NCBI GenBank assembly: GCA_003223215.1
Contig: QHYH01000088.1
Location: forward strand, 1-64,000
Direction: 5' to 3'
Length of the DNA stretch: 64,000 nucleotides
Source: Acidobacteriota bacterium
GTDB taxonomy: Bacteria > Acidobacteriota > Terriglobia > Acidiferrales > UBA7541
Part shown: positions 1-64,000 of the stretch, piece by piece
Numbering within the stretch: position 1 is the first letter of the stretch
Layout: every line of letters begins with the position of its first letter
The notes under the pieces: model-generated
Database searches by the model: none
What the model saw: only the letters and a program-made list of their open reading frames with translations
Told to the model about the DNA's origin: nothing
Program-made: the position numbers and the translations under genes

Positions 1-99
1 GGGAAGGATCAGCGGGCAGAAAAATTGCGCTCGGTCATCGAGTCGGTCAAGATGGCACACCGAACACAACCGACATTCTACGAATCACGATCCTGCTGA
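1..99 (+). CDS. Possible C-terminal end of a truncated gene entering from the left edge
   Basis: Frame 1 is open from the first base to a TGA at 97-99 and gives 32 residues ending in FYESRSC. The composition is ordinary (charged helix-like segment with EKLRSVIESV). I do not recognise a family. Only the window edge defines its left limit, so it may equally be a chance open frame. It lies just before the structured intron-like segment that starts near 189 and could be part of the exon into which that element inserted. Confidence 0.22.
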   Translation, partial: GKDQRAEKLRSVIESVKMAHRTQPTFYESRSC

Positions 100-188
100 C
101 GGCGCGGGAGGAACGCCAGTGAGCTGACAGCGTGATCTGGCGGGAAATAAACTCGAAACTGAGACTGCTCGCTTCATGCACAGTCAGC

Positions 189-715
189 GTGTGGGTGTGC
201 CCCAAGGCAGCCCTTCAGACAAATGGCTCAGCGCAAAACGGCGAAAGTGGATCCCTTTTAAACCGGCGCTAACACCCGTAGGAGCGAAGACGGTGAGGTA
301 ACGCTCACCCAGGAGGCGGAACACGCCTCCCCCGCGCCGGTAACACCGGTCGTGGGGCAAAGGGGCTCTGAACACTTGGTGGTTTCGTCATCCGCGCGAT
401 GCCCGGACACAGTGTCGGGATAAGTCGACGACGGAGATGAAACGAGGCCGTGGGCAAACCAGAATCGTGGGGCGTATGCGAATCAGCGCTTAAACCTCGC
501 GGCGTCTGGGAAGGCTCATGGAGGATAGGCCAAGGTTCCAAACCGGACCTCGAGAAATTCGGCCGTCCGGGATTATCGGGGGGCCTCGGGAAACGTGGCC
601 AGGGTGGAATTGTGCACCCACCTCGCATACCGAAAGGGCGAGGATGGTAACCCTCCACCTGTACACCGGCGCGCCCGAGCTCTATCCCAACAACCCACGT
701 CCGAAGCTTGGGGGA
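189..715 (+). mobile_element. Probable 5' part (domain I and beyond) of a degraded group II intron, no reverse transcriptase
   Basis: The segment is packed with local hairpins: GGTGAG/CTCACC near 293-310, GGAGGC/GCCTCC near 313-331, a CCGG/CCGG pair near 339-351 and a CCCGGACAC/TGTCGGG pair near 401-420. It begins with a GTGTG-type 5' end near 189 and contains stretches that I remember from bacterial group II introns, such as AATCGTGGGGCGTATGCGAA (465-484) and ACCGAAAGGGCGAGGATGG (629-647). It is followed by unrelated sequence from about 720. No reverse transcriptase/maturase frame and no recognisable domain V follow, so this would be a 5' remnant. Small open frames inside it look like non-coding read-through of RNA structure. 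The family call is from memory of the consensus and not from an alignment; boundaries are approximate. Confidence 0.45.
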
Positions 716-802
716 AGCGAGAAACAAAAATCGGGACTATGTTTTGAAAAGCGGTGCCGTGCAGTCTGGCGAACCAGTTGATATTTATTCCGATTCGGAG
801 AT

Positions 803-1121
803 TCATTTCCGTTCACGAAGGATGGTCGCGAGCACGCGTGGGCGTCGGCGACCGTCGAGCACGGCGAGTACAAGGAGCGGCTCTTCGTCGGGTGCATAGG
901 CGATAAGATAATTGTGTACCGTCTGAAAGCGCACTGGTCGTGAGGTGAGATCTCTGCGTTGGTGGCCTTGATGGGGAAGGGACGAGCCTGCGAATGGCTT
1001 CTAAAATGTCCTCACGGACACGCTTGGCGGCAAGAGGATTATCTTTGGCAATAAATTCCCAGATGCTGGTTATGTCCGACGCAGCGCCAGGGTGCAGCTC
1101 AAAACCCCGTTCGGCATTCAT
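803..1121 (-). pseudogene. RelE/ParE-family toxin, broken by a one-base frameshift
   Basis: The first part reads MNAERGFELHPGAASDITSI, then REDILEAIRRLV, typical of ParE-type toxins (ribosome- or gyrase-directed toxins of the RelE fold). After that the frame is lost. Shifting by one base restores PHQGHQRRDLTSRPVRF, then VHNYLIAYAPDEEPLL and GRRRPRVLATILRERK before a TGA at 803-805. The joint is near 975-982, where a run of three C is one base longer than needed. Restored length would be about 105 residues, normal for the family. It follows the antitoxin with a 4-base overlap, the usual order for parDE. Either an inactivated toxin or a base-calling error; as written, the full protein cannot be made. 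Confidence 0.8.
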
Positions 1122-1408
1122 TTGGGATTGCGCTGATTGAGAAGTTCATCCTCACGCTGGCGCAGGCTGTCAAAGAAAGCCTCGCCGTCGATAGGCTTCA
1201 CTCGACCGCTCTTAATGTCATCGTAGCGCCCATCAAGCATTTCGCGGACTTCTGCCACTTCTGTCAGATACCCAGCCAGGGCATCTTCCACGAGGTCGTC
1301 GGTCGCACGCCCACTCTTGGAGGCGAGCTCAGTCAGACGCGACTCTGTCTCAGGCTTAATGTGCACCTCCATGACTGTCAGTTTAGGGACGTGGATTGGT
1401 TCTGTCAA
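1118..1408 (-). CDS. ParD-like antitoxin
   Basis: A 96-residue acidic protein with a short N-terminal segment able to form a ribbon-helix-helix (VHIKPETESRLTELASKSGR) and a charged C-terminal tail (DGEAFFDSLRQREDELLNQR) of the type that wraps a ParE/RelE toxin. It should repress its own promoter and neutralise the downstream toxin. The stop overlaps the toxin start by 4 bases (ATGA). A second in-frame ATG 12 codons in (at 1372) may be the true start, because residues 13 onward match the usual N-terminus. Its toxin is frameshifted, so the antitoxin may now be an orphan. Confidence 0.75.
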   Translation of the reverse strand: MTEPIHVPKLTVMEVHIKPETESRLTELASKSGRATDDLVEDALAGYLTEVAEVREMLDGRYDDIKSGRVKPIDGEAFFDSLRQREDELLNQRNPK

Positions 1409-1502
1409 AGCAATTGCCGCGAGAAGGAGAGGCCACCCGTTTGTTTAGGAAGACGGCTTTTTTTCCAACCCACAACCCAACCCACAGAGTGCGATGTCTT
1501 GT

Positions 1503-1548
1503 ACGACTTACGCGTAGTTTGGCAGTCCCCGCGTGTCTTGTAAGTCGT
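1503..1548. repeat. Inverted repeat ACGACTTAC / GTAAGTCGT beside a tRNA fragment
   Basis: Perfect 9-base arms at 1503-1511 and 1540-1548 separated by 28 bases, lying just left of the tRNA-Asp 3' half. Such arms next to a tRNA fragment would fit the recombinase-binding part of an attachment site, but no integrase gene is present in the window. The assignment to an attachment site is an inference. Confidence 0.35.
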
Positions 1549-1570
1549 TGTAAAACCTAACCACGCTACG

Positions 1571-1615
1571 CTGTCACGGCAGAGGTCGCGAGTTCGAGTC
1601 TCGTCGTCCCCGCCA
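1571..1615 (+). other. 3' half of a tRNA-Asp (GUC), attachment-site-like fragment
   Basis: The sequence runs from an anticodon loop CTGTCAC, through the variable region AGGTC, a T-arm with the loop TTCGAGT (stem GCGAG/CTCGT) to an acceptor 3' strand CGTCCCC, discriminator G and CCA. This matches the 3' half of tRNA-Asp. The 5' strand that should pair (GGGGACG, D-arm, first half of the anticodon stem) is not found upstream, so it is not a working tRNA. Integrative elements that use tRNA genes often leave such 3' duplicates at one end. A second, poorer copy lies at 2592-2615. Confidence 0.6.
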
Positions 1616-1677
1616 TTTCCTCAGCGAACACGATTGGCGTTCCCAATGCAGGAGCGCGGCGTTCAGCCCGCTTATCG

Positions 1678-2112
1678 TCAGTTTCGCTTAACTATAATAG
1701 ACCAAGGGTTGACTACCGGAACCGAAAGATCCTCAAAATGCGATGTGTTTCGTGTTGCGAGCTTCGCGTGCGAAGCAAGCACGATGCCGGCGATCATTGT
1801 GTCGCGCAATTCGCCTGGACGTCCCTTCTTATGACGCACAGCCATCAGATCCCCAGCCTGTTGGGCGGCGGCTGTATCAAAAGGAGCGACTCGATTCTCG
1901 ATCTTCTCAACAAGGACTCTCTCGAATGCCTGAAGTAGGGCCGAGCGTCGCTTCCCAATCGGCAGAATATGCAATCCGTAACGAATTTCAAGGATCGTGA
2001 TGGAAGTTGTCCAAACGGATGTGCGAGGTTGCTTGTCGAGCCATTCGACAACACCCGTGTCAGGCGGGCGCCGCATGAGCGCAGAGAGAACGTTGGTATC
2101 GAGAACGATCAT
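1678..2112 (-). CDS. FitB/VapC-like PIN-domain toxin
   Basis: A 144-residue PIN-domain ribonuclease, normal length for the FitB branch of VapC toxins. The acidic metal-binding set is visible: D5 in IVLDTNVLS, E42 in TILEIRYG, D104 in ELRDTMIAGI, and the terminal strand LATRNTSHF. PIN toxins of this kind cleave RNA and are held inactive by the cognate antitoxin. The start overlaps the end of the antitoxin gene by 4 bases, so the pair is one transcript. All key residues are present, so it looks functional, unlike the broken ParE-like toxin nearby. It lies between the two tRNA-Asp fragments, consistent with an acquired module. Confidence 0.85.
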   Translation of the reverse strand: MIVLDTNVLSALMRRPPDTGVVEWLDKQPRTSVWTTSITILEIRYGLHILPIGKRRSALLQAFERVLVEKIENRVAPFDTAAAQQAGDLMAVRHKKGRPGELRDTMIAGIVLASHAKLATRNTSHFEDLSVPVVNPWSIIVKRN

Positions 2113-2357
2113 CGATCAAAGCGCGCAGGTTTGGTCTGGTATCCACGGAGTTCAGGGATGTCTTCTTCGAGTCCAACCTTGGCGAACAGCGAGGCGATCT
2201 CCGTGCCAAGACCTCCTGCAGCAGCATCTTGTTCATTTACAGCATTTCGGAGAATGTCCCGGACTTCTTCCTCCATGCTCCGTCCATGCCGCGCTGCGCG
2301 CCGCTGCAGCCGTACCTTAACGTCTTTCTCGATGTTTCGTACGACAAACTGGGCCAC
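2109..2357 (-). CDS. FitA-like ribbon-helix-helix antitoxin
   Basis: An 82-residue protein. The N-terminal half (AQFVVRNIEKDVKVRLQ, then RRAARHGRSMEEEVRDILR) is the classical FitA/VapB ribbon-helix-helix DNA-binding fold. The C-terminal tail (DIPELRGYQTKPARFDR) is of the type that enters the PIN toxin active site, with a late arginine as in FitA. It is the first gene of the pair and overlaps the toxin by 4 bases. A strong GGAGGAGG-type ribosome site (minus strand, near 2361-2369) precedes the ATG. A perfect palindrome 18 bases upstream of the start is the likely autoregulatory operator. Confidence 0.85.
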   Translation of the reverse strand: MAQFVVRNIEKDVKVRLQRRAARHGRSMEEEVRDILRNAVNEQDAAAGGLGTEIASLFAKVGLEEDIPELRGYQTKPARFDR

Positions 2358-2375
2358 ATCTCCTCCTCCCCATGC

Positions 2376-2389
2376 GATATCATGATATC
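2376..2389. promoter_or_regulatory. Palindromic operator of the fitAB-like operon
   Basis: GATATCATGATATC is a perfect 14-base palindrome centred about 25 bases upstream of the antitoxin start codon, just before its ribosome-binding site. FitAB and related VapBC complexes bind inverted repeats in their own promoters, so this is the obvious candidate. An overlapping smaller palindrome (ATGATATCAT, 2382-2391) shares half of it. Function is inferred from position and symmetry. Confidence 0.6.
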
Positions 2390-2591
2390 ATCCTTGGCCG
2401 GGACTGAACAGCATTCTGAATCGGATTGCTCCGACGCCGTTGGCATAAAAATAAGAGCCCTATAACAAGGGCCGAGAATCGGCGAATCTGGGTGCAATTA
2501 GGGTGCAATAAGACTTCCCGAGGATTCCTTAGGGCGCCGAGAGTGGCGATCGGTGCCGTGAAATTACAACCAGTTACCTCTGGACGCTGGA

Positions 2592-2615
2592 CTGTCACGG
2601 CAGAGGCCGCAGGTT
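2592..2615 (+). repeat. Second, degenerate copy of the tRNA-Asp segment
   Basis: CTGTCACGGCAGAGG is identical to 1571-1585. The following nine bases match except at three positions, after which the similarity stops. The T-arm and acceptor end are missing. Together with the copy at 1571 it brackets the fitAB-like pair and could be the other end (attL/attR) of a small excisable or decayed element of about 1 kb. The preceding sequence at 2490-2511 contains a short tandem echo (GGGTGCAATTA then GGGTGCAATA). Confidence 0.45.
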
Positions 2616-2702
2616 TGCCGGATGTGATGTATCCGCGATGTTAGAGCAACCCCCCGGAAGGTTCGAAGAAAACCCGAGAACGAACCACTGACTCCTGCCA
2701 AT

Positions 2703-2727
2703 CAAAAGGGCGGCTACACGAGCCGCC
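2703..2727 (-). terminator. Rho-independent terminator after tatA
   Basis: On the minus strand GGCGGCT and AGCCGCC form a perfect 7-base-pair stem around a 5-base loop and are followed by CTTTTG. It lies 39 bases past the tatA stop in the direction of transcription, where a terminator is expected. The T run is short, so strength is uncertain. Confidence 0.55.
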
Positions 2728-2765
2728 AAAACCACTTCGCGATGGAATCTTGGCCGTAGGTGGCG

Positions 2766-2972
2766 CTACTTCTTTTCTTCGGAAGGCGGTTGCGCAGGCG
2801 GAGTGGCCTGCGCCGGCGGCGGGGGCGTTTGCGACGAGCCGGACATGCCTTCCTTGAAGCTGCGGATGCCTTCCCCTAGGCCCTTCATCACTTCGGGAAT
2901 GCGCCTGCCGCCAAAGAAAATCAATACAACGGCCAGAACAATCAGCCAATGAAAAATACTGAACTCACCCAT
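2766..2972 (-). CDS. tatA: Twin-arginine translocase subunit TatA/E
   Basis: A 68-residue TatA-type protein: a short N-terminal membrane helix ([15 protein letters not shown], residues 7-21), the hinge [18 protein letters not shown] with the amphipathic helix, then a low-complexity Pro/Gln/Ala tail ending in KK. TatA oligomers form the pore that exports folded proteins with twin-arginine signals. Length and the F-G hinge pair are typical. It lies about 94 bases downstream of selB on the same strand; tatB/tatC are not in the window. A likely Tat substrate within the window is the IorB-like subunit at 31229-33448, which starts with an RRDFLKR signal. Confidence 0.9.
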
Positions 2973-3066
2973 GGAGCCTCCACGCGCCCCCCGACTGGGT
3001 CGGGACGCGCCCTATCAACCCTAGCGCAGTCTTTCGCGTGCGGCAAGACTGTCCTCGCGCGGGCAG

Positions 3067-4992
3067 CTATAGGATAACACGCTCGTCGCCCGCGCGGCGC
3101 GTGACCCGCTCGCGGTCCAGATATTCGAGCAAGGGTATGGCGTATTTCCGGGTGATCCCGGTCAGCTCCTTGAAGCTCGGCACGGAGATCCGCTCGCCCT
3201 TGGATTTTTTGTAGGTCGAAAGCTTTTCTTTCAGCTCGTCGAGCGCGCGGCGGTGAAAAATCAATTCCGGCGAGACCCGCACGAGATTTTTCTCGCGCAG
3301 CAGAATCTGCAGCAGCCGCTCCGCGCGTTTGGTTTCGATCGCCAGTTTAGCCAGCACTTCTTTCACGGAAGGAACGGCGAGCCCCGCCGCGGCAAAAGCC
3401 GCTTCGATTTGATCTTTGGCTTTCACTTCTTCCGGCTGCAGCGTGATTTCCGAGCCGGCCTTCTTGACCAATTCGCCGGGCGCCTCGAGCTTCCTTTCCC
3501 GGGTCAGCTCTTCCAGGGCGGCGCGAAAGGTTTCCGCCCGCACGCGCTTTCCGAGGCTCGTGCGCAAATCCTCTCGCAATATGCCCGGCAGGAGCGAGTT
3601 TTCCTTTTGAAATTTCTCGACCTTCTCCAAAATCTTGCTGCGCACTTCCGCAAAGAATTCCTCCGAAACCAATACCAGGGGGTCCCGGGAAACTGCTTTC
3701 ACGCGGCCTTCGGCGGAAAGTTTCGCGGCTACCTCGCGGATTTCCTCATCCATCCACGCGGTGCGCGAGACGATTTCTTGGTAACCTAGGCCGAGAATCG
3801 CGCGTTTGGCGAGCGAGGCGAGAATGTCTTCGCGGCTCCCTCGCTCGAGTGTTGCGAGGTAGCTCGAGCGCCCCGTGTCGCGCAGCATCGGCCGCCGTGC
3901 CAGCGGATCGAGCACCACTCCGCCGCCCATCGTCACGACCGGCGAAAACTGCCGCACGATGAAGCGATCGCCTGGCAGCACCAGAATTTCGTCCTGCAAT
4001 TTCAGATTCGCGAAGGCGCGCGAAGCCGGCTGCAATTCCTTCTGTCCGTGAAAGAAAACTTCCGCAACGGTCTCCCCCGTTCCCGCGTGAAAATGCACCC
4101 TGGCGCCCTGCTTCATTTTCCTTGCCGACCCGAGCAGCTCCAGGCGCGCATCGATGCGGCGCGTCTTGCGGAATTTTCCCGGTGTGGCGAGCACCATGCC
4201 GCGCCTTAGCGCGGTGTGCTCGATGCCCGCCAAATTGACGGCCGTGCGCTGCCCGGGCATGGCGCGTTCGACCGCTTTCCCGCCGGATTCGACGCCGCGC
4301 ACGCGAAGCCGGTTGCCGGCGGGAAGCAATGCGACTTCATCGCCCGCGCCGACGGTCCCCGAAACGAGCGTGCCCGTCACCACCGATCCAAATCCCTTCA
4401 TCGCGAACGCGCGGTCGATCGGCAAGCGAAAATACCCGGACCCGTCCCGCATCGCGACGCTCGACGCGGCATGGCGCAAAGCCTTCTTCAAATCGTCGAG
4501 CCCGGCGCGGGTTTTGGCGCTTACCGCGATCATCGGCGCATCTTCGAGAAACGATCCGCGCAAATACTCTTGGGCTTCGAGCCGCACCAACTCGAGCGTG
4601 TCGGTATCGACCAGATCGCTCTTGGTCAGCGCCACAACGCCGCGCTTGACGCCCAGCAGGCGGCAGATCTCGAAGTGCTCGCGCGTTTGCGGCTTGATGG
4701 ATTCGTCCGCGGCAACGACCAGCAGCAGCACGTCGATTCCCGCCGCGCCCGCCAGCATGTTGCTAACAAACCGCTCGTGCCCCGGCACATCCACAAAGCC
4801 GAAGCGCACGCCATGCTCTTCGAGGAAAGCAAACCCCAAATCGATGGTGATGCCGCGGCGCTTCTCTTCTTCGAGCCGGTCGGGATGCGTTCCGGTGAGC
4901 GCCTCGACGAGCGCAGACTTGCCGTGGTCGATATGCCCGGCCGTGCCGACGATGACGCTTTTCGTTGCCGCCGGCTTCATTGCCGTAGCCAT
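3067..4992 (-). CDS. selB: Selenocysteine-specific elongation factor SelB
   Basis: A 641-residue translation GTPase that brings Sec-tRNA to UGA codons followed by a SECIS hairpin. The G-domain motifs are clear: GHIDHGKS at residues 19-26, RGIT at 46-49, DVPGHERF at 68-75 and TKSD at 123-126. EF-Tu-like beta-barrel domains follow to about residue 350. The C-terminal 270 residues are helical and basic, matching the winged-helix array that binds SECIS mRNA. Length is normal. The start has several candidates; the one used gives [12 protein letters not shown] before the first strand, and a later ATG at residue 5 is possible. selA, selD and selC are not in this window, and I saw no gene here interrupted by an in-frame UGA, so its selenoprotein targets must lie elsewhere. 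Confidence 0.95.
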
Positions 4993-5078
4993 GGTGATCT
5001 TCCGGCGAAAATTCCCTTCCGCTCTCCGATGCTACTGGAGGGGAGATTCCGGCGTCAAACGGGGGTGCTACTTGGCTG

Positions 5079-5831
5079 CTACTTGGCGGCGGCAATTTCG
5101 TCGACGATCGACTGCGCCGCGACGCGCGGCTCGGCGGAGGCGAGAATCGGCCGGCCGACGACGACGAAATCGGCGCCCGCGCGAATGGCCTCCCGGGGCG
5201 ACGCCTTGCGTGATTGATCGTCGGCGGAAGGTCGGAGCTCGGAATCGGGCGGACGCACGCCGGGAGTGACGATCAGAAAACCGTCCCCGCAGGCCTTGCG
5301 AATGGCCCTAGCTTCCTGGACCGAAGCGACCACGCCGTCTACCCCGGATTCTTTGGCAAGCAGCGCGAGTTTCACGACGCGCGACTTGGGCGTGCCGCCC
5401 ACCCCCACCTCCTTCATGGCTTTCTGGTCCATGCTGGTGAGCATGGTGACGGCTAACAGGCGCGGCCGGTCCGCGCCCATGGGCACCCCGGCACTCACGG
5501 CCTGCGCCGCGGCTTCCATCATGGCTTTGCCGCCGAGCGCGTGGACGTTGAGCAGCTCGACACCGGCCATCCCCGCCGCGGAGAGCACCGCTCCGGCAAC
5601 AGTGTTCGGAATGTCGTGATACTTCAGGTCGAGGAAGACGCCTCGACCGAGCGCCGAGATTTCCTTGACGGCGGCGGGACCGGCAGCGGTAAAAAGCTGG
5701 TTCCCGATCTTGAACATGCCCACAAGATCGGCAAGCTGCGTGGCAAACTTGACCGCGGAGGATAAGGAGTCGAAGTCGAGTGCGACAATCAGGCTGCTGC
5801 GGGGATGGGCGTCGAAGGTGGTCTGGGTCAT
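5079..5831 (-). CDS. pyrF: Orotidine 5'-phosphate decarboxylase
   Basis: A 250-residue TIM-barrel enzyme catalysing OMP to UMP, the last step of pyrimidine synthesis. The catalytic segment [10 protein letters not shown] (residues 68-77; Asp-Lys-Asp charge network) is intact, as are IVALDF (15-20), [11 protein letters not shown] and the phosphate-binding VVGRPIL near the C-terminus. It follows the rlpA-like gene on the same strand with only 24 bases between the rlpA stop and the pyrF start. The ribosome site AGGAGG sits in the loop of a perfect hairpin (see 5835-5858), suggesting coupled or structured translation initiation. Confidence 0.96.
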
Positions 5832-5834
5832 AGG

Positions 5835-5858
5835 TGACCCCGACCTCCTTCGGGGTCA
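5835..5858 (-). promoter_or_regulatory. Hairpin presenting the pyrF ribosome-binding site in its loop
   Basis: On the minus strand TGACCCCGA and TCGGGGTCA form a perfect 9-base-pair stem; the 6-base loop is AGGAGG, the only Shine-Dalgarno sequence before pyrF. The first three bases of the stem are the TGA stop of the rlpA-like gene. The pyrF ATG starts three bases beyond the stem. The structure would either expose the site to ribosomes or make it depend on a ribosome finishing rlpA. It has no T run, so it is unlikely to be a terminator. Confidence 0.6.
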
Positions 5859-6281
5859 GCGCTTCTCAGGCAATTGCATGAGCTCGAGCCGGACCTGGCT
5901 CACTCCCGCATGGATCAAATCGAGGCTGCGGGCCACACGGTAGGATACATCAATTTCACGCCCTTCTTGGTAAGGCCCGCGGTCATTGATACGTACAAGT
6001 ACAAACTTGCCGTTGCGGGGATTGACGAGGCGAACCAGGGAACCAAAAGGAAGGTTGGGGTGGGCGGCCGTCAAGGCTTCCGTGGAGAAGATCTCGCCGT
6101 TGGCGGTTTTGCGCCCGTTGAAGCCCGGACCGTACCAACTGGCGTTGCCCGCCCAGGTCTTAATCGGCTTTGCTGGCTGACTTAGGTGCGCTACCAGAGG
6201 CGCTTCCATCACCGGAGCGATGAGGAACATGAGAAGCACCCACCGAAACGCAGCCCAGATCATGAAGAGTCGATGTCTCAT
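5856..6281 (-). CDS. rlpA: RlpA-like double-psi beta-barrel septal protein
   Basis: A 141-residue exported protein: an N-terminal hydrophobic segment (WVLLMFLIAPVMEAPLVA, about 14-31) followed by a double-psi beta-barrel domain with ASWYGPGFNGRKTANGE and the conserved VRINDRGPY. RlpA proteins are lytic transglycosylases acting on denuded peptidoglycan glycan strands, usually at division sites. The SPOR domain found at the C-terminus of the E. coli protein is absent, as in many short RlpA homologues. There is no lipobox cysteine in the signal region, so it is probably not a lipoprotein. It lies between pyrD and pyrF and appears co-transcribed with pyrF. Confidence 0.85.
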   Translation of the reverse strand: MRHRLFMIWAAFRWVLLMFLIAPVMEAPLVAHLSQPAKPIKTWAGNASWYGPGFNGRKTANGEIFSTEALTAAHPNLPFGSLVRLVNPRNGKFVLVRINDRGPYQEGREIDVSYRVARSLDLIHAGVSQVRLELMQLPEKR

Positions 6282-6338
6282 AGTGTGTGTTTTGTGCTAC
6301 GAAACTACCAAAAACTGTAGCAGAAAAACCTCATTATG

Positions 6339-7277
6339 TCAACGGCTTTCTGCGATGGGTCGATCGCGTAACTCATTGACACTTAGTATTTTAGCTTCCA
6401 TAAGCACGTTTGGAAGGGCATCGACCAACCTCTCACTGACCCGCGGGTCAGCAAAACTGGCCGTCCCAACCTGTACAGCCGACGCGCCTACCGAAAGGTA
6501 CTCGAGCACGTCTTCGGCCGTCTCGACTCCTCCCAGACCTATAATTGGTGATCTGACGGTCTTCTTCGTTTCCCATACGAGCCTCAAGGTAATGGGTTTA
6601 ATGGCAGGGCCAGAGAGTCCCCCGGTGGCGGAGCCAAGCCGGGACATTCCGGTGCGGAAGTCGAGCGCCATTGCGGGATAAGTATTTGCCACGGTCAGGG
6701 CATCGGCGCCGGCTTGCTCGGCCGCGCGGGCAATAAGTCCAATGTCTGTAACAAGCGGGGAGAGTTTGACCCATAGGGGCCGTTTGGCGGCCGCCTTCCG
6801 GGCGGCCCCCACCACTTCAGAGGCCAGGGAGGGGTCGCTGCCGAACTGCATGCCTCCCCTTTTGACGTTGGGGCAAGAGATGTTGAGCTCATATCCTGCC
6901 AGCCCCTCGGCACTTTCAAGGACACGAATCACCTCGACATAGTCTTCGAGGGTGTAGCCGAAGACGTTGGCAATCACGAGGGTATCGTAGTTCCGCAGTG
7001 CCGGCAGTTTCTCGGCCACAAAGGCGCGAACCCCTACGTTCTGGAGGCCGACGGCATTGAGCATTCCGGAAGGGGTGGGGTAAAGGCGGGGCGGGAGCGC
7101 GCCCTCAATGGGTTCCCGGGAAAGGCCCTTGGTCACGAAGCCGCCGAGGCGGTTCAGGTTGACGAGATGGGCAAACTCGAGGCCGTAACCGAAGGTGCCG
7201 CTGGCGGCGAGAATAGGATTCCGCAGACGCAAAGCGCCAATTTGCACGCTTAGATCAACGGCGCGGGCGGGAGTCAC
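6339..7277 (-). CDS. pyrD: Dihydroorotate dehydrogenase, class 1B catalytic subunit
   Basis: A 312-residue FMN enzyme that oxidises dihydroorotate to orotate. Visible signatures: PILAASGTFGYG (21-32), NISCPNVKRGG with the catalytic Cys135, the active-site Lys171 in WVKLSPLV, GGLSGPAIKPI and IIGLGGVETAEDVLEYL. A cysteine base and the NISCPNVK form place it in class 1B, which normally works with an iron-sulfur flavoprotein, PyrK, and NAD. No pyrK is present in this window. The gene reads in the same direction as rlpA and pyrF and is separated from rlpA by about 57 bases. Confidence 0.94.
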   Translation of the reverse strand: MTPARAVDLSVQIGALRLRNPILAASGTFGYGLEFAHLVNLNRLGGFVTKGLSREPIEGALPPRLYPTPSGMLNAVGLQNVGVRAFVAEKLPALRNYDTLVIANVFGYTLEDYVEVIRVLESAEGLAGYELNISCPNVKRGGMQFGSDPSLASEVVGAARKAAAKRPLWVKLSPLVTDIGLIARAAEQAGADALTVANTYPAMALDFRTGMSRLGSATGGLSGPAIKPITLRLVWETKKTVRSPIIGLGGVETAEDVLEYLSVGASAVQVGTASFADPRVSERLVDALPNVLMEAKILSVNELRDRPIAESR

Positions 7278-7333
7278 CTCGGGGAGGATAACACGGGTCG
7301 CGAGTTTAGGTCACCTGACGCGAGAACCCGCGA

Positions 7334-9106
7334 CTAGTGAGGGGTGGATGAAGCCCGCGCCGCTTTGCTTGATTTGGCCGCGGGTTCTCGTTTCTTGAGG
7401 GCTTCGTAGAGGATATGGCCTTCCAGGGGGGCGAGCGTGACGCCGCAAAGGGCGGCCAAGGTGGGGGCGATATCGGCCGGCGTCGCGGACTCGAAGTATT
7501 CCCCGGGCTGAATGCCATAACCCATAAAAAGCACAGGCACGCGCTGATCGTAGGCATAAGGACTGCCGTGCGTGGTGCCGTAGGTGCGGATCGCGCCGGG
7601 CGCGGAAGAATCCCAGGGCCAGTACGGTTTGGGGACAAGGAGGAGGTCTCCGCTGCGGGCCGGGAAGAAGCTATTCGCTTGGGCTGTTCGGAGAGGACTC
7701 CGGGTCGCGGGGGAATCCTCGAGTTCTTCCCCCCGATAAACGGCGAAGACCCCGGGAACCGCTTCGATGGCCTTGAGCACGGCGTCAAGTGCGGCGGGAT
7801 CCGACTTCAATTTGTCGTAGACTCCGGGAGCAAAATATACGTCGGTCGCGGAAATTTCCGAGATAATCGGCTTTGGGAAATGAAACGGCTCGAGAGCCGT
7901 TTCGATGTGCGCCTGCACCCCGGCGAGATTCAGCCAGCCGGCTTCCCGGCCCGACTTTACGAGATCGTCGGGAATGGGCACGACGCCGTGGTCCGCGCTG
8001 AAGGCCACAACATAGTTGCCCTTTCCGACGGCACCGTCGAGGTGGGAAAAAAGGGCGCCCAGATCCCGGTCGAGCCGCGCAAGAATGTCCTGGATTTCCC
8101 AGCTGCGCGGGCCGAAGGCGTGTCCCACATAATCTACAGAAGAAAAACTAACGGCGAGGAAGTCGGTGACCTCATGCTTTCCCAGTGCGAGCTTATCGAC
8201 AGCGGTTTTGGCCAGCTCGGCAAGGTAGGTGTCGGCATAGGGGCTGGCCTGCCATTGCGAGTAAAAAAGCGGGTCGGCCTTGGTGCTGTCCGCTTTGCCA
8301 CGGAGCGGGTGCGGAAAAGTTCGGCTGTAGTCGGCCGGGGGAACTGCGCCGATGGCCGCTTGCGCGTAGAGATACGATGAACTCGGCAGCAGCGGGGCCC
8401 ATGTTTTTCCATAATCGCCCGAGACCGGATGGGCCTTGGCATACTCTTCGACAAACGGGGCGGCTGGAAAGGCGGTGGAAGTTGTCCAGGCGCCGACCGA
8501 CGGGTCGAACCAGGTAACGGCGTCGGCGGTGCGGCCGCCCATGGTAATCGAGGCACGGGCTTTGAGGGAAAAAGTCACAACCCGGCTGCCGCCGCCCCAT
8601 TGAAATTTCAATTCGTCGGCAAAGGCGGGCAGCAACATTTTGACCGCGCTATCGCCGCCGATCACCGTGGCCCCGGCATATCCCACGTTTTTCACGTTCG
8701 GATCGGCAGTGCAGGTCACGCTTTTCCCCAGACCGCGATCCCACCATTCATTGGAAATCATGCCGTGGGTCGTGGGAAGCGCTCCGGTCGAGATCGTGGC
8801 GTGGCCGACGCAGGTTTCCGTGGCGGCATAGGGATAGGCGGCGTTGCGGAACCAAGCGCCTTCGTCGACCAAGCGCTTGAGGCCGCCCGTCCACGCCAAG
8901 CGGAACTTGTCGACGTAGTCGGCGCGCATTTGATCGACCACCAAGAGCACCACCAGCTTGGGTTTCGGAAACGGCTTCACCGCGCGGGAGGGAGCCCGAG
9001 CCTGCCCGGCGCGGGAGGGCGGCATGAGCGTGCCCAGGAGCGCAAGCAGCAGGGCGGCGATTCGTTTGCGATGGTTCCCAGAATTCTTAGTGCGCGCCAT
9101 GAACAA
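7334..9106 (-). CDS. PafA-like alkaline phosphatase / type I phosphodiesterase family enzyme
   Basis: A 590-residue secreted metal-dependent phosphatase of the alkaline phosphatase superfamily. An N-terminal signal segment (IAALLLALLGTLMPPSRAG) is followed by the metal site VVDQMRADYVDKF (D58), the nucleophile region ATETCVGHATIS with the probable nucleophile Thr98 and His102, and NEWWD (N119), which resembles PafA more than NPP diesterases. Second-shell metal ligands appear in SVDYVGHAFGP and SADHGVVPIPD. It probably releases phosphate from periplasmic monoesters. It lies between pyrD and the divergent pyrR; a role in salvaging nucleotide phosphate is possible but only suggested by position. 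Confidence 0.88.
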   Translation of the reverse strand: MFMARTKNSGNHRKRIAALLLALLGTLMPPSRAGQARAPSRAVKPFPKPKLVVLLVVDQMRADYVDKFRLAWTGGLKRLVDEGAWFRNAAYPYAATETCVGHATISTGALPTTHGMISNEWWDRGLGKSVTCTADPNVKNVGYAGATVIGGDSAVKMLLPAFADELKFQWGGGSRVVTFSLKARASITMGGRTADAVTWFDPSVGAWTTSTAFPAAPFVEEYAKAHPVSGDYGKTWAPLLPSSSYLYAQAAIGAVPPADYSRTFPHPLRGKADSTKADPLFYSQWQASPYADTYLAELAKTAVDKLALGKHEVTDFLAVSFSSVDYVGHAFGPRSWEIQDILARLDRDLGALFSHLDGAVGKGNYVVAFSADHGVVPIPDDLVKSGREAGWLNLAGVQAHIETALEPFHFPKPIISEISATDVYFAPGVYDKLKSDPAALDAVLKAIEAVPGVFAVYRGEELEDSPATRSPLRTAQANSFFPARSGDLLLVPKPYWPWDSSAPGAIRTYGTTHGSPYAYDQRVPVLFMGYGIQPGEYFESATPADIAPTLAALCGVTLAPLEGHILYEALKKREPAAKSSKAARASSTPH

Positions 9107-9214
9107 TTCTGCCTCCCAAAACAGCGTTCGCGAAGTCTATCACGTCGAGTCGAGCCGCTGTTTCGGGAACGGATTCGCCCCGCGGCGGCCACCAGTGATA
9201 CGATTACCCGACCC

Positions 9215-9763
9215 ATGCGCATCGTCGAAAAAGGACAATTGATGTCGGCGGAGGAAATCGACCGCACGCTGCAGCGGCTGGCGCACGAAATCGTGGAAAA
9301 GAGCGGTGGAACCAAGCACCTGGCGCTCATCGGCATCGTGCGACGCGGCGTGCCGCTGGCACAGCGGATTGCCCAGGCCATGCGCGGGATCGATGGCGTG
9401 AACGTGCCGGTGGGGATCCTGGACATCACGCTGTACCGCGACGACCTTTCGAGGGTGGCTCCGCAAGCGGTGCTGCGCTCTTCCGATGTGCCGTTTGGCG
9501 TCGACAATATGGACCTGGTGCTGGTGGACGATGTGTTGTATACCGGACGGACGATTCGCGCGGCAATGAACGGCTTATTCGACCTCGGCAGGCCAAAGCG
9601 CGTGAGGCTATGCGTGCTCATCGACCGCGGGCATCGCGAGATGCCCATCGAAGCGCAGTACACCGGGCGGCAGGTGCAGACCAGCGACACCGAAATCATC
9701 GAAGTGCGCTTGCGGGAGGTTGACAAGGAAGAGCGCGTGATGCTGGTCGACCGCGTGGAATAG
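9215..9763 (+). CDS. pyrR: Bifunctional pyrimidine regulatory protein PyrR / uracil phosphoribosyltransferase
   Basis: A 182-residue PRTase-fold protein. The PRPP-binding motif is LVLVDDVLYTGRTIRAAM and the PyrR-type features IGIVRRGVPLAQRI and DITLYRDDLS are present. PyrR senses UMP, binds pyr mRNA to promote attenuation in many bacteria, and has weak uracil phosphoribosyltransferase activity. A longer open frame upstream overlaps the divergent phosphatase gene and was rejected; the ATG at 9215 gives the normal N-terminus MRIVEKGQLMSAEEIDRTL. I did not recognise a PyrR-binding stem-loop upstream of pyrB. It begins the plus-strand set pyrR, small gene, pyrB, pyrC. Confidence 0.95.
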   Translation: MRIVEKGQLMSAEEIDRTLQRLAHEIVEKSGGTKHLALIGIVRRGVPLAQRIAQAMRGIDGVNVPVGILDITLYRDDLSRVAPQAVLRSSDVPFGVDNMDLVLVDDVLYTGRTIRAAMNGLFDLGRPKRVRLCVLIDRGHREMPIEAQYTGRQVQTSDTEIIEVRLREVDKEERVMLVDRVE

Positions 9764-9786
9764 TTTTTGCCGTTTTCTTCCGGGCT

Positions 9787-10017
9787 ATGAGTCACGACTT
9801 TAAGGCGATTGTCGGCGGCAACAACAAGGCCAGATTTTCTCACTACCGGGACGGGAATTTCTTCTATGTGGTGACGGTCGAAGGCCAGGCGTACAGCTTT
9901 CCGATTCCCGTAGAGGATGCCAAAGGCACCACCCTGTTTGCGGAGTTCAAGGCCATCACCCTGATGCGTTGGATTCGCAAAGCCCTGGAGGACAAGACCT
10001 TCCAACCCGCGAAGTAG
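9787..10017 (+). CDS. Small conserved-looking protein of unknown function between pyrR and pyrB
   Basis: A 76-residue protein with FYVVTVEGQAYSFPIPVEDA and a basic C-terminal helix (ITLMRWIRKALEDKTF). It reads like a compact alpha/beta protein without a signal or membrane segment. It starts 23 bases after pyrR and ends about 80 bases before pyrB on the same strand. Codon use matches its neighbours. I do not recognise a family. A role tied to pyrimidine metabolism is only suggested by position. Confidence 0.65.
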   Translation: MSHDFKAIVGGNNKARFSHYRDGNFFYVVTVEGQAYSFPIPVEDAKGTTLFAEFKAITLMRWIRKALEDKTFQPAK

Positions 10018-10057
10018 CTCATGGTCGGCGGTGAGGGCAGCCTCCGGATTGACAAGT

Positions 10058-10086
10058 TGTGAAATTTTTCGGCACCCTGCTAGAAT
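10058..10086 (+). promoter_or_regulatory. Candidate promoter for pyrBC
   Basis: TTGTGA at 10058-10063, a 17-base spacer and TAGAAT at 10081-10086, preceded by TGC to give an extended -10. Transcription would start about 6-8 bases after, close to the pyrB initiation codon at 10100, leaving almost no leader. That would exclude a PyrR attenuator between this promoter and pyrB. A better -35 (TTGACA at 10049) is too far from the -10. Confidence 0.4.
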
Positions 10087-10099
10087 CTGAGTCGGGAAA

Positions 10100-11119
10100 T
10101 TGACCTACCGCTTCCGCGATCTGCTCGCTCTCGAACCGCTCACGGCGGACGAACTTCGGTTTCTTCTCGACCAAAGCAAACCATTCCAGGAAATCCAAAA
10201 ACACCCGCTGAAAAAGCTGGCGACGCTGCGCGGCAAGACCGTGGCGCTGGCGTTTTTCGAAAACTCGACGCGCACGCGCATCAGCTTTGGAACCGCGGCG
10301 GCGCGGCTGGGCGCGGACACCATGAATCTCCAGGCCGAGGCGTCGAGTATCAAGAAGGGCGAAACCTTGCTGGACACCGCGTTCAACTTGAACGCCATGA
10401 AGCCGGATTGCCTGGTGATGCGGCACGCGGCGTCCGGGGCGGCCGATTACGTGGCGCGGCACCTGGATATTCCGGTGGTCAACGCGGGCGACGGCACCCA
10501 TGAGCATCCCTCGCAGGGGTTGCTGGACGCGCTCACGATTCGCGACCGGCTGGGCACGATCGAGAACCTGAACGTGACCATTCTCGGCGACATTCTGCAC
10601 AGCCGCGTGGCGCGTTCGAACATTCACCTGCTCGGGAAATTCCGGTGCCGGTTCACGCTGTGCGGGCCGTCGATCTGGGTGCCGCGCGAGCTCGAAAAGA
10701 TCGCTCCAGGGGTGCCCATCCGCTGCGTTTACAAGGTGGAAGAGGCTCTCGAGGACGCCCACGTCATCATTATGCTGCGCGTGCAGACCGAACGGCTCGA
10801 CGATCCGTCACTTTCCGCCAGCGACTATATTTTGATGTATCAATTGAATGCCGAACGGCTGAAGCGGGCGCATCCGGACGCGATTGTTTTGCATCCCGGA
10901 CCGATCAACCGCGGGATCGAAATTACCCCGGAGGTGGCCGACGGGGCGCAGTCGTGCGTGCTCGAACAGGTGACCAACGGCGTGGCCGTGCGCATGGCCA
11001 TCCTGTATCTGGTGATCGCGGGCGCCTCGGAAGGCGGCGCGCACCCGGCGCTCGAGGCGAAGACGTCACCCTCGGAAGAGACCAGGAAATCCAAGGAATC
11101 CGCCAATGCTCGTGATTAA
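10100..11119 (+). CDS. pyrB: Aspartate carbamoyltransferase catalytic subunit
   Basis: A 339-residue ATCase catalytic chain, joining carbamoyl phosphate and aspartate. Carbamoyl-phosphate loop FFENSTRTRISF (STRT at 56-59), the RHAASGAADY segment and HPSQGLLDAL (136-145) are intact; the aspartate-domain motif LHPGPINRGIEI is present. The start is a TTG directly after GGGAAA; no ATG gives a better N-terminus. The last 25 residues form a charged tail beyond the usual end, overlapping pyrC by 14 bases. No pyrI regulatory subunit is seen. It forms a tight operon with pyrC. Confidence 0.95.
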   Translation: MTYRFRDLLALEPLTADELRFLLDQSKPFQEIQKHPLKKLATLRGKTVALAFFENSTRTRISFGTAAARLGADTMNLQAEASSIKKGETLLDTAFNLNAMKPDCLVMRHAASGAADYVARHLDIPVVNAGDGTHEHPSQGLLDALTIRDRLGTIENLNVTILGDILHSRVARSNIHLLGKFRCRFTLCGPSIWVPRELEKIAPGVPIRCVYKVEEALEDAHVIIMLRVQTERLDDPSLSASDYILMYQLNAERLKRAHPDAIVLHPGPINRGIEITPEVADGAQSCVLEQVTNGVAVRMAILYLVIAGASEGGAHPALEAKTSPSEETRKSKESANARD

Positions 11120-12383
11120 GAACGGCCGGGTGATCGACCCGGCGACGCATACCGATGCGCCCGGCGACATCCTTATCGACGGCGGCAAAATCGCCGAGGT
11201 GGCCGAGCCGGGAAGCCTCGGCCGAGACCCCGGCCGGGAGGTGTTTGACGCCACGGGCCTCGTGGTTGCGCCGGGATTTGTCGACCTGCATGCGCACCTG
11301 CGCGAGCCGGGCCAGGAATCGTCGGAAACCATCGAGACGGGAACGCGCGCGGCGGCGCGAGGCGGCTTCACGGTCGTATGCTCGATGCCGAACACAAATC
11401 CGGTGAATGACAATGCTGCGGTGACGAGGTTCGTTCTGGACCGCGCCGAGGCAACGGGAACGGTGCGCGTGTGGCCCATTGGCGCGGCCTCGGTCGGGAG
11501 CAGGGGCGAGGCGATTGCAGAGATTGCCGGAATGAAAGAGGCGGGCATCGTAGCGGTTTCCGACGACGGGAAGCCCATCTCTACGGCCAAGCTCGCGAGG
11601 CAGGTGATGGATTATTGCCGGTCGTTCGATTTGCCGGTGATTGAACACGCGGAAGATGTTTCGCTCGCGGGCGGCGCGGTGATGCGCGAGGGCGTGGCTT
11701 CGCTGCGGCTCGGTCTCCGCGGAATGCCGGCGGCCGCCGAAGCGGTGTGCGTGGCGCGCGACGTGGAGCTCGCGGAATTGACCGGCGCACGGCTGCATAT
11801 CGCTCATCTTTCCTCAAAGGCTTCGCTCGAGCAGGTGCGCCGGGCGAAATCGCGGGGCCTGCGGGTCACCTGCGAAGTAACCCCGCACCACTTCACGCTG
11901 ATCGATGAAGACGTGAGCTACGATTCGCGGTTCAAGATGAATCCGCCGCTAGCCGCCCGCGAGGACCGCGCCGCACTGCTCGAAGGCCTGGCGGATGGGA
12001 CGGTGGATGCCATTGCGACCGATCATGCGCCGCATGAGCCGGCGCTGAAAGACGTGGAGTTCGACCGCGCGCCCTTCGGGATCTTGGGATTCGAAACGGC
12101 GCTCGCGCTCGCGCTCGAGCAACTGGTGCACCCGGGGCGGCTTTCGCTCGTGCGCATGGTCGAGCTGTTTACGCGGGGCCCTCTCGGGATTCTGGGCAGG
12201 GAGCGCAAGATTGCTGCGGGCCAGCCGGCGGATTTGACGATTTTTTCCCTCGATCGCGCATGGACTTACCAGGTGGAGCGCTCGCCGAGCAAATCGCGAA
12301 ATTCGCCGTTCGACGGGAAGAAGTTTAAAGGCGGGCCGGTGGCCACGATCGTCGCCGGGCGCGTGGTTTATCGAGCGAACTGA
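11106..12383 (+). CDS. pyrC: Dihydroorotase
   Basis: A 425-residue amidohydrolase of the multifunctional-type dihydroorotase group. Zinc ligands are visible in FVDLHAHLREPG (H62, H64), and later in IEHAED, LHIAHLSS and ATDHAPHEP with the catalytic Asp. It cyclises carbamoyl aspartate to dihydroorotate. The start overlaps the end of pyrB by 14 bases, so translation is probably coupled. The C-terminal strand ATIVAGRVVYRAN completes the composite beta domain typical of the superfamily. Its end overlaps by 16 bases the end of the convergent membrane-protein gene. Confidence 0.95.
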   Translation: MLVIKNGRVIDPATHTDAPGDILIDGGKIAEVAEPGSLGRDPGREVFDATGLVVAPGFVDLHAHLREPGQESSETIETGTRAAARGGFTVVCSMPNTNPVNDNAAVTRFVLDRAEATGTVRVWPIGAASVGSRGEAIAEIAGMKEAGIVAVSDDGKPISTAKLARQVMDYCRSFDLPVIEHAEDVSLAGGAVMREGVASLRLGLRGMPAAAEAVCVARDVELAELTGARLHIAHLSSKASLEQVRRAKSRGLRVTCEVTPHHFTLIDEDVSYDSRFKMNPPLAAREDRAALLEGLADGTVDAIATDHAPHEPALKDVEFDRAPFGILGFETALALALEQLVHPGRLSLVRMVELFTRGPLGILGRERKIAAGQPADLTIFSLDRAWTYQVERSPSKSRNSPFDGKKFKGGPVATIVAGRVVYRAN

Positions 12384-13150
12384 TTTGGCATCGGTTGACG
12401 CTTCTTGAGCATTCGCAAAATCCAAAAACCGGCGACACCGGCGGTCAGGTGCTTCAGTGTATGGCCGCTAAGGAGGTGACCGAGCGAATAGATCTGCCGG
12501 TCGGCTGACTCACAGATCTTGGCGACCACATACAAACAAGCAATCACGGCAAAGTCCGAGCTTCGCGTGTAACGCGGCGGCAGCAACAGCGCCAGGAGCA
12601 GAACCAGAACGGCGTAGACTTGCACTCCGGCGTAGAACCGTAAATCACCCCGGCCGCGGAGCTCGCTCGCATACCACGCGAGCACGCTCGAGATGCCCAC
12701 GCCAAGGAGCACGGGCAGCAACCAGAGCCCGGCGGGCAAACTGATCCTTTCCGCGATCACCGCCGCCACCAGGGACATAAAAACCACGGTCATCGGCAGG
12801 CGGTCCCACACCAGCCGCGCGTTGTCCGGGGCGAGGTGATAATAAGAAGAGCCAAAAGCGGTCAAAAGAAGTCCCAGAAAAACGAAAACGTAGAACCATC
12901 TCTCGCCGGCTTCGATGAATGGTGCGCCGCAGGATCTTCCCCCTAGATACGACAAACCCGCCAGGCCGGCCGCCGCGAAAACGATGTTGGACGCCACGTC
13001 TAGGAAGTTTGGAATGCCAAGCCAACCGCGCTGATCGGCGAATTCGTGGTAAGAGAGCGGTTGCGCCGTGCGGGGCAGGAGCGCGACTGCAATCACCACG
13101 GCAACGGTCAAGGCCCATTGCAGGGAGATGCCGGCGCGGCGAGCGATCAA
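12368..13150 (-). CDS. Ceramidase-like (CREST superfamily) multi-pass membrane protein
   Basis: A 260-residue protein with about seven predicted transmembrane helices. The features NFLDVASNIVF near residue 48, FGSSYYHLAPDNARLVWDRL near 98-117 and SGHTLKHLTAG near 226-236 match the alkaline ceramidase/CREST membrane hydrolases, with candidate Zn-binding His and Asp in the second and last motifs. In bacteria the substrates are usually unknown and may be lipid amides. It converges on pyrC with a short overlap and is followed upstream by thiD on the same strand about 126 bases away. The family assignment is good, the substrate is not known. Confidence 0.72.
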   Translation of the reverse strand: MIARRAGISLQWALTVAVVIAVALLPRTAQPLSYHEFADQRGWLGIPNFLDVASNIVFAAAGLAGLSYLGGRSCGAPFIEAGERWFYVFVFLGLLLTAFGSSYYHLAPDNARLVWDRLPMTVVFMSLVAAVIAERISLPAGLWLLPVLLGVGISSVLAWYASELRGRGDLRFYAGVQVYAVLVLLLALLLPPRYTRSSDFAVIACLYVVAKICESADRQIYSLGHLLSGHTLKHLTAGVAGFWILRMLKKRQPMPNQFAR

Positions 13151-13276
13151 GGGAGCCTCGATTCGCGGGGCAGTATAACCTTAGTCTGTCTTTGCTACCG
13201 GAATATGCGGTCGCCGGCCGCGTGCCAAAGGGAGGCAGGAATGCCAGGTCGCCTCGTGGGCATGCCAGTGGCGTTT

Positions 13277-14161
13277 TCAGTGGGCGGCGGGCTCGGCAGC
13301 GGGATGCAGGCCGTGCTGCGGCACTTCGTGGATGCCGCGCGGCGGCGGCTCGATGCGCTGGCGGTAGAAATGGTCGAGAGGAACGCGTCCCTTGCCGATG
13401 GGGTAACCCTTTTCGATGGCTTTGGTGACGTACGTTTTCGCGAGCGCCGCGGCTTCGAACAGCGGGCGGCCGGAGGCGAGTTGTGCGGCGAGCGCGGAAG
13501 AAAAGGCGCAGCCCGTACCGTGCGTTTTTTCCACCTTCACCTTGTCGGCGGCCAGGTGAATCATTTCGCCGCCTTCGAACAGTATGTCCACGGCGCGGTC
13601 CATGTGGCCGCCCTTGACGATCACCGCGTGCGCGCCCATCTCGACGAGTTTGCGCGCGGCCGTTTCCATGTCCGCCAGGTCTTTGATGGTCAACCCCGTC
13701 AAAACCTCGGCCTCGGGGACGTTTGGCGTGATCACGCTCACGCGTTTGAGCAATTCGGTCGAGACAAACTTGATCCCGGGGGCATCGAGAAGCTCGGCGC
13801 TGGTCGAGGATTTGAAGACCGGGTCCAGCACCACGTGGGCGAATTTGTGGGCGTCGAGGAATTCTGCGGCGGCGGCGCCGTTGCCGCGGTTTCCGAGCAT
13901 GCCGATCTTCACCGCGGCGATTTCGCAATCCCCGGCGAGGGCTTCGAGCTGGGCGCGCAGCTCCGCGCTCGGCGTGTTGTGGACGGATTCGACACCCTGG
14001 GTGTTCTGGACCGTCAGCGAGGTGATCGCGGCAATTCCGTAGCAGCCGTGCGCGGCAAATGTTTTCAAGTCCGCGGCCGTACCAGCGCCACACGAGGGAT
14101 CGAATCCCGCGATGGATAGCAGGATCGGCGGAGCGAGGTGGCCGTTGTGCCCGTTGGTCAT
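13277..14161 (-). CDS. thiD: Hydroxymethylpyrimidine (phosphate) kinase ThiD
   Basis: A 294-residue ribokinase-fold enzyme that phosphorylates HMP and HMP-P for thiamine synthesis. Signatures: SIAGFDPSCGAGTAADLKT near 16-34, VKIGMLGN, VLDPVFKS, ITPNVPEAEVL and the anion-hole motif THGTGCAFSSALAA. A tail of about 25 residues (PPPRGIHEVPQHG and onward) extends beyond the usual end. No TPP riboswitch was recognised upstream (14162-14498), and no other thiamine genes are in the window, so it may serve salvage. Confidence 0.93.
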   Translation of the reverse strand: MTNGHNGHLAPPILLSIAGFDPSCGAGTAADLKTFAAHGCYGIAAITSLTVQNTQGVESVHNTPSAELRAQLEALAGDCEIAAVKIGMLGNRGNGAAAAEFLDAHKFAHVVLDPVFKSSTSAELLDAPGIKFVSTELLKRVSVITPNVPEAEVLTGLTIKDLADMETAARKLVEMGAHAVIVKGGHMDRAVDILFEGGEMIHLAADKVKVEKTHGTGCAFSSALAAQLASGRPLFEAAALAKTYVTKAIEKGYPIGKGRVPLDHFYRQRIEPPPRGIHEVPQHGLHPAAEPAAH

Positions 14162-14498
14162 CGTTCTTTCTTCTTTCCCGTCGTACTTCTTTTCATCCGC
14201 TTCCCCGAGGGCGGCCTCACGCCGCTCTTTGAAACTTAGATTCTCGGTTCGCGGGCTGCGGTTTACCGCGTTTCGCGAAAATCGTTCGCCTCAAGCGAAA
14301 ATTGCCGGCTGCGCCCGCCTCCGAGATTTTTTTCCTACGGGGTCGGAACACGCCGGCAAATGCGAATGTACGCGCAGATTTTTTCCAGTGCAAGGGAAAA
14401 ATTGAAGGAGTCTCCGATGGAGTCCGAGAATTCGCTTCGCGCGCGCCCCCTCACGGTTGGTTTCCGTCTTGGACAGCGCCGGAGGATGAGAGACGCAC
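14162..14498. other. Intergenic stretch without a supported gene
   Basis: This region separates thiD from a possible small gene. It is rich in short T and A tracts and in GCGAAAAT-like repeats, but both strands lack a convincing coding frame, a tRNA or a recognisable riboswitch. It should hold the thiD promoter. Confidence 0.5.
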
Positions 14499-14714
14499 GT
14501 GAAACGCGCTTTCCTGCGGGCAGCTGCCTTTTTGTTTTCGGCGTGGGCCAAGCACGACGGGCACACTTTGGCCAAGATCATGGCGGACGGCGTGGATTTT
14601 GTGATCGTCGCGGCGACCTACCGCGACCTCCGCGCGGACTTCGAAAAACGCCGCGTACGATTGCCGGAGCGGGCGCTCGAAGGAATCAGAGCATCACGCC
14701 GCCGAGGTTCCTAA
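14499..14714 (+). CDS. Possible small protein of unknown function
   Basis: A 71-residue frame starting with GTG, with GGAGG 13 bases upstream. It has a hydrophobic start (RAAAFLFSAWA), then GHTLAKIMADGVDFVIVAATY and a basic end. Third-position GC is high, like its neighbours, which is the main argument that it is coding. It sits alone between thiD and the convergent gdh. No family is recognised; it may be a chance frame. Confidence 0.3.
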   Translation: MKRAFLRAAAFLFSAWAKHDGHTLAKIMADGVDFVIVAATYRDLRADFEKRRVRLPERALEGIRASRRRGS

Positions 14715-14775
14715 GACGCCTATGGCGATTCCGGGAGCCGGCGAGAAACACTCAGGATTTGTTAAGGGCGGTTGC

Positions 14776-16095
14776 TTAAGGGAACAGGCCGCGGACCAGG
14801 GTGGCTTCGGCGACCCGGCCGACGGCCAGGATCATGGCGCCCGCGCGCGGCGGAACGTGATGCTTGCGCATGGTTTCTACCATTTCGTGGAAGGCGCGTA
14901 CCATGACCTTCTGCAGGCGCGCATTCACCTCGTCGGCGTCCCACATCAGGCCTTCCTGGTTCTGCACCCACTCGAAGTAGCTGACCGTAACGCCGCCGGC
15001 GTTGGCAAGAATGTCCGGCAGGACGGTGATGCCGCGGCGGGCGAGAATCTCGTCGGCGTGCGGTGTGGTGGGGCCGTTGGCAGCTTCGGCGACGATGCGG
15101 GCTTTGACGGCCTCGGCGTTGTTCAGGGTAATGACGTTTTCAAGAGCCGCGGGGATCAGAATGTCGCACTTCATGGTCAGCAGCTCGTCATTGCTGATGC
15201 GCGAGGCGCCGGGCATCCCGACTACGGTGCCGGCACGCTCTTTATAGCGGACGGCCTTGATGGGGTCGATGCCGCGGGAGTTGGTGACGCCGCCGCGGGT
15301 GTCGCTTAACGCCACGATCTTCGCCTTCCTATCGGCGAACAGGCGGGCGGCGGTGGCGCCGGCGTTGCCAAAACCTTGAATGGCCACGGTCGCACCGCGC
15401 AACGAGATCTTTTTGACCTTGCACGCTTCTTCCACGACATAGAGCAGGCCGCGCGCGGTCGCCTCGCCGCGTCCCTCGGAACCTCCGATCGAAACGGGTT
15501 TGCCCGTGACCACGCCATGCGCGGCGTGGCCGATGGTCATGGCATAGGTGTCCATAATCCAGGCCATGGTCTGCGCATCGGTGTACATGTCGGGGGCGGG
15601 AATGTCCTGCGCGGGTCCGATGAGCGGGAGAATCTCGCTGGCGAAGCGGCGCGTCATGCGCTCGAGCTCGCTCTTGGACATGCGCTTCGGGTCGCAGATT
15701 ACTCCGCCTTTGGCGCCGCCAAAGGGAACGTTCACCGTGGCGGTCTTCCAGGTCATCCAAACGGCCAGCGCCTTGACTTCGTCAAGGGTGAGATTGGGAT
15801 GGTAGCGAATGCCGCCCTTTCCCGGGCCGCGAGAGATGTTGTGCTGCACGCGGTACCCGGTGAAGACTTTCACCTGGCCGTTGTCCATCTTGGTGGGAAG
15901 AGAAACCTCCAGAACGCGCTTGGGCGTGCGCAGAATCTGGCGCAACCCGGGATCGAGCTTCAGAAACTCCGCGGCCATATCGAATTGAATTTGCGCGATG
16001 CGAAAGGGGTTTAGGTCTTCGCGCGGAGCAATGCGCGGCACGATCGGGGGTACGCTTATCTTTGTCGGGGTTGTGGGCTTTGCGACCGTGGCCAT
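14776..16095 (-). CDS. gdhA: Glu/Leu/Phe/Val-type glutamate dehydrogenase
   Basis: A 439-residue amino acid dehydrogenase of the hexameric GDH type, interconverting glutamate and 2-oxoglutarate with NAD(P). Visible: HNISRGPGKGGIRYHPN (85-101), VPFGGAKGGVICDP with the catalytic Lys at about 129, MAWIMDTYA and the Rossmann motif VAIQGFGNAGATAA. The C-terminal MSYFEWVQN-like segment (VSYFEWVQNQEGL) is typical. The first 28 residues are Pro/Thr-rich and longer than usual. It is a single-gene unit with about 60 bases to the next possible gene. Coenzyme specificity cannot be read with confidence. Confidence 0.93.
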   Translation of the reverse strand: MATVAKPTTPTKISVPPIVPRIAPREDLNPFRIAQIQFDMAAEFLKLDPGLRQILRTPKRVLEVSLPTKMDNGQVKVFTGYRVQHNISRGPGKGGIRYHPNLTLDEVKALAVWMTWKTATVNVPFGGAKGGVICDPKRMSKSELERMTRRFASEILPLIGPAQDIPAPDMYTDAQTMAWIMDTYAMTIGHAAHGVVTGKPVSIGGSEGRGEATARGLLYVVEEACKVKKISLRGATVAIQGFGNAGATAARLFADRKAKIVALSDTRGGVTNSRGIDPIKAVRYKERAGTVVGMPGASRISNDELLTMKCDILIPAALENVITLNNAEAVKARIVAEAANGPTTPHADEILARRGITVLPDILANAGGVTVSYFEWVQNQEGLMWDADEVNARLQKVMVRAFHEMVETMRKHHVPPRAGAMILAVGRVAEATLVRGLFP

Positions 16096-16187
16096 CGGCG
16101 TCGGTCCTTTCGTCTTGAGTTATTCGCTAGTGCGTCCTACGTGGCCCAGACTCGGGATCCTTCCTTCCATTCCTTTAGGCAAGCTTT

Positions 16188-16514
16188 CTAGCCGCTTGCA
16201 GCAAACTTTTTGGAACTAACAACATACGCATCGCGGCAAGCGATGGAACAAAAATGTAACAATTCACCGTCCTCGCGCATGGGAATCGAGAGCGTTTCAT
16301 CCACGTACATGCCGCAGACCGGGTCGCGCACCAAGTGGCGCCCGGTTTTTGTAGGTGGCGGGGAAGCGCTTCCCTTCGCGGCGTGCTGCGGCGATGAGCC
16401 CCGGTTCTCGAGCAGCAAACCGAAAAGACGGCGAAGCGCACGCACGCTCAAGGAAAGCACCAGCAGCCATAACAGAAACCGAACGATGCGAGCAAGTATG
16501 GTCATGGGCGTCAA
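16188..16514 (-). CDS. Small membrane-anchored YHS-domain protein
   Basis: A 108-residue protein. One N-terminal membrane helix (IVRFLLWLLVLSLSVRALRR region, about 8-30) is followed by a flexible Ser/Pro linker and a C-terminal YHS-like metal-binding domain: DPVCGMYVDETLSIP and LHFCSIACRDAYV, with cysteines arranged as C...C...C. Such proteins (PP0621-like) are thought to bind metal at the membrane, but no function is proven. It lies upstream of gdh on the same strand with about 90 bases between. Confidence 0.75.
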   Translation of the reverse strand: MTPMTILARIVRFLLWLLVLSLSVRALRRLFGLLLENRGSSPQHAAKGSASPPPTKTGRHLVRDPVCGMYVDETLSIPMREDGELLHFCSIACRDAYVVSSKKFAASG

Positions 16515-16768
16515 GAACCGTCCTTACAAAGCTGGAACCCGCAAAGTCCCAGTGAAGTGAGTGTATGTAAGGCGAAAAGGGCTAGTCAAACGAAAAGGCG
16601 TCCTTTCAAGAAGTTGCGGGGCGCCTGGTTACCCTCCTAGGCGCATCAAAAACGCTTCAGCACAGCTAAGTCTTGGTTTCACAGCAACTTACTGGATAAA
16701 CACGGGCGCTTCCCAGGATATTGCCGGAGAGGTATAGGGGGGCTTGGAGTGCCCTGAAAAGACGCTAT

Positions 16769-18043
16769 TTAGCTCCGAGGAATGCGGTCTATGCCCATGT
16801 AGGGGCGGAGAACCTCAGGGATCAGGATCGAGCCGTCGGCCTGCTGAAAATTCTCGACAATTGCGATCCACGTGCGGCCTACGGCGAGTCCGGAACCATT
16901 GAGCGTATGCACGAAGTCGCTCTTGCCCCCGGCTTTTGGCTTGAAGCGAACACCCGCGCGGCGCGCTTGAAAGGCTTCGCAGTTCGAGCAGGATGAAATC
17001 TCACGGAACTCGTTGCTCGCAGCCAGCCAAACTTCGAGGTCATAGGTTTTGGCGGACGCAAAGCCCATGTCGCCGGTCGAAAGAAGAACCGTGCGGTGGT
17101 GTAGGCCCAGCTTTTCGAGAATGGCCTCGGCGTTCTTGGTCAAGGCCTCGTGCTCCGCGTAGCTTTTTTCCGGATGCGTGAACTTGAACAGCTCAACTTT
17201 TTGAAATTGATGCTGGCGGAGGATGCCGCGGGTGTCTTTGCCGGCGGCTCCCGCTTCGGAGCGGAAACAAGCGGTCCAAGCGGTGACCTTAATGGGCAGT
17301 TTTTCTTCCGGAATGGTCTCGTCCCGGTAGAGGTTGTGGAGTTCGACCTCGGCCGTGGGAGTAAGCCAGAAGTCCGTGCCTTCCAATCGAAAAAGATCGG
17401 CGGCAAACTTGGGCAGCTGGGCGGCGCCTATTAGCGAGACGCTATTCACCAGGAAAGGCGGAAGGATTTCCGTGTAACCGTGCTCGCGGGTATGCACGTC
17501 GAGGAAGAAGTTTGCCAGGGCGCGCTCGAGCCGGGCGCCCCAACCTTTATAAACAGCGAATCGCGCCCCGGTGATTTTCGCGGCGGCTTCGAGATCCAGA
17601 ATTCCCGCGCTTTCACCGACCTCCCAATGCGGCTTTGGCTCGAAATCAAACTTCGGCGGCGCGCCCCAGCAGCGCACTTCCTTGTTGTCGGCTGCGCTGG
17701 TGCCTACGGGAACGGAAGGATGCGGCACGTTGGGAATGGTGAGCAGCAGGTCGCGCTGCTTTCGATCGAGTTCATCAATACGCGCGTCGAGCTCCTTAAT
17801 TTGGTCGGAGGCCTGCTTCATTTCCGCGATAAGGGCATCGGCGTTCTTTTTTTCCTTCTTTAAACGAGCAATTTCCTCGCTGGCTTTATTGCGCTGCGCC
17901 TTGCGCCGCTCATTCGTGGTGATGAGCTCGCGCCGCTCCTTGTCCAGGGCGCGGAAGCCATCCAAGTCCAGGGTCATCGACCGCTTCTTCGCCATGTCCG
18001 CGAAGACGTCGAGGTGCTCACGGAAGTAGCTGAGGTCATGCAT
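16769..18043 (-). CDS. serS: Seryl-tRNA synthetase
   Basis: A 424-residue class II synthetase. An N-terminal antiparallel coiled coil (about 25-105, [20 protein letters not shown] region) that grips tRNA-Ser precedes the catalytic core with motif 2 ([14 protein letters not shown], then HQFQKVELF) and motif 3 ([18 protein letters not shown]). The [13 protein letters not shown] segment matches the serine-specific region. Length is typical. The gene stands alone on its strand; the 73 bases between its start and the broken glyoxalase-like gene must hold its promoter. Confidence 0.96.
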
Positions 18044-18116
18044 AGAGATGAAAGAATACCGTAATCGGCGCGAGGCTTGTAGCGGGGCTAAACCCGAGTT
18101 GGTCGTCAGAAACGAT

Positions 18117-18504
18117 CTACGACGGGCGCGCCACTTCGCTCATCAGCGCGAGCAGATTGCCTTCGCTGTCGCGGAAGAAGCTCATCCAGAGATCGTAGCT
18201 GGGCATCTGGGCGATCACGTGCGGCTCGTCTTCGAATTTAGCTCCGGCATGCTTAAGGCGCTGGTGAGCGGCGCTTCGCCGACCTGGAAGTAAAGAATGG
18301 AGCTCGGATGGTCGAATTCCGGTTTTTCCGGCTTGTCCAGCATCAGGCGGACGCCGCCGTAATCAAAAAAGGACGGTTGGCCGGCGCGGAACAAGTGCGG
18401 CAAGCCCAGCACATCGCGGTAGAAGGCCGTGGCGCGGTCCACGTCGTGGGCGTGATGGCAATCTGCGCGATGCGGGCGAGCGCCGTGTTTTCCTGTGAGT
18501 TCAT
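18117..18504 (-). pseudogene. Glyoxalase-fold (VOC) protein with two frameshifts
   Basis: Three frames together restore a complete VOC protein similar to its intact neighbour: MNSQENTALARIAQIAI in one frame, then HDVDRATAFYRDVLGLP through SSILYFQVG in a second, then AHQRLKHAGAKFEDEP through YDLWMSFFRDSEGNL and LMSEVARPS in a third, ending at a TAG at 18117-18119. Each break is repaired by adding one G, near 18450 and near 18267, where GG appears to have lost one base. It is the downstream partner of the VOC gene at 18556. Either a recently decaying duplicate or two consensus errors; the protein remains highly similar outside the breaks, which favours errors or very recent loss. Confidence 0.75.
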
Positions 18505-18555
18505 GGCAACCGTCCTCCGGGAACGCAAGCGTGAATGACAAGAAAGACGCGACGG

Positions 18556-18969
18556 CTAGGAAGAGCGTGGAACCTCGCTCATCAACTGCATGATGTTCCC
18601 CTCCGAGTCACGGAAGCCAACCATCCACAGGTCGTAGGTCTGCATGCGCGCGATAAGGCGCGGCGGCGCTTCGATCTTCACGCCCATGTTGACAAGATGC
18701 TGGTGCGCGGCGTGCACATCCGGGACGCGGAAGTAGAGAATGGAGCTCTGATGATCCAACTCGGGTGCGCTCGCGGGACCGAGCATCAGGCGGACACCGC
18801 CGCAGCCGAAGAAAGCCATGTTGCCTGCGGTAAACAGCAGCGGCAAGCCCAGCACGTCGCGGTAGAATGTCGTCGCGCGGGGCAGGTCGTGCGCGATGAT
18901 GGAAATCTGGCCGATGCCGTCGATGCCTAGCGAATTGGCCATACCGGCATTGCTTGCGGTCGCGTTCAT
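18556..18969 (-). CDS. VOC-family (glyoxalase/bleomycin resistance) protein
   Basis: A 137-residue two-repeat betaalphabetabetabeta protein. The first half has ISIIAHDLPRATTFYRDVLG and GGVRLMLG; the second has SSILYFRVPDVHAAHQHLV and YDLWMVGFRDSEGNIMQLM, including the usual His and Glu metal ligands. VOC proteins include dioxygenases, isomerases and thiol transferases; the reaction here cannot be assigned. It is read divergently from a marR gene with a perfect inverted repeat between them, so its expression is probably controlled by that repressor. A broken paralogue follows on the same strand. Confidence 0.85.
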   Translation of the reverse strand: MNATASNAGMANSLGIDGIGQISIIAHDLPRATTFYRDVLGLPLLFTAGNMAFFGCGGVRLMLGPASAPELDHQSSILYFRVPDVHAAHQHLVNMGVKIEAPPRLIARMQTYDLWMVGFRDSEGNIMQLMSEVPRSS

Positions 18970-18993
18970 GGGGATTGACCTCCGAGGATGATT

Positions 18994-19012
18994 TAGTTAG
19001 CATAGCTAACTA
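18994..19012. promoter_or_regulatory. MarR operator candidate between the VOC gene and marR
   Basis: TAGTTAGC-ATA-GCTAACTA is a perfect inverted repeat with 8-base arms and a 3-base spacer, the size MarR dimers bind. It occupies the 49-base gap between the divergent genes, 6 bases before the marR ATG and about 24 bases before the VOC start, and overlaps a TATATT that could be a -10 element. Binding would block both genes. Confidence 0.75.
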
Positions 19013-19018
19013 TATTCC

Positions 19019-19471
19019 ATGACGGTTGTCAAGCCAAAAAGTGAGGGCCATAGTGAGCTTCTCGAAACGGCGGACCGGCTGCACTCGGCGGCGATCCACC
19101 TTTTGCGGCGGCTGCGCGTGGGCGACCGCGAGAGCGGGATTGGGCCGGCGCAGCTTTCCGCCCTGTCGGTACTGGTGTTCGGCGGGCCGAGGTCGCTTGG
19201 GGAGCTTGCCGATGCCGAGCAGGTTCGCCCTCCGACCATGAGCCGCATCGTTTCGGGCTTGGAACGCGCGGGCTTGGTGAAGCGCGAGGCCACCGAGGAC
19301 GGACGGCGCGTGCGGCTGCGGGCCACGCCGAAGGGAACAAAAATCCTCTGGGAAGGACGCAAGCGGCGCGTAGAGTCTTTGGCCAATGCGCTCGGGTTGC
19401 TCGGCGAAACAGACAGGGGGCGGCTCGCTGAGCTGGCCGAATTGCTCAGAGAGATTGTCAGGAAGATCTAG
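19019..19471 (+). CDS. MarR-family transcriptional regulator
   Basis: A 150-residue winged-helix repressor. The recognition region VRPPTMSRIVSGLERAGLV and the wing REATEDGRRVRLRATPKG are clear, flanked by N- and C-terminal dimerisation helices. The ATG at 19019 has no evident ribosome site and lies only 6 bases after the operator-like repeat, so the transcript may be nearly leaderless or the true start may be slightly downstream. It probably represses itself and the divergent VOC genes, responding to a small phenolic or reactive ligand as is common in the family. Confidence 0.88.
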   Translation: MTVVKPKSEGHSELLETADRLHSAAIHLLRRLRVGDRESGIGPAQLSALSVLVFGGPRSLGELADAEQVRPPTMSRIVSGLERAGLVKREATEDGRRVRLRATPKGTKILWEGRKRRVESLANALGLLGETDRGRLAELAELLREIVRKI

Positions 19472-19725
19472 AAATGAAGGAGAAGTACTTCGGTACCGGC
19501 GCGAGGTACTTCGGCCGACAAGAGAAGTACCGGGAAAAATGGGCCTTGCGGCCTATCGACGGCAGAACCGGTTCGAGGGAAACTCAGAAGCGTAATCGGA
19601 AGTGGTTTGGTCCACGGGAGTTAGAGCTATCTCCTTGGTGCCGGTCTGCCGCTCGCGAGCGCGGCGGGGCGGTAGGATAGGCCGAGCCCCTTTTGGATTA
19701 TTGTTACCCTCCATCCCCCACGCCC

Positions 19726-19760
19726 GAGCGGCCGGTGCCCCCACCGGCCGCTCACTTTTT
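19726..19760 (+). terminator. Rho-independent terminator downstream of marR
   Basis: GAGCGGCCGGTG and CACCGGCCGCTC form a perfect 12-base-pair stem with a 4-base loop, followed by ACTTTTT. The T run is on the plus strand, so it ends transcripts coming from marR about 255 bases upstream, or from an unrecognised RNA in between. Confidence 0.8.
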
Positions 19761-19833
19761 AGCTTCCAAGTTTCTGCTTGTAAGTAGTTCGTTAAGCGGA
19801 AGATGCAAGGTGAGCCTAAGTCAGGCAAAAACG

Positions 19834-19858
19834 AAAAAGGGGGCCGGTGCAAGCCCCC
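19834..19858 (-). terminator. Rho-independent terminator for the anti-sigma side
   Basis: On the minus strand GGGGGC and GCCCCC pair around an 8-base loop and are followed by CTTTTTCG. It faces the terminator at 19726-19760 and would stop minus-strand transcripts from the sigma/anti-sigma operon, although it lies about 330 bases past the last stop codon. Confidence 0.6.
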
Positions 19859-20188
19859 TTCTCCATAATTGACGCCCCTAAACCGGTAACCGAGTCGAGG
19901 ATCGGTTCCGGCCACCCCGGGAAGCCAATCTTTGTAGCTTGTGTGTGGGGGGAGCAAGTCAGTTGCCAGGGGTTTTGGGTTTGCTCAGACCTGGGGAAGG
20001 TTACTGAAAGCACAGAGGTTAGACAAGAAAGTGACGGACGAACATTGGTTTTGCCTTGCCGAAGCCTACAAAATACCACAGGAATCTGCCCGGGTTCCTA
20101 CAGTCTTTGGGAGCAGGGCGGAGGTCCCGAAGCGTTACAGGCGGTTCCGGGCTTTGCTCCTGAAGGCATCCACCTGCTGTTCCATAGC

Positions 20189-21565
20189 TCAAGCTCCGGC
20201 GAGAGAGCCGAGCGAGTGAGCGCGGCGGTACCGCCGCCAGAGGCGCCAGGCCGGAATCCCCACGAGGGCGAGCCAGAGCAAGAGGCTGGGACCAGACTCC
20301 GCGAAAAAAAGAACCAGGGCCCAGAGAGTCTCGAACGCATTGCGAAAGCCGTTGATACTCGCGTTGCGGAGCTCGATCAAGACCGATGGCGCCGGCGTGT
20401 TGAGCTGGGCTTTGTATTCTTCGGCAAGTTTCAAGTCGATGGTGGCGAAGTCGACGCGATGCTCGAGCGTTTTTTGTTCGGCTTCCATCTGCTCGATTTC
20501 GCCCCGGACGCGGGCGATTTCCTGTTCGACATCAAGAACATCTTTTACCTTGCCGGTGCGCGTTCGAAGGATGTCTTGGAGGCGAAGCTCCGTCTCGCGG
20601 TCATTCTTGATGCGAGCAACGAGGTCTGCGTGTTGCTGCGTGACTTCTTCGCCATTTTGCGTTTCGCCTTCGACACGGCCGAGGGACTTTAGCTCGTTCA
20701 GCGCGGTACCAAGTTGCGGCGCGGCGATGCGCAGCGACGCCTGAATCACCCGTGCTGCACCCTCGGGAGAACTCACACTGAGGCTCGCAGCGTAGCCGTT
20801 GTGCCGAGCCAAGATGGCGTCGAGCGACGCTCGCCCTCGGTCGAAGTCCTTCACAACAATAGAGAGTGACACGGTCCGTGCGATCATAGGTCCACTGAAG
20901 AAGTGTGATTGCTGATCGCTTGGCGGCCGGCCGTCCCCAGAAACCGCATTTTGCGTTTGATCACCAAGGCCGCGAAAAAGGCCGTTAGAATCGGCAACAA
21001 CGCCGGGACTTGCAAGAGTAATTAGCCCACCCTGAGTTTTTGGCCGCTTCGACGAGTCGACGGAAACGGGGCCCTTACCGTTGCCACTGCCTTGGCCTAC
21101 ATGGGCAGGCGGTGCGGGCCCTATATCCAGCGGCACGAGCACCTCTTGCCTTCCTTTCTCCCGCAAAAACACCTGAATTCCGGAGGCTGGAACGCTCCGT
21201 GCGAATCGCCTTGAACTAAGGCCAATCATGACGCTTACCAGAACAATGAGCGCTGCAGCTCCCCAGGATAAAGGCAGCCGCACGCCAAAGATCTTTCGAA
21301 GGCTCGAAAAGAAATCGTGATGACTTCTGACGGACGCGTTTGCGCTCTGCGTGAGGCGTTCTTCAGACACGGGGTTCGCTGGAGCGACCGGAACGCCCCA
21401 ATGCAAGAGTGATTGTGAGGGAATGGAGAGCGCATCGCCGACTTGGTGACATTCGGCGCAAGTCTCGATATGGGCGGAAACCGATCGCGCGACGTCAGGG
21501 AGGACTTCGCCGTCAAGAAAGGCCATAACTTCTTCGGGAGCCACGGGATGCGCTGTGGCATTCAT
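20189..21565 (-). CDS. Anti-sigma-type zinc-finger protein fused to a DUF4349 domain
   Basis: A 458-residue membrane protein. The N-terminus carries the zinc-binding anti-sigma motif HIETCAEC (H32-x3-C36-x2-C39 pattern). A transmembrane helix (AAALIVLVSVMIGLSS, about 99-115) leads to a periplasmic region. Residues about 225-455 match DUF4349: SLSIVVKDFDRGRASLDAIL, a long coiled-coil (KVKDVLDVEQEIARVRGEIE), and a final helix pair with a basic C-terminus. It overlaps the ECF sigma gene by 4 bases and is its likely partner: the zinc finger should hold the sigma factor and the DUF4349 part may sense an envelope signal. DUF4349 has no defined function. Confidence 0.82.
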   Translation of the reverse strand: MNATAHPVAPEEVMAFLDGEVLPDVARSVSAHIETCAECHQVGDALSIPSQSLLHWGVPVAPANPVSEERLTQSANASVRSHHDFFSSLRKIFGVRLPLSWGAAALIVLVSVMIGLSSRRFARSVPASGIQVFLREKGRQEVLVPLDIGPAPPAHVGQGSGNGKGPVSVDSSKRPKTQGGLITLASPGVVADSNGLFRGLGDQTQNAVSGDGRPPSDQQSHFFSGPMIARTVSLSIVVKDFDRGRASLDAILARHNGYAASLSVSSPEGAARVIQASLRIAAPQLGTALNELKSLGRVEGETQNGEEVTQQHADLVARIKNDRETELRLQDILRTRTGKVKDVLDVEQEIARVRGEIEQMEAEQKTLEHRVDFATIDLKLAEEYKAQLNTPAPSVLIELRNASINGFRNAFETLWALVLFFAESGPSLLLWLALVGIPAWRLWRRYRRAHSLGSLAGA

Positions 21566-22281
21566 GCGCGCCCTCCTTTCTGCGCGGCGGCGCTTGGCGA
21601 GGCAACTTGCGATCCGAGATGCGAGGTAGCGGTTCTAGCTGCCGATACAGAGGGCTCAAGCAAATCGCGGAGCGCGGTGCGGGCGCGGAAAAGGCGGGAC
21701 CTAACCGTGTTCAACTGAAGCCGCAGGAGATCAGCAATTTCCGCGTAGCTCAGTTGCTCGAATTCGCGCAGCATGACGATTTCGCGGTCGAGCGGCTCAA
21801 GTTTTTCAACAGCGCGGCGGACCCAAAGGCCCGGTTCCGTAGCGTCTTGTTTTGGGCGATCAGGAACCGAATTGCGCTGGCCCAGGAAAGCGGCGCGAAA
21901 GGCAGCTTTGCGGCGATGCGCGCGCAGAATCTTGAAGCCGATGGCGTAGAGGTAGGTTCGGAACAGGGCGCGGGGTTCGTAGCGGGCAGCAGCCCGAATC
22001 AGGGCGAAAAAAGTTTCCTGTGTGAGCTCTTCGGCATTTGCCGGATCCGAAACGCGGCGACAGAAGAAGCCGAAGACAGGCTGTTTGTAACGGTGAAAGA
22101 GTTCCGTAAAAGCCTCCGAAGAGCCTTGCGAGAAGGCCAGCATGAGCCGCTCGTCGCTCATACCCGGCCGTTGCGGCTCCGCTTGTGCGGATGAATTCGT
22201 TGGGTTCGCGGGCGTGTCGTGCATTGGTTTTCGAGGAAGAGTCTCCGAGTTTAGAACGAACGCGGGCAATGCCTCTTGCAT
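21562..22281 (-). CDS. ECF-type RNA polymerase sigma factor
   Basis: A 239-residue sigma-70 family protein. Region 2 is seen in ELFHRYKQPVFGFFCRRV and NAEELTQETFFALI, and region 4 in LDREIVMLREFEQLSYAEIA with LNTVRSRLFRARTAL. The first 40 residues are a Pro/Ser-rich extension; an ATG at residue 40 (MSDERLMLAF) would give a conventional length and is a plausible start. It is co-transcribed with the zinc-finger/DUF4349 protein (4-base overlap), the usual sigma/anti-sigma arrangement. Confidence 0.9.
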   Translation of the reverse strand: MQEALPAFVLNSETLPRKPMHDTPANPTNSSAQAEPQRPGMSDERLMLAFSQGSSEAFTELFHRYKQPVFGFFCRRVSDPANAEELTQETFFALIRAAARYEPRALFRTYLYAIGFKILRAHRRKAAFRAAFLGQRNSVPDRPKQDATEPGLWVRRAVEKLEPLDREIVMLREFEQLSYAEIADLLRLQLNTVRSRLFRARTALRDLLEPSVSAARTATSHLGSQVASPSAAAQKGGRA

Positions 22282-22417
22282 GGTGAGCTGCCTTGCTCCT
22301 CACAAACGGTAATGCCACGAAAGGCGGAAAAGTTCCCGCTTGGAGGAAGAAAAAGAAAAAGCTAACACCAGAGACACGAGAGAACGCCCTGGAATCGCGA
22401 GAGCGACCAAGGCCGGT

Positions 22418-23761
22418 TCAGGCGCCGATCGAGGAACGGAGGGCGTTAACGAGGGACTGGCTGAAGCGCTGGACGTCCGCGTCCCGCTCGGCTTCTACCA
22501 TGACGCGGGCAAGCTGCTCGGTTCCGGAATAACGAAGAACGATGCGGCCGTTTTCGCCAAGAGCCGACGCGGCTTCAGCAAGCGCGCGGGAAACCTCCGG
22601 CAGAGAATCGAGCGGCGGTTTCGAGCGCACCTTCACGTTGACGATTTGTTGCGGATAATCCTTGAGACCCTCGAGGAGCGACGCGATTTTTCCGTGCATG
22701 GAGACCAGGGAAGCAATCTTTACGGCCGTGAGCAGACCGTCGCCAGCGGGGCTGTCGTCGAGAAAGATGATGTGGCCGGACTGCTCGCCGCCGAGCACAC
22801 TCCCGCTGCGCAGCATCTCTTCGAGAACGTAGCGGTCGCCGACGGCCGTGCGAGCCAGCGTGATGTTTTCCTGGGCGAGGATGCGCTCGAGCCCAAGGTT
22901 GGACATGGAAGTAGCCACGACGCGATGGCCTGTGAGTTTATTTTGCGATTTCAAGAAACGCGCGGCGGCAAGGAGCACGCCGTCGCCGTTGACCACTTTT
23001 CCCGTTTCGCAGACAAACAGGGCGCGGTCGGCATCGCCGTCAAAAGCCACTCCCAGTCGCGCTTTTTCTGCCACCACCCGTTTCTCGAGCCCTTCCAGGT
23101 GAAGCGAGCCGCAGCTCGCGTTGATGTTGCGGCCGTCGGGTGAAACGTTCATGGCGACAACGTCGGCGCCGAGCGAGCGAAACAATTCCGGGCCCAGCTT
23201 GTAAGCGGCGCCGTTCGCGCAGTCCATAACCAAGCGAAAGCCGCGCAGGTTTGCTCCGGGAAGCAACTTCTTTCTCAAAAACTCCAGATACTTGGCGTCC
23301 AAAGACTCATCCGCAGTCAAGCGGGGCGGATTTTCCGGCGCCGGCTCGCCACGGTGGGTGAAAATGTCCGCCTCGAGCTGTTCCTCGACGGCATCGGGAA
23401 ATTTCATTCCGGTGTGTGAGAAAAGTTTCACGCCGTTGTCTTGAAACGGGTTGTGGGAAGCCGAGATCACCACACCCGCCTGAAAGTCGTTCTGGCGGAC
23501 CAGGCAGGCGACGCCGGGTGTGGTGATGACCCCGGCGAAGGCGACGCTGGCTCCGGCTTGCCTTAGCCCTGCGGCGAGAACCGACCCCAGGTGCGGGCCG
23601 GATTCCCGCGTGTCCATGCCGATGAGGACATGCGCCGAGCCGTGTTCGCGCTTCAGATAATGGCCAAGGGAACGCCCCGTCGCGGAAAGCGTCGGGGCAT
23701 CAAGCGGCGCAGTGCCGGGGATACCGCGAATGCCATCGGTTCCGAAAAGCTCTTTGGCCAT
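22418..23761 (-). CDS. glmM: Phosphoglucosamine mutase
   Basis: A 447-residue alpha-D-phosphohexomutase converting glucosamine-6-P to glucosamine-1-P for UDP-GlcNAc and so peptidoglycan and LPS. The phosphoserine loop VISASHNPFQDNG has the catalytic Ser at 102; the metal loop is FDGDADRAL and the phosphate-binding loop VLRYSGTEQL lies near the C-terminus. MAKELFGTDGIRG at the start is typical GlmM. It is a single gene; the 136 bases separating it from the sigma operon hold no gene. Confidence 0.95.
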   Translation of the reverse strand: MAKELFGTDGIRGIPGTAPLDAPTLSATGRSLGHYLKREHGSAHVLIGMDTRESGPHLGSVLAAGLRQAGASVAFAGVITTPGVACLVRQNDFQAGVVISASHNPFQDNGVKLFSHTGMKFPDAVEEQLEADIFTHRGEPAPENPPRLTADESLDAKYLEFLRKKLLPGANLRGFRLVMDCANGAAYKLGPELFRSLGADVVAMNVSPDGRNINASCGSLHLEGLEKRVVAEKARLGVAFDGDADRALFVCETGKVVNGDGVLLAAARFLKSQNKLTGHRVVATSMSNLGLERILAQENITLARTAVGDRYVLEEMLRSGSVLGGEQSGHIIFLDDSPAGDGLLTAVKIASLVSMHGKIASLLEGLKDYPQQIVNVKVRSKPPLDSLPEVSRALAEAASALGENGRIVLRYSGTEQLARVMVEAERDADVQRFSQSLVNALRSSIGA

Positions 23762-24014
23762 GGACGAGGGACCGTTTCCTCAAGGGCCGCTTGCGGCAGT
23801 AAGGGTAGCCGCCGCCTGCATTCGTGAGGACAACTTGGCAAGTCTAACATAGGCAAGTAGACGGTATTCGCCATCGCCTGACAAAGACTGCTCTTCCACA
23901 AAGAACCGCGAGCCGAACAGGTAGACCATGCGAGGAACGCGGCATCGAAAAAACGGCGTACCCTTATCCGATGGAGTTTGCGGGAATGTGTTAACTTGTA
24001 GGACCGGAGCGCTC

Positions 24015-25085
24015 GTGTCCGCCACCCAGACGCCGCCATCGATCGTTCGCTTCACCAGCACGAGCTTCAGCATGCGCGTGATCGCCGCGGCGATCATTCT
24101 GCTGTTCTTCTACTACGCCGCCGGCGTCGTGATTACGCTGCTGTTCTCCATTCTCCTGGCATATTTTCTCGACCCCGCGGTGGAGTTTCTTGAAAAATTC
24201 AGGCTCCCGCGAACAGTCGGCGCCATGGTGATGGTGCTGATCTTCACGGCGGTCATGGCTGCGGTAGGTTACGGGCTTTGGACGCGCCTGTCGGATTTCT
24301 CCGCGGACTGGCCCAGGTACAGCCGCCTCCTCGAAAATGTCGCCACGGCGGTGCAGGGCAAAATCCAAGGAATTGCAGGTCAAGTTTCGCAAATTGCGCC
24401 CACCGAAGGATCCGCCCCCGGGGCCGGTGCACCCGTGGGGGAGGGCATGATGCGCGCGCTGATCTTCCGAGGCATCGGTTCCCTCTATGCGCTGTTTCTT
24501 GAGATCACCTTCATGCCCTTCCTGGTTTTTTTCATGCTGGCGGAAAAGCGGCAGGTCTGGCACGGCACGCTGCAGCTGTTTCCCGCGTCGCGCCGCACGC
24601 CGGTCAAAGAGACGCTCGAAGATGTGCGCGACGTGCTGCGGGACTACCTCGCCGGAATGACGTTGGTGACGCTACTGGTCATCGCCATGAGCAGCCTGTT
24701 TTTCTGGACGCTCGGAATGGAATTCCCTATTTTGACGGGGATCGTGTCCGGCTTATTGAACATGGTGCCGTATATTGGCGTGGTGCTCGCCTGGTTTCCC
24801 GCATTCCTGATTGCACTGGCGAAATGGAGCAACGTTGGCCAGTTTGCCTTGATTGCGGCCATGCTTACGACGATTCATCTTCTGGCCTTAAATCTCTTGG
24901 GGCCAAAATTGGTGGGCCGGCGCGTTCGGCTGAACGCGGTGGCCATTACCATCGCGCTGCTCTTCTGGGGCTGGGTGTGGGGAGGGATGGGCCTGGTGCT
25001 GGCAATTCCCATCACTGCGACGCTGCGGGTGGTCTGCGATCACACCGAATCGTGGAAGCCGGTCGGGCGCTGGCTGAGCGGCTGA
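24015..25085 (+). CDS. AI-2E family transporter (TqsA/PerM-like permease)
   Basis: A membrane protein of 356 residues with about eight helices, including the paired N-terminal helices IAAAIILLFFYYAAGVVI and ITLLFSILLAYFLDPAVEF, a coiled loop, and the C-terminal signature LNMVPYIGVVLAWFPAF and LLALNLLGPKLVGRRVRLN. Family members export autoinducer-2 or act as Na/H antiporters; substrate is unknown here. I prefer the GTG at 24015 (VSATQTPPSIVRFTS) because the preceding open frame has poor composition; ATG at 24072 is also possible. The next gene follows after 36 bases. Confidence 0.86.
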   Translation: MSATQTPPSIVRFTSTSFSMRVIAAAIILLFFYYAAGVVITLLFSILLAYFLDPAVEFLEKFRLPRTVGAMVMVLIFTAVMAAVGYGLWTRLSDFSADWPRYSRLLENVATAVQGKIQGIAGQVSQIAPTEGSAPGAGAPVGEGMMRALIFRGIGSLYALFLEITFMPFLVFFMLAEKRQVWHGTLQLFPASRRTPVKETLEDVRDVLRDYLAGMTLVTLLVIAMSSLFFWTLGMEFPILTGIVSGLLNMVPYIGVVLAWFPAFLIALAKWSNVGQFALIAAMLTTIHLLALNLLGPKLVGRRVRLNAVAITIALLFWGWVWGGMGLVLAIPITATLRVVCDHTESWKPVGRWLSG

Positions 25086-25121
25086 AGCTCGGGCAACTTT
25101 TCGAAGGATGCACCGTTCCGC

Positions 25122-26108
25122 ATGAGGTTCGAGAAGATGAGCGGGAAACTCTTCCTGCGTGCCGGCGCCCTGCTTGCCTGTCTTGGTGCGGCGCCGTGCG
25201 CTCGCGCGTGGGGCTGCAAGGGCCACCAAGCCGTCGCGCTCATCGCGGAAAAACATCTCACGCCGGAAGCGCAGCAGTTGGTCGAGAAACTTCTCGCCGC
25301 GAATCCCATGGACCCCAGGCTCAAACGCTGGTGCGGCAACGCCACTCCAGATCTCATGGTGGATGCTGCCACGTGGCCTGACGACGTCCGCAACGAGCGG
25401 CGTAATGGTCCTTGGCATTACATCGACATTCCCAGGGGAAAGCACAAAGGCTCTTTAGAGGAATACTGCGGCGCCGACGGATGCGTGACGCGGGCGATCG
25501 AAGAACAGCGCGCCATCTTGAAGGACAAATCCGCGGACCCGCTCAAACGCGCCGAAGCCATCCGTTACATCATTCACTTCGTCGGCGACATGCACCAGCC
25601 GCTGCACGCTATCAACAACGGCGATAACGGGGGAAACTGCGTTCCGGTGCGCTACCTGCACCACGAACCGCTGAAGAATCCCGAGCACCCCGAGCGCGAA
25701 GACTACTCCCCGAATCTACACCAGATTTGGGATACCGAGATTGTCGAGCGGGACATGGAGGTCTTGAATCCTCACCGCTATGCGGACGAACTCGATCAAA
25801 AGTTCCGCGCGGAAAGCGCTGCCTGGGAGGCAGAGGGCATTCACGTGGAGAATTGGGCCTGGGAAGTCCACGAGCGGGCGGAATCCGACGTTTACGACGC
25901 ATTTTCTACGAAAATTCCCATCGAGCCGGACGTGAAGCCGAAGGGCTGTTCGGACAACCATCACATCGGGAACCGCATGCTTGCGAAGCATCTGGTTGCG
26001 GACGAGTCTTATCAGATGAGGGCCGCACAGGCCGCGGAAAAGGGCCTTGCCGAAGCAGGGATGCGGCTCGCGATGATCCTCAACGATGCCGCAAAGACGA
26101 ATCCCTAG
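25122..26108 (+). CDS. S1/P1-type nuclease
   Basis: A 328-residue secreted single-strand nuclease/3'-nucleotidase. A signal peptide ends at ARA, leaving the mature N-terminal Trp of WGCKGHQ, which coordinates zinc in this family. Other trinuclear zinc ligands appear in DAATWPDDV, GPWHYIDIP, HFVGDMHQPLH, and LHQIWDTEI. The sequence GGNCVPVRYL is a usual insertion. Length fits bacterial homologues. It probably degrades nucleic acid for phosphate or nucleosides in the periplasm or outside. It follows the permease on the same strand. Confidence 0.93.
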   Translation: MRFEKMSGKLFLRAGALLACLGAAPCARAWGCKGHQAVALIAEKHLTPEAQQLVEKLLAANPMDPRLKRWCGNATPDLMVDAATWPDDVRNERRNGPWHYIDIPRGKHKGSLEEYCGADGCVTRAIEEQRAILKDKSADPLKRAEAIRYIIHFVGDMHQPLHAINNGDNGGNCVPVRYLHHEPLKNPEHPEREDYSPNLHQIWDTEIVERDMEVLNPHRYADELDQKFRAESAAWEAEGIHVENWAWEVHERAESDVYDAFSTKIPIEPDVKPKGCSDNHHIGNRMLAKHLVADESYQMRAAQAAEKGLAEAGMRLAMILNDAAKTNP

Positions 26109-26254
26109 TGTAGTGTCCCAGAATTAAGTGGACAATTCATTCCTTCGACTTTCGCGTCCTGGGCAAGGTGCATCGAGGCTTGATCTTCGCCAGGGTCTGG
26201 CGGCATCAGCGTTGCCCGCCCGAGGCGACTCCCCGACCTTTGCTGGCTTTGGCT

Positions 26255-26833
26255 CTACCTGATGGCCACGTCGGTTCGGGTGGTAAACGCCAGCCGGGTC
26301 TCGGCAGGAAACTTGATGTCTTTTTTGCCCGTAGCCGCAGCGCCTGCCGTGCCGGCCCCGGCACCCGCCGCCGCCCCAATCGCAGCGCCCTTGCCTCCAC
26401 CCGCCAGCGCTCCGATGGCTGCTCCTCCGGCTGCACCGCCGCCAATAAACCCTGCATCCCGCTTGCCCTTGCCCTTCTCGGTTTTGCCGGCGGAGCTGGT
26501 CGCGAAGGTATACGCTTTACCCTTGACGGTCACGCTGACCAAATGCAGGTACAATTTCGCCGGCGTCGACAGCCGTCCCGAAGCCTGTACGCCGCTGACG
26601 GATAATTTTGCCGTTGCGCCTTTGGGAATCAGCACCTTGCCGCCTATGGTCACATTCTTGGCGACGGTGGCGGAAACCGGCTGTCCGGCTTTTGCGTCCT
26701 TGGAACTGACCGGCTGGTCGGTTACCACAGAAATGACCGTACCTTTCGGAACCGTTCCGGCAGCCGCTGCCAGAGCCCCGAGCAGGAACGCTGCCGCAAG
26801 CGAAGTTCGAACCAGACCAATGCGTAAATTCAT
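26255..26833 (-). CDS. Exported protein with a glycine-zipper-like segment, function unknown
   Basis: A 192-residue protein from the ATG at 26833. A signal peptide (LAAAFLLGALAAAAG) is followed by a beta-rich part with PKGTVISVVTDQPVSSKDA and VLIPKGATAKLSVSGV, then an Ala/Gly-rich stretch (GAAIGALAGGG, AAIGAAAGAGAG) of the glycine-zipper type, and a final KFPAETRLAFTT strand. Similar proteins are common as uncharacterised periplasmic proteins; the zipper may insert in a membrane or mediate oligomers. A longer frame starting at 26878 adds an unlikely 15 residues. It lies between S1/P1 nuclease (convergent) and panC. Confidence 0.7.
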   Translation of the reverse strand: MNLRIGLVRTSLAAAFLLGALAAAAGTVPKGTVISVVTDQPVSSKDAKAGQPVSATVAKNVTIGGKVLIPKGATAKLSVSGVQASGRLSTPAKLYLHLVSVTVKGKAYTFATSSAGKTEKGKGKRDAGFIGGGAAGGAAIGALAGGGKGAAIGAAAGAGAGTAGAAATGKKDIKFPAETRLAFTTRTDVAIR

Positions 26834-26919
26834 CTCCGTCGCCTCCCACCTGAATTGCCTTTCGGGAAATTCTAGCAAAGGAAATGGTCAACCGTGCGGG
26901 GACACCGCGGCTAGAGACG

Positions 26920-27801
26920 CTAAAGATGAAACACCAGTTCGTCGGAGCCCGGCGCTTTCGGCTCCACATACAGATTGTCTATCAGTCGCGTTTTGCCGAT
27001 GAACACGGCGAGCAGGACATAGCAAGCGCAGCTGACCCGCACCACCGGCTCGAAGGACTCGGCATCCACGACTGCCGCGTAATCGACGGCCGCGAGCGGC
27101 TCGGAATCGAGTTTGCGGCGCAGTGTTGACGCGAGGTGAAGCGCGTCGCGGTGCCCGGCCCCGAGTTCCTGTTTCGCGGCTTGCAAGGCGCCGACCAAAA
27201 CCGTCGCGGCCTTGCGCTCCTCGCGATTCAGATAAGCGTTGCGGGAGGAAAGCGCGAGGCCGTCCGGTTCGCGCACGATCGGGCAAACTACAATCTCCGA
27301 ATCGAGGTTCAGGTCGCGCGCCATGTGCGTGATGAGGCGCGCCTGTTGCGCATCTTTTCTCCCGAAATAGGCGCGATGTGGCTGGACGATTTCGAGCAGC
27401 TTCAGCACTACGGTCGAGACGCCGCGAAAATGCCCGGGGCGCGACCGACCTTCAAGCTTCTCGCTGAGACCCTCGACGTGGACATAGGTCGAAAAACCCT
27501 TTGGATAAACCTCCGCGGCTTCCGGCGCGAGCAGCGCATCGACACCGGCTTGCCTCAATTTTTCGCAATCGGTTTCGAAGCTGCGGGGGTATTTTGCAAA
27601 ATCCTCGCTGGGGCCGAATTGTTTCGGGTTCACGAAAATCGAGGCGATTACCGGAGAGCATTCCCGCTTGGCCCGGGCGATCAGCGAAGCGTGGCCATCG
27701 TGCAGCGCTCCCATTGTCGGAACCAGCCCGATGATGCGGTTCTCCGCGCGTGCCTGCCGCGCCTTCTCCTTCATCCACGCAATCGTTCGAATGATCTCCA
27801 C
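26920..27801 (-). CDS. panC: Pantothenate synthetase
   Basis: A 293-residue enzyme joining pantoate and beta-alanine with ATP. Visible: LVPTMGALHDGHASL (26-40), FVNPKQFGPSEDFAKYPR, FRGVSTVVLKL, FGRKDAQQARLI and LALSSRNAYL. Length is standard. The gene lies on the minus strand in the order panB, dinB, panC, so the two pantothenate genes flank a DinB-like gene; spacing to dinB is 18 bases, suggesting one transcript. Confidence 0.95.
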   Translation of the reverse strand: MEIIRTIAWMKEKARQARAENRIIGLVPTMGALHDGHASLIARAKRECSPVIASIFVNPKQFGPSEDFAKYPRSFETDCEKLRQAGVDALLAPEAAEVYPKGFSTYVHVEGLSEKLEGRSRPGHFRGVSTVVLKLLEIVQPHRAYFGRKDAQQARLITHMARDLNLDSEIVVCPIVREPDGLALSSRNAYLNREERKAATVLVGALQAAKQELGAGHRDALHLASTLRRKLDSEPLAAVDYAAVVDAESFEPVVRVSCACYVLLAVFIGKTRLIDNLYVEPKAPGSDELVFHL

Positions 27802-27819
27802 GAAAAAGGGGTTTCGAAA

Positions 27820-28335
27820 CTAGGCGCCCGCTGCTACCGCACGCTCGCGGTAAAAGTGCATAAGGTCGGTCAGGATCGGCTCCGCGCCGAGTTGGCGCAA
27901 AAGCGTGGTCACCTGGCCCCGATGATACGTGCCGTGATTGACCAGGTGCTGCATCGATTGCCACAGGGGATTCTGGTATACCCCGAATTTCAGCGTTTTA
28001 TATTCCATCACCCGATCAAGATCCGTTTGGCCGAGACCGCGCACAAAGGTCAGCAGCCTCGGCTCAAATTCCTTCCAGCGCTCCTCCAAGCCTTTGACAT
28101 CTTTGAAGTGCGTGACATCCGGCAGCGAAGATGGCGAGCGGCCCTGGAAACGCTCGAGCCACACCCATTCTGCTCCGTAGATGTGCGCCAGCGTGTCGCG
28201 AACCGAGCCGAAGCTCGAACCCATGGGCTTCAGAAACGCGTCAGTCGTGAGTTTGGAAACGGCTCGCAACTGACGCTGGTTCGCCCAGGCGTTGTAATCG
28301 TAGAGTACGCGCATCTCTTCCGGCGTCATGACCAT
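27820..28335 (-). CDS. DinB-family putative metal-dependent protein
   Basis: A 171-residue four-helix protein of the DinB/YfiT group. Conserved histidines are seen in RDTLAHIYGAEWVWLERF and QSMQHLVNHGTYHRGQVTTLL, giving the usual His triad for a divalent metal. Members include thiol transferases and uncharacterised stress proteins; the exact reaction is unknown. It sits between panB and panC on the same strand, with a gap of 96 bases to panB and 18 to panC, so a pantothenate connection is possible but unproven. Confidence 0.85.
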   Translation of the reverse strand: MVMTPEEMRVLYDYNAWANQRQLRAVSKLTTDAFLKPMGSSFGSVRDTLAHIYGAEWVWLERFQGRSPSSLPDVTHFKDVKGLEERWKEFEPRLLTFVRGLGQTDLDRVMEYKTLKFGVYQNPLWQSMQHLVNHGTYHRGQVTTLLRQLGAEPILTDLMHFYRERAVAAGA

Positions 28336-28431
28336 CTCCTCCGATTGAGCAGCGAACCGAATAGGCAGTTGACCGGCGCGGTTGCCAAGGGCTGGTTGCG
28401 CCGGGATAGCGCGGAGCCTGCTCTTCCCTTT

Positions 28432-29334
28432 TTACCAGTCGCCGTCCATATTGACCGGCGCTTCTATCTCTTCCTTCGCCACGCGCGGCGCGTGGTAGGA
28501 CTCCGCATCGGAAGGAAATCCGCCGGAGCGCACGTCCTGACAATACTGGCGCACCGCGCCTGAAATGATTTCTCCCAGCGGCGCGTACCGCCGCGCGAAT
28601 TTCGGGAGCGGAGTAAAGGCCAGCCCCAGGATGTCGTGCAATACCAGCACTTGGCCGTCGCAATCCGGGCCGGCTCCGATACCGATGGTAGGAATGCGCA
28701 ATTCGCGCGTAATCCCGGCCGCCAGTTCACGCGGCACAGCTTCGAGCACGACAGCAAACGCGCCCGCGGCCTCGACAGCCCGCGCATCCCGAATCAAATG
28801 CTCGGCCGCGTCGGGCGTTTTTCCCTGCACGCGGTAACCCCCGAGAGCGTTCAACGACTGCGGCGTCAAGCCGACGTGGCCCATCACCGGGATTTCCGCT
28901 TCGGTGAGCCGCGCGATGAGCTCCAAGCGCCGCTCGCCGCCCTCCACTTTCACCGCTTCGGCTCCGGCTTCCTTCACGAAGCGCACCGCGTTGCGAAGCG
29001 ACTCCGCCGTGTCGGTGTGGTAGCTGCCAAAAGGCATGTCCGCGACCAGCAAGGCGCGCCTGGTGCCACGCCTTACCGCCCGCGTGTGATGCAGGATGTC
29101 CTCGAGCGTCACCGGCAGCGTGCTTTCATAGCCGAGCGCCACCATGCCCACCGAATCGCCGACGAGAATCACGTCCACGCCGGCTTCGTCGAGCAGCCGC
29201 GCGGTCGGATAGTCATAGGCGGTCAAGCAAGTGATTTTGTCCGGCTTGGAGTAGAAACCCGCAGCGCGAGTCTTGCGCTCGACGAGCTCGGGAACAGTGA
29301 TTTTGCCGTTCCCAGGGTGAGAAACGACACTCAT
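28432..29334 (-). CDS. panB: 3-methyl-2-oxobutanoate hydroxymethyltransferase
   Basis: A 300-residue TIM-barrel enzyme that forms ketopantoate. Signatures: KITCLTAYDYPTARLLDEAG, ILVGDSVGMVALGYEST, VADMPFGSYHTD, VKVEGGERR, PVMGHVGLTPQSLN and the late IGIGAGPDCDGQVLVLHD. The ATG at 29334 (MSVVSHPGNGKITV) is chosen because the additional 42 upstream residues (from 29460) look non-coding. The C-terminus has an extension of about 30 residues (VRSGGFPSDAESYHAPRV). Confidence 0.94.
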   Translation of the reverse strand: MSVVSHPGNGKITVPELVERKTRAAGFYSKPDKITCLTAYDYPTARLLDEAGVDVILVGDSVGMVALGYESTLPVTLEDILHHTRAVRRGTRRALLVADMPFGSYHTDTAESLRNAVRFVKEAGAEAVKVEGGERRLELIARLTEAEIPVMGHVGLTPQSLNALGGYRVQGKTPDAAEHLIRDARAVEAAGAFAVVLEAVPRELAAGITRELRIPTIGIGAGPDCDGQVLVLHDILGLAFTPLPKFARRYAPLGEIISGAVRQYCQDVRSGGFPSDAESYHAPRVAKEEIEAPVNMDGDW

Positions 29335-29483
29335 TATCGGCCTCCGGTGCCGCTCCCTTGCTTCAGGATGCGGCCCTGTACCTGATAGACCGAGAATAAC
29401 AAACTCGCATGCGAAGCTCCAGAAAGTTTGACCAGAAATCTTGCTAAGAGCCATCCCCATACCGGACGCTTCCAGGGCGGATT

Positions 29484-29503
29484 TGGCGGTTTCGAAACCG
29501 CCA
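29484..29503. repeat. Perfect 20-base palindrome upstream of panB
   Basis: TGGCGGTTTCGAAACCGCCA is a perfect palindrome, or as RNA an 8-base stem with a TCGA loop. It lies about 150 bases upstream of the panB start and 70 bases upstream of the divergent small-protein gene. It could be a protein binding site or part of a leader hairpin for either gene. No T run follows on either strand. Confidence 0.45.
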
Positions 29504-29547
29504 GGTGCACCGTGTCGGCCTGCGAGATGCCGTCTAAGAGATTCCGC

Positions 29548-29581
29548 TTGACACCTTCATGTACTTTACAATATGAAGTAC
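29548..29581 (+). promoter_or_regulatory. Candidate promoter with an inverted repeat GTACTT-N9-AAGTAC
   Basis: TTGACA at 29548-29553 and TATGAA at 29572-29577 (18-base spacing) make a possible promoter. The inverted repeat at 29561-29566 / 29576-29581 covers its -10 part and overlaps the first candidate start codon of the small gene, so a repressor bound here would block transcription. No neighbouring regulator is evident. Confidence 0.4.
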
Positions 29582-29863
29582 TTCATGAATGTGTCCATGA
29601 ATTCGTCTGCGAGTCCCGCAAAGCTTTTGGCTCTGGCGGTCTCGGAGTGGCTGCTCGTTTTGCCCGCTTCCGTGCTGGTTCTGGCCGCTCTGCTGCGTCT
29701 CGTACAGCCCCGCGAACACGAACCTGCGCGCGCGAGCTGGGTGATCTTCGCGTGGGCGAGGACGCACATCTCGCACTCGGGAGCCGGCCTTGTTTTCATC
29801 GGCTTGCCGGGCGTCGCCGCTCTGATTCTTGCCGCGGTGCTTGCTCACCTCATAGCGGACTGA
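29573..29863 (+). CDS. Small predicted membrane protein, function unknown
   Basis: A 96-residue frame with two hydrophobic segments (WLLVLPASVLVLAALLRLV and GLPGVAALILAAVLAHLI) separated by a polar loop with HEPARASWVIF. No family is recognised. ATGs occur at residues 1, 5 and 9; because the first overlaps the candidate promoter, residue 9 (29597) may be the true start. It sits alone between the divergent panB and the convergent hpnB. No good ribosome site is visible. Confidence 0.4.
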   Translation: MKYFMNVSMNSSASPAKLLALAVSEWLLVLPASVLVLAALLRLVQPREHEPARASWVIFAWARTHISHSGAGLVFIGLPGVAALILAAVLAHLIAD

Positions 29864-29917
29864 CCCTGGCGAAGGACCCGCAAACGGAGCGTTTCCATAT
29901 CTCCGCGGTCACGCGGT

Positions 29918-31072
29918 CTAATGTTTGTGCGGCGCTTGTGCGCGGCCTTTCCACTGGCCGCCCCGGCCAAGCCAGTAACGCACGGCAGAAACAAGGGTCG
30001 CGTAGGCATAGAAGAGCGCCGCGGCGGGAAGCGTGAGCGCCCAGACCCAGGAAAGCCCGTAAAATTTCAGCGTCCCCACAAAAGAAGCCGCCATGAAAGC
30101 GACGGTTGTGTCTACCAGCAGCCACGCTTCCCCGGGGTAGGCAAAAAAGATCACCCAGGGGAGCAGGTAGACGACGAACAGAGCTGCCAAGGAGCCGAGC
30201 AGCAAGAGGAACGAATAGCGGAGTTCGGTGTAGGCGACGCGCGCAATCAAATCGCGAATTTCACCGAACCGGGTGTAACGGCGCAGGCTTACGCTCGTGC
30301 GAGTCAGTCCCAGCCAGATCTTTCCTCCGCTCTTCTTCACTGCGGCCGCGAGAGCGCAATCTTCGATGACTTCGCCGCGGACCGCGGCCATACCGCCGAT
30401 GCGCTCGAGGGCCTCCCGCCGCATCAGAATCGAGCCTCCTGCCGCCGCAGCAGTCGGCACCCGGGGATCCGCCACCCAGCTGGGGGGATAGATCATCAGG
30501 AAAAAATAGAGATACGGAGGGACCAGCAACTTCTCCGGAAGAGCCTTCACTGGCAACAAGGCCATCAGGGACGCCAGGTCGAGCGCATCCTTTTCCGCGC
30601 GGCAGACGAGGCGCCTGAGCGTATCCGGCGCCTGCTCGATGTCCGCGTCCGCAAGCCAGAAATATTCGGGCGTCCTGTCCTCGCCTGCGGCCAGGGCTTC
30701 GTTCGTGGCCCACACTTTTCCGGTCCAGCCGGGAGGAAGCTCGCCTGAGGACTGAACGGTAACTCTTCGCAGCGCGGCGGATTCTTCCGCGGCTTTCCGG
30801 GCAAGCTCGGCCGTACCGTCGCTGCTGTGATCGTCTACGACCGCGACGGAAAATTCGCCGGGATAGTCCTGTCTTGCCAAGGAAGCGACCGAGCGCGAGA
30901 TGTTTTCCGCTTCATCGCGAGCCGGAACGATCACGACCACCCGGGGCCATCGCTTGGGGGACTTTAGTTCGGCAGTGTCCTCATGCACCTGCCAGAAATT
31001 CCCCCGAGCAAAAAACAGATACAGCCAACTGGCAAAGGGGATGGCGGCGAGCAGAGTCGGGGTCAGGGGCAC
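29918..31072 (-). CDS. hpnB: HpnB-like hopanoid-associated glycosyltransferase (GT2)
   Basis: A 384-residue family 2 glycosyltransferase. An N-terminal membrane segment precedes the GT-A domain with VVIVPARDEAENISRSV, VAVVDDHSSDGTAELAR (DD for nucleotide), WLADADIEQAP (metal DxD-like) and VIEDCALAAAVKKSGG. C-terminal helices end in RGGQWKGR. These features match HpnB, encoded in many hopanoid biosynthesis clusters; it probably transfers a sugar to a hopanoid or related lipid. No squalene-hopene cyclase or other hpn genes are in the window, so the lipid context is by homology only. Confidence 0.8.
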   Translation of the reverse strand: MPLTPTLLAAIPFASWLYLFFARGNFWQVHEDTAELKSPKRWPRVVVIVPARDEAENISRSVASLARQDYPGEFSVAVVDDHSSDGTAELARKAAEESAALRRVTVQSSGELPPGWTGKVWATNEALAAGEDRTPEYFWLADADIEQAPDTLRRLVCRAEKDALDLASLMALLPVKALPEKLLVPPYLYFFLMIYPPSWVADPRVPTAAAAGGSILMRREALERIGGMAAVRGEVIEDCALAAAVKKSGGKIWLGLTRTSVSLRRYTRFGEIRDLIARVAYTELRYSFLLLLGSLAALFVVYLLPWVIFFAYPGEAWLLVDTTVAFMAASFVGTLKFYGLSWVWALTLPAAALFYAYATLVSAVRYWLGRGGQWKGRAQAPHKH

Positions 31073-31228
31073 GCGCTATTTTGCAACAAAAAAGTTCTGG
31101 AGTGGTCCGTTTTCCGTTTTCATCGAAAACAGGAACGTTTTTCCCGGTTCGCCTATGACGCAAGCAGAAGATTTTGGCTGTTTTCGTTTCGTCTCCGGGC
31201 GGAGCCCCGGGCCGGCCTTATTAAGACG

Positions 31229-33448
31229 CTAGGCCACGTCTTCGCTGCGAATCGGCAAGCGGCGCACTCGCTTGCCGGTGGCGCTGAAAATAGCGTTACA
31301 GATGGCGGGCGCAATCACCGGAACGGTTGGTTCGCCGATCCCGGTTGGCGCTTCCGTGCTGGGCACGAGATAAACTTCAATCGGCGGAGCCTCGTTCATG
31401 CGGATCATCGCATAATCGTTGAAATTGGCTTGCACGACCCGGCCGCGATCCACGGTGATGGCGTCTTTGACCGTAGCAGTGAGCGCATAAATAGCGGCGC
31501 TTTCCACTTGGGCGCGTACGCCGTTGGGATTGACGGCCCGGCCGCAATCCACGGCGCAAACGATGCGATTTACCTTGAAAGCCGAGCTTCGAGCGGAGAC
31601 TTCCGCAACCGCCGCGACATAACTAAGGAAAGAGTAGAAGGCGGCAATGCCGCGGCCCTGCCCTTTGGGAAGGGGCTTGTCCCAGCCGGCCTTTTCCGCG
31701 GCCAGTCGCAAAACGCCCTTCAAGCGCGAGGTGTCGAGCGGATGATAGTCCTCCCGGCCTTCTCCAAACTGGGGAATTCTCCGCGCTTCGCCGATTAGTT
31801 TCAGCCGGAACTCCAGGGGATCCTGCCCCGCGGCACGTGCCAGCTCATCGACAAAACTCTCGACGACGAAACCGCTGCTCGAGTGCTCGACCGAGCGCCA
31901 CCACGCTCGCGGTGCGCTGGAATGCGCGAGGGTATACTCGATGCGAATGTTCGGCGTCAGATAGGGAAGCGTTGCGCCGGTGCCGAATTCACCGAGCCCA
32001 GGATCGTCAGCCCCCTTCTGACTCCACTTGGCGGCGATCGAAGTGGAGGTCTGGAAATGCTTCCAGGCAGCAAGCTTGCCTTCGCCATCCAGTGCGCCCT
32101 CTAACCGGTGATAGGAGGCCGGGCGATAAAAATCGTGCTGCATATCGTCTTCGCGGGTCCACAACACCATCACCGGCTTGCCTGAGATTTTGGCAACCTC
32201 GGCTGCTTCCATCACGAAATCCGCCTGATAGCGCCGGCCAAAGCCGCCGCCCATCAGCGTGGTGTGCACGGTGACTTTTTCAGGAGGAAGCTTTGCGGCT
32301 TCCGCGATCACCGCCTGCGCCCACTGCGGCCCCTGCGAGGGCACCCAGGCTTCCGCGCTGTCCGGCCTGATGTGCACGGTGCAGTTCATGGGCTCCATGC
32401 ACACGTGCGCGGCAAACGGCAGTTCGTAGATGGCTTCCAGTTTCTTGGAAGCGGCTCGGAGCACCGCGTCGGCGTCGCCCTCGCTGCGAAGCACTCCTCC
32501 GGGCTTGCTGGCGTTGGCCAAAAACTGACTGCGCAATTCCTCGCTGGATTCGTTGGCGGCCGCGCCTTCCTCCCACTTCACCTCGAGCGCCTTGCGGCCC
32601 TGGATGGCGGCCCAGGAATTGTCGGCCAGGACCGCAACGCCGCCGGTCGTGGAAGCGCCGCGGCCGCTGGTCTTGATCTCGAAAACGTCGCGCACGCCGG
32701 CCACGGCCCTGGCTTTGCCGGCGTCAAAGGAAGCGACTTTGCCTTCGAAGACCGGGCAGCGCGCAATCACGGCATAAAGCATGCCCGGAGCGCGCGAGTC
32801 GATGCCAAACTGGGCCTTACCGGTGGATTTCAGGGCGGTATCAAGCCGATGCGTGTCCCGCCCAACAATGGTGAAGTCGTCGGCATTCTTTAGCGGAACC
32901 TTGTTCAGATTGGGGACGGGCAGCTTCGCGGCATCGACGACCAGCTCGCCGTAGCGCAAAGAGCGTTCCGGATGGCCATGAACGACGAAGCCGTTCTTCG
33001 CTTTGCAAGTGTCGGTACCGACTTCCCACCTTTTGGCGGCAGCCGCGATCAGCATTTCGCGCGCGGCGGCACCAGCTTGGCGCAACGGCAGCCAGGAACC
33101 GGCCACGCTGCCGCTGCCGCCAGTGCCTAGATCATAGATTTTAGGATTCGTCGGGGCCTGCTCCACGTGCACTTGCTTCCAATCGAGGGAAAGCTCTTCC
33201 GCGAGAATCATCGGCAGAGCCGTGAAGACTCCCTGGCCCATCTCCGACTTTCCGAGCACGAGCGTGACGCGATCGTCCGGCGTGATGCGCACCCAAGCGT
33301 CAAACGGATTGGGAGTCTTTTCCTCCTGATCTTTGGCCTGGTCGGCGAAAGCGCGGGGAGCCAGGTGGAAGCCGACGATGAGCGCGGCGCCACCGGCCGC
33401 ACCCCTCTTCAGGAAGTCGCGGCGATTTACAACCGGAGCAGTTGCCAT
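31229..33448 (-). CDS. iorB: IorB-like molybdopterin-binding subunit of an aldehyde/isoquinoline oxidoreductase
   Basis: A 739-residue molybdenum hydroxylase large subunit of the xanthine dehydrogenase superfamily. It starts with a twin-arginine signal (NRRDFLKRGAAGGAAL), so the folded enzyme is exported by Tat. Typical segments are KSEMGQGVFTALPMILAEEL, GGGFGRRYQADFVMEAAEV, AHVCMEPMNCTVH and the late VDCGRAVNPNGVRAQVES and IGEPTVPVIAPAICNAIF. In IorB-type enzymes the FAD subunit is absent and electrons go to a cytochrome. Downstream of iorA by 47 bases. The substrate is probably an aldehyde or N-heterocycle; not determinable here. Confidence 0.9.
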   Translation of the reverse strand: MATAPVVNRRDFLKRGAAGGAALIVGFHLAPRAFADQAKDQEEKTPNPFDAWVRITPDDRVTLVLGKSEMGQGVFTALPMILAEELSLDWKQVHVEQAPTNPKIYDLGTGGSGSVAGSWLPLRQAGAAAREMLIAAAAKRWEVGTDTCKAKNGFVVHGHPERSLRYGELVVDAAKLPVPNLNKVPLKNADDFTIVGRDTHRLDTALKSTGKAQFGIDSRAPGMLYAVIARCPVFEGKVASFDAGKARAVAGVRDVFEIKTSGRGASTTGGVAVLADNSWAAIQGRKALEVKWEEGAAANESSEELRSQFLANASKPGGVLRSEGDADAVLRAASKKLEAIYELPFAAHVCMEPMNCTVHIRPDSAEAWVPSQGPQWAQAVIAEAAKLPPEKVTVHTTLMGGGFGRRYQADFVMEAAEVAKISGKPVMVLWTREDDMQHDFYRPASYHRLEGALDGEGKLAAWKHFQTSTSIAAKWSQKGADDPGLGEFGTGATLPYLTPNIRIEYTLAHSSAPRAWWRSVEHSSSGFVVESFVDELARAAGQDPLEFRLKLIGEARRIPQFGEGREDYHPLDTSRLKGVLRLAAEKAGWDKPLPKGQGRGIAAFYSFLSYVAAVAEVSARSSAFKVNRIVCAVDCGRAVNPNGVRAQVESAAIYALTATVKDAITVDRGRVVQANFNDYAMIRMNEAPPIEVYLVPSTEAPTGIGEPTVPVIAPAICNAIFSATGKRVRRLPIRSEDVA

Positions 33449-33495
33449 GGGACACCTCGCAACAGATTGCGGGAAAGAAACCCTGACAAATTACA

Positions 33496-33975
33496 TCACG
33501 CCGCGGAATGGGCTTTGCCGGCCATTTCGGATGCGGCGCGGTGAATGGCTTTGCGGATGCGCTGGTAAGTGCCGCAGCGGCAGATGTTGCCGCTCATGGC
33601 ATCATCGATGTCGGCGTCGGTGGGGTTGGGCTTCTTCGTGAGCAGGGCCACTGCGGACATGATTTGTCCGGACTGGCAGTAGCCGCACTGCGGAACGTCT
33701 TCCTCCATCCATGCTTTCTGCACGGGATGGCTGCCATCGGCGGAGAGCCCTTCAATGGTGGTGACTTTCTTGCCCGCCACGCTCGAGATCGGCGTGATGC
33801 AGGAGCGCGTGGCCTGGCCGTTGATATGCACCGTACAGGCTCCGCAAAGGGCCATGCCGCAGCCGAACTTGGTCCCGGTCATCTCGAGCGTGTCGCGGAG
33901 CACCCAGAGCAGGGGCATGTCCGGGCTGACGTCGACCGACTGGGACTTGCCATTCAACGTGAAACTGATCGCCAT
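33496..33975 (-). CDS. iorA: IorA-like (2Fe-2S)-binding subunit
   Basis: A 159-residue protein with a plant-type ferredoxin domain (cluster 1 in [15 protein letters not shown]) and an alpha-helical domain with a second cluster ([11 protein letters not shown] and [14 protein letters not shown]). This is the small electron-transfer subunit of the IorAB-like enzyme and is the first gene of the pair. It lacks its own signal and would travel with IorB through Tat. No cytochrome subunit and no molybdenum cofactor genes are seen nearby. Confidence 0.93.
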
Positions 33976-34014
33976 GGGAGACCTCCCTTCAGAAGATGGA
34001 TATCGTACAACAAC

Positions 34015-35162
34015 TCAAGGCCCGATCGGAAATGGGCAAAGGCCATTAACTTGTGGGGCAGGCAACCGCGAGGCTTTACCCGGGCCGCCCCGGTGGTTGT
34101 TTTTCAACCTGCCCATTCCGCCCGTTCTCGAGCTGGCTGCTTCCTTCGCCAATTGCTCCTTGGCCCAATTCAGGATAACGGTGACCATTTCGCCTTGAAA
34201 CTTCTTCTCCACGGTAAAGCCGTGGGTCATGCCTTCCATTTCCAGATAGCGGGCCTTCCCCGGGTGCACGCGGTTCACCGTTTCTGCGATCGCGGAGCTG
34301 TCGGCGCGGCTCATGACCGTGTCCTTCGAGCCGCGAATGACGAGCACCGGTGCAGCGACGTTTTGCCAGACTTCGCCCAGGTTTAACGCCTGCAATTGTG
34401 ATAAAACGCCGCAGGGCGGCCGTACTGCCCGCCGGGCGCGTCGTACCAGAGATTCCGCCATTGCGCGTGCTGACTCAGGATTTGTCCCGGTGTTTCACCC
34501 TGGATCAGGTAGAGGTCATAGAACTCGGCGAAGGCTTTCATGGCGTCGTTCACTTCGGCAGCGGACTTACCCTCAGTGGTCAATCGCACGCGCTCGTTTT
34601 CGAGCATGTGTTGGTACCAGGTGCGCCCCCAGGAGCCTGCCGCCACAAATGCGCGCACGGCATGGCGCTTGGCGACCAGAGGAGCAAAGCCGCCTCCATT
34701 GCTGAGGCCGATCACGATGGCGCGGTCCGGGTCCAGAAATTCGTACTTGCTCATGGACTCAAACGCCGCCTGGTAGCCTTCGAGCTCGCCTTGAAAGTCA
34801 GCTTTGTCGCACGGCGTTCCCTGGCTTTCGCCGACTCCCGGGTTTTCTGTCCGCACCGTGGCGTAATCGGACTGGTCGATCAAGCGCAGCAGGAGCGCGC
34901 TGAAGCCGTCGGTTTCGCCCTGTGGAGATTCGACGCTGTCACAGCTCAGCCAGCCGACAAAGAACAGGACCGGCACCTTGAATCGAGCGTTCCGCGGGTG
35001 GGAGATGAAAGTGCGGAGCTTGTCTTTGCGAGAATTGGTGACCCAGTCGTAAACGACGTCGGCGTTTTGAAAATGTTCTCGGGGACGCGTCTGCTGTGCG
35101 TGGGACGAACAAGGAACCAGCGAGGCAAAGCAGCAAACCATAGCCGTGGCTCTAGCAGGCAC
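34015..35162 (-). pseudogene. Exported alpha/beta hydrolase, broken by a one-base frameshift
   Basis: The first part (about 260 residues) has a signal-like start (TAMVCCFASLVPCSSHA), PVLFFVGWLSCDSV, and the nucleophile elbow VIGLSNGGGFAPL with the catalytic Ser. It reaches a TAA near 34383. A second frame continues directly: LQALNLGEVWQN, then PVLVIRGSKDTVMSRADS (catalytic Asp region) and MEGMTHGFTVE (catalytic His), ending at 34015. Adding one base in the CACAATTGCAG site (near 34397) joins the two parts into a protein of about 380 residues. All triad residues are then present. Either a recent inactivation or a sequence error. Confidence 0.75.
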
Positions 35163-35236
35163 GGGCCACCTCCCTTGCTCCGGGGGACAGCGGAACTGCT
35201 ATTGCCTTGATCAGCGTTCCTCAAGATGTGAGCAGG

Positions 35237-38200
35237 CTAGTTCCCGGCCACCGCAGCCGGTCTGGGTGGAGCCTGGGGAGCCTGCGGTTCGGGCTCGACC
35301 CCTCGCCACCCCACGGGGCGGCCGCGAACGGCTTCCTTGACCGAGCGGAAAAGCACCACGTACATCAACTGGCGGTAATAGAAGCGCTGCAGGAGCACGG
35401 GAACGAGCAACGTCCAGTCTTCCTTGCGCTCGAGCGCGAAGGCGAGAACACAGGTAAGCACATCAATCAGCAGGAAGCCGATGAAAAAGAACACGGAGCG
35501 CATCAGATCGCCGGTGGTCGCGTGAATCGTCGGCAGCCAGGAGAGTTGCAGCTTTTCGAGCGCCCAGAGCCCCACCGACCACAGGAACAATAAATCGATC
35601 AGCGGAGAGATGAGCGGGAGCACCAGCTGAAAAACGAAGATATTCGGCAGGGCGATCCAGCCGAGCGTTCCGTACTTCCACCGGAACAGCGTGCTGCTGT
35701 GCTTCCAGAAGGATTGCAGCGTGCCAAACGTCCAGCGAAAGCGCTGGCGGATGAGCTGGCCGGGGGTATCGGGAGCTTCCGTCCAAGCGATGGCCTCTTC
35801 GTCGTAGCCAATGCGCCAGCCAACCCGGCGGATGGCAATGGTCAGGTCGGCGTCTTCGGCCACGGTGTCCGCGGTGATCCCGCCGGCGGCTTCGATGGCC
35901 TGCTTGCGCCAGGCGCCGAGAGCGCCCGGAACCACGGTGATGCAATTGAGAAGATCAAAGGCGCGTTTTTCCATGTTCTGGCTGGTGATGTATTCGAGCG
36001 CTTGCCAGCGCGTCAGCCAGCGCGAACGATTGCCGACCTTGACGTTGCCCGCGACCGCGCCCACGGTGGGATCGCTGAAATGCCGGACCAGCTTGCGAAT
36101 GGCATCGGGTTCGATTTCTGTATCCGCGTCGATGGTCACCACGATTTCCGTCTGCGCCTGAGACATGGCCACGCTCAGCGCCGCCGCTTTGCCGCGGTTC
36201 ACCTGGTGCATGACGCGTACGCGAGGTTCGCGCGAAAAATGCGCATCCAGCAGCTCTCCGGTTTTGTCCGTGGAACCGTCGTCCACTACGACGAGATGCA
36301 GATCCGGATAATCGGAAAACAGCACGGAATGGACGGTTTCAACGATGACCTTTTCTTCGTTGTGCGCGGGAATCAGCACGGTAACGCCGGGCAGCGGCGC
36401 GGACATCTCGGTGCGGTCCGGCCGCAGTTTCTCGATGAACGCCAGGATGCCAATGACCAGCGTGCGGCCGCCAACGAGGACGATTCCGAGAATAAACGCG
36501 GCGGTGATGGCCACCCAAAACCAGTGATAAATGCCGAAGATGAAGCCGTCGGCGCGCGCCTCGAATTGTTCCTGCGGTGAAAGCGGAAGCATGACCTGGG
36601 CGCGCGTTTTGCCGATAAGTTCAGGAACGGAGGCAAACTCATATCCCTCGGCACGGAGAGCATCGATAAGCTGCGGGAGCGCGATGAGCGTCTGGCTGCG
36701 ATCCCCGCCGCCATCATGAAGAAGAACGATGTTGCCCTCAGCCGCCTCGCTAATGGCGTTCTGGACGATGGTTGAGGCGGGCAGCGGAACGCCCGGACTG
36801 AGCCGCTTCCAGTCGTGGGGGTCCACCTTCTGGCCGACGATGATGTAGCCCATCTCCTGCGCGGTCGGAAGATGCGCCACTTCTTCGGCAAATTCGGGCT
36901 GGTGGTCGATGCCGTAAGGAGGCCGGAAAAGAAGGGGTTTGGCCCCGACCACGCTCTCGATCAGGCGCTCGGTGAGATTGAGTTCCCAGCGAATTTGCGT
37001 GTTGGACAGATTCGGGTTTTCCCAGTCCGGATGAGAGTAGGTGTGATTCCCGATTTCGTGCCCTTCCGCGTATTCCCGGCGAAGCAGTTGCGGCCACTTG
37101 TTCGCCGACAAGCCGATCACAAAGAAGGTCGCCGGGACGTTCTTTTCCTTGAGCACATCGAGGATTTTGGGAGTCCACTTCCAATCAGGCCCGTCGTCGA
37201 AGGTGATGGCCAGTTTTTTCTTGGCGGCGCCGATCTGGTCGATGCGATAGGAGAGCGGATAGGCTTCGTACTTTTCGTTGGTAATGAGATCGCTTGACGA
37301 ATCGTAAGAGATGCTGCGGCGGCCCCGCTTCGGGGTATCGAGGAAGTGCCACACGTCGCCATCCCCTTCCAGGATGAGATCCGGTCCCGGGGGAAGGTCT
37401 TCGATCTTCTGACGAATGGCGTCGTTGGGGCGGGTGGCGTCCCAAATGGGCCAAAGCGAGGTGTCGGCCGAGCCGAGCCGCCACAACGCCGTACCCCGCA
37501 AGCCCAGGCGCTCGCTCGCGCGCAGCTCGTTGTAGGCGGTCACCGCATCGAGCATCCACACCTGATGCACGTGATTGTGCTCGTCATAGTAAGAGTAATG
37601 GGGGTTCAGCGAGCGAGAATCGAATTCCACGATGCCGTGAAGCGGGTCCGCCGGAGCATTCCCGACGACTTGCGCCTCGGACTCAAAGGCGTGCAGCAGC
37701 GCTTCCTGCATCGTAAGAGGTTGCGCCGGTTCGTGGGTTTTCTGGGCACCTTCCGACCAGTCATACGCACAGCTGCCCACGGCGACAATGAGTTTCGTCG
37801 GCGGCACGACCTCCCCAATCTGTCGAAGGTTTTCGACGTACCAATCCTGGGAAGCGATGGGCCCCGGCGGCGAGGTCTGCCAGTGTTCGTCGAAGTTCAT
37901 CAGCACGATGGCATCCGACTGTTTCGCGAAAAATCCGTAATCGTAGGCGTCGTCGCGCGCTGGGAGGGCCAGCATCAGCTTAAGCCCTACCGCATGGAGC
38001 GCCGGGCCGAGCTCGGCGGCGAACTCCCGGTAATGCGCCTGGCTGGTGTCGGGGACTTCTTCGAAATCCACGACGATGCCGGCTTCATGCGATTCGACCG
38101 CAAATTCCACGGCGTCGTGCACCAGCCTTTGCCGCGAGAGAGGATTCTCGAGCAGCTTCACCATGTCGTCGATGCGCCAGTGAACGCCGTCGTAGTTGTT

Positions 38201-38737
38201 GAGCAGCGCCATCATCGGCAGTTCGACGGGAGGATTCAGAGACTTCATCCACTGGTGCAACTCGTCCTGTTTCACGAGGGAGACGGCTGCTGAGGGTGTT
38301 GCTTTGACGCGATTCTGGCCGTGCTCGTAATCCACGACGGTCAGCGCGCCGTCCTCGCTCACGGCGTGAAGCTGCTCCGGGATCAGCAGGTCGATCTCGC
38401 GATAATGCTTTTTCAGAGAGGCGAGACTGTTGGGATCCCAGCTGACAAAAAACGCAGCGCGCACGGGGTCGTAGCTCGCCGGCACGGTTCCGATATTGGC
38501 CACGCGACGGCGGCGGCCTTCGCGAACCGGCTGCGTCCGCTTTTTCGTTTTCAGCGCGTGATAGCCCAGCTTGGTGTCGGGGAGCAAACCGGCGGGCAAA
38601 TCGACGCTGACGGCGATGGTGATGAAGAAGTACACCAACAGCAGGGTGAGCAGCGCTCCACTGATCTCGAGGACACGGCGAGTGTGGCGCCAGCGCACAC
38701 GCTCCGCGTCGTAAAATATCGGTCCACGTTCCTTCAT
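35237..38737 (-). CDS. Three-domain GH18-like / polysaccharide deacetylase / GT2 membrane protein
   Basis: A 1166-residue fusion. An N-terminal helix (25-45) is followed by a GH18-like domain (about 90-435) with IVVDFEEVP holding the acid/base Glu226. Next is a NodB (CE4) deacetylase domain (about 508-710): TFDDGPDW (D514, D515), GHEIGNHTYSHP (H565, H569), FRPPYG (605-609) and LLHDGGG. After transmembrane helices (740-770) comes a processive GT2 domain (785-1010): VVVDDGSTDKT, TIDADTEIEP, AEDADLTIAI and QRFRW (998-1002), then several membrane helices and a Pro-rich tail. It could make, export and then trim or deacetylate a beta-linked amino-sugar exopolysaccharide, as PgaB/PgaC do separately. 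The closely paired neighbour across the divergent region is a GT39-like protein. Confidence 0.88.
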   Translation of the reverse strand: MKERGPIFYDAERVRWRHTRRVLEISGALLTLLLVYFFITIAVSVDLPAGLLPDTKLGYHALKTKKRTQPVREGRRRRVANIGTVPASYDPVRAAFFVSWDPNSLASLKKHYREIDLLIPEQLHAVSEDGALTVVDYEHGQNRVKATPSAAVSLVKQDELHQWMKSLNPPVELPMMALLNNYDGVHWRIDDMVKLLENPLSRQRLVHDAVEFAVESHEAGIVVDFEEVPDTSQAHYREFAAELGPALHAVGLKLMLALPARDDAYDYGFFAKQSDAIVLMNFDEHWQTSPPGPIASQDWYVENLRQIGEVVPPTKLIVAVGSCAYDWSEGAQKTHEPAQPLTMQEALLHAFESEAQVVGNAPADPLHGIVEFDSRSLNPHYSYYDEHNHVHQVWMLDAVTAYNELRASERLGLRGTALWRLGSADTSLWPIWDATRPNDAIRQKIEDLPPGPDLILEGDGDVWHFLDTPKRGRRSISYDSSSDLITNEKYEAYPLSYRIDQIGAAKKKLAITFDDGPDWKWTPKILDVLKEKNVPATFFVIGLSANKWPQLLRREYAEGHEIGNHTYSHPDWENPNLSNTQIRWELNLTERLIESVVGAKPLLFRPPYGIDHQPEFAEEVAHLPTAQEMGYIIVGQKVDPHDWKRLSPGVPLPASTIVQNAISEAAEGNIVLLHDGGGDRSQTLIALPQLIDALRAEGYEFASVPELIGKTRAQVMLPLSPQEQFEARADGFIFGIYHWFWVAITAAFILGIVLVGGRTLVIGILAFIEKLRPDRTEMSAPLPGVTVLIPAHNEEKVIVETVHSVLFSDYPDLHLVVVDDGSTDKTGELLDAHFSREPRVRVMHQVNRGKAAALSVAMSQAQTEIVVTIDADTEIEPDAIRKLVRHFSDPTVGAVAGNVKVGNRSRWLTRWQALEYITSQNMEKRAFDLLNCITVVPGALGAWRKQAIEAAGGITADTVAEDADLTIAIRRVGWRIGYDEEAIAWTEAPDTPGQLIRQRFRWTFGTLQSFWKHSSTLFRWKYGTLGWIALPNIFVFQLVLPLISPLIDLLFLWSVGLWALEKLQLSWLPTIHATTGDLMRSVFFFIGFLLIDVLTCVLAFALERKEDWTLLVPVLLQRFYYRQLMYVVLFRSVKEAVRGRPVGWRGVEPEPQAPQAPPRPAAVAGN

Positions 38738-38837
38738 TGAATCTGCTTAGCCCTTCAGGATGGCTGCCAATCCGCTCGCGGCTGGGCGGAGCCTTCCGCG
38801 CGATTCCTGCTCCTCTATTGTAAGATGCGTCTCGCCC

Positions 38838-40304
38838 ATGAAGCGAATTTTCTCGAGCCGGGTTTTCCCGTTGGCGGTAGGGCTTGGCCTGCGCTTGCTT
38901 TTTGTGCTGCTAGTTCCGGCCACTTCCGGCGACACCGTTCTTTACGAGCAAATCGCCACAAACTGGCTGAAACACCACGCCTATGCCATGGATGTGCATG
39001 GCGCACTCACTCCGGTGGACATAAGAATGCCGGGATATCCCGCCTTTCTGGCCCTGATCTACGCGCTCACCGGCCGAACCGGGGAATCCGCGCGATGGTG
39101 GGTCATGCTCGCGCAAATTCCTGTGGATCTTCTGGGGTGCCTCGTGATCGCACGCCTGGCCGGGATGTTGACTTGCCCGTCGGGAAACGACGCGCGCGGT
39201 GAGCGGGCCTACACCCTGGCGCTGTGGCTGGCCGCGGTTTGCCCCTTTACCGCGAATTACACGGCCGTACCCCTCACCGAAGTTTTCGCTTGTTTTTGGA
39301 CCGCGCTCGCGTGCTGCGTTCTTGTGGTGGCAATCGAAACAGTGAAGAAGCCGGATTTTCTCTTGCGGGGGTCCGAGATGCCATCGCGCCGGGGCGTGGA
39401 GTACGCGGCGCTCGGCGCGGGACTCATCGCGGGTATGGGCGCGTTGTTTCGCCCGGAAACCCCCCTGCTGCTCCTCACCGCGGCGATCGTGCTTGGCGTA
39501 TTGCTTCTTCGGCTTGCGCAATTCGCTCGCTGGTTTTTGGCCGCGGCGGCGATGATCATCGGGTGCCTGATCGTGCTGTCTCCCTGGGCTTTGCGCAACC
39601 GGCTGACATTCAACGAAGTGCAATTTCTCAACCCGAAATATTCGACTCTTCCCGGCGAGATTGTCCCTTACGGCTTCATGGCCTGGGAAAGGACCTGGCT
39701 GTACCGCGTGCGCGACTGTTATCTGGTGCCCTGGAAGCTTGATGAAGAGGCCATCGATGTCGACGATATCCCTCGGCGGGCCTTTGACTCGCCGGCAGAA
39801 AAGCAGAGCGTCCGAGACATTCTCGAAAAGTACAACCAGGACTTGACGCTGACCAAAGAAGAGGACGATGCGTTCGGCCAAATCGCGCGCGAACGCGTTC
39901 GCCGTCATCGCTTGCGCATCTTTGTGTGGATTCCGGTGGCGCGCGCGGTGGCCATCTGGTTCACCCCGCGCATCGAGCTCTTGCCTCTGTCGGGGAACGT
40001 TTTTCCCTTGGCCGAGATGTATGATGAGGATCCCGTTGATCAAGGATTCACCATTCTGTTTTTCCTGCTGAACATGGTTTACGTGGGCCTGGGAGCGTGG
40101 GGCGCGAGAAAACTCTGGCACGCGAGCCCGGCCATCCGGCCCGTGGTTGCTTTTTTGGTTCTCTACATGCTGCTGCGCACGGCGTTCCTGACCACGCTCG
40201 AAACGCCCGAGCCGCGCTACGTGCTCGAATGCTTCGCGGGGCTCATAGCTCTGGGAGCCGCCGCCCTAGCGGGCCGACGAGGTGTGGCCGGGGAGGCGGC
40301 TTAG
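38838..40304 (+). CDS. GT39/ArnT-like multi-pass glycosyltransferase
   Basis: A 488-residue membrane protein with about ten helices. The first lumenal loop after helix 1 carries ATSGDTVLYEQIATNWLKHH and PVDIRMPGYPAFLALIY; Asp and Glu residues here are the usual catalytic and metal site of GT-C (GT39/GT83) enzymes that use a polyprenyl-phosphate sugar. The start at 38838 is preferred because it directly precedes the first helix. It is divergent from the deacetylase/GT2 fusion and overlaps by 4 bases the end of the convergent CDF gene. Acceptor unknown; protein or lipid glycosylation is possible. Confidence 0.78.
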   Translation: MKRIFSSRVFPLAVGLGLRLLFVLLVPATSGDTVLYEQIATNWLKHHAYAMDVHGALTPVDIRMPGYPAFLALIYALTGRTGESARWWVMLAQIPVDLLGCLVIARLAGMLTCPSGNDARGERAYTLALWLAAVCPFTANYTAVPLTEVFACFWTALACCVLVVAIETVKKPDFLLRGSEMPSRRGVEYAALGAGLIAGMGALFRPETPLLLLTAAIVLGVLLLRLAQFARWFLAAAAMIIGCLIVLSPWALRNRLTFNEVQFLNPKYSTLPGEIVPYGFMAWERTWLYRVRDCYLVPWKLDEEAIDVDDIPRRAFDSPAEKQSVRDILEKYNQDLTLTKEEDDAFGQIARERVRRHRLRIFVWIPVARAVAIWFTPRIELLPLSGNVFPLAEMYDEDPVDQGFTILFFLLNMVYVGLGAWGARKLWHASPAIRPVVAFLVLYMLLRTAFLTTLETPEPRYVLECFAGLIALGAAALAGRRGVAGEAA

Positions 40305-41725
40305 CGATCCTCGGCGGGTTCCGGGTGGATGGTGACGCGATAAATTTGTTGAAACTTTTCCTTTACACGATCTTCCAAAGCGGCGGTCACATCGTGGACT
40401 TGCGTGATGGGCAGCTCGCTCTTCATGGTGCAATGGCAAGAGACCAGAATATGATGCTCGACCTGCCGCACGCGGACGTCGTGGCAGTTCACCAATTCAT
40501 CGAACTCCGACGGCAGGCGGTTCAGGAAATCCTCGATGGCCTTGGCGAGTTGCTTCATCTCCTCGAGGTCAGAGTCGGGCGTCGCGATGTGGTGCCCCTG
40601 CGGCTCGATGTGGATGTTTACGTCAATGGCGCCGTCGCGCAGTTCGCGGATCTGGTCTTCCAATTCGCTGGCCTGGCGATGGGCCTCGCGCAAGCTCAGA
40701 TTCTCGTCCACTTCGACGTGCAACTCGATAAAAAGGCGGCCGTCCTGCTGCGATGCATGCACGTCGTGAATCGCCAGTCCCATGCGCTGGGCGAGCGCGC
40801 GAATGGCCTCGAAAAGATGTTCGCCAACGGGCGCGCGCGGCTCCACGTGCACCATCACATCAGAAGGAACAATTTCGCCGATGCGCTTCTCGATGGCGTC
40901 GGTCAGCGCATGTACCTGTTCGAGGCTGGCGGACCGCGCCACGCTGACGGTGGCGTCCACGAAGTGACGGTTGCCGGCGCGGCGCACGCGCACGCGCACG
41001 ACATCGAGCACGCCGGCCATTCGTTCGAGCGCCAGGGCGATCTCCTGTTGCAACCCCTTGGGCGCCGCGTCCAGGAGCGCGTCTAAGGTGCGCCGGCCAA
41101 GCTGCGAGCCAACCCATAAGACCACGGCGGCGACCGCCAGGCCGGCGAGCGCGTCCGCGTAGACGAGCCACGGCAGATCCCAGGTTTCGCCGGCCCACAC
41201 CAGCCCGATACCCACGATGACCACGGTGGTGCTCCATACATCGGTCGAAAAATGCAACGCGTCGGCTTCGAGCGCTTCACTTGAATACTTTCTCGCGGCT
41301 TCCCGGAGGGCCCGCGCTCGTGTGAGGTCGATGGACAGTGCGACGAGCAGCACTACAATGGCCATCACGCTCGGCTGGATATGCACGGTGCGGAAAAACA
41401 GCCGGTCGAACGCCTCGTAAATGATGTACAGGGCCGTCAGCGCCAGCAGACCGGTCTCGACAAATGCGGAGAAATTCTCGAATTTCCCGTGACCATAGGG
41501 ATGGCGCTCGTCGGCGGGCTGATCGGAGACGCGAATCGAGAGGAAGGTAATGATGGCGGCAAGCAAGTCGAGCCCGGAGTGCAGCGCTTCGGATAGCACG
41601 CCAAGACTGCCCGTCCGCACAACCAGAAAAGCCTTCAAGGAAACCAAAAGCGTGGCGGAGCCCACGCTCAGAAGCGCAGCGCGCTTCTTCCCACGCGCCT
41701 CCTCGATTGGAGCAACGCTTTCCAT
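40301..41725 (-). CDS. Cation diffusion facilitator with an extended, repeated cytoplasmic tail
   Basis: A 474-residue CDF transporter. Six N-terminal helices with the metal-binding HSGLDLLAAIITF and ALHFSTDVWSTTVV (H-x3-D sites) form the usual Zn/Fe/Mn channel. The cytoplasmic part is about 270 residues, three times the normal length, and contains three units of similar pattern: VLDVVRVRVRRAGNRHFVD at about 240, LAIHDVHASQQDGRLFIELH at about 318 and VNCHDVRVRQVEHHILVSCH at about 408, each followed by a helix and a IHIEP/VHVEP strand. This suggests three tandem ZT-dimer domains. It is a single gene convergent with the GT39-like gene. Confidence 0.87.
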   Translation of the reverse strand: MESVAPIEEARGKKRAALLSVGSATLLVSLKAFLVVRTGSLGVLSEALHSGLDLLAAIITFLSIRVSDQPADERHPYGHGKFENFSAFVETGLLALTALYIIYEAFDRLFFRTVHIQPSVMAIVVLLVALSIDLTRARALREAARKYSSEALEADALHFSTDVWSTTVVIVGIGLVWAGETWDLPWLVYADALAGLAVAAVVLWVGSQLGRRTLDALLDAAPKGLQQEIALALERMAGVLDVVRVRVRRAGNRHFVDATVSVARSASLEQVHALTDAIEKRIGEIVPSDVMVHVEPRAPVGEHLFEAIRALAQRMGLAIHDVHASQQDGRLFIELHVEVDENLSLREAHRQASELEDQIRELRDGAIDVNIHIEPQGHHIATPDSDLEEMKQLAKAIEDFLNRLPSEFDELVNCHDVRVRQVEHHILVSCHCTMKSELPITQVHDVTAALEDRVKEKFQQIYRVTIHPEPAEDR

Positions 41726-41800
41726 CGAGGACTAGACTACCCCAGATTCCATATTCCCCTCGAGCGACAGGGAAGAACACCGAGCTAGGAATCGAATGGA

Positions 41801-43645
41801 TTATTTCGCTGCCGTCATGGGGGGTGGCGGCAGCAGCGCAAGCCGTTTGGCTTCGGCGCGCTCGCCCCGCGCCTCCACTTCGTCGAAGAGCAAAGAAGGC
41901 GCGACGATCGAAGCAGGCAAGCCCACTTGCGCCGAGCCAAACGCGCTGAAGGCCGTGCCGGCGAAGTTACCCTGGCTTTGCACATGATTGAAAACAAAGT
42001 CGTCGTTGCCGATCCCGGCGATGTTCCGCAGCGTGCGCGTACTCAAGCCGACGAGGCGCGCTCCCCGGACCATTTCTTCGCGGCCGGTATCGGGATAAAC
42101 GCGATAGACGATCAACGGCAGCCGGTCGCCTGTTCCCGCGCCGCCCCCGAAGCTCGCCAGCAGTTCCGAGAAATCGTCCTGGTGGAGCAAGCTCAGGGCC
42201 GGATTGTCCATCTCGCGAATCACCAGGCAGTACTTCTCGCGTTCGGATTGTTTCTCCTCCCGGCATTGCTTCAGGAATTTCTTGCGCAAATCGTCGGGCG
42301 AAACCGCTTCGGTCGAAGAAAAGATCAAATTGCTCATGGTGGGCTTGGCGTCGCTCAAAAACGCGGAGCGCCCGTGGCCGTTCGACTGCTCGAAATCCGA
42401 ACCGGGACGGCGCGACATGAGCTCGCCCTTAAGAACCCCGTTTTCGACCAAGGTGATTTTCTGGCCGCGCACGCCTTGTTCATCCACGGTGTATCCGCCG
42501 ACGAGCCGGCTGCCCTTGAACTCTTTTGCTCCCGGGTCGTCCACGAGCGTCACGCTCGGCGCCAAAACCCGTGTACTAATGCGCCCGACCCAGTCGCTCT
42601 TCCCTCCCAGTCCGGTCAGCATTTGTTCGAGCACCGGGCTGAAGGATATGGGTGGCCTCGCTCCGTTGATCGCCGGGCTCAACACCTGTGCCAGCAGCGA
42701 TGCCGCCGCGCGTGCTTCAAACAGCACCGGCCCGGTGTAATCCTGCGCCGGGGGCGCCGAGCGCAGGGCCATTAATTCCGTGCAGGTGACGTTCAGGCCC
42801 TTGCGGACCCCGTCCACGTTCGGCAGGTCCGCGGGGCGAACGGCGTAGGTCGCATAATAATGATTCACCGGTACGCCATCGTCGGCCACGGCGTTCATGC
42901 CCGCCTCGATGGCCGCAAAGCTGCGATTCTCGCGGATCTCCGTCCCTTCGCTAGTGAGCAGGTATTCGGTCGCGTAAACCAGGTAATAGCTGACGCGCGA
43001 CTCGTGGATTTGCGAGAACGCGCGCATCACCGCGGAGCTGTCCCGCGCTTCCTGTTCCCAGTTGCGGTTGGTCCAGTCCGGGGTCTCAAGCGGCTGGATC
43101 AGCTCGACAGGCTCGGTCTTTGAAAAATCGTCGATATCTGATTGCCGCGCCAGGCTGCTGAGGTAGCCTTTCTTCTTCGAGTAAGTATCGAGCGCTTCCT
43201 TGAACGCCTGATCGGTTGCGATCCACAAGTCCTGCCGCAGCGAGTCGTAATCGCGGTCGACGCCCACCTGGCCCGTCGGACCGATGAAGCCTCGAAAAAC
43301 GTCGTCGCTAACGAAGTTCGAGCTGTCCAGTTTGTAGCTCCCCACGCGCGCTTGCACATTCATAAAGCGGTTCCGCGCATGCGTGCTCGTAAGCAAATCG
43401 CCGAACTCGGCCACCACTTCGCGCACGTCCAGATCGACCAAGCGGTATTCGATGTAAAACGGCCGTACCGTTTGATCGGTGTTGGGAATCTGCAATTCCA
43501 GTCGGGCCTTCGAACGGGCCATTTCATCTCGCATGGCCTGAAGGGTATGGTCGTTATCCTGTTGCGCCCGCGCGAGCTCGGAGCTCGCACAGCTCAAAAC
43601 CGCCAAGAGAAATGCCGCTTTCGCCATTCTTCCCGCGCGCCTCAC
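41801..43645 (-). CDS. TldE/PmbA-like exported metalloprotease partner subunit
   Basis: A 614-residue TldD/PmbA-family protein lacking the HExxxH zinc motif; the equivalent place reads EARAAASLLAQVLSPAIN. The fold markers are otherwise present (LVDDPGAKEFKGSRLVGGY, then VDEQGVRGQKITLVENGVL and SNGHGRSAF). An N-terminal signal is evident (KAAFLLAVLSCASSELARA), with a possible lipoprotein Cys, whereas classical TldE is cytosolic. It overlaps the active partner at 43642-45393 by 4 bases, as in a TldD/TldE heterodimer. Its role is probably structural for the pair. Confidence 0.82.
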   Translation of the reverse strand: MRRAGRMAKAAFLLAVLSCASSELARAQQDNDHTLQAMRDEMARSKARLELQIPNTDQTVRPFYIEYRLVDLDVREVVAEFGDLLTSTHARNRFMNVQARVGSYKLDSSNFVSDDVFRGFIGPTGQVGVDRDYDSLRQDLWIATDQAFKEALDTYSKKKGYLSSLARQSDIDDFSKTEPVELIQPLETPDWTNRNWEQEARDSSAVMRAFSQIHESRVSYYLVYATEYLLTSEGTEIRENRSFAAIEAGMNAVADDGVPVNHYYATYAVRPADLPNVDGVRKGLNVTCTELMALRSAPPAQDYTGPVLFEARAAASLLAQVLSPAINGARPPISFSPVLEQMLTGLGGKSDWVGRISTRVLAPSVTLVDDPGAKEFKGSRLVGGYTVDEQGVRGQKITLVENGVLKGELMSRRPGSDFEQSNGHGRSAFLSDAKPTMSNLIFSSTEAVSPDDLRKKFLKQCREEKQSEREKYCLVIREMDNPALSLLHQDDFSELLASFGGGAGTGDRLPLIVYRVYPDTGREEMVRGARLVGLSTRTLRNIAGIGNDDFVFNHVQSQGNFAGTAFSAFGSAQVGLPASIVAPSLLFDEVEARGERAEAKRLALLPPPPMTAAK

Positions 43646-45393
43646 TTTGCCCCTCCCGTCTTGACTGTGTCATGGGCGGGCGGCGGCAGAATCGGCGGCC
43701 GGTCGGTCGAAGTTTCCTTTTTCTGCACTTCCATTTCGGAAATGAGAATCGCGGGCGAAGCGGCCGCCACCGGAACGGACCCGGATTCGGCGCCGCAATA
43801 GCCGTTGAACACTTCCGGCTTGTCGCCCGTGGCCACGATCTTGGTCAAAGCGGCCAGCGGCGTGCCCACGATGTCCACTCCCCGCACGAGTTCATCGGGC
43901 CGGCCATCAGGAAAGACCTCGTAAACCACCAGCGGCTGCACCTGAAAAGCCTGCGGCTGCCCCCGCCCGGTGAAGGTGAATCCCCCGGCGATGTCGTCGA
44001 TCAGCAGCCCGTATGGTTTGTGTTGTTCCCTGATCAATTCGATGAATTTCCCTCGAAGCTCCGCGTTGCTCACCGTTTTGCTGCTTTGCACGATGAGGTT
44101 GCCCTGCCGCGAAACCGGTGTCGCGCCAAGCTGCCTCCGTCCGTGCCCGTTCGAGTGCGGAAAGCCCACCAGCGGCGACCGCGACATCTCGAAACTCTTC
44201 AACACCCCGTGATCGACCAGCGTCACGCGCTCGGCCGGCACGCCTTCGTCATCAAACTGGTAGTAGCCGAGCAAATCCTGCCCTCCCAGCTTCCTCATGG
44301 TGGTGTCGTCGGTGATGCTCAGGAAAGGCGGCAGAATTTGCTCTCCGACTTTTTTCGAGAAGGTTTGTCCTTCGCTCACGTCTTTTTGCCGGTGGCCTTC
44401 CGCGCGGTGGCCAAAAACCTCGTGGAAGAACACCGCGGCGGCGCGTCCCGTGAGCAGCGCCGGGCCAACGGTTGGGTCGACAATCGGCGCCTTGATCAGC
44501 CCTTCCAGCTCCTTGCGCATGGTCGCTTCGGCAGCGTACACGGCCTTGTCATCCGGCGCTTCTTTCGGATCCACCCAGTCAAAGTTGTAATAGCGGTCGA
44601 TGTCCATCCCGTCGGGCGCCTTCCCCTGGATAAACAGTTCCAACCGGTAGCGCACCTGTCCGAACTGCAGTTGCGTCCCTTCGCTGGTCACTTGCAGCAC
44701 GTTTTGCGCCTGCGCGCTGAAGGTCACGATGGAATTGATGATGGCCGCCGATTCGCGAAAGGCTTTCGTGTACGCGCGCACTTTGGCTTCCCACGGCGTG
44801 CGGTCCACGTTGATGGAAACCTGCGGCGAGATGGAAACGTGCGGCTGCTCGCGGGAAAAATCCGGGGCCTTGCCCTCGACCGTTTCTACCTTCACTTCTT
44901 TTCCCGTCTTGATCTTAATCAGCGCTTCTTCGGCGGCGCGGTACTGTTTGTCGGTTTCGAGCCAGGCGGAGCGGCGCAGCACTTCGGGGTCGTTATCCAC
45001 GGGCACGGCCACGACCGGGTTGTCGCTTTGTACTTGCCGTTCCCCGACCTTGTGGGTGTCATCCAGCTGGTAGCTGCCGGCGCGCACCGAAACCTCTAGA
45101 TAGCGGTTGCGCACCGCCCTGCTGTCGAGCAATGCTCCGTTCGAACCCGAGACGTCCACTCTCTGCGTGTCGGTGACCGCATATCCGATGTAATACGCCG
45201 CAGGGTCCTGGGCGCCGTAGGTCTTCATCGAGCGGTCGAGTTCCGCCTGGAGCGCTCCGAGCAACGGTGAACGCTGCGCCTGGGCGTCCGGCGGGTAAGC
45301 CGCGGCCTTCGGCGCAAACAGCGTAGCCAAGCCCGCGAGGAGACCCAGCCCAATAAGATAGGAAGCCCATGCACTTCGCTTGGCATTATTCAA
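43642..45393 (-). CDS. TldD-like zinc metalloprotease with a signal peptide
   Basis: A 583-residue TldD-family protein with the zinc motif FFHEVFGHRAEGHR (His324, His328) and downstream FDDEGVPAERVTLVDHGVL. Cytosolic TldD with TldE degrades unfolded peptides and matures microcin B17. Here the protein starts with a clear signal peptide: SYLIGLGLLAGLATLFAP then KAAA, so it should act outside the cytoplasm. It is the first gene of the pair. The next gene upstream is a FecR-domain gene on the same strand, 236 bases away. The secreted version of this pair appears not to have a defined substrate. Confidence 0.86.
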   Translation of the reverse strand: MNNAKRSAWASYLIGLGLLAGLATLFAPKAAAYPPDAQAQRSPLLGALQAELDRSMKTYGAQDPAAYYIGYAVTDTQRVDVSGSNGALLDSRAVRNRYLEVSVRAGSYQLDDTHKVGERQVQSDNPVVAVPVDNDPEVLRRSAWLETDKQYRAAEEALIKIKTGKEVKVETVEGKAPDFSREQPHVSISPQVSINVDRTPWEAKVRAYTKAFRESAAIINSIVTFSAQAQNVLQVTSEGTQLQFGQVRYRLELFIQGKAPDGMDIDRYYNFDWVDPKEAPDDKAVYAAEATMRKELEGLIKAPIVDPTVGPALLTGRAAAVFFHEVFGHRAEGHRQKDVSEGQTFSKKVGEQILPPFLSITDDTTMRKLGGQDLLGYYQFDDEGVPAERVTLVDHGVLKSFEMSRSPLVGFPHSNGHGRRQLGATPVSRQGNLIVQSSKTVSNAELRGKFIELIREQHKPYGLLIDDIAGGFTFTGRGQPQAFQVQPLVVYEVFPDGRPDELVRGVDIVGTPLAALTKIVATGDKPEVFNGYCGAESGSVPVAAASPAILISEMEVQKKETSTDRPPILPPPAHDTVKTGGAK

Positions 45394-45629
45394 GGGGAAA
45401 CCTCATTCTCTTTGACGGGACTCGCGAAACATTCAGTGTACGCTAATGGAGAGGGCGTGCCAAACACCGCGGACGCAATCTTTCCTTCCCGACAATTCGT
45501 TTGACGGCTGGTTTGTTCTTTCCGTTGCACGCCGGGCGGGAAGCTGCGCTTTGCCGCGATGAGGGTAAAGCCGACAACCTGGCGCTCGAGCGCAAGCTTG
45601 GTTTAGGGGTTTATTATAGGCGCGCTCGC

Positions 45630-46439
45630 TCAGCAAGCTTTGCTGGCGATACAGCCATTCTGGGGCGGCTTCGTGCCGCCGCCGCGGGTCAATCCCACAC
45701 CCAACCCCGTTCCGACCGCTCCCGCGAGGATTCCGACCGTTCCCCACACGCCAAGGTGCGGGTGCGGCCCGGCTCGGGCGGTTGCGCCCGACGGCGCGCC
45801 TGCGTTGGTGTCGTTGCTCGAGGTCACCAGCACGTCGAGGGTGGCTTGCTGTGGCGGCAACGGCGCGGAATTGTCACCGCTGCGCACGCTGGTCATCTGC
45901 CCGGCCTTGGCCATCACACAAACACCGGCAAGGTTGCAGACCTTCACGAGCCCTTCGAATACGATCACGTTCATCGCGTTGTTCGCATATTCCACAAAAA
46001 AATCCGTGCCCACGACGCCCGCGACGCCGGCTGCGGTGCGTAGCTCGAATTTCCCGTCGGGCTTCGTGATTTTTTGCGCCTGCGTCCGCAGCTTTCCATA
46101 AGTGAGCTCGAGTTCGGTTTGCTGCGCGCCCGCATCATGCTTGATCACCTGGATGGAGGAATCCGAGCCAACGTTGAGCACCGAACCGTCGTCGAGCGCG
46201 ATGCGCGCCCGCGCACTCACCTGGGTGTTTACGAGGTCTTGCCAGTTCACAACCGTCTTGGCCGCGGCAGGAATGGTTTTGCCGCTGCGCGCAAGGTTCA
46301 CCGCCGGGATCACCCGCGAAACCTCGCCCGCGCGCGGCCCCGTCCCCGCGGGAGCTGCCGAGCTATCGCAAGGCATCGCCACGAGCCAGGAAAGCAGCAT
46401 CGCCAAAGCCATGGCACACGGAGACTTCTTGATCATCAT
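45630..46439 (-). CDS. FecR-domain exported protein
   Basis: A 269-residue protein. A signal peptide (LAMLLSWLVAMPCDSSAA) precedes a FecR domain: ALDDGSVLNVGSDSSIQVI, LELTYGKLRTQAQ, TAAGVAGVVGTDFFVEY and VIVFEGLVKVCNL. The C-terminal third is low-complexity, with a Gly-rich helix (GVWGTVGILAGAVGTGLGVG) and a final CIASKAC. FecR domains sense or bind surface ligands; there is no sigma factor beside it, so this is a standalone type. Start chosen at 46439 (MMIKKSPCAMAL); 46460 is possible. It shares strand with the TldD/TldE-like pair. Confidence 0.82.
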   Translation of the reverse strand: MMIKKSPCAMALAMLLSWLVAMPCDSSAAPAGTGPRAGEVSRVIPAVNLARSGKTIPAAAKTVVNWQDLVNTQVSARARIALDDGSVLNVGSDSSIQVIKHDAGAQQTELELTYGKLRTQAQKITKPDGKFELRTAAGVAGVVGTDFFVEYANNAMNVIVFEGLVKVCNLAGVCVMAKAGQMTSVRSGDNSAPLPPQQATLDVLVTSSNDTNAGAPSGATARAGPHPHLGVWGTVGILAGAVGTGLGVGLTRGGGTKPPQNGCIASKAC

Positions 46440-46640
46440 CTTGGCTTCTCCTCGGAGCACGACCCTATCTATCGTTGTTACCGGAGGCCCGCAGAACTGT
46501 CAATCGCTCTGAGGAAGCCGCTTGTCCACTCTCTACCCGACCGCGAGGACAGGAAAGGTGGTGTGGTTTCCCCGCGCAAGGTCATTCCTGCGGTTTCCTA
46601 ATCCCCACGCTTTTCGCTTTTCTTCCGCCTCCGCCCGATA

Positions 46641-46871
46641 GTGGGTTCTATGGCGACCTGGGATTTTTCGGTGCTGAAAGAGATTGCGTTTCGAGAAAGC
46701 CGCGGGCTCGAATTCCGCGCGGAGATCTTCAACCTCTTGAGCCGCGCCAATTCCAATACGCCCAATCTGATCGCTTTCACTCCATCGGGCGTTTCCGGCA
46801 CGGCCGGAGCCATCAGCAGCACTTCCACTACTTCGCGCCAGGTGCAATTCGCGCTGGAGCTTCACTGGTAG
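46641..46871 (+). pseudogene. C-terminal fragment of a TonB-dependent receptor
   Basis: A 76-residue frame reads FSVLKEIAFRESRGLEFRAE, then IFNLLSRANSNTPNL and ends QVQFALELHW, a typical last beta-strand set of Oar-like TonB-dependent outer membrane proteins, with a terminal aromatic residue. The preceding strands are absent: upstream sequence (46500-46640) has no continuing frame. It is therefore the relic of a deleted receptor gene. It converges on, and overlaps by 44 bases, the end of the PilZ gene. Confidence 0.7.
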
Positions 46872-47271
46872 GGAGAAGCCTTGCTCGACTATGCCCGGGC
46901 TTCGGCCGGTACCGATCGGCGGAGGGTTTGGTTCCCGGCGCCGGAAAGGACATCTTCCAAAAGTTTGCCTGAGGCGCAAGAAATGCGAACGACACGATGG
47001 TCTTTCCGCGGCCCCCTGGCCGAAGAGACACCACTCGGCATTCCGCTTTCTGCTTGCTGTGCTCGTTAGCCAGGATGAGTGTCTGCCCGACCGACAAGGG
47101 GACGTCCAGAACCGTAAGCCCACCGTGCCCGCTCACGGAAAGAGAGCGGGTCCGGGTCTTGAACCTCTGGTTTTGTCCATCGATTCCTTGCACGGTCAAA
47201 TCGACGAAGACGGATACGCGGACGGTTCGACGGCGTTCGCCGTTCCGACAGTGAAGGGTGGCCATGATCAA
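46828..47271 (-). CDS. PilZ-domain protein
   Basis: A 147-residue protein. The region RRRTVRVSVFVDLTVQGI followed by SLSVSGHGGLTVLDVPLSVG and ECRVVSLRPGGRGKTIVSFA matches a PilZ domain, which binds cyclic-di-GMP through an RxxxR and a DxSxxG motif. Here the N-terminal arginines are present but the second motif is S-V-S-G-H-G, so binding may be weakened. The last 40 residues are a basic, disordered tail that overlaps the receptor fragment. ATG at residue 3 (47265) is equally possible. Confidence 0.68.
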   Translation of the reverse strand: MIMATLHCRNGERRRTVRVSVFVDLTVQGIDGQNQRFKTRTRSLSVSGHGGLTVLDVPLSVGQTLILANEHSKQKAECRVVSLRPGGRGKTIVSFAFLAPQANFWKMSFPAPGTKPSADRYRPKPGHSRARLLPTSEAPARIAPGAK

Positions 47272-47696
47272 GTCCTCTGCTTTCTGCGAATCTCGAGGCT
47301 CTTACTGCTTGTCGCTCTGACGAGCCGGGAACCTAAGCTCGAATCCGGGTTGCGACGTTGACTTCTAGCACCAGGTGCTGGTTCGCATGAGAGTAGTCTT
47401 GGCCGTTTCCAGGTGGAATAGCTTGTCGGTACCAAACGCGGGTTCCGCCCGGGCAGTACCTTCCGGCCAGCACTCTCCGAGCCTACCTCCTACGCCAACC
47501 TTTCACTGGCTTCCAGCTTTTAGAAATCCGAGCTCCCTGCCGGCATTGATTCGGGAGGAGCCGCGCGAACCGTTTTCCCCGGTTCCTCGAGGTAAACATG
47601 CGGGAACTTTTCAGCGGCCGTTTCCGTACCTTTTAGTGCAGGCGGTTCCCAACATGCGCCCGGAAGGGCGCTTCCTTAGAGAAGAAGGAGCAGGGT
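47272..47696. other. Intergenic region without a supported gene
   Basis: No convincing frame on either strand. Close to the right end there is a perfect hairpin GCGCCC-GGAA-GGGCGC (47656-47671), 25 bases before the start of the next gene, with the ribosome site GGAG between. It may be a leader structure. The rest has mixed composition and no tRNA-like or terminator features. Confidence 0.5.
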
Positions 47697-48053
47697 ATGG
47701 ACGGACAACTGATCGGATTGGTGGCGGTCATTTTGGGGATGGGGATTCCTCTCGGCGCCCTTTACACCTATTACCGAGTTCGCAAGCTGCGGAGCGAAGA
47801 GCGACTCGCCGCCATCGCGCGGGGAGCCACGATTCCCGTTGAGCCCGAGTTGAACCAGGCGGCGCGTTCGCGCCGGGCGGGCATTTTGCTCGTGAGCGGC
47901 GCCATCGGCTATATCCTGGCGTTCGGGCTGATCGCGCAAATTCAGGCGGACCGTGACGTGTGGACCGCCGCGGCGCTCGGCATCATTCCCTTGGCCGTGG
48001 GCGTCGGCTATTTCGTCGATTGGAAACTGATTCACCGCGAAGCCGGGACGTAA
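47697..48053 (+). CDS. DUF6249-like small membrane protein
   Basis: A 118-residue protein with an N-terminal helix (LIGLVAVILGMGIPLGALYT), a cytoplasmic segment YYRVRKLRSEERLAAIARG, then two further helices (AGILLVSGAIGYILAFGLIA and AALGIIPLAVGVGYFVDW). This layout matches small uncharacterised membrane proteins found next to RNA polymerase sigma genes in Acidobacteria. A good ribosome site (AAGGAG) is placed 8 bases before the ATG. A terminator follows 30 bases after the stop. Confidence 0.7.
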   Translation: MDGQLIGLVAVILGMGIPLGALYTYYRVRKLRSEERLAAIARGATIPVEPELNQAARSRRAGILLVSGAIGYILAFGLIAQIQADRDVWTAAALGIIPLAVGVGYFVDWKLIHREAGT

Positions 48054-48082
48054 GCCTCCCGCTCGCGCTGCTGTTGCTTGAA

Positions 48083-48123
48083 GGCGGGATCCCTTTCCGC
48101 TTCGAAAGCGGTCTCGCCTTTTT
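48083..48123 (+). terminator. Rho-independent terminator with a two-tier stem
   Basis: GGCGGGA pairs with TCTCGCC around an inner CCGCTT/AAGCGG hairpin, and is followed by TTTTTG. It ends the transcript of the small membrane protein at 47697-48053. Confidence 0.6.
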
Positions 48124-48165
48124 GTTGCCGATCATCTTTTGTTGCTGATCATCGATTACCGGAAT

Positions 48166-48363
48166 TTACGGCGTGCGCTGCTGATCTGCCACCAGGACGC
48201 CTGCCTCGGCATAGTTGGTCGTCGGGAGGTCGTGAAAGGAGACGTGAATATTTTCGCGTTTGGCCTTGCCGTCCTCGATCAACACCGCGGTAACACGCTC
48301 GGCGATCTTTCGCTTTTGTTCCGGGCTGCGTCCTTCGACCCAGGTAATCTCGACGTGCGGCAT
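48166..48363 (-). CDS. 4-oxalocrotonate tautomerase-like protein
   Basis: A 65-residue member of the tautomerase superfamily, which uses the N-terminal proline as a base after removal of Met. It begins PHVEITWVEGRSPEQKRKIA and continues RVTAVLIEDGKAKRENIHVS. Pro1 is present; a matching arginine is in EGRSPEQKRK. Function could be in aromatic degradation or be promiscuous. No pathway neighbours. Confidence 0.85.
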   Translation of the reverse strand: MPHVEITWVEGRSPEQKRKIAERVTAVLIEDGKAKRENIHVSFHDLPTTNYAEAGVLVADQQRTP

Positions 48364-48518
48364 TCCTTCCTCCTTAGAACAAATGACTCACGCTTCCTTA
48401 CGCGCCCCTCGAAACAGGGCCTCCGCATTCTAGCCGCTTTTCTCCATTCCCTTTGGCATGGTCCCGGAACCGGCGCTCGGCAAGGCCCGAGATGGCTCTG
48501 TGATAGAATGAGCGTTCC

Positions 48519-49292
48519 ATGCATCCGGCGATTCCCCATCTGATTGAGCTGCAGCGGGTAGACCATCAGATGGCCGTCCTTCGCGCGGAACTGGAATCCT
48601 TCCCCAAGCGGCTCCGCGAAGCGGACACCAAGCTCAGCGGCGCCCGCGCGGAAATCGCCTCTGCCAAAGACGCGCTTGCGAAGATCACCACCGAGCGCAA
48701 GAAGTTCGAATTCGCAGGCCAGGAATGGAAGGACCGCGTTCGGAAATACCGCGACCAGAGCGGCGCGGTGAAGACCAACGACGCCTATCGCGCGCTCCAG
48801 CATGAAATTTCGAATGCCGAGGCGGAAATCGCCAAAGCCGAAGACCGCCAGCTCGAGGTCATGATGAGAGCGGAGGAGGTGGAGCGGCGCCTCAGGCTCG
48901 CGGAATCCCGGCTGAAAGAAACGGAAGAAAGCCTCGCGGCAGAGAGAAAAACCATCGAAGCGCAAGCAGGCGAGATCAGAAAACAGCTGGAAGCTTCGAC
49001 CGCCGAGCGTGAAAAAATCATCGCGCCCGTGCCGGAAGATTTGCGCGATCTCTACGCGCGCATCGCCAGGCGCCATGGCGGCACGGCCCTGGCGCAGGTG
49101 CGCGAAGATCAGTGCCGCGGCTGCGGCCTGCGCGTCTTGCCGCACATCGTGCAGGAGCTGCGCTCGGAAACCAGCGAAGAAGTCTACCGCTGTGAAAGCT
49201 GCGGCCTCATTCTCCATTCGCTCGAGCCGGTCCCGTACGCCAAAACGGCGGGCGGCTCCGCGAAAGCCGCTTCACCGCCGTCCACCAGCTGA
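48519..49292 (+). CDS. Coiled-coil zinc-ribbon protein (CT398-like)
   Basis: A 257-residue protein. Most of it is a long coiled coil (about 10-185, with LRAELESFPKRLREADTKL and EAEIAKAEDRQLEVMMRAEE). The C-terminus carries a zinc ribbon: REDQCRGCGLRVLPHIV and VYRCESCGLIL (two CxxC knuckles). Related proteins (DUF164/zf-RING_7, e.g. CT398) bind sigma-54 or RNA-linked partners; role here is not known. The stop codon overlaps the start of the RNase HI gene (TGATG), so the pair is translationally coupled. Confidence 0.85.
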   Translation: MHPAIPHLIELQRVDHQMAVLRAELESFPKRLREADTKLSGARAEIASAKDALAKITTERKKFEFAGQEWKDRVRKYRDQSGAVKTNDAYRALQHEISNAEAEIAKAEDRQLEVMMRAEEVERRLRLAESRLKETEESLAAERKTIEAQAGEIRKQLEASTAEREKIIAPVPEDLRDLYARIARRHGGTALAQVREDQCRGCGLRVLPHIVQELRSETSEEVYRCESCGLILHSLEPVPYAKTAGGSAKAASPPSTS

Positions 49293-49945
49293 TGCCGCGC
49301 CGTCCTCCTACTACCCGAGGCAAAAGCCTCTTCAGCGATGCCGCTCCGGAGACGAAGCCTGCCGCCGCGGCGGCCCATCGCGCCAACATTGACGGCGCCT
49401 CGCGCGGCAATCCCGGCCCGGCGGCCTACGGCGTGGTCATTCGGGATGCGCGCGGCGAAGCCGTCGCCAAGCTTAAGAAGTACATCGGCCGGTTTACCAA
49501 CAACGTCGCGGAATACTACGGTCTCATCGCGGCCATGGACTATGCGCACGCGCACGGTATTCGCGCGATTCGCGTCGTGAGCGATTCCGAGCTGCTCGTC
49601 AAACAGATGCGCGGGCTGTATAGAGTAAAGAGCGCCGATCTCCAGCCGCTCTACGAACGCGCGCAGAAAATGTCGGCGGGATTCGACTCGTTCCGCATCG
49701 AGCACGTTTATCGCGAGCAGAACCGCGAAGCCGACGCCCTTGCCAACGAGGCCCTCGACGAGACCGAAGGCAAGCCGCCCAATCCGCCCGCGGCAAAGTC
49801 CGAATCTCCGGAGAGGGCCCTGCCGCGGCGCATCCCCGCGCGTTTTCGCGGCGGCGTGCTCTACCTTCTCGAAGACGTTGGCCTGCCCGATGGCACGGTC
49901 GTCGAAGTTTCCATTTTTCCGCTGCAAAAACGCGAATCGTCCTAG
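49292..49945 (+). CDS. RNase HI-family protein with a DUF104-like C-terminal extension
   Basis: A 217-residue protein. Its RNase H fold keeps the four acidic residues: NIDGASRGNPGPAA, NNVAEYYGLIAAM, VVSDSELLVKQM and NREADALANEAL. It should cleave RNA in RNA-DNA hybrids. A linker rich in Pro/Glu leads to a last 35 residues, IPARFRGGVLYLLEDVGLPD and GTVVEVSIF, that resemble a DUF104-like small beta domain usually found alone in toxin-antitoxin contexts. The start overlaps the zinc-ribbon gene; an alternative beginning without the first 20 basic residues is possible. Confidence 0.86.
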   Translation: MPRRPPTTRGKSLFSDAAPETKPAAAAAHRANIDGASRGNPGPAAYGVVIRDARGEAVAKLKKYIGRFTNNVAEYYGLIAAMDYAHAHGIRAIRVVSDSELLVKQMRGLYRVKSADLQPLYERAQKMSAGFDSFRIEHVYREQNREADALANEALDETEGKPPNPPAAKSESPERALPRRIPARFRGGVLYLLEDVGLPDGTVVEVSIFPLQKRESS

Positions 49946-49967
49946 CGTCGACGGCAAACCGAAAAGC

Positions 49968-51002
49968 CTACTTCAGCAGATAGGAGCGATACAGCGTGTC
50001 GCGCTGGGCGGGAATGAAGCCGGCGTCGGAAATGATGCGGCGCAGCTCGCCTTCGTTGGTGCGGTTTTTCACGCCGGCGGCGAACACCACGTTCTCTTCG
50101 ATCAAGATGCTCCCGACGTCATCGGCCCCGAATTGCAGGCCCACCTGGCAAACCTTGATTCCCGGGGTGAGCCAGCTCGACTGGATGTGATCGATGTTGT
50201 CGAGATAGAGTCGGCTGACGGCCAGCGTTTTCAGATAATCGACCGCCGTCGTCTCCTGCACTTTTTTGCCGAGCGCGGTATTCTCGGCGGCAAACATCCA
50301 GGGGATAAACGCGGTAAACCCGCCGGTGTCTTCCTGGATGCGCCGGATGCGCTCGAAGTGATTGACGCGGTGGCGGAGCTCTTCGCCGCACCCGAACATC
50401 ATGGTCGCCGTGGTGCGCAATCCGAGCGAGTGCGCGATGCGGTGCACTGCCTCCCACTCGTCGCTGGTGCATTTGAGGCGCGCGATTCGGGCGCGCACTT
50501 CGTCGTCGAGAATTTCCGCGCCGCCCCCGGGAATGGACGCGAGGCCCGCGTCCATCAGCCGCTCGATCGTCTCGCGGATGCCGATTTCCGACACTTCCGC
50601 GATCGACAGAATTTCCGGCGCGGAAAAACAATGCAGATGCACTTGCGGGTAGCGGGCCTGCAAAGAGCGCAGCAGATTTTCGTAGTAGCCGATCTGCAGG
50701 TCCGGGTGCAAGCCGCCCTGCAGCAGAATGCCCGTGCCGCCGAGCTCGAGCATCTCCTCGATCTTTTTGTAGATTTCCTCGAACGGCAGAAGGTAGCCGT
50801 CTTTCGCGCCGAGCGGGCGGTAAAACGCGCAAAACGAACAGTATTCGGTGCAGAAATTCGTGTAGTTGATGTTGCGATCGATCTGATAGGTGACCACGCG
50901 CGGATCGTTTTTCTCGAGCCGCATTTGATGCGCTTCCATGCCGAGGCCGAGGAGGTCCTCGGATTCCAGCATTTCGAGTGCTTGTTGTTTTGTCAGTGCC
51001 AA
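49968..51002 (-). CDS. mqnC: Cyclic dehypoxanthinyl futalosine synthase
   Basis: A 344-residue radical SAM enzyme of the futalosine menaquinone pathway. The SAM cluster motif is FCTEYCSFCAFYR (CxxxCxxC), preceded by DRNINYTNF, which marks MqnC rather than MqnE. Later segments LLQGGLHPDLQIGYYENLL and SIPGGGAEIL are typical. It closes the futalosine derivative into a spiro ring. It lies downstream of mqnA by 44 bases on the same strand; mqnB, mqnD and mqnE are not in the window. Confidence 0.93.
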   Translation of the reverse strand: MALTKQQALEMLESEDLLGLGMEAHQMRLEKNDPRVVTYQIDRNINYTNFCTEYCSFCAFYRPLGAKDGYLLPFEEIYKKIEEMLELGGTGILLQGGLHPDLQIGYYENLLRSLQARYPQVHLHCFSAPEILSIAEVSEIGIRETIERLMDAGLASIPGGGAEILDDEVRARIARLKCTSDEWEAVHRIAHSLGLRTTATMMFGCGEELRHRVNHFERIRRIQEDTGGFTAFIPWMFAAENTALGKKVQETTAVDYLKTLAVSRLYLDNIDHIQSSWLTPGIKVCQVGLQFGADDVGSILIEENVVFAAGVKNRTNEGELRRIISDAGFIPAQRDTLYRSYLLK

Positions 51003-51046
51003 GGTAGGTCCTTTTTTGCCTGGAACGGTCCTTTGAAAACAGACGG

Positions 51047-51946
51047 CTACAGTTTCACGGCCTCGGATTTTGCGGCGGCCCAGTGGATGGCTTCGGCTTT
51101 CCGAATGAGGCCGAGTTTCGCCGCGTGCTCGAAATAGAGTTCCAGCCCGCGGCGGTTTTCCGCATCGAGCGAAAAGTCGATGTTGTCGCGCAAGTAGGAT
51201 TCGAGCGCGCGCTGGGGCAGTTCGAGATCCCGGGCCGCTTCATAGCTGATTTCGCCGAGATGCGCGAGGCCGAAATCGCGCGAAGCCAGAAAATCCGCCC
51301 CGAGTTCCGCGGTGGCCAGCTCGCGGCCGAGGGCCCAGACCGCCAGAACCGCAGGCCGTCGCGTCAGGGCGCGCCACTCGCCGACCACATCCGAAACATA
51401 AAGCAATTCGCAACTGGTGATGCCGAGCGTGGCGGCCGGGCACACGGTTTGGCCGGGCGCGCCCGGCCAACCGTCTTTCGCGATCCCCAGCGAAATGCGC
51501 AGAGCGGGGTCGCCGATGATCAGCGCAGCGTCGGCGATATCGAGCATTTCCGGCAGATCGGGAAGCGCCTCGGAGAATTCGGGCGCGATGCGCCACTTCT
51601 CGGCGCACAAGATGCGCGTCAGAACCTGGGTGCTGCGCGAGCTGCTGTCCAGCGCGAAAGTTCGGACTTGCTCGATGGGCTTTTTCGCCACGATGAGCAG
51701 GCTGCGCACCTGATGCTTTGACGCGATGGCCATGTCCGGCAAGATGGCCAGGCCGGGGATGCGCTGGTACTCGATGGCCGGGATGATGGCCACGTCCGCG
51801 CGGCCGGCGCGCAAGTCGTCGGCGCACTCGGAGGGCACGGTAAACGACAGGTCGTACTTGCCCTGGAGCGGCCCGTTGGTGAAGCCCCAGACGAGCGGCG
51901 CGGTGTTCAGGTATTGCACGATGGAGATGCGTAGTTTCCTCACCAT
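51047..51946 (-). CDS. mqnA: Chorismate dehydratase
   Basis: A 299-residue periplasmic-binding-protein-like fold enzyme, first step of the futalosine route (chorismate to 3-enolpyruvyl-benzoate). It begins RISIVQYLNTAPLVWGF and has ADVAIIPAIEYQRIPGLAI, DSSSRSTQVLTRILCAEKW and GDPALRISLGI, all characteristic of MqnA. First gene of the mqnA-mqnC pair. It lacks a signal peptide, as expected for a cytosolic enzyme. Confidence 0.93.
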   Translation of the reverse strand: MVRKLRISIVQYLNTAPLVWGFTNGPLQGKYDLSFTVPSECADDLRAGRADVAIIPAIEYQRIPGLAILPDMAIASKHQVRSLLIVAKKPIEQVRTFALDSSSRSTQVLTRILCAEKWRIAPEFSEALPDLPEMLDIADAALIIGDPALRISLGIAKDGWPGAPGQTVCPAATLGITSCELLYVSDVVGEWRALTRRPAVLAVWALGRELATAELGADFLASRDFGLAHLGEISYEAARDLELPQRALESYLRDNIDFSLDAENRRGLELYFEHAAKLGLIRKAEAIHWAAAKSEAVKL

Positions 51947-52341
51947 GCGCGTGTCCGTAAGACCGGCTCAGTATAACAGAGGCGATTTTGCCAGGTGAGC
52001 CGCGACGGGAATTTAGAAAGATTCGGCGGCATTGAAAAGTTTGAAAGACGTGGCCCGCGATTGGCGGTGGGAAAGACGTCTGTGGCTTCTGGGTCTTTGC
52101 ATGTGGAGCGACAGCAATTCTGGCCACAGAGCTAAGAGCGTAAATTCGATCAGAAGATCTGCAGCGGCGCGACTTTGGGTTGACAGAGAACCTGCGGTTG
52201 GCATGTCGACGATGTTGCGACGCAAAGGTAAATGGCCAGCTACTGGGCGACGAATGCGCCCTGGCATCAGCAGGCTCGAGTGTTAGCCATTCGCCCAGTT
52301 CTCATGTACAACCATGTGTTGCGTTCGGAGGTTTTTCCAAC
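51947..52341. other. Divergent intergenic region, no supported gene
   Basis: Holds the promoters of mqnA (left) and the metalloprotease (right). Upstream extension of the metalloprotease frame to 52180 has non-coding composition and was not used. Nothing else is recognised. Confidence 0.5.
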
Positions 52342-54954
52342 ATGTTAAAACATTCGCGCCGGTTTTTATTTCCTTTGCTTGTTTGCTTCCTTGCGAACTG
52401 CGTTCTGGCCGTTCCCCATTCGGCACCGGCAATCACGGAAAGGAGCCGGGCTGAATCCCGGGCTCTCGACGCTGCCCACCTAGGAGCGGCCCCGGAAAAG
52501 GCGGCGCGGAGGCTGGCCAGCGAGGAGACCGCCCAAACGCCGGGGGAAAACGCGGCACAGGGCGCGACGCCGACGCCGACGATTGCGGAGAAGACGGCTG
52601 GGATCGAGAAGCTGCCGGGGTACTTCAATCTGTACTGGGACGCGAAGCAGGGAAAGCTGTGGCTCGAGGTTGACAAGTGGGGAACCGAATTTCTCTACCA
52701 GAGCGGGTTGCCGGCGGGGATTGGATCGAACGACATTGGGCTCGACCGCGGGCAACTGGGCGCGACGCGCATGGTGCGTTTTGACCGCAGCGGACCGAAA
52801 GTGCTGCTCGTCCAGGAGAATCTCGAATACCGCGCCCTGAGCCAGGACCCGGACGAGCGACGCGCCGTGCGCGATTCGTTTGCCGAGTCGGCACTGTGGG
52901 GATTCACGGCAGCCGCGGAAGAAAAGGATCGCGCGCTGGTGGATGCGACGGATTTTTTCCTGCGCGACGCACATCACGTTCCGGAAGCGCTGCGGCGGAC
53001 CAAGCAGGGAGCCTACCGGCTCGACCTCTCCCGCTCGGCGATCTATTTGCCACGGACGAAGAATTTTCCGCTGAATACGGAAGTGGAGGCCACGCTTACC
53101 TTTACTGGCGAGGAGCCGGGCCCGTGGGTGCGTCAGGTGACGCCATCGCCTGAGGCCATTACCGTGCGCGAGCATCATTCGTTCGTGCAATTGCCCCCGC
53201 CGGGCTACAAGCCGCGCGAATACGACGCGCGCGCGAGCTTCTTCGGCATCCAGTACCTGGACTACGCCACGCCCATCGGCGAGCCGATCGTAAAACGCTT
53301 CATCGCGCGGCACCGGCTGGAGAAAAAGGAACCCAAGGAGGCCATGAGCGAGCCGGTCGAGCCCATCGTGTATTACCTGGACCGCGGCGCGCCCGAGCCG
53401 ATTCGCTCGGCGTTGCTCGAAGGGGGCCGCTGGTGGAACCAGGCGTTTGAAGCGGCCGGCTACAAGAACGCCTTCCGCGTGGAACTGCTGCCGGAAGGCG
53501 CGGACATGATGGATCTGCGCTACAACGTGATCCAGTGGGTGCATCGCGCGACCCGCGGATGGTCGTATGGCGCGGGGGTCATCGATCCCCGCACGGGCGA
53601 GATCATCAAAGGACAGGTCACGCTTGGTTCGCTGCGCGTGCGGCAGGATTATTTGATTGCCGAGGCGCTCCTCGCGCCGTACGAAAAGGGTAAGCCGGTC
53701 TCGCCGAAGATCGAGCAGATGGCGCTCGCGCGGCTGCGGCAGCTGGCGGCGCACGAGGTGGGCCACACGCTGGGGCTCGAGCACAACTATTCCGCGAGCA
53801 CGGTGAACCGCTCTTCGGTGATGGATTATCCGCCGCCGTACGTCAAGCTGGACGCAGGCGGCGTACCGGATTTGTCCGACGCCTACGCGATGGGAATTGG
53901 CGAGTGGGACAAAGTGTCGATTGCCTATGGGTATCAGGATTTTCCCCCGGGCGTGGACGAACATGCGGCACTCGACAAAATCCTGAAGGACGCCTTCGCG
54001 CGGGGGTTGCGCTTTTTGACGGATCAGGACGCGCGGCCTGCGGGCTCTTCGAGCAGCCTTGCGCATCTGTGGGACTCCGGCACGAATGCAGTGGATGAAT
54101 TGCGCCGGTTGCTCGAGGTGCGAGTCGCGGCGCTAAAGCGCTTCGGCGAGAACAACATTCGCGAAGGTGCGCCGATGGCCACCCTCGAAGACGTGCTGGT
54201 GCCCTTGTACTTGATGCATCGGTATCAGGTGGAAGCGGCAAGCAAAGTAGTGGGAGGGATGGACTATACGTTTGCGCTGCGCGGGGATGGGGAGACGCCA
54301 ACGCAAATCGTCGCGCCTGCCGAGCAGCGGCGCGCGCTGGCGGTGGTGCTGGCTACGCTCAGGCCCGATGTCCTGGCGCTGCCGGAATCGCTGCTCGAAA
54401 TGATTCCGCCGCGTCCACCGGAATATGAGCGCGGGCGGGAACACTTCAAGATTCGCACGAGCCCCGTGTTTGACGGGTTGGCTCCGGCGGAGGCCGCGGC
54501 CGAGCACACGCTCGGGTTTTTGTTTAATGCGGAGCGCGCGGCGCGGCTCGTGGAATTTCATTCGCGCAACGGCGAGAATCCGGGTCTCGAGGAGGTGCTC
54601 GATGTGCTTCTGCGGGCGACGTGGAAGGCCCCTCATGGCCAGGACTACAACGCGCAAATCGCGGGTGTTGTTGACAACGTGGCGTTATATGACCTGATGG
54701 CGCTCGTAGCCAACGATCACGCGAGCGAAGAAGTGCGGGCGATTTCAAGCCAGGCACTCGACGAGCTTTATGTTTGGCTGAATGCGCACAAGGGCATGAT
54801 AGAGCCGATTGCCGACCAGGCGCACATTTCGTTTGCGTTGCGGCAAATCGAGCAGTTTCGGAAGGATCCCAAGAAAATCGACCTGACGCCGCCCGCGGAG
54901 CCCCCGGACGGGCAGCCCATCGGAACCGACGACGACTGGGAATGGCCGAATTGA
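52342..54954 (+). CDS. Secreted zinc-dependent metalloprotease (DUF5117/DUF4953 family)
   Basis: An 870-residue protein. A signal peptide (FLFPLLVCFLANCVLA) is followed by a beta-rich part with GYFNLYWDAKQGKLWLEVDK and the catalytic domain with HEVGHTLGLEHNYSAS (zinc motif HExxHxxGxxH, from 53752) and a Met-turn SSVMDYPPPYVKL. The C-terminal region is helical. Members of this group are secreted metzincin-like proteases of unknown substrate. The C-terminal end is Asp/Pro-rich. The next gene follows after 70 bases. Confidence 0.88.
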   Translation: MLKHSRRFLFPLLVCFLANCVLAVPHSAPAITERSRAESRALDAAHLGAAPEKAARRLASEETAQTPGENAAQGATPTPTIAEKTAGIEKLPGYFNLYWDAKQGKLWLEVDKWGTEFLYQSGLPAGIGSNDIGLDRGQLGATRMVRFDRSGPKVLLVQENLEYRALSQDPDERRAVRDSFAESALWGFTAAAEEKDRALVDATDFFLRDAHHVPEALRRTKQGAYRLDLSRSAIYLPRTKNFPLNTEVEATLTFTGEEPGPWVRQVTPSPEAITVREHHSFVQLPPPGYKPREYDARASFFGIQYLDYATPIGEPIVKRFIARHRLEKKEPKEAMSEPVEPIVYYLDRGAPEPIRSALLEGGRWWNQAFEAAGYKNAFRVELLPEGADMMDLRYNVIQWVHRATRGWSYGAGVIDPRTGEIIKGQVTLGSLRVRQDYLIAEALLAPYEKGKPVSPKIEQMALARLRQLAAHEVGHTLGLEHNYSASTVNRSSVMDYPPPYVKLDAGGVPDLSDAYAMGIGEWDKVSIAYGYQDFPPGVDEHAALDKILKDAFARGLRFLTDQDARPAGSSSSLAHLWDSGTNAVDELRRLLEVRVAALKRFGENNIREGAPMATLEDVLVPLYLMHRYQVEAASKVVGGMDYTFALRGDGETPTQIVAPAEQRRALAVVLATLRPDVLALPESLLEMIPPRPPEYERGREHFKIRTSPVFDGLAPAEAAAEHTLGFLFNAERAARLVEFHSRNGENPGLEEVLDVLLRATWKAPHGQDYNAQIAGVVDNVALYDLMALVANDHASEEVRAISSQALDELYVWLNAHKGMIEPIADQAHISFALRQIEQFRKDPKKIDLTPPAEPPDGQPIGTDDDWEWPN

Positions 54955-55024
54955 TTTTTTTGTTCAGCCGCGGTCGTGACAAAACGACCCGGTCGGTCGT
55001 CTATAGCTATTGAGGAGGGGTCCC

Positions 55025-55936
55025 ATGCGTTCATGCACTTTTTGCCTGATTTTCGCCTCAGCCTTGATCGTGGTTGGCCTGGCGGCTGCGCCGGCCGCAC
55101 CGCGTCATCATTCCGTGAACCTTTCCGGCGGGCACCGAGAGCCCGCCAACGATTGCTCCGATCTTCGCATTCGCTTTGACGACCGCGATGCGGTGGTGCG
55201 CTCGGAGACGCGCACGCTCAGCAAAGCGGAAACTCCCGTGTTGCGGGTCCATCCGCACGCGAATGGCGGAACGCAGGTGGTGGGATGGGACCAGAACCAT
55301 TATTCGGTGACGGCGTGCAGGGCGGTGGCGGCCGGAGACGACGCCGAGAGCATGCTGTCCCAAATCACCATGTCCATCGACAATGGCAGTATTTCGACCC
55401 ACGGCCCATCGGCCGAGGATGGCCAGTGGACGGTGTATCTGCTGATTCGCACGCCGAAGTCCGCGACGGTCGAACTCGACACGATGAACGGGCCGATTTC
55501 CTTGTACGACGTCGACGGCAAATTGACCGCGCACGCGCACAACGGGCCGATCAGTCTCCGCAACTTCTCGGGAGACGGGGAGGTTAGCGCTGTGAACGGC
55601 CCGATCAGCGTCGAAGGCAGCAGCGGCAGCCTGCGTATCCGAACCGAGAATGGGCCGATCAACGTGGATCTGAAAGGAACGAGCTGGAACGGCAGCGGAC
55701 TTTCCGCCGATGCCCAAAACGGTCCGGTGACGCTGCGCGTGCCGAGCGGATTCCAGTCCGGCTTCGTGGTGGAATCGACCAATCATGCGCCGATGAGCTG
55801 CCGCGCGAGCATTTGCGACGGCGCTCGCAAAACTTGGGACGACGAGCATCGCCGAATCGAGTACGGCTCGTCGCCGGCGGTCGTGCATCTGTCTACGGTG
55901 AATGGGCCGGTGTCGGTTGAAGAAGGGCGCGACTGA
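55025..55936 (+). CDS. Exported protein with NGPI repeats (DUF4097-like)
   Basis: A 303-residue protein. A signal peptide (LIFASALIVVGLAAAPAAP) precedes a region with six repeats of the type NGPIS at spacing of about 20 residues: MNGPISLYDV, HNGPISLRNF, VNGPISVEGS, ENGPINVDLK, QNGPVTLRVP, VNGPVSVEEG. This is a short right-handed beta-solenoid of the DUF4097 kind, here unusually regular. Role unknown; possibly an adhesin or surface binding domain. A strong GGAGGGG ribosome site is 6 bases before the ATG at 55025. Confidence 0.8.
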   Translation: MRSCTFCLIFASALIVVGLAAAPAAPRHHSVNLSGGHREPANDCSDLRIRFDDRDAVVRSETRTLSKAETPVLRVHPHANGGTQVVGWDQNHYSVTACRAVAAGDDAESMLSQITMSIDNGSISTHGPSAEDGQWTVYLLIRTPKSATVELDTMNGPISLYDVDGKLTAHAHNGPISLRNFSGDGEVSAVNGPISVEGSSGSLRIRTENGPINVDLKGTSWNGSGLSADAQNGPVTLRVPSGFQSGFVVESTNHAPMSCRASICDGARKTWDDEHRRIEYGSSPAVVHLSTVNGPVSVEEGRD

Positions 55937-56030
55937 CGTTTGGCCGGGGTTCGCCCGAGGCAAGACTCGAATCAGATGATTCTTGCGGGGCCGTGGACGC
56001 CGTCGCGCCCTTGCAGATAAAATTTGACGC

Positions 56031-59000
56031 ATGCCGCTTGAAGCACGCGTCGCCCATGGTTTGACGGAATCCGAGGCCGCCCGGCTGGCGCGCGAAGTGT
56101 ATGGGTTGGAGGCATCGGCGCGGGCGCTTCCCGGCGAATACGACGAGAATTTTCATCTGATTGCAGCGCCTGGCCGCGCCTTCGTCCTGAAGGTGATGCA
56201 TCCGGCGCGCGAGCCCTCGTTCATCGACCTGCAATCGAAGGCGCTGGTGCATCTCGCCTCGCGCGCGCCGCAACTCCCCCTGCCGCGCGTGCTGCCGAAT
56301 CGCAACGGCGAGCTCTTCTCGGAAACGATTGCTGCGGATGGCTCGAAGCGGCTGGTTTGGCTGCTGAGCTTTTTGAAAGGAACCCTTCTTGCCAAAGTGC
56401 GCCCGCACGCCCCGGAGCTGCTTCGCGACTTGGGCCGCTTGCTTGGCGAGATGGACGCCGCTTTGCAGTCGTTCGAGCATCCCGCAGCGCATCGCGAGCT
56501 GAAATGGGATTCCTCGCGCGCGGCCTGGATCAAGGAGTACATCCCGGAGATTGCCGGGGCCGCGCGGCAGGCGCTGGTCGAAAAGTTCCTTGCACTTTAT
56601 CGAGGGGAAGCCCTGGCGCGCATGCCACGCTTGCGGCGAAGCGTGATTTACGGGGATGCCAACGATTACAACGTTTTAGTGAGCGACCCGTGGCCGCAGC
56701 CGCGCAAAATCGCCGGAGTGATTGATTTTGGCGACATGCATCACGGGTTGACGGTTTCCGAACCAGCCATCGCGGCGGCCTACGCGATGCTCGGAAAAGC
56801 GGATCCGCTAAGCGCCGCGGCCGAAGTCGTTGCCGGCTATCACCGCGCTTTTCCGCTCGAGGAAGAGGAAGTGGCGGCGCTCTTTCCGTTGATGGCGGTG
56901 AGGCTGGCGGTGAGCGTGACGAATTCGGCGGACCGCAAAAAAGTGAAGCCGGGTGATGCGTATGTGACCGTCAGTGAAGAGGCGGCCTGGCATGCGCTCG
57001 AGCAGCTCGCAAAAATTCACCCGCGCTTTGCCCACTACACGCTTCGCGCCGCGTGCGGAAGCACGCCGGTCCCCAAGGCAGAGAAGATCGAGCGCTCGAT
57101 CGAGGAAGACGGGAAAGCTGCGGCGTCCGTCCTGGACGTAGATGTGTGGACCGAAGCGCGTCTCGTGTTTGATCTTGGTGTCAGCAGCTTGCTTCTCGGA
57201 GCGGATCCCGGTGCGTCGGAAACCCCGGCGCTGACAGAAGCGATATTTGGCGAGATGAAGCGAGCGGGCGTGCGCGTGGGCGTCGGGCGTTACAACGAAG
57301 CGCGACCGCTGTACCGCTCCGCGCGTTTTGGGAGCGTGGACAATCCGGTCGGGGAGCGTCGCACGATTCATTTGGGAATGGACCTCTTTGTTGAGCCGGG
57401 CACGGCGGTGCGGGCACCGCTCGAGGGCGAGGTCCACCTTCTCGCAAACAATCGAGCCCCGCAGGATTACGGTCCGCTGGTGATTTTGCGGCACCACACA
57501 AGCGACCGAGAAGAGTTCTTCACGCTGTACGGACATCTCGCAGGAAAGACGCTTGGCGGCCTTAAGGTTAGCCAGCGAATTTCTCGCGGCGAGGAGGTTG
57601 GCCGCGTCGGGACCTGTGAGGAGAATGGCGGCTGGCCGCCGCATGTTCATTTCCAGATCATTCTCGATCTGTTGGATCTTGGCGCGGACTTTCCCGGAGT
57701 CGCTTACGCTTCCGAGCGAGCGGTGTGGACAAGCCTTTCTCCGGATCCGAATCTCCTGCTGGGCATTCCCAGGGATTGCTTTCCGGCCGAGGAAAGGGAG
57801 ACTCTCGAGAAGCGGCGCGTGCTGCTGGGAAAGAACTTGAGCCTTTCCTACGAGCGCCCGCTGAAAATCGTGCGCGGGTGGATGCAGTATCTCTACGACG
57901 ATACCGGGCGCGCGTATCTCGACGCATACAACAATGTGCCGCTGGTGGGGCACAGCCATCCGCGGGTGGTCCGCGCGGTCGCAGAGCAGCTTAGTTTGCT
58001 CAATACCAACACGCGTTATTTGCACGACAATGTGATTCGCTACGCCGAGCGGCTGACCGACAAGCTGCCTGAACCGCTGCGCGTGTGTTTTTTTGTGAAT
58101 TCCGGGAGTGAAGCCAACGAGTTGGCGCTGCGGCTCGCGCGGGCGCACACCGGCCGCGAAGACGTGATCGTGCTCGAGCACGCCTATCACGGGCACACCA
58201 GCGCGCTTGTCGACATCAGCCCTTACAAATTCAACGGGCCGGGCGGGCGGGGGAAGAAGCCGTGGGTGCATGTGGCGCCGCTCGCGGACGATTACCGCGG
58301 CCGCTACCGGCGGGACGACCGGGCAGCCGGCTCGAAATACGCGGGCCACGTTCGGGAGATTCTCGAAGGCACACGCAGCGAAGGCCGTGGCGTCGCCCTG
58401 TTCATCGCGGAAAGTTTGCCAAGCGTCGGCGGACAGATTGTTTTTCCGCCGGAATATCTCGAAGAAGTTTACCGACACGTGCGCGCCGCGGGCGCGGTGA
58501 CGATCGCCGATGAAGTGCAGGTCGGCTTCGGGCGTTTGGGAACGCACTTCTGGGGATTCGAAACGCAAGGCGTGGTGCCGGACATCGTCGTGCTCGGCAA
58601 GCCCATCGGGAACGCATTTCCGCTCGCGGCGGTGGTCACGACGAAAGAAATTTCCGCATCGTTCGCGAACGGAATGGAATTCTTCTCGACGTTCGGGGGC
58701 AATCCAGTGGCCGCGGCGGCAGGTCTGGCGGTGCTGGATGTGCTTCGAGAAGAAAAGTTGCAAGAGAACGCGCTGCGGGTGGGGACCCACCTCAAGAACA
58801 GATTGCAAGAGTTACAGCACCGCCACGCGCTCGTCGGCGATGTGCGCGGATCGGGCTTGTTTCTAGGCGTGGAGCTGGTCCTTGATCGAGCCACGCGCGA
58901 GCCCGCGCCTCTCGAGGCCTCCTACGTGGTGAACCGCTTGCGCGAGTGCGGAATCCTCACCGGCACCGACGGACCGCATCACAATGTGATCAAGCTGCGG

Positions 59001-59093
59001 CCGCCGCTCCCGTTTACGGAGAAAGACGCCGACCTTTTCGTCGGGACGCTCGATGTAATCCTCAAGGAGGATGCCGCCGAACCGCGGCATTGA
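56031..59093 (+). CDS. Fusion of APH-like kinase, M23 peptidase-like domain and class III aminotransferase
   Basis: A 1020-residue three-domain protein. Residues about 1-330 are an aminoglycoside-phosphotransferase-like kinase ([14 protein letters not shown] with the catalytic Asp, IDFGDMHHG). About 435-560 is an M23/LytM-like domain with HLGMD (H447, D451) and PHVHF (H538, H540), which is the full zinc ligand set. About 590-1015 is a PLP-dependent class III transaminase with [27 protein letters not shown] and LGKPIGN (Lys857). Fusions like this are found in bacteria and relate to ethanolamine-phosphate or amino-sugar phosphate metabolism, but no activity of the whole is known. Upstream gap to NGPI gene is 94 bases. 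Confidence 0.88.
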
Positions 59094-59120
59094 AGCCGCC
59101 GGTTCTTCCAAGGGGGCGCC

Positions 59121-60965
59121 TCAGGGCTTCAGCAAGAGGAAGCTTACGCCGTAGCCGGCGAGAGTCACACTCAGCTTGGGAGCGGGCGTAATCGGGCCCG
59201 GTTGCGGTCCGTTCGTGAGGTCAGCCGCTCGACCGATATTCAGTTGCGATGCGGAAGTAAAACTACCCAGAGCCGAGACGTCGAGGACCACCGTACGCGC
59301 ATCGCCGGTTCCGTTGCTGTCCGCCGGCGAAAGCACGGCGCGGTCCGCGATCATGACCAGGACCGAGCCATCGCTGTTTTTCGTAGCCAGCGTTTCAACC
59401 GTGGCCGTTTCCGTCATGGTCAAAGCCAGGATTTCAGGCGCCGCCGGACGCTGCGGATACATCTGTCCCAGCCAGTAGTCCACCCAATAGCTCAGGCGTT
59501 TGTTGCCGGAGGAGTAGTCCACCTCGCCGAACTGCGCGTCGCTGTCATAGTCCCAGTGATAGAGGGCTCGACTGCCGGCTTTCCCAAGTTGCGAAAAAAC
59601 ATAAGGCCGCCACGCGGCAAAAAACGCGCTCGTCCCGCGCAAATCCGGCACGAATTTCTGTGTTGGATGGCAGGAGCTGTCGCCGCTCGGATTCGCGAAG
59701 TCGGCGTTGACATTGTTCTCGGTCACCCATACCGGAACGCTCTGAAGATCCGGCCGCAGCTGCAGTTGCTGGTAGAAGTATTTGACATCGTTCACGAAAC
59801 CCGGAATCGTACCGAAAATTTGTGCGTCCGTGTCCTGTTGGTTGCAGGACGAATAAAAGTGCGTGGAAACAACATTCACCTGGGCATTGACGCCGCCCCG
59901 GTTTGCCGGAAGGACGAAAGTTGGCAAATGATTGCGCGGATCGCCTTCCTCGAAATCGAAGTCGGATAATTCCAAGGCGGAAAACTGGATGGTGGGATCA
60001 ACGGCGAGCATGCGAGGCACAACGGTGTTGTAGAGCTCGACATACTCGGCAGGGGTCAGCCCGTTGATGTTGTACTCGTTGAAGATGCCCCACCAGGTGA
60101 TTTTGTGCGGACTGGCGGAGGAAAGACTTGGCGACTCGAAGTGCTGCCCTCCCCAGTCGAAGCCCGGTCCGTTGTAGTAGCGCACCAGGTTCGCACTGTA
60201 GTTCGCAAAATCCTCGAGGTGATTGGTGATATCGAAGGTTCCCGCGGCGGTGGACATAAATGCCGGTGCGGCCGCTATTTGAAATTCGGGACTGTGGTCC
60301 CCGACCGACAGAACCGGCTGGACGACGGCGTCGAGTTTCGAGAAGTCCCAGTCGGTCGCCGCACCGGTATTCGACCGCATCGGAACCGCCTGCGAAAGAC
60401 CCTGGAGGCGAATGTGTTGCGGGCCCAGTTGATCGAGTTCTGCGGGTTCGCTCGCCGTATGGTTCTGAAAATATGGATAGTCCCATTCCGCCGGCTGGAA
60501 CGAGGTGGACATGAATTGTTGCAATTTGCCGTCGACACCCTGGGTCGGATCCACGGAGCTGCGAACCGCGCCGGACACCGCGACAACCATGGTGAGATTC
60601 TGGCTGGCCGTCAAGCCGCCGCCGGTTGCCGTCACTTGGAGGGAGTAAGCCCCTGCCGGCGTGCCGGCGCTGCTGGTCAGGATGATGGCGCTGCTTCCGC
60701 TCGTCCCGGGCTCGGCGAGCTGGGACAACGTGCCCGTCGGAACGCCGCCGACCGCCAAGGTCACCGGGCCCGGGTTTCCCGTTACGGTTGCGGTGATCTT
60801 TGCCGGCGTCCCGTCCTGTGGGGCGAGCGCCGTGGAAGAAGAAAGGGCGAGGCTCAGGGCTCCGGACGCGCCACCGAAACCGGTGGAGTTGCCGCAAGCC
60901 CCGAGGGCCAGGCAGAGGGACGCGGAACAAATGACTGCCGCTTTCGTCAAGCTTCGCCGTTTCAT
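59121..60965 (-). CDS. Glycoside hydrolase-like (clan GH-A) lipoprotein
   Basis: A 614-residue secreted protein. The start MKRRSLTKAAVI, then a lipobox LALGACG (Cys about 24) gives a lipoprotein. An Ig-like/Big domain (about 30-150; AKITATVTGNPGPVTLAV) precedes a TIM-barrel with WWGIFNEYNINGL (acid/base Glu) and VPVWVTENNVNADF (nucleophile Glu), both typical of GH39/GH-A retaining glycosidases. A C-terminal beta-sandwich follows. The substrate is not known. It is divergent from a TonB-dependent receptor, a combination used for glycan uptake. An upstream extension (to 61436) overlaps that gene and was rejected. Confidence 0.78.
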   Translation of the reverse strand: MKRRSLTKAAVICSASLCLALGACGNSTGFGGASGALSLALSSSTALAPQDGTPAKITATVTGNPGPVTLAVGGVPTGTLSQLAEPGTSGSSAIILTSSAGTPAGAYSLQVTATGGGLTASQNLTMVVAVSGAVRSSVDPTQGVDGKLQQFMSTSFQPAEWDYPYFQNHTASEPAELDQLGPQHIRLQGLSQAVPMRSNTGAATDWDFSKLDAVVQPVLSVGDHSPEFQIAAAPAFMSTAAGTFDITNHLEDFANYSANLVRYYNGPGFDWGGQHFESPSLSSASPHKITWWGIFNEYNINGLTPAEYVELYNTVVPRMLAVDPTIQFSALELSDFDFEEGDPRNHLPTFVLPANRGGVNAQVNVVSTHFYSSCNQQDTDAQIFGTIPGFVNDVKYFYQQLQLRPDLQSVPVWVTENNVNADFANPSGDSSCHPTQKFVPDLRGTSAFFAAWRPYVFSQLGKAGSRALYHWDYDSDAQFGEVDYSSGNKRLSYWVDYWLGQMYPQRPAAPEILALTMTETATVETLATKNSDGSVLVMIADRAVLSPADSNGTGDARTVVLDVSALGSFTSASQLNIGRAADLTNGPQPGPITPAPKLSVTLAGYGVSFLLLKP

Positions 60966-61109
60966 CGCAAGCTTTGGCGGCGCACTTCGCGCCGTCGAGC
61001 ATCCCCGAGCCATCGTTGTCCATCCTAGATGGCGTCGGTTAAGAAATGAAAACTCGCATCTCGCGAGATGTAGTTTAATCACTTGTGGCTCAAACCGGGA
61101 AGGTATGGC

Positions 61110-63620
61110 ATGCGGCTGGTGCGACTCTTGGTCGGGATCATAGCGCTGTCGGGGATCTTTGCCGACGCTCAGATGCCTCGCGCGGAGGTCGCAGATTGCG
61201 CGGGAGTCGTCGTCGACGACAACGGCGTCCCTGTCCCATCCGCCGAAGTAACGCTCAAAGACGCCGCGGGGCATTCCTACCGAACGGAGACCGATGCCGC
61301 CGGGCGCTTCGCTTTCCATAATCTTTCTTCCGGTGACTACCAGGCGGAGGCGCGCAAGGCAGGGTTTTTTCTGCTCGCGGGCCAGGCCGTCACGCTGCAC
61401 GCCGGCGGCAACGAGTTGTCCCTCCTTCTGAATCACGAACAGGAAGTTCGCGAAAAAGTGCAGGTCACCGTGCCCGCCAACCAGATCGATACGCAGGACA
61501 CCACCGAGCGGTCAACGCTGACCGCCCGGGACATTCGCGATATTCCCGTTCCCAACACCCATATCCTTCAGCAAAGCCTGGTCGCGCTGCCGGAAATCGT
61601 CGAGGACCATAGCGACAACTTGCATGTCGGCGGCGCGCGCTCCGGTGAAACACAATACATTATGGACGGATTTGAGATCGGCGACCCGGTGAGCGGCGCG
61701 CTCACTTCGCGGTTCAATGTGGATGCGACGCGCGGCGTGGAAGTCCAGGCGGCGAACATCAGCACGGCTTACCCGCACTCGGGTGCAAGCATCCTGAGTC
61801 TGGAAACTTTCGATGGGGACGACCGCTGGCGCTTTGGAACCACCAATCCCGCTCCCGGCATCAACATCCAGGAGGGAGTGCATCTGGGAAACTGGTATCC
61901 GCGGTTCACCTTTTCCGGTCCACTTGAGCGCGGCCGTTTCTGGTTTTCCGATGCCGTCAGTATCCAACACACCTTTGGCGTCGTAAAGCAACTGCCTTCG
62001 AACGCCAACACTTTCGAGCAGTGGGCGGGAGACAATCTTCTGCGGCTGCAGCACAACTTTTCCTCCAGGCACATCCTCCACGCGACGCTGCTCTACAATC
62101 GCGCCAGCGACGCGAACCTCGGCCTGGCCGCGCTCGATCCGCAGTCCACGACGGTCACCGCCGACCAGCGCCGCGGCTTTGTTTCCTTGAAGGATCAGCT
62201 GTGGCTTCACAAAACGTTGTTTGAGCTCGGCGTTGCCGCGGATTCGAGCGTGCTTGAATACCTCCCACAAGGTTCCCAGCCGTTCATCTTGCTCATCAAC
62301 GGCACGAGCGGCAATTACTTTCAGCACTTGCGCGAGCGCGGGCGGCGTTTGCAGGCCGTGGCCAACGTCCTGGCTGCGTCTCGCCACTGGCACGGCACTC
62401 ATCAGCTTTCCGCGGGCGCCAATGTGGCCGGGCTGATCTTCCACGGGTTTGCCGAGCGCGGAGAGATTGCCGCGCTCCGGGCCGTCAATCCGAACGATGG
62501 AACGACGTGTACCTCCGAGACGCCGGGTTGTCTCGTGCGGCGGTCCACCTTCACGGGAACGGCGACGCCGCGGCTTTCCAACACCCAAGCGGGCGCCTAC
62601 GCGCAAGATACCTGGTCGATCGGCAAATATTTCGTTTTTCGCGCGGGCTTGCGCACGGACTGGGACCGCTTCACCCAAAGCGCCATGGCCGAGCCGCGCG
62701 TCGCGGCCAACGTGCTGCCTTTCGGCGATGATCGCGCGAAATTGTCGCTGGGCTGGGGCATTTATAACGCGCCCCTTAACGTGGGGCTGATTGGACAGGG
62801 GCTCGATCAGCAGCAAGTCGACACGTTTTACGACTCCGCCGGCAACGTGGTTCCACCAAGCCCGGTTGTGAGCCAGTTCGCGCTGCCGGCAGGCGGTCTC
62901 GAGCAGCCGCGTTTTGTGACCTCGAGCGCGGGCTGGCAGGAGAGGTTTGGGCCGAAGATGCTGGTTAGCCTGTATTTGCTCGCGCGCAACGGCTCTCATG
63001 GTTTCGCCTTTGTGGACCAGCAGCCCTCCCAGCCCGGCGGAGTTTTTCTCCTTCAGGATCACCGCGAGGATCGCTATCGCTCGGCCACGGTTTCCTTGCA
63101 CCAGGTGTTTTCAGAGAGCACGGAGATTTACGGCGCTTACACTCGTTCGCGGGCGCATTCGAACGAAGTTCTTAGCCCGTCGCTCGGTTCGATTTTTTAC
63201 GTGGCGCAACAGCCCGGCCCGGTGGCGTGGGACACGCCCAACCGCTTGCTGGTTTGGGGCTGGATCCCCACGCACATCTGGAGCACGCAGTTAAGCGGTT
63301 TCTTCGAATATCGGACGGGGTATCCGTTCAGCGTCGTCAATCTCGAGCAGCAACTGGTCGGCCCGCCGAATTCCTTGCGTTTTCCCGCGTACGCAAGCTT
63401 GAATCTGGGTCTCGAACGGAAGTTTGCATTGGGCCGGTATCTGTGGGCGGTGCGGGTGGAAGCCGTGAACATCCTTGGCCGGCAAAACCCCGACGCCGTG
63501 GTGAACAACAGGGACGCCCCGGCGTGTACCCGTGTTGTGCTGTCCGGGTGTTTTGGGGCCTTTGCTGGCGGTCAAGGCCGCGCGACGACCTTGCGCGTGC
63601 GCTTTGTCGGCAGAAAGTAA
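61110..63620 (+). CDS. TonB-dependent receptor with carboxypeptidase-regulatory N-terminus (Oar-like)
   Basis: An 836-residue outer membrane protein. A signal (LVRLLVGIIALSGIFADA) is followed by a CarboxypepD_reg domain (VVVDDNGVPVPSAEVTLKDA and AGRFAFHNLSSGDYQAEA), a plug domain (LHVGGARSGETQYIMDGFEI) and about 20 beta-strands ending with RVRFVGRK. This layout is common in Acidobacteriota. It probably imports or displays glycans or peptides. ATG at 61110 is preferred over an upstream TTG because it is preceded by GGGAAGG. It is divergent from the glycosidase-like lipoprotein, with 144 bases between. Confidence 0.87.
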   Translation: MRLVRLLVGIIALSGIFADAQMPRAEVADCAGVVVDDNGVPVPSAEVTLKDAAGHSYRTETDAAGRFAFHNLSSGDYQAEARKAGFFLLAGQAVTLHAGGNELSLLLNHEQEVREKVQVTVPANQIDTQDTTERSTLTARDIRDIPVPNTHILQQSLVALPEIVEDHSDNLHVGGARSGETQYIMDGFEIGDPVSGALTSRFNVDATRGVEVQAANISTAYPHSGASILSLETFDGDDRWRFGTTNPAPGINIQEGVHLGNWYPRFTFSGPLERGRFWFSDAVSIQHTFGVVKQLPSNANTFEQWAGDNLLRLQHNFSSRHILHATLLYNRASDANLGLAALDPQSTTVTADQRRGFVSLKDQLWLHKTLFELGVAADSSVLEYLPQGSQPFILLINGTSGNYFQHLRERGRRLQAVANVLAASRHWHGTHQLSAGANVAGLIFHGFAERGEIAALRAVNPNDGTTCTSETPGCLVRRSTFTGTATPRLSNTQAGAYAQDTWSIGKYFVFRAGLRTDWDRFTQSAMAEPRVAANVLPFGDDRAKLSLGWGIYNAPLNVGLIGQGLDQQQVDTFYDSAGNVVPPSPVVSQFALPAGGLEQPRFVTSSAGWQERFGPKMLVSLYLLARNGSHGFAFVDQQPSQPGGVFLLQDHREDRYRSATVSLHQVFSESTEIYGAYTRSRAHSNEVLSPSLGSIFYVAQQPGPVAWDTPNRLLVWGWIPTHIWSTQLSGFFEYRTGYPFSVVNLEQQLVGPPNSLRFPAYASLNLGLERKFALGRYLWAVRVEAVNILGRQNPDAVVNNRDAPACTRVVLSGCFGAFAGGQGRATTLRVRFVGRK

Positions 63621-63915
63621 GCGACTTGAACTCTTCTGAGGTTCTCCGCTACCCTGTTTAGTCGAGAGAGGAAAGGGATTCACCGGCGGCGGTGAGAACA
63701 GAGTTCTGCAAAGTGTTGTTATAGAGGGGGATAGCGGTCGCGATGTCCCTCTGCGGGCCAATCAACATCTAAGAGCAGTGAACCGGAATGGCCGGCAGAT
63801 GCATCTCACACTCGGCCGGGCCCCATCTTGAGGGCGAGGCGCCGAAGGTAGCGAGAAAGACACACGCCCCGCAGTCCGCCCTTTCCGAAATACAGACCGG
63901 AGTTACAAAAGTTAC

Positions 63916-64000
63916 ATGGCTCGTTCGCTTGTCATTGTCGAATCGCCCGCGAAGGCGAAGACGATTAACAAATACTTGGGACGGAATTACACCGTCAAGG
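63916..64000 (+). CDS. topA: DNA topoisomerase I, 5' end only
   Basis: The first 28 codons read [20 protein letters not shown] then LGRNYTVK, the typical start of topoisomerase I (TOPRIM domain, with the catalytic Glu in [10 protein letters not shown]). The gene continues beyond the right edge. No clear ribosome site; the 295 bases before it, down to the receptor gene, hold no gene and should include its promoter. Confidence 0.93.

Follow-up and report, generated by a model that had tools for sequence, protein, structure and literature searches.

The window analysed here, the whole stretch of 64,000 nucleotides from a soil Acidobacterium (Acidobacteriota bacterium), carries two adjacent genes, hereafter D and E, whose products probably form a heterodimeric zinc peptidase of the TldD/TldE fold that works outside the cytoplasm, in the periplasm or facing it. 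This reading draws on sequence, conservation, pairing, fusions, predicted fold and phylogeny, from which we infer export, dimerisation, metal binding, activity and substrate. An earlier note on this DNA had described two genes joined by a 4-base overlap, a zinc motif in one subunit only and a FecR-domain gene as the next gene upstream, all of which agree with the sequence (Table 1): the two open reading frames are on the minus strand and overlap at GTGA, HEVFGH is present in D and no HExxxH is found in E, and the FecR-domain gene lies on the same strand about 236 bases away. The 4-base overlap likely couples translation of the two genes, and the same -4 spacing is present in 40 of 89 related D-E pairs, with starts chosen by a home-made caller. 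Both products match the PmbA_TldD C-terminal domain PF19289 (104.5 bits for D and 75.3 bits for E, cut-off 22).

Table 1. Features of the putatively exported TldD/TldE-type locus and its surroundings, in window coordinates
Feature	Position	Strand	Details
D gene, TldD-like catalytic subunit with predicted export	43642..45393	minus	583 aa, TTG start
E gene, TldE-like non-catalytic partner	41801..43645	minus	614 aa, GTG start
GTGA where the D stop and the E start overlap	43642..43645	minus	4 bases; sequence
Putative signal peptide of D, residues 1-32	45298..45393	minus	Sequence, crude caller; possible site between PKAAA and YPP, by eye
Putative signal peptide of E, residues 1-27	43565..43645	minus	Sequence, crude caller; possible site between ARA and QQD, by eye
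HEVFGH zinc/catalytic motif of D (H324, E325, H329)	44407..44424	minus	Conserved; aligned to E. coli TldD HExxxH
Cys533 codon, predicted third zinc ligand of D	43795..43797	minus	Alignment; equals Cys454 of E. coli TldD
FecR-domain protein, upstream of D	45630..46460	minus	PF04773, 68.2 bits; probably incidental
Cation diffusion facilitator (FieF/MntE-like), 75 bases downstream of E	40301..41725	minus	PF01545, 146.6 bits; TIGR01297, 261.3 bits
Promoter-like site, some 40 bases ahead of D	45435..45463	minus	9/12 matches; weak

The residues of the putative active site are strongly conserved. H324, E325 and H329, which align with the HExxxH of E. coli TldD (PMC5810440), are kept in all 57 aligned D relatives, and Cys533 in 56 of them, the exception being a frame-broken row retained in the alignment (L118). 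At the residue level D therefore has the metal-ligand pattern of HExxxH plus a distant cysteine, and metal binding is predicted. E. coli TldD has a clamp tether from Lys456 to Glu270/Asp272 that is altered in the exported D family, with Ala at the place of Lys456 in 57/57 aligned sequences and His at that of Asp272 in 46/57, so that the active sites of the two may not be alike in every detail.

The relatives were taken from a ranked list (the best 80 of at least 458) and a draw of 149 genomes of the phylum, and do not form an unbiased sample. Among them, E lies immediately downstream of D in 97 of 102 loci; one D (L099) stands without an adjacent E, and in one Planctomycetota genome (G268) an E-like match is found on a different contig. 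Three natural D-E fusions (L061, L088 and L166) have one N-terminal signal and none at the joint, which argues that the two halves cooperate in the same compartment. HExxxH is absent from all 44 aligned E sequences, in keeping with a catalytically dead partner, and a heterodimer is predicted.

Structural models are consistent with this picture. The AF2 model of D (pLDDT 90.1) has 5njf_A as its best Foldseek match (E 1.6e-34) and that of E (pLDDT 86.5) has 5nj5_A (E 8.1e-26), and both subunits are predicted to share the TldD/TldE fold over most of the chain (Z 31.0 over 444 residues at 3.3 A against 5njf_C; Z 31.7 over 434 residues at 3.4 A against 5nj5_A). All 16 Foldseek matches per model with E <= 0.001 are TldD or TldE/PmbA-type chains; no other family rose above background rows in the structure searches with both models, a result that excludes nothing. 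In the mechanism that we propose, the N-terminal signals would export both precursors, which would fold outside the cytoplasm; D would bind zinc via His324, His329 and Cys533 and close with the dead E into a hollow shell, which would admit and cut unfolded peptides or loose protein N-termini like the cytosolic E. coli enzyme. The job of such a pair would most likely be the turnover or maturation of cell-envelope peptides.

The gene neighbourhood hints at a role in the envelope. Downstream of the pair and on the same strand, a gene in which LptF and LptG, of the LPS exporter, are fused (the one member scanned matches PF03739 at 4.1e-154) is present in 25 of the 80 named loci, all acidobacterial, and starts 2 to 16 bases past E in 17 of the 25, as placed by a crude start marker to which the distances outside this range in the other eight are partly owed. 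It occurs in 12 of the 13 loci titled Bryobacter, Bryobacterales or Bryobacteraceae (the exception is L057). A narrower form of the explanation, in which the peptidase serves outer-membrane/LPS assembly (it might, for example, trim or remove envelope proteins that are unfolded) and LptF-LptG is its functional partner in one acidobacterial group, would account for this arrangement. We hold it to be possible but on balance unlikely, since gene order is not function and the link is limited to that group; elsewhere the neighbours are a cation diffusion facilitator, a PASTA-protein context or unrelated genes. All neighbour counts come from a simple ORF caller on flanks of at most 8 kb, with def, fmt and similar names assigned by eye. 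In the window the cation diffusion facilitator is perhaps in the same operon as the pair, and 15 other loci likewise have such a gene downstream, at distances of 70 to 5121 bases. The FecR-domain gene was considered as a functional partner and set aside, because no more than 7 of the 83 clustered loci, that of the window among them, have it next to the pair, and all of these are near relatives, so that it tells little about function; it has the PF04773 domain but scores 23.9 bits against the NCBIfam FecR equivalog PRK09774 (cut-off 385). Promoter-like sites around D are not above chance (2 in the region vs 1.1 expected, sd 0.9).

Export is suggested by the N-termini of both proteins, which, as the earlier note had proposed, resemble signal peptides, with K/R residues, an uncharged hydrophobic core and AxA-type sites. 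Our home-made caller, which takes the best of several starts and demands a small-x-small site after the hydrophobic core, was positive in 98/103 D and 94/100 E frames vs 5/41 classical TldD/TldE; these frames include pieces, with one locus (L027) split into two frames and another (L097) being the second pair of the source genome itself, and the same crude test was also positive in 219/543 neighbouring ORFs given similar freedom in start choice. Signal-like segments on both subunits are, by this sequence test, a family-wide trait across several phyla. In addition, Cys533 is the sole cysteine of D, and the median per protein is 1 in D vs 4 in classical TldD, which would suit an oxidising compartment. 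The proposal of a TldD-type protease outside the cytoplasm, paired with a non-catalytic subunit, thus gains support from the family-wide signals, the conserved zinc-site residues, the predicted fold and the three fusions, localisation and activity being predicted. Alternatively, the segments could be uncleaved anchors that tether the dimer to the inner membrane on its periplasmic side, or E could be a lipoprotein, its Cys at residue 19 lying in VLSC, which we take to resemble a loose lipobox. This is rather improbable: most frames have the small-x-small site that the caller demanded after the core, and the cysteine of E is not constant by eye among the relatives' N-termini listed, so that the lipoprotein reading was rejected.

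A dedicated role in the maturation of secreted modified peptides (RiPP-like) would extend what is known of the cytosolic family, in which classical TldD/E takes part in microcin B17 maturation (PMC5810440, PMC10885120, in the parts that treat it). We regard this as very unlikely for the exported pair, around which the 82 nearest neighbours scanned gave little sign of a RiPP context. Radical_SAM is found in 2 of these 82 (a hand-picked subset of 136), neither YcaO nor a lanthipeptide enzyme is among the 25 commonest of 157 neighbour families, and a general role agrees better with the presence of three such pairs in a single genome.

Least credible of all is that D and E are cytosolic and their N-terminal segments artefacts of wrong start codons: the starts are TTG and GTG, the caller picks among starts and synonymous constraint on the segment is weak, but nearly every relative tested shows the signal trait, whereas most classical proteins lack it, as do, by eye, the solo relatives that have no partner. 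Five close relatives examined have a TTG start at the same place as D, again by the home-made caller, followed by a hydrophobic core. Among relatives, codons 2-42 of D show 103 nonsynonymous vs 59 synonymous changes and the rest of the gene 372 vs 919; such loose change is usual for signal peptides but is also weak proof of constraint.

The exported pair is probably not derived from the classical one. In phylogenetic trees, exported D and exported E cluster together, apart from classical TldD and TldE (100/100), and topologies uniting exported E with classical E or exported D with classical D as one clade were rejected (p-AU 1.2e-8 and 2.5e-8, respectively). These trees comprise 19 of the 57 D and 20 of the 44 E aligned rows (one adds three fused halves of each) and five of the six solo rows (the near copy L162 was omitted); of the classical proteins found, 21 of 28 D and all 11 E are included. 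They place the pair in a clade of its own, in which D and E split separately, and not as a classical pair to which signals were added; the dead subunit and the two-part design apparently evolved twice, independently. The solo TldD-like proteins found in this analysis (L161-L165 and L167), which come from some Planctomycetota and Acidobacteriota, fall in the same clade as the exported pair (100/100) and have HEAxGH in 6/6 and CGAESG in 5/6. However, by eye they lack a signal segment, and the 7-kb stretches examined contain no E partner. A tentative scenario, which we consider somewhat less than even, is that a cytosolic-looking solo ancestor duplicated, one copy lost its active site and both came to be exported; the outcome would be a "pencil sharpener" in the periplasm that acts on unfolded envelope peptides, with LptF-LptG as operon partner in one acidobacterial group. 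If true, the separate split would mean that one fold gave rise twice to the pairing of a live with a dead subunit, and the exported relative would be a new ATPase-free way to clear or trim cell-envelope peptides.

A full-text literature search, judged on titles and the starts of abstracts, returned no paper describing such an exported pair, although a mention in print is possible; PMC11508158, in the passages concerned, merely mentions gyrase modulators. The TldD of a Leptospira supernatant (PMC5881292) was rejected as evidence of export, as HslU, ClpP and methionine aminopeptidase are among the proteins given for that supernatant.

Comparison with known systems sets the pair apart within the superfamily. 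With an E-value limit of 0.1, neither D nor E matched PF01523, the usual first domain. The source genome has four TldD/TldE-type pairs, and its PF01523 search retrieved only one of them, a classical pair (C104:61.5-64.3 kb) that likewise consists of adjacent genes but has no signal-like start. Scores against the NCBIfam equivalogs are far below the cut-offs for D (NF008006, 46.4 vs 513 bits; NF040952, 66.1 vs 635; NF008268, 13.8 vs 438) and for E (NF008006, 22.9 vs 513; NF040952, 18.0 vs 635; no NF008268 match). An export signal is not expected in classical, cytosolic members, whereas the N-termini of D and E are signal-like by the crude caller. The E. coli mechanism is that of a self-enclosed cytoplasmic protease acting on unfolded peptides, as described in the relevant part of PMC5810440. 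With E. coli TldD/TldE (PmbA; MEROPS M103, PDB 5NJ5/5NJF) the exported pair shares the predicted fold (Z ~31), the HExxxH and distant Cys as putative metal ligands and the predicted pairing of one catalytic with one dead subunit, but it differs in its signal-like N-termini on both proteins, 18% identity in the structural alignment, one cysteine and a proline-rich C-terminal tail.

Sequence comparison places the TldD-like catalytic protein (D) and its TldE-like partner without HExxxH (E) in a conserved exported-type TldD/E family, export being predicted; a literature search at the title and abstract level found no description of such a family. The D and E genes are joined by a four-base overlap and have a FecR-domain gene upstream, both as the earlier note had claimed; the gap to that gene is about 236 bases. 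The residues fit the zinc motif in one subunit and the non-catalytic partner proposed there. The two histidines and the glutamate of HExxGH, as well as Glu332, are invariant in 57 aligned D, and Cys533 is kept in 56 of the 57, the lone exception being a frame-broken row; HExxxH is absent from all 44 aligned E. E directly follows D in 97 of 102 loci, the other five being two fusions (L061 and L088), a contig that ends early (L075), a D without adjacent E (L099) and a solo gene (L119). In the genome of L099 (G051), a second match with an E-like score is present on another contig. A third fusion, L166, comes from a genome belonging to the same phylum as the Phycisphaerae MAG L063. It and the fusions of L061 (7992-11363) and L088 (5670-9191) occupy separate parts of the tree, and in all three a single signal-like segment stands at the N-terminus, with none at the short joint.

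Features of the exported-type locus and its surroundings in the window
Feature	Coordinates	Strand	Length	Position or content
D	45393..43642	-	583 aa	
Proline-rich tail of D	43678-43701			residues 565-572, RPPILPPP
E	43645..41801	-	614 aa	
CDF (cation diffusion facilitator) gene	40301-41725	-	474 aa	75 bases downstream of the pair; three ZT_dimer stretches (Pfam)
Multidomain gene	35237-38737	-	1166 aa	by eye, a single chain with hydrolase-, polysaccharide deacetylase- and glycosyltransferase-like parts

The N-termini read MNNAKRSAWASYLIGLGLLAGLATLFAPKAAA-YPP in D and MRRAGRMAKAAFLLAVLSCASSELARA-QQD in E, the dashes marking possible cleavage sites placed by eye. A home-made signal test, which asked for a positive n-region, an uncharged hydrophobic core and a small-x-small site, was passed by 98 of the 103 frames for D and 94 of the 100 for E, compared with 5 of 41 classical, cytosolic-type TldD/TldE and 219 of 543 neighbouring ORFs; with a stricter core threshold these numbers become 91, 85, 2 and 177, respectively. 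By this test, the signal peptides that had been claimed for both proteins hold up as signal-like segments found family-wide. Five close relatives share with D a TTG start at the same position. Codons 2-42, covering the signal segment, show 103 nonsynonymous versus 59 synonymous differences in 205 comparisons, and the remainder of D 372 versus 919 in 2705. The segment is thus fast-changing and its synonymous constraint weak; third codon positions nonetheless vary most, and hydrophobicity is retained among relatives (by eye). Tat-like RRxF signals were observed on E of six loci (L036, L040, L044, L053, L057 and L087), and a loose Tat pattern finds matches in 11 of the 104 E frames and in 2 of the 106 D frames. 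Of the six loci, only L036 has such a motif on D as well; because the motif is on E and not on D in the other five loci, the two proteins may exit there by different routes. Four of the five classical passes are TldD (L129, L139, L149 and L151) with leaders that look Tat-like by eye, and perhaps form a second exported group.

In profile comparisons, exported E matches exported D over the full length (E-value 5e-128), classical TldD at 2e-22 and classical TldE at 2e-17, and exported D matches classical TldD at 7e-26 and classical TldE at 2e-10. In a tree whose alignment excluded the HExxxH columns, the exported D and E lie on one side (100/100) and classical D and E on the other. Constraining exported E with classical E (p-AU 1.2e-8) or exported D with classical D (p-AU 2.5e-8) was rejected, the AU test inheriting the weakness of the model at the long branch that divides the two groups. 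Solo TldD-like proteins branch beside the exported pair, with an order that is not firm, since the node uniting exported D and E without them is weakly supported (91/57). Six of these (L161-L165 and L167), in the same clade as the pair, all carry HEAxGH, and five of them CGAESG. By eye none has a signal, and within 7 kb none has an E partner; they may be homodimers. In the simplest reading, which presupposes a catalytic ancestor, the dead-subunit design and export arose jointly in the exported lineage, independently of TldE.

The 8.8 Mb genome of the window harbors four TldD/TldE-type pairs (PF19289 search), one classical with PF01523 and three without, including the window pair. In its second exported pair (L011, 5565-7410, minus strand), the E gene is split over two overlapping frames; intact relatives are L071, L074 and L095. 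Judged by this gene, and among the best 80 of at least 458 matches, the window's genome stands nearest to Acidobacteria subdivision 2 MAGs and to Candidatus Acidiferrum, with 84-89% best-segment identity for the nearest five (L017-L020 and L027). Other hosts in the same set are Aminicenantes, Eisenbacteria, Zixibacteria, Cloacimonadota and Gemmatimonadetes MAGs and one titled Alphaproteobacteria, names resting on MAG titles, which can be wrong. A strong match to D of the exported type (>490 bits) occurs in 22 of 149 genomes drawn from the window's phylum, and a solo-type match (354 bits) in one further genome. Seven of the 22 (G024, G050, G088, G089, G108, G117 and G143) fall outside the 80 genomes in which PF01523 was matched, and the exported pair can therefore occur without the classical one; PF01523 is present in 10 of 12 genomes reached via named loci. 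In the phylum of L063, 5 of 119 genomes, two of them seeds, have a D match above 760 bits, with E adjacent or fused in four; in that of L088, titled Gammaproteobacteria, a match with an E-value of 1e-60 or less was found in the seed genome only (n=200).

No neighbour common to all the loci compared was found. In 25 of the 80 named loci, E is followed on its own strand by a fused LptF-LptG gene, at a distance of 2 to 16 bases in 17 of them; all 25 have acidobacterial titles. The fused gene is present in 12 of the 13 loci with a Bryobacter, Bryobacterales or Bryobacteraceae title. Fifteen loci other than that of the window have a CDF transporter downstream of the pair; at a guess, this transporter could supply metal to the periplasm. 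The multidomain gene recurs close to the pair in 10 further loci. L011, L071, L074 and L095 share one PASTA-protein cluster (one member scanned) after the pair and an fmt-like gene (assigned by eye) upstream. An M16 peptidase cluster (one member scanned) is near the pair in seven loci, and an S41 peptidase lies upstream in L041.

AlphaFold2 models of D and E (pLDDT 90.1 and 86.5) have TldD/TldE-type structures as their sole strong structural matches, with best Foldseek E-values of 1.6e-34 and 8.1e-26 and, for these predicted models, alignment Z scores of 31.0 over 444 and 31.7 over 434 residues. The E model resembles TldD chains (Z 30-32) more than it does those of TldE/PmbA type (Z 23-26). 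The proline-rich tail follows the last strand of D; its Pro567, Leu569 and Pro572 are each found in at least 90% of exported D, more loosely in E, and the tail is missing from the classical TldD consensus. We infer every step past the gene level, borrowing the chemistry from E. coli TldD/E: most likely, D and E would be exported and then folded outside the cytoplasm, where D would bind zinc and close with E into a shell, and N-termini of unfolded peptides would enter and be cut stepwise. The zinc-site residues of E. coli TldD are described as His262, His267 and Cys454 (PMC5810440), and its clamp is tethered by Lys456 to Glu270/Asp272. Both Lys456 and Asp272 are kept in all 21 aligned classical D, whereas in exported D the place of Lys456 is taken by Ala in 57 of 57 and that of Asp272 by His in 46 of 57.
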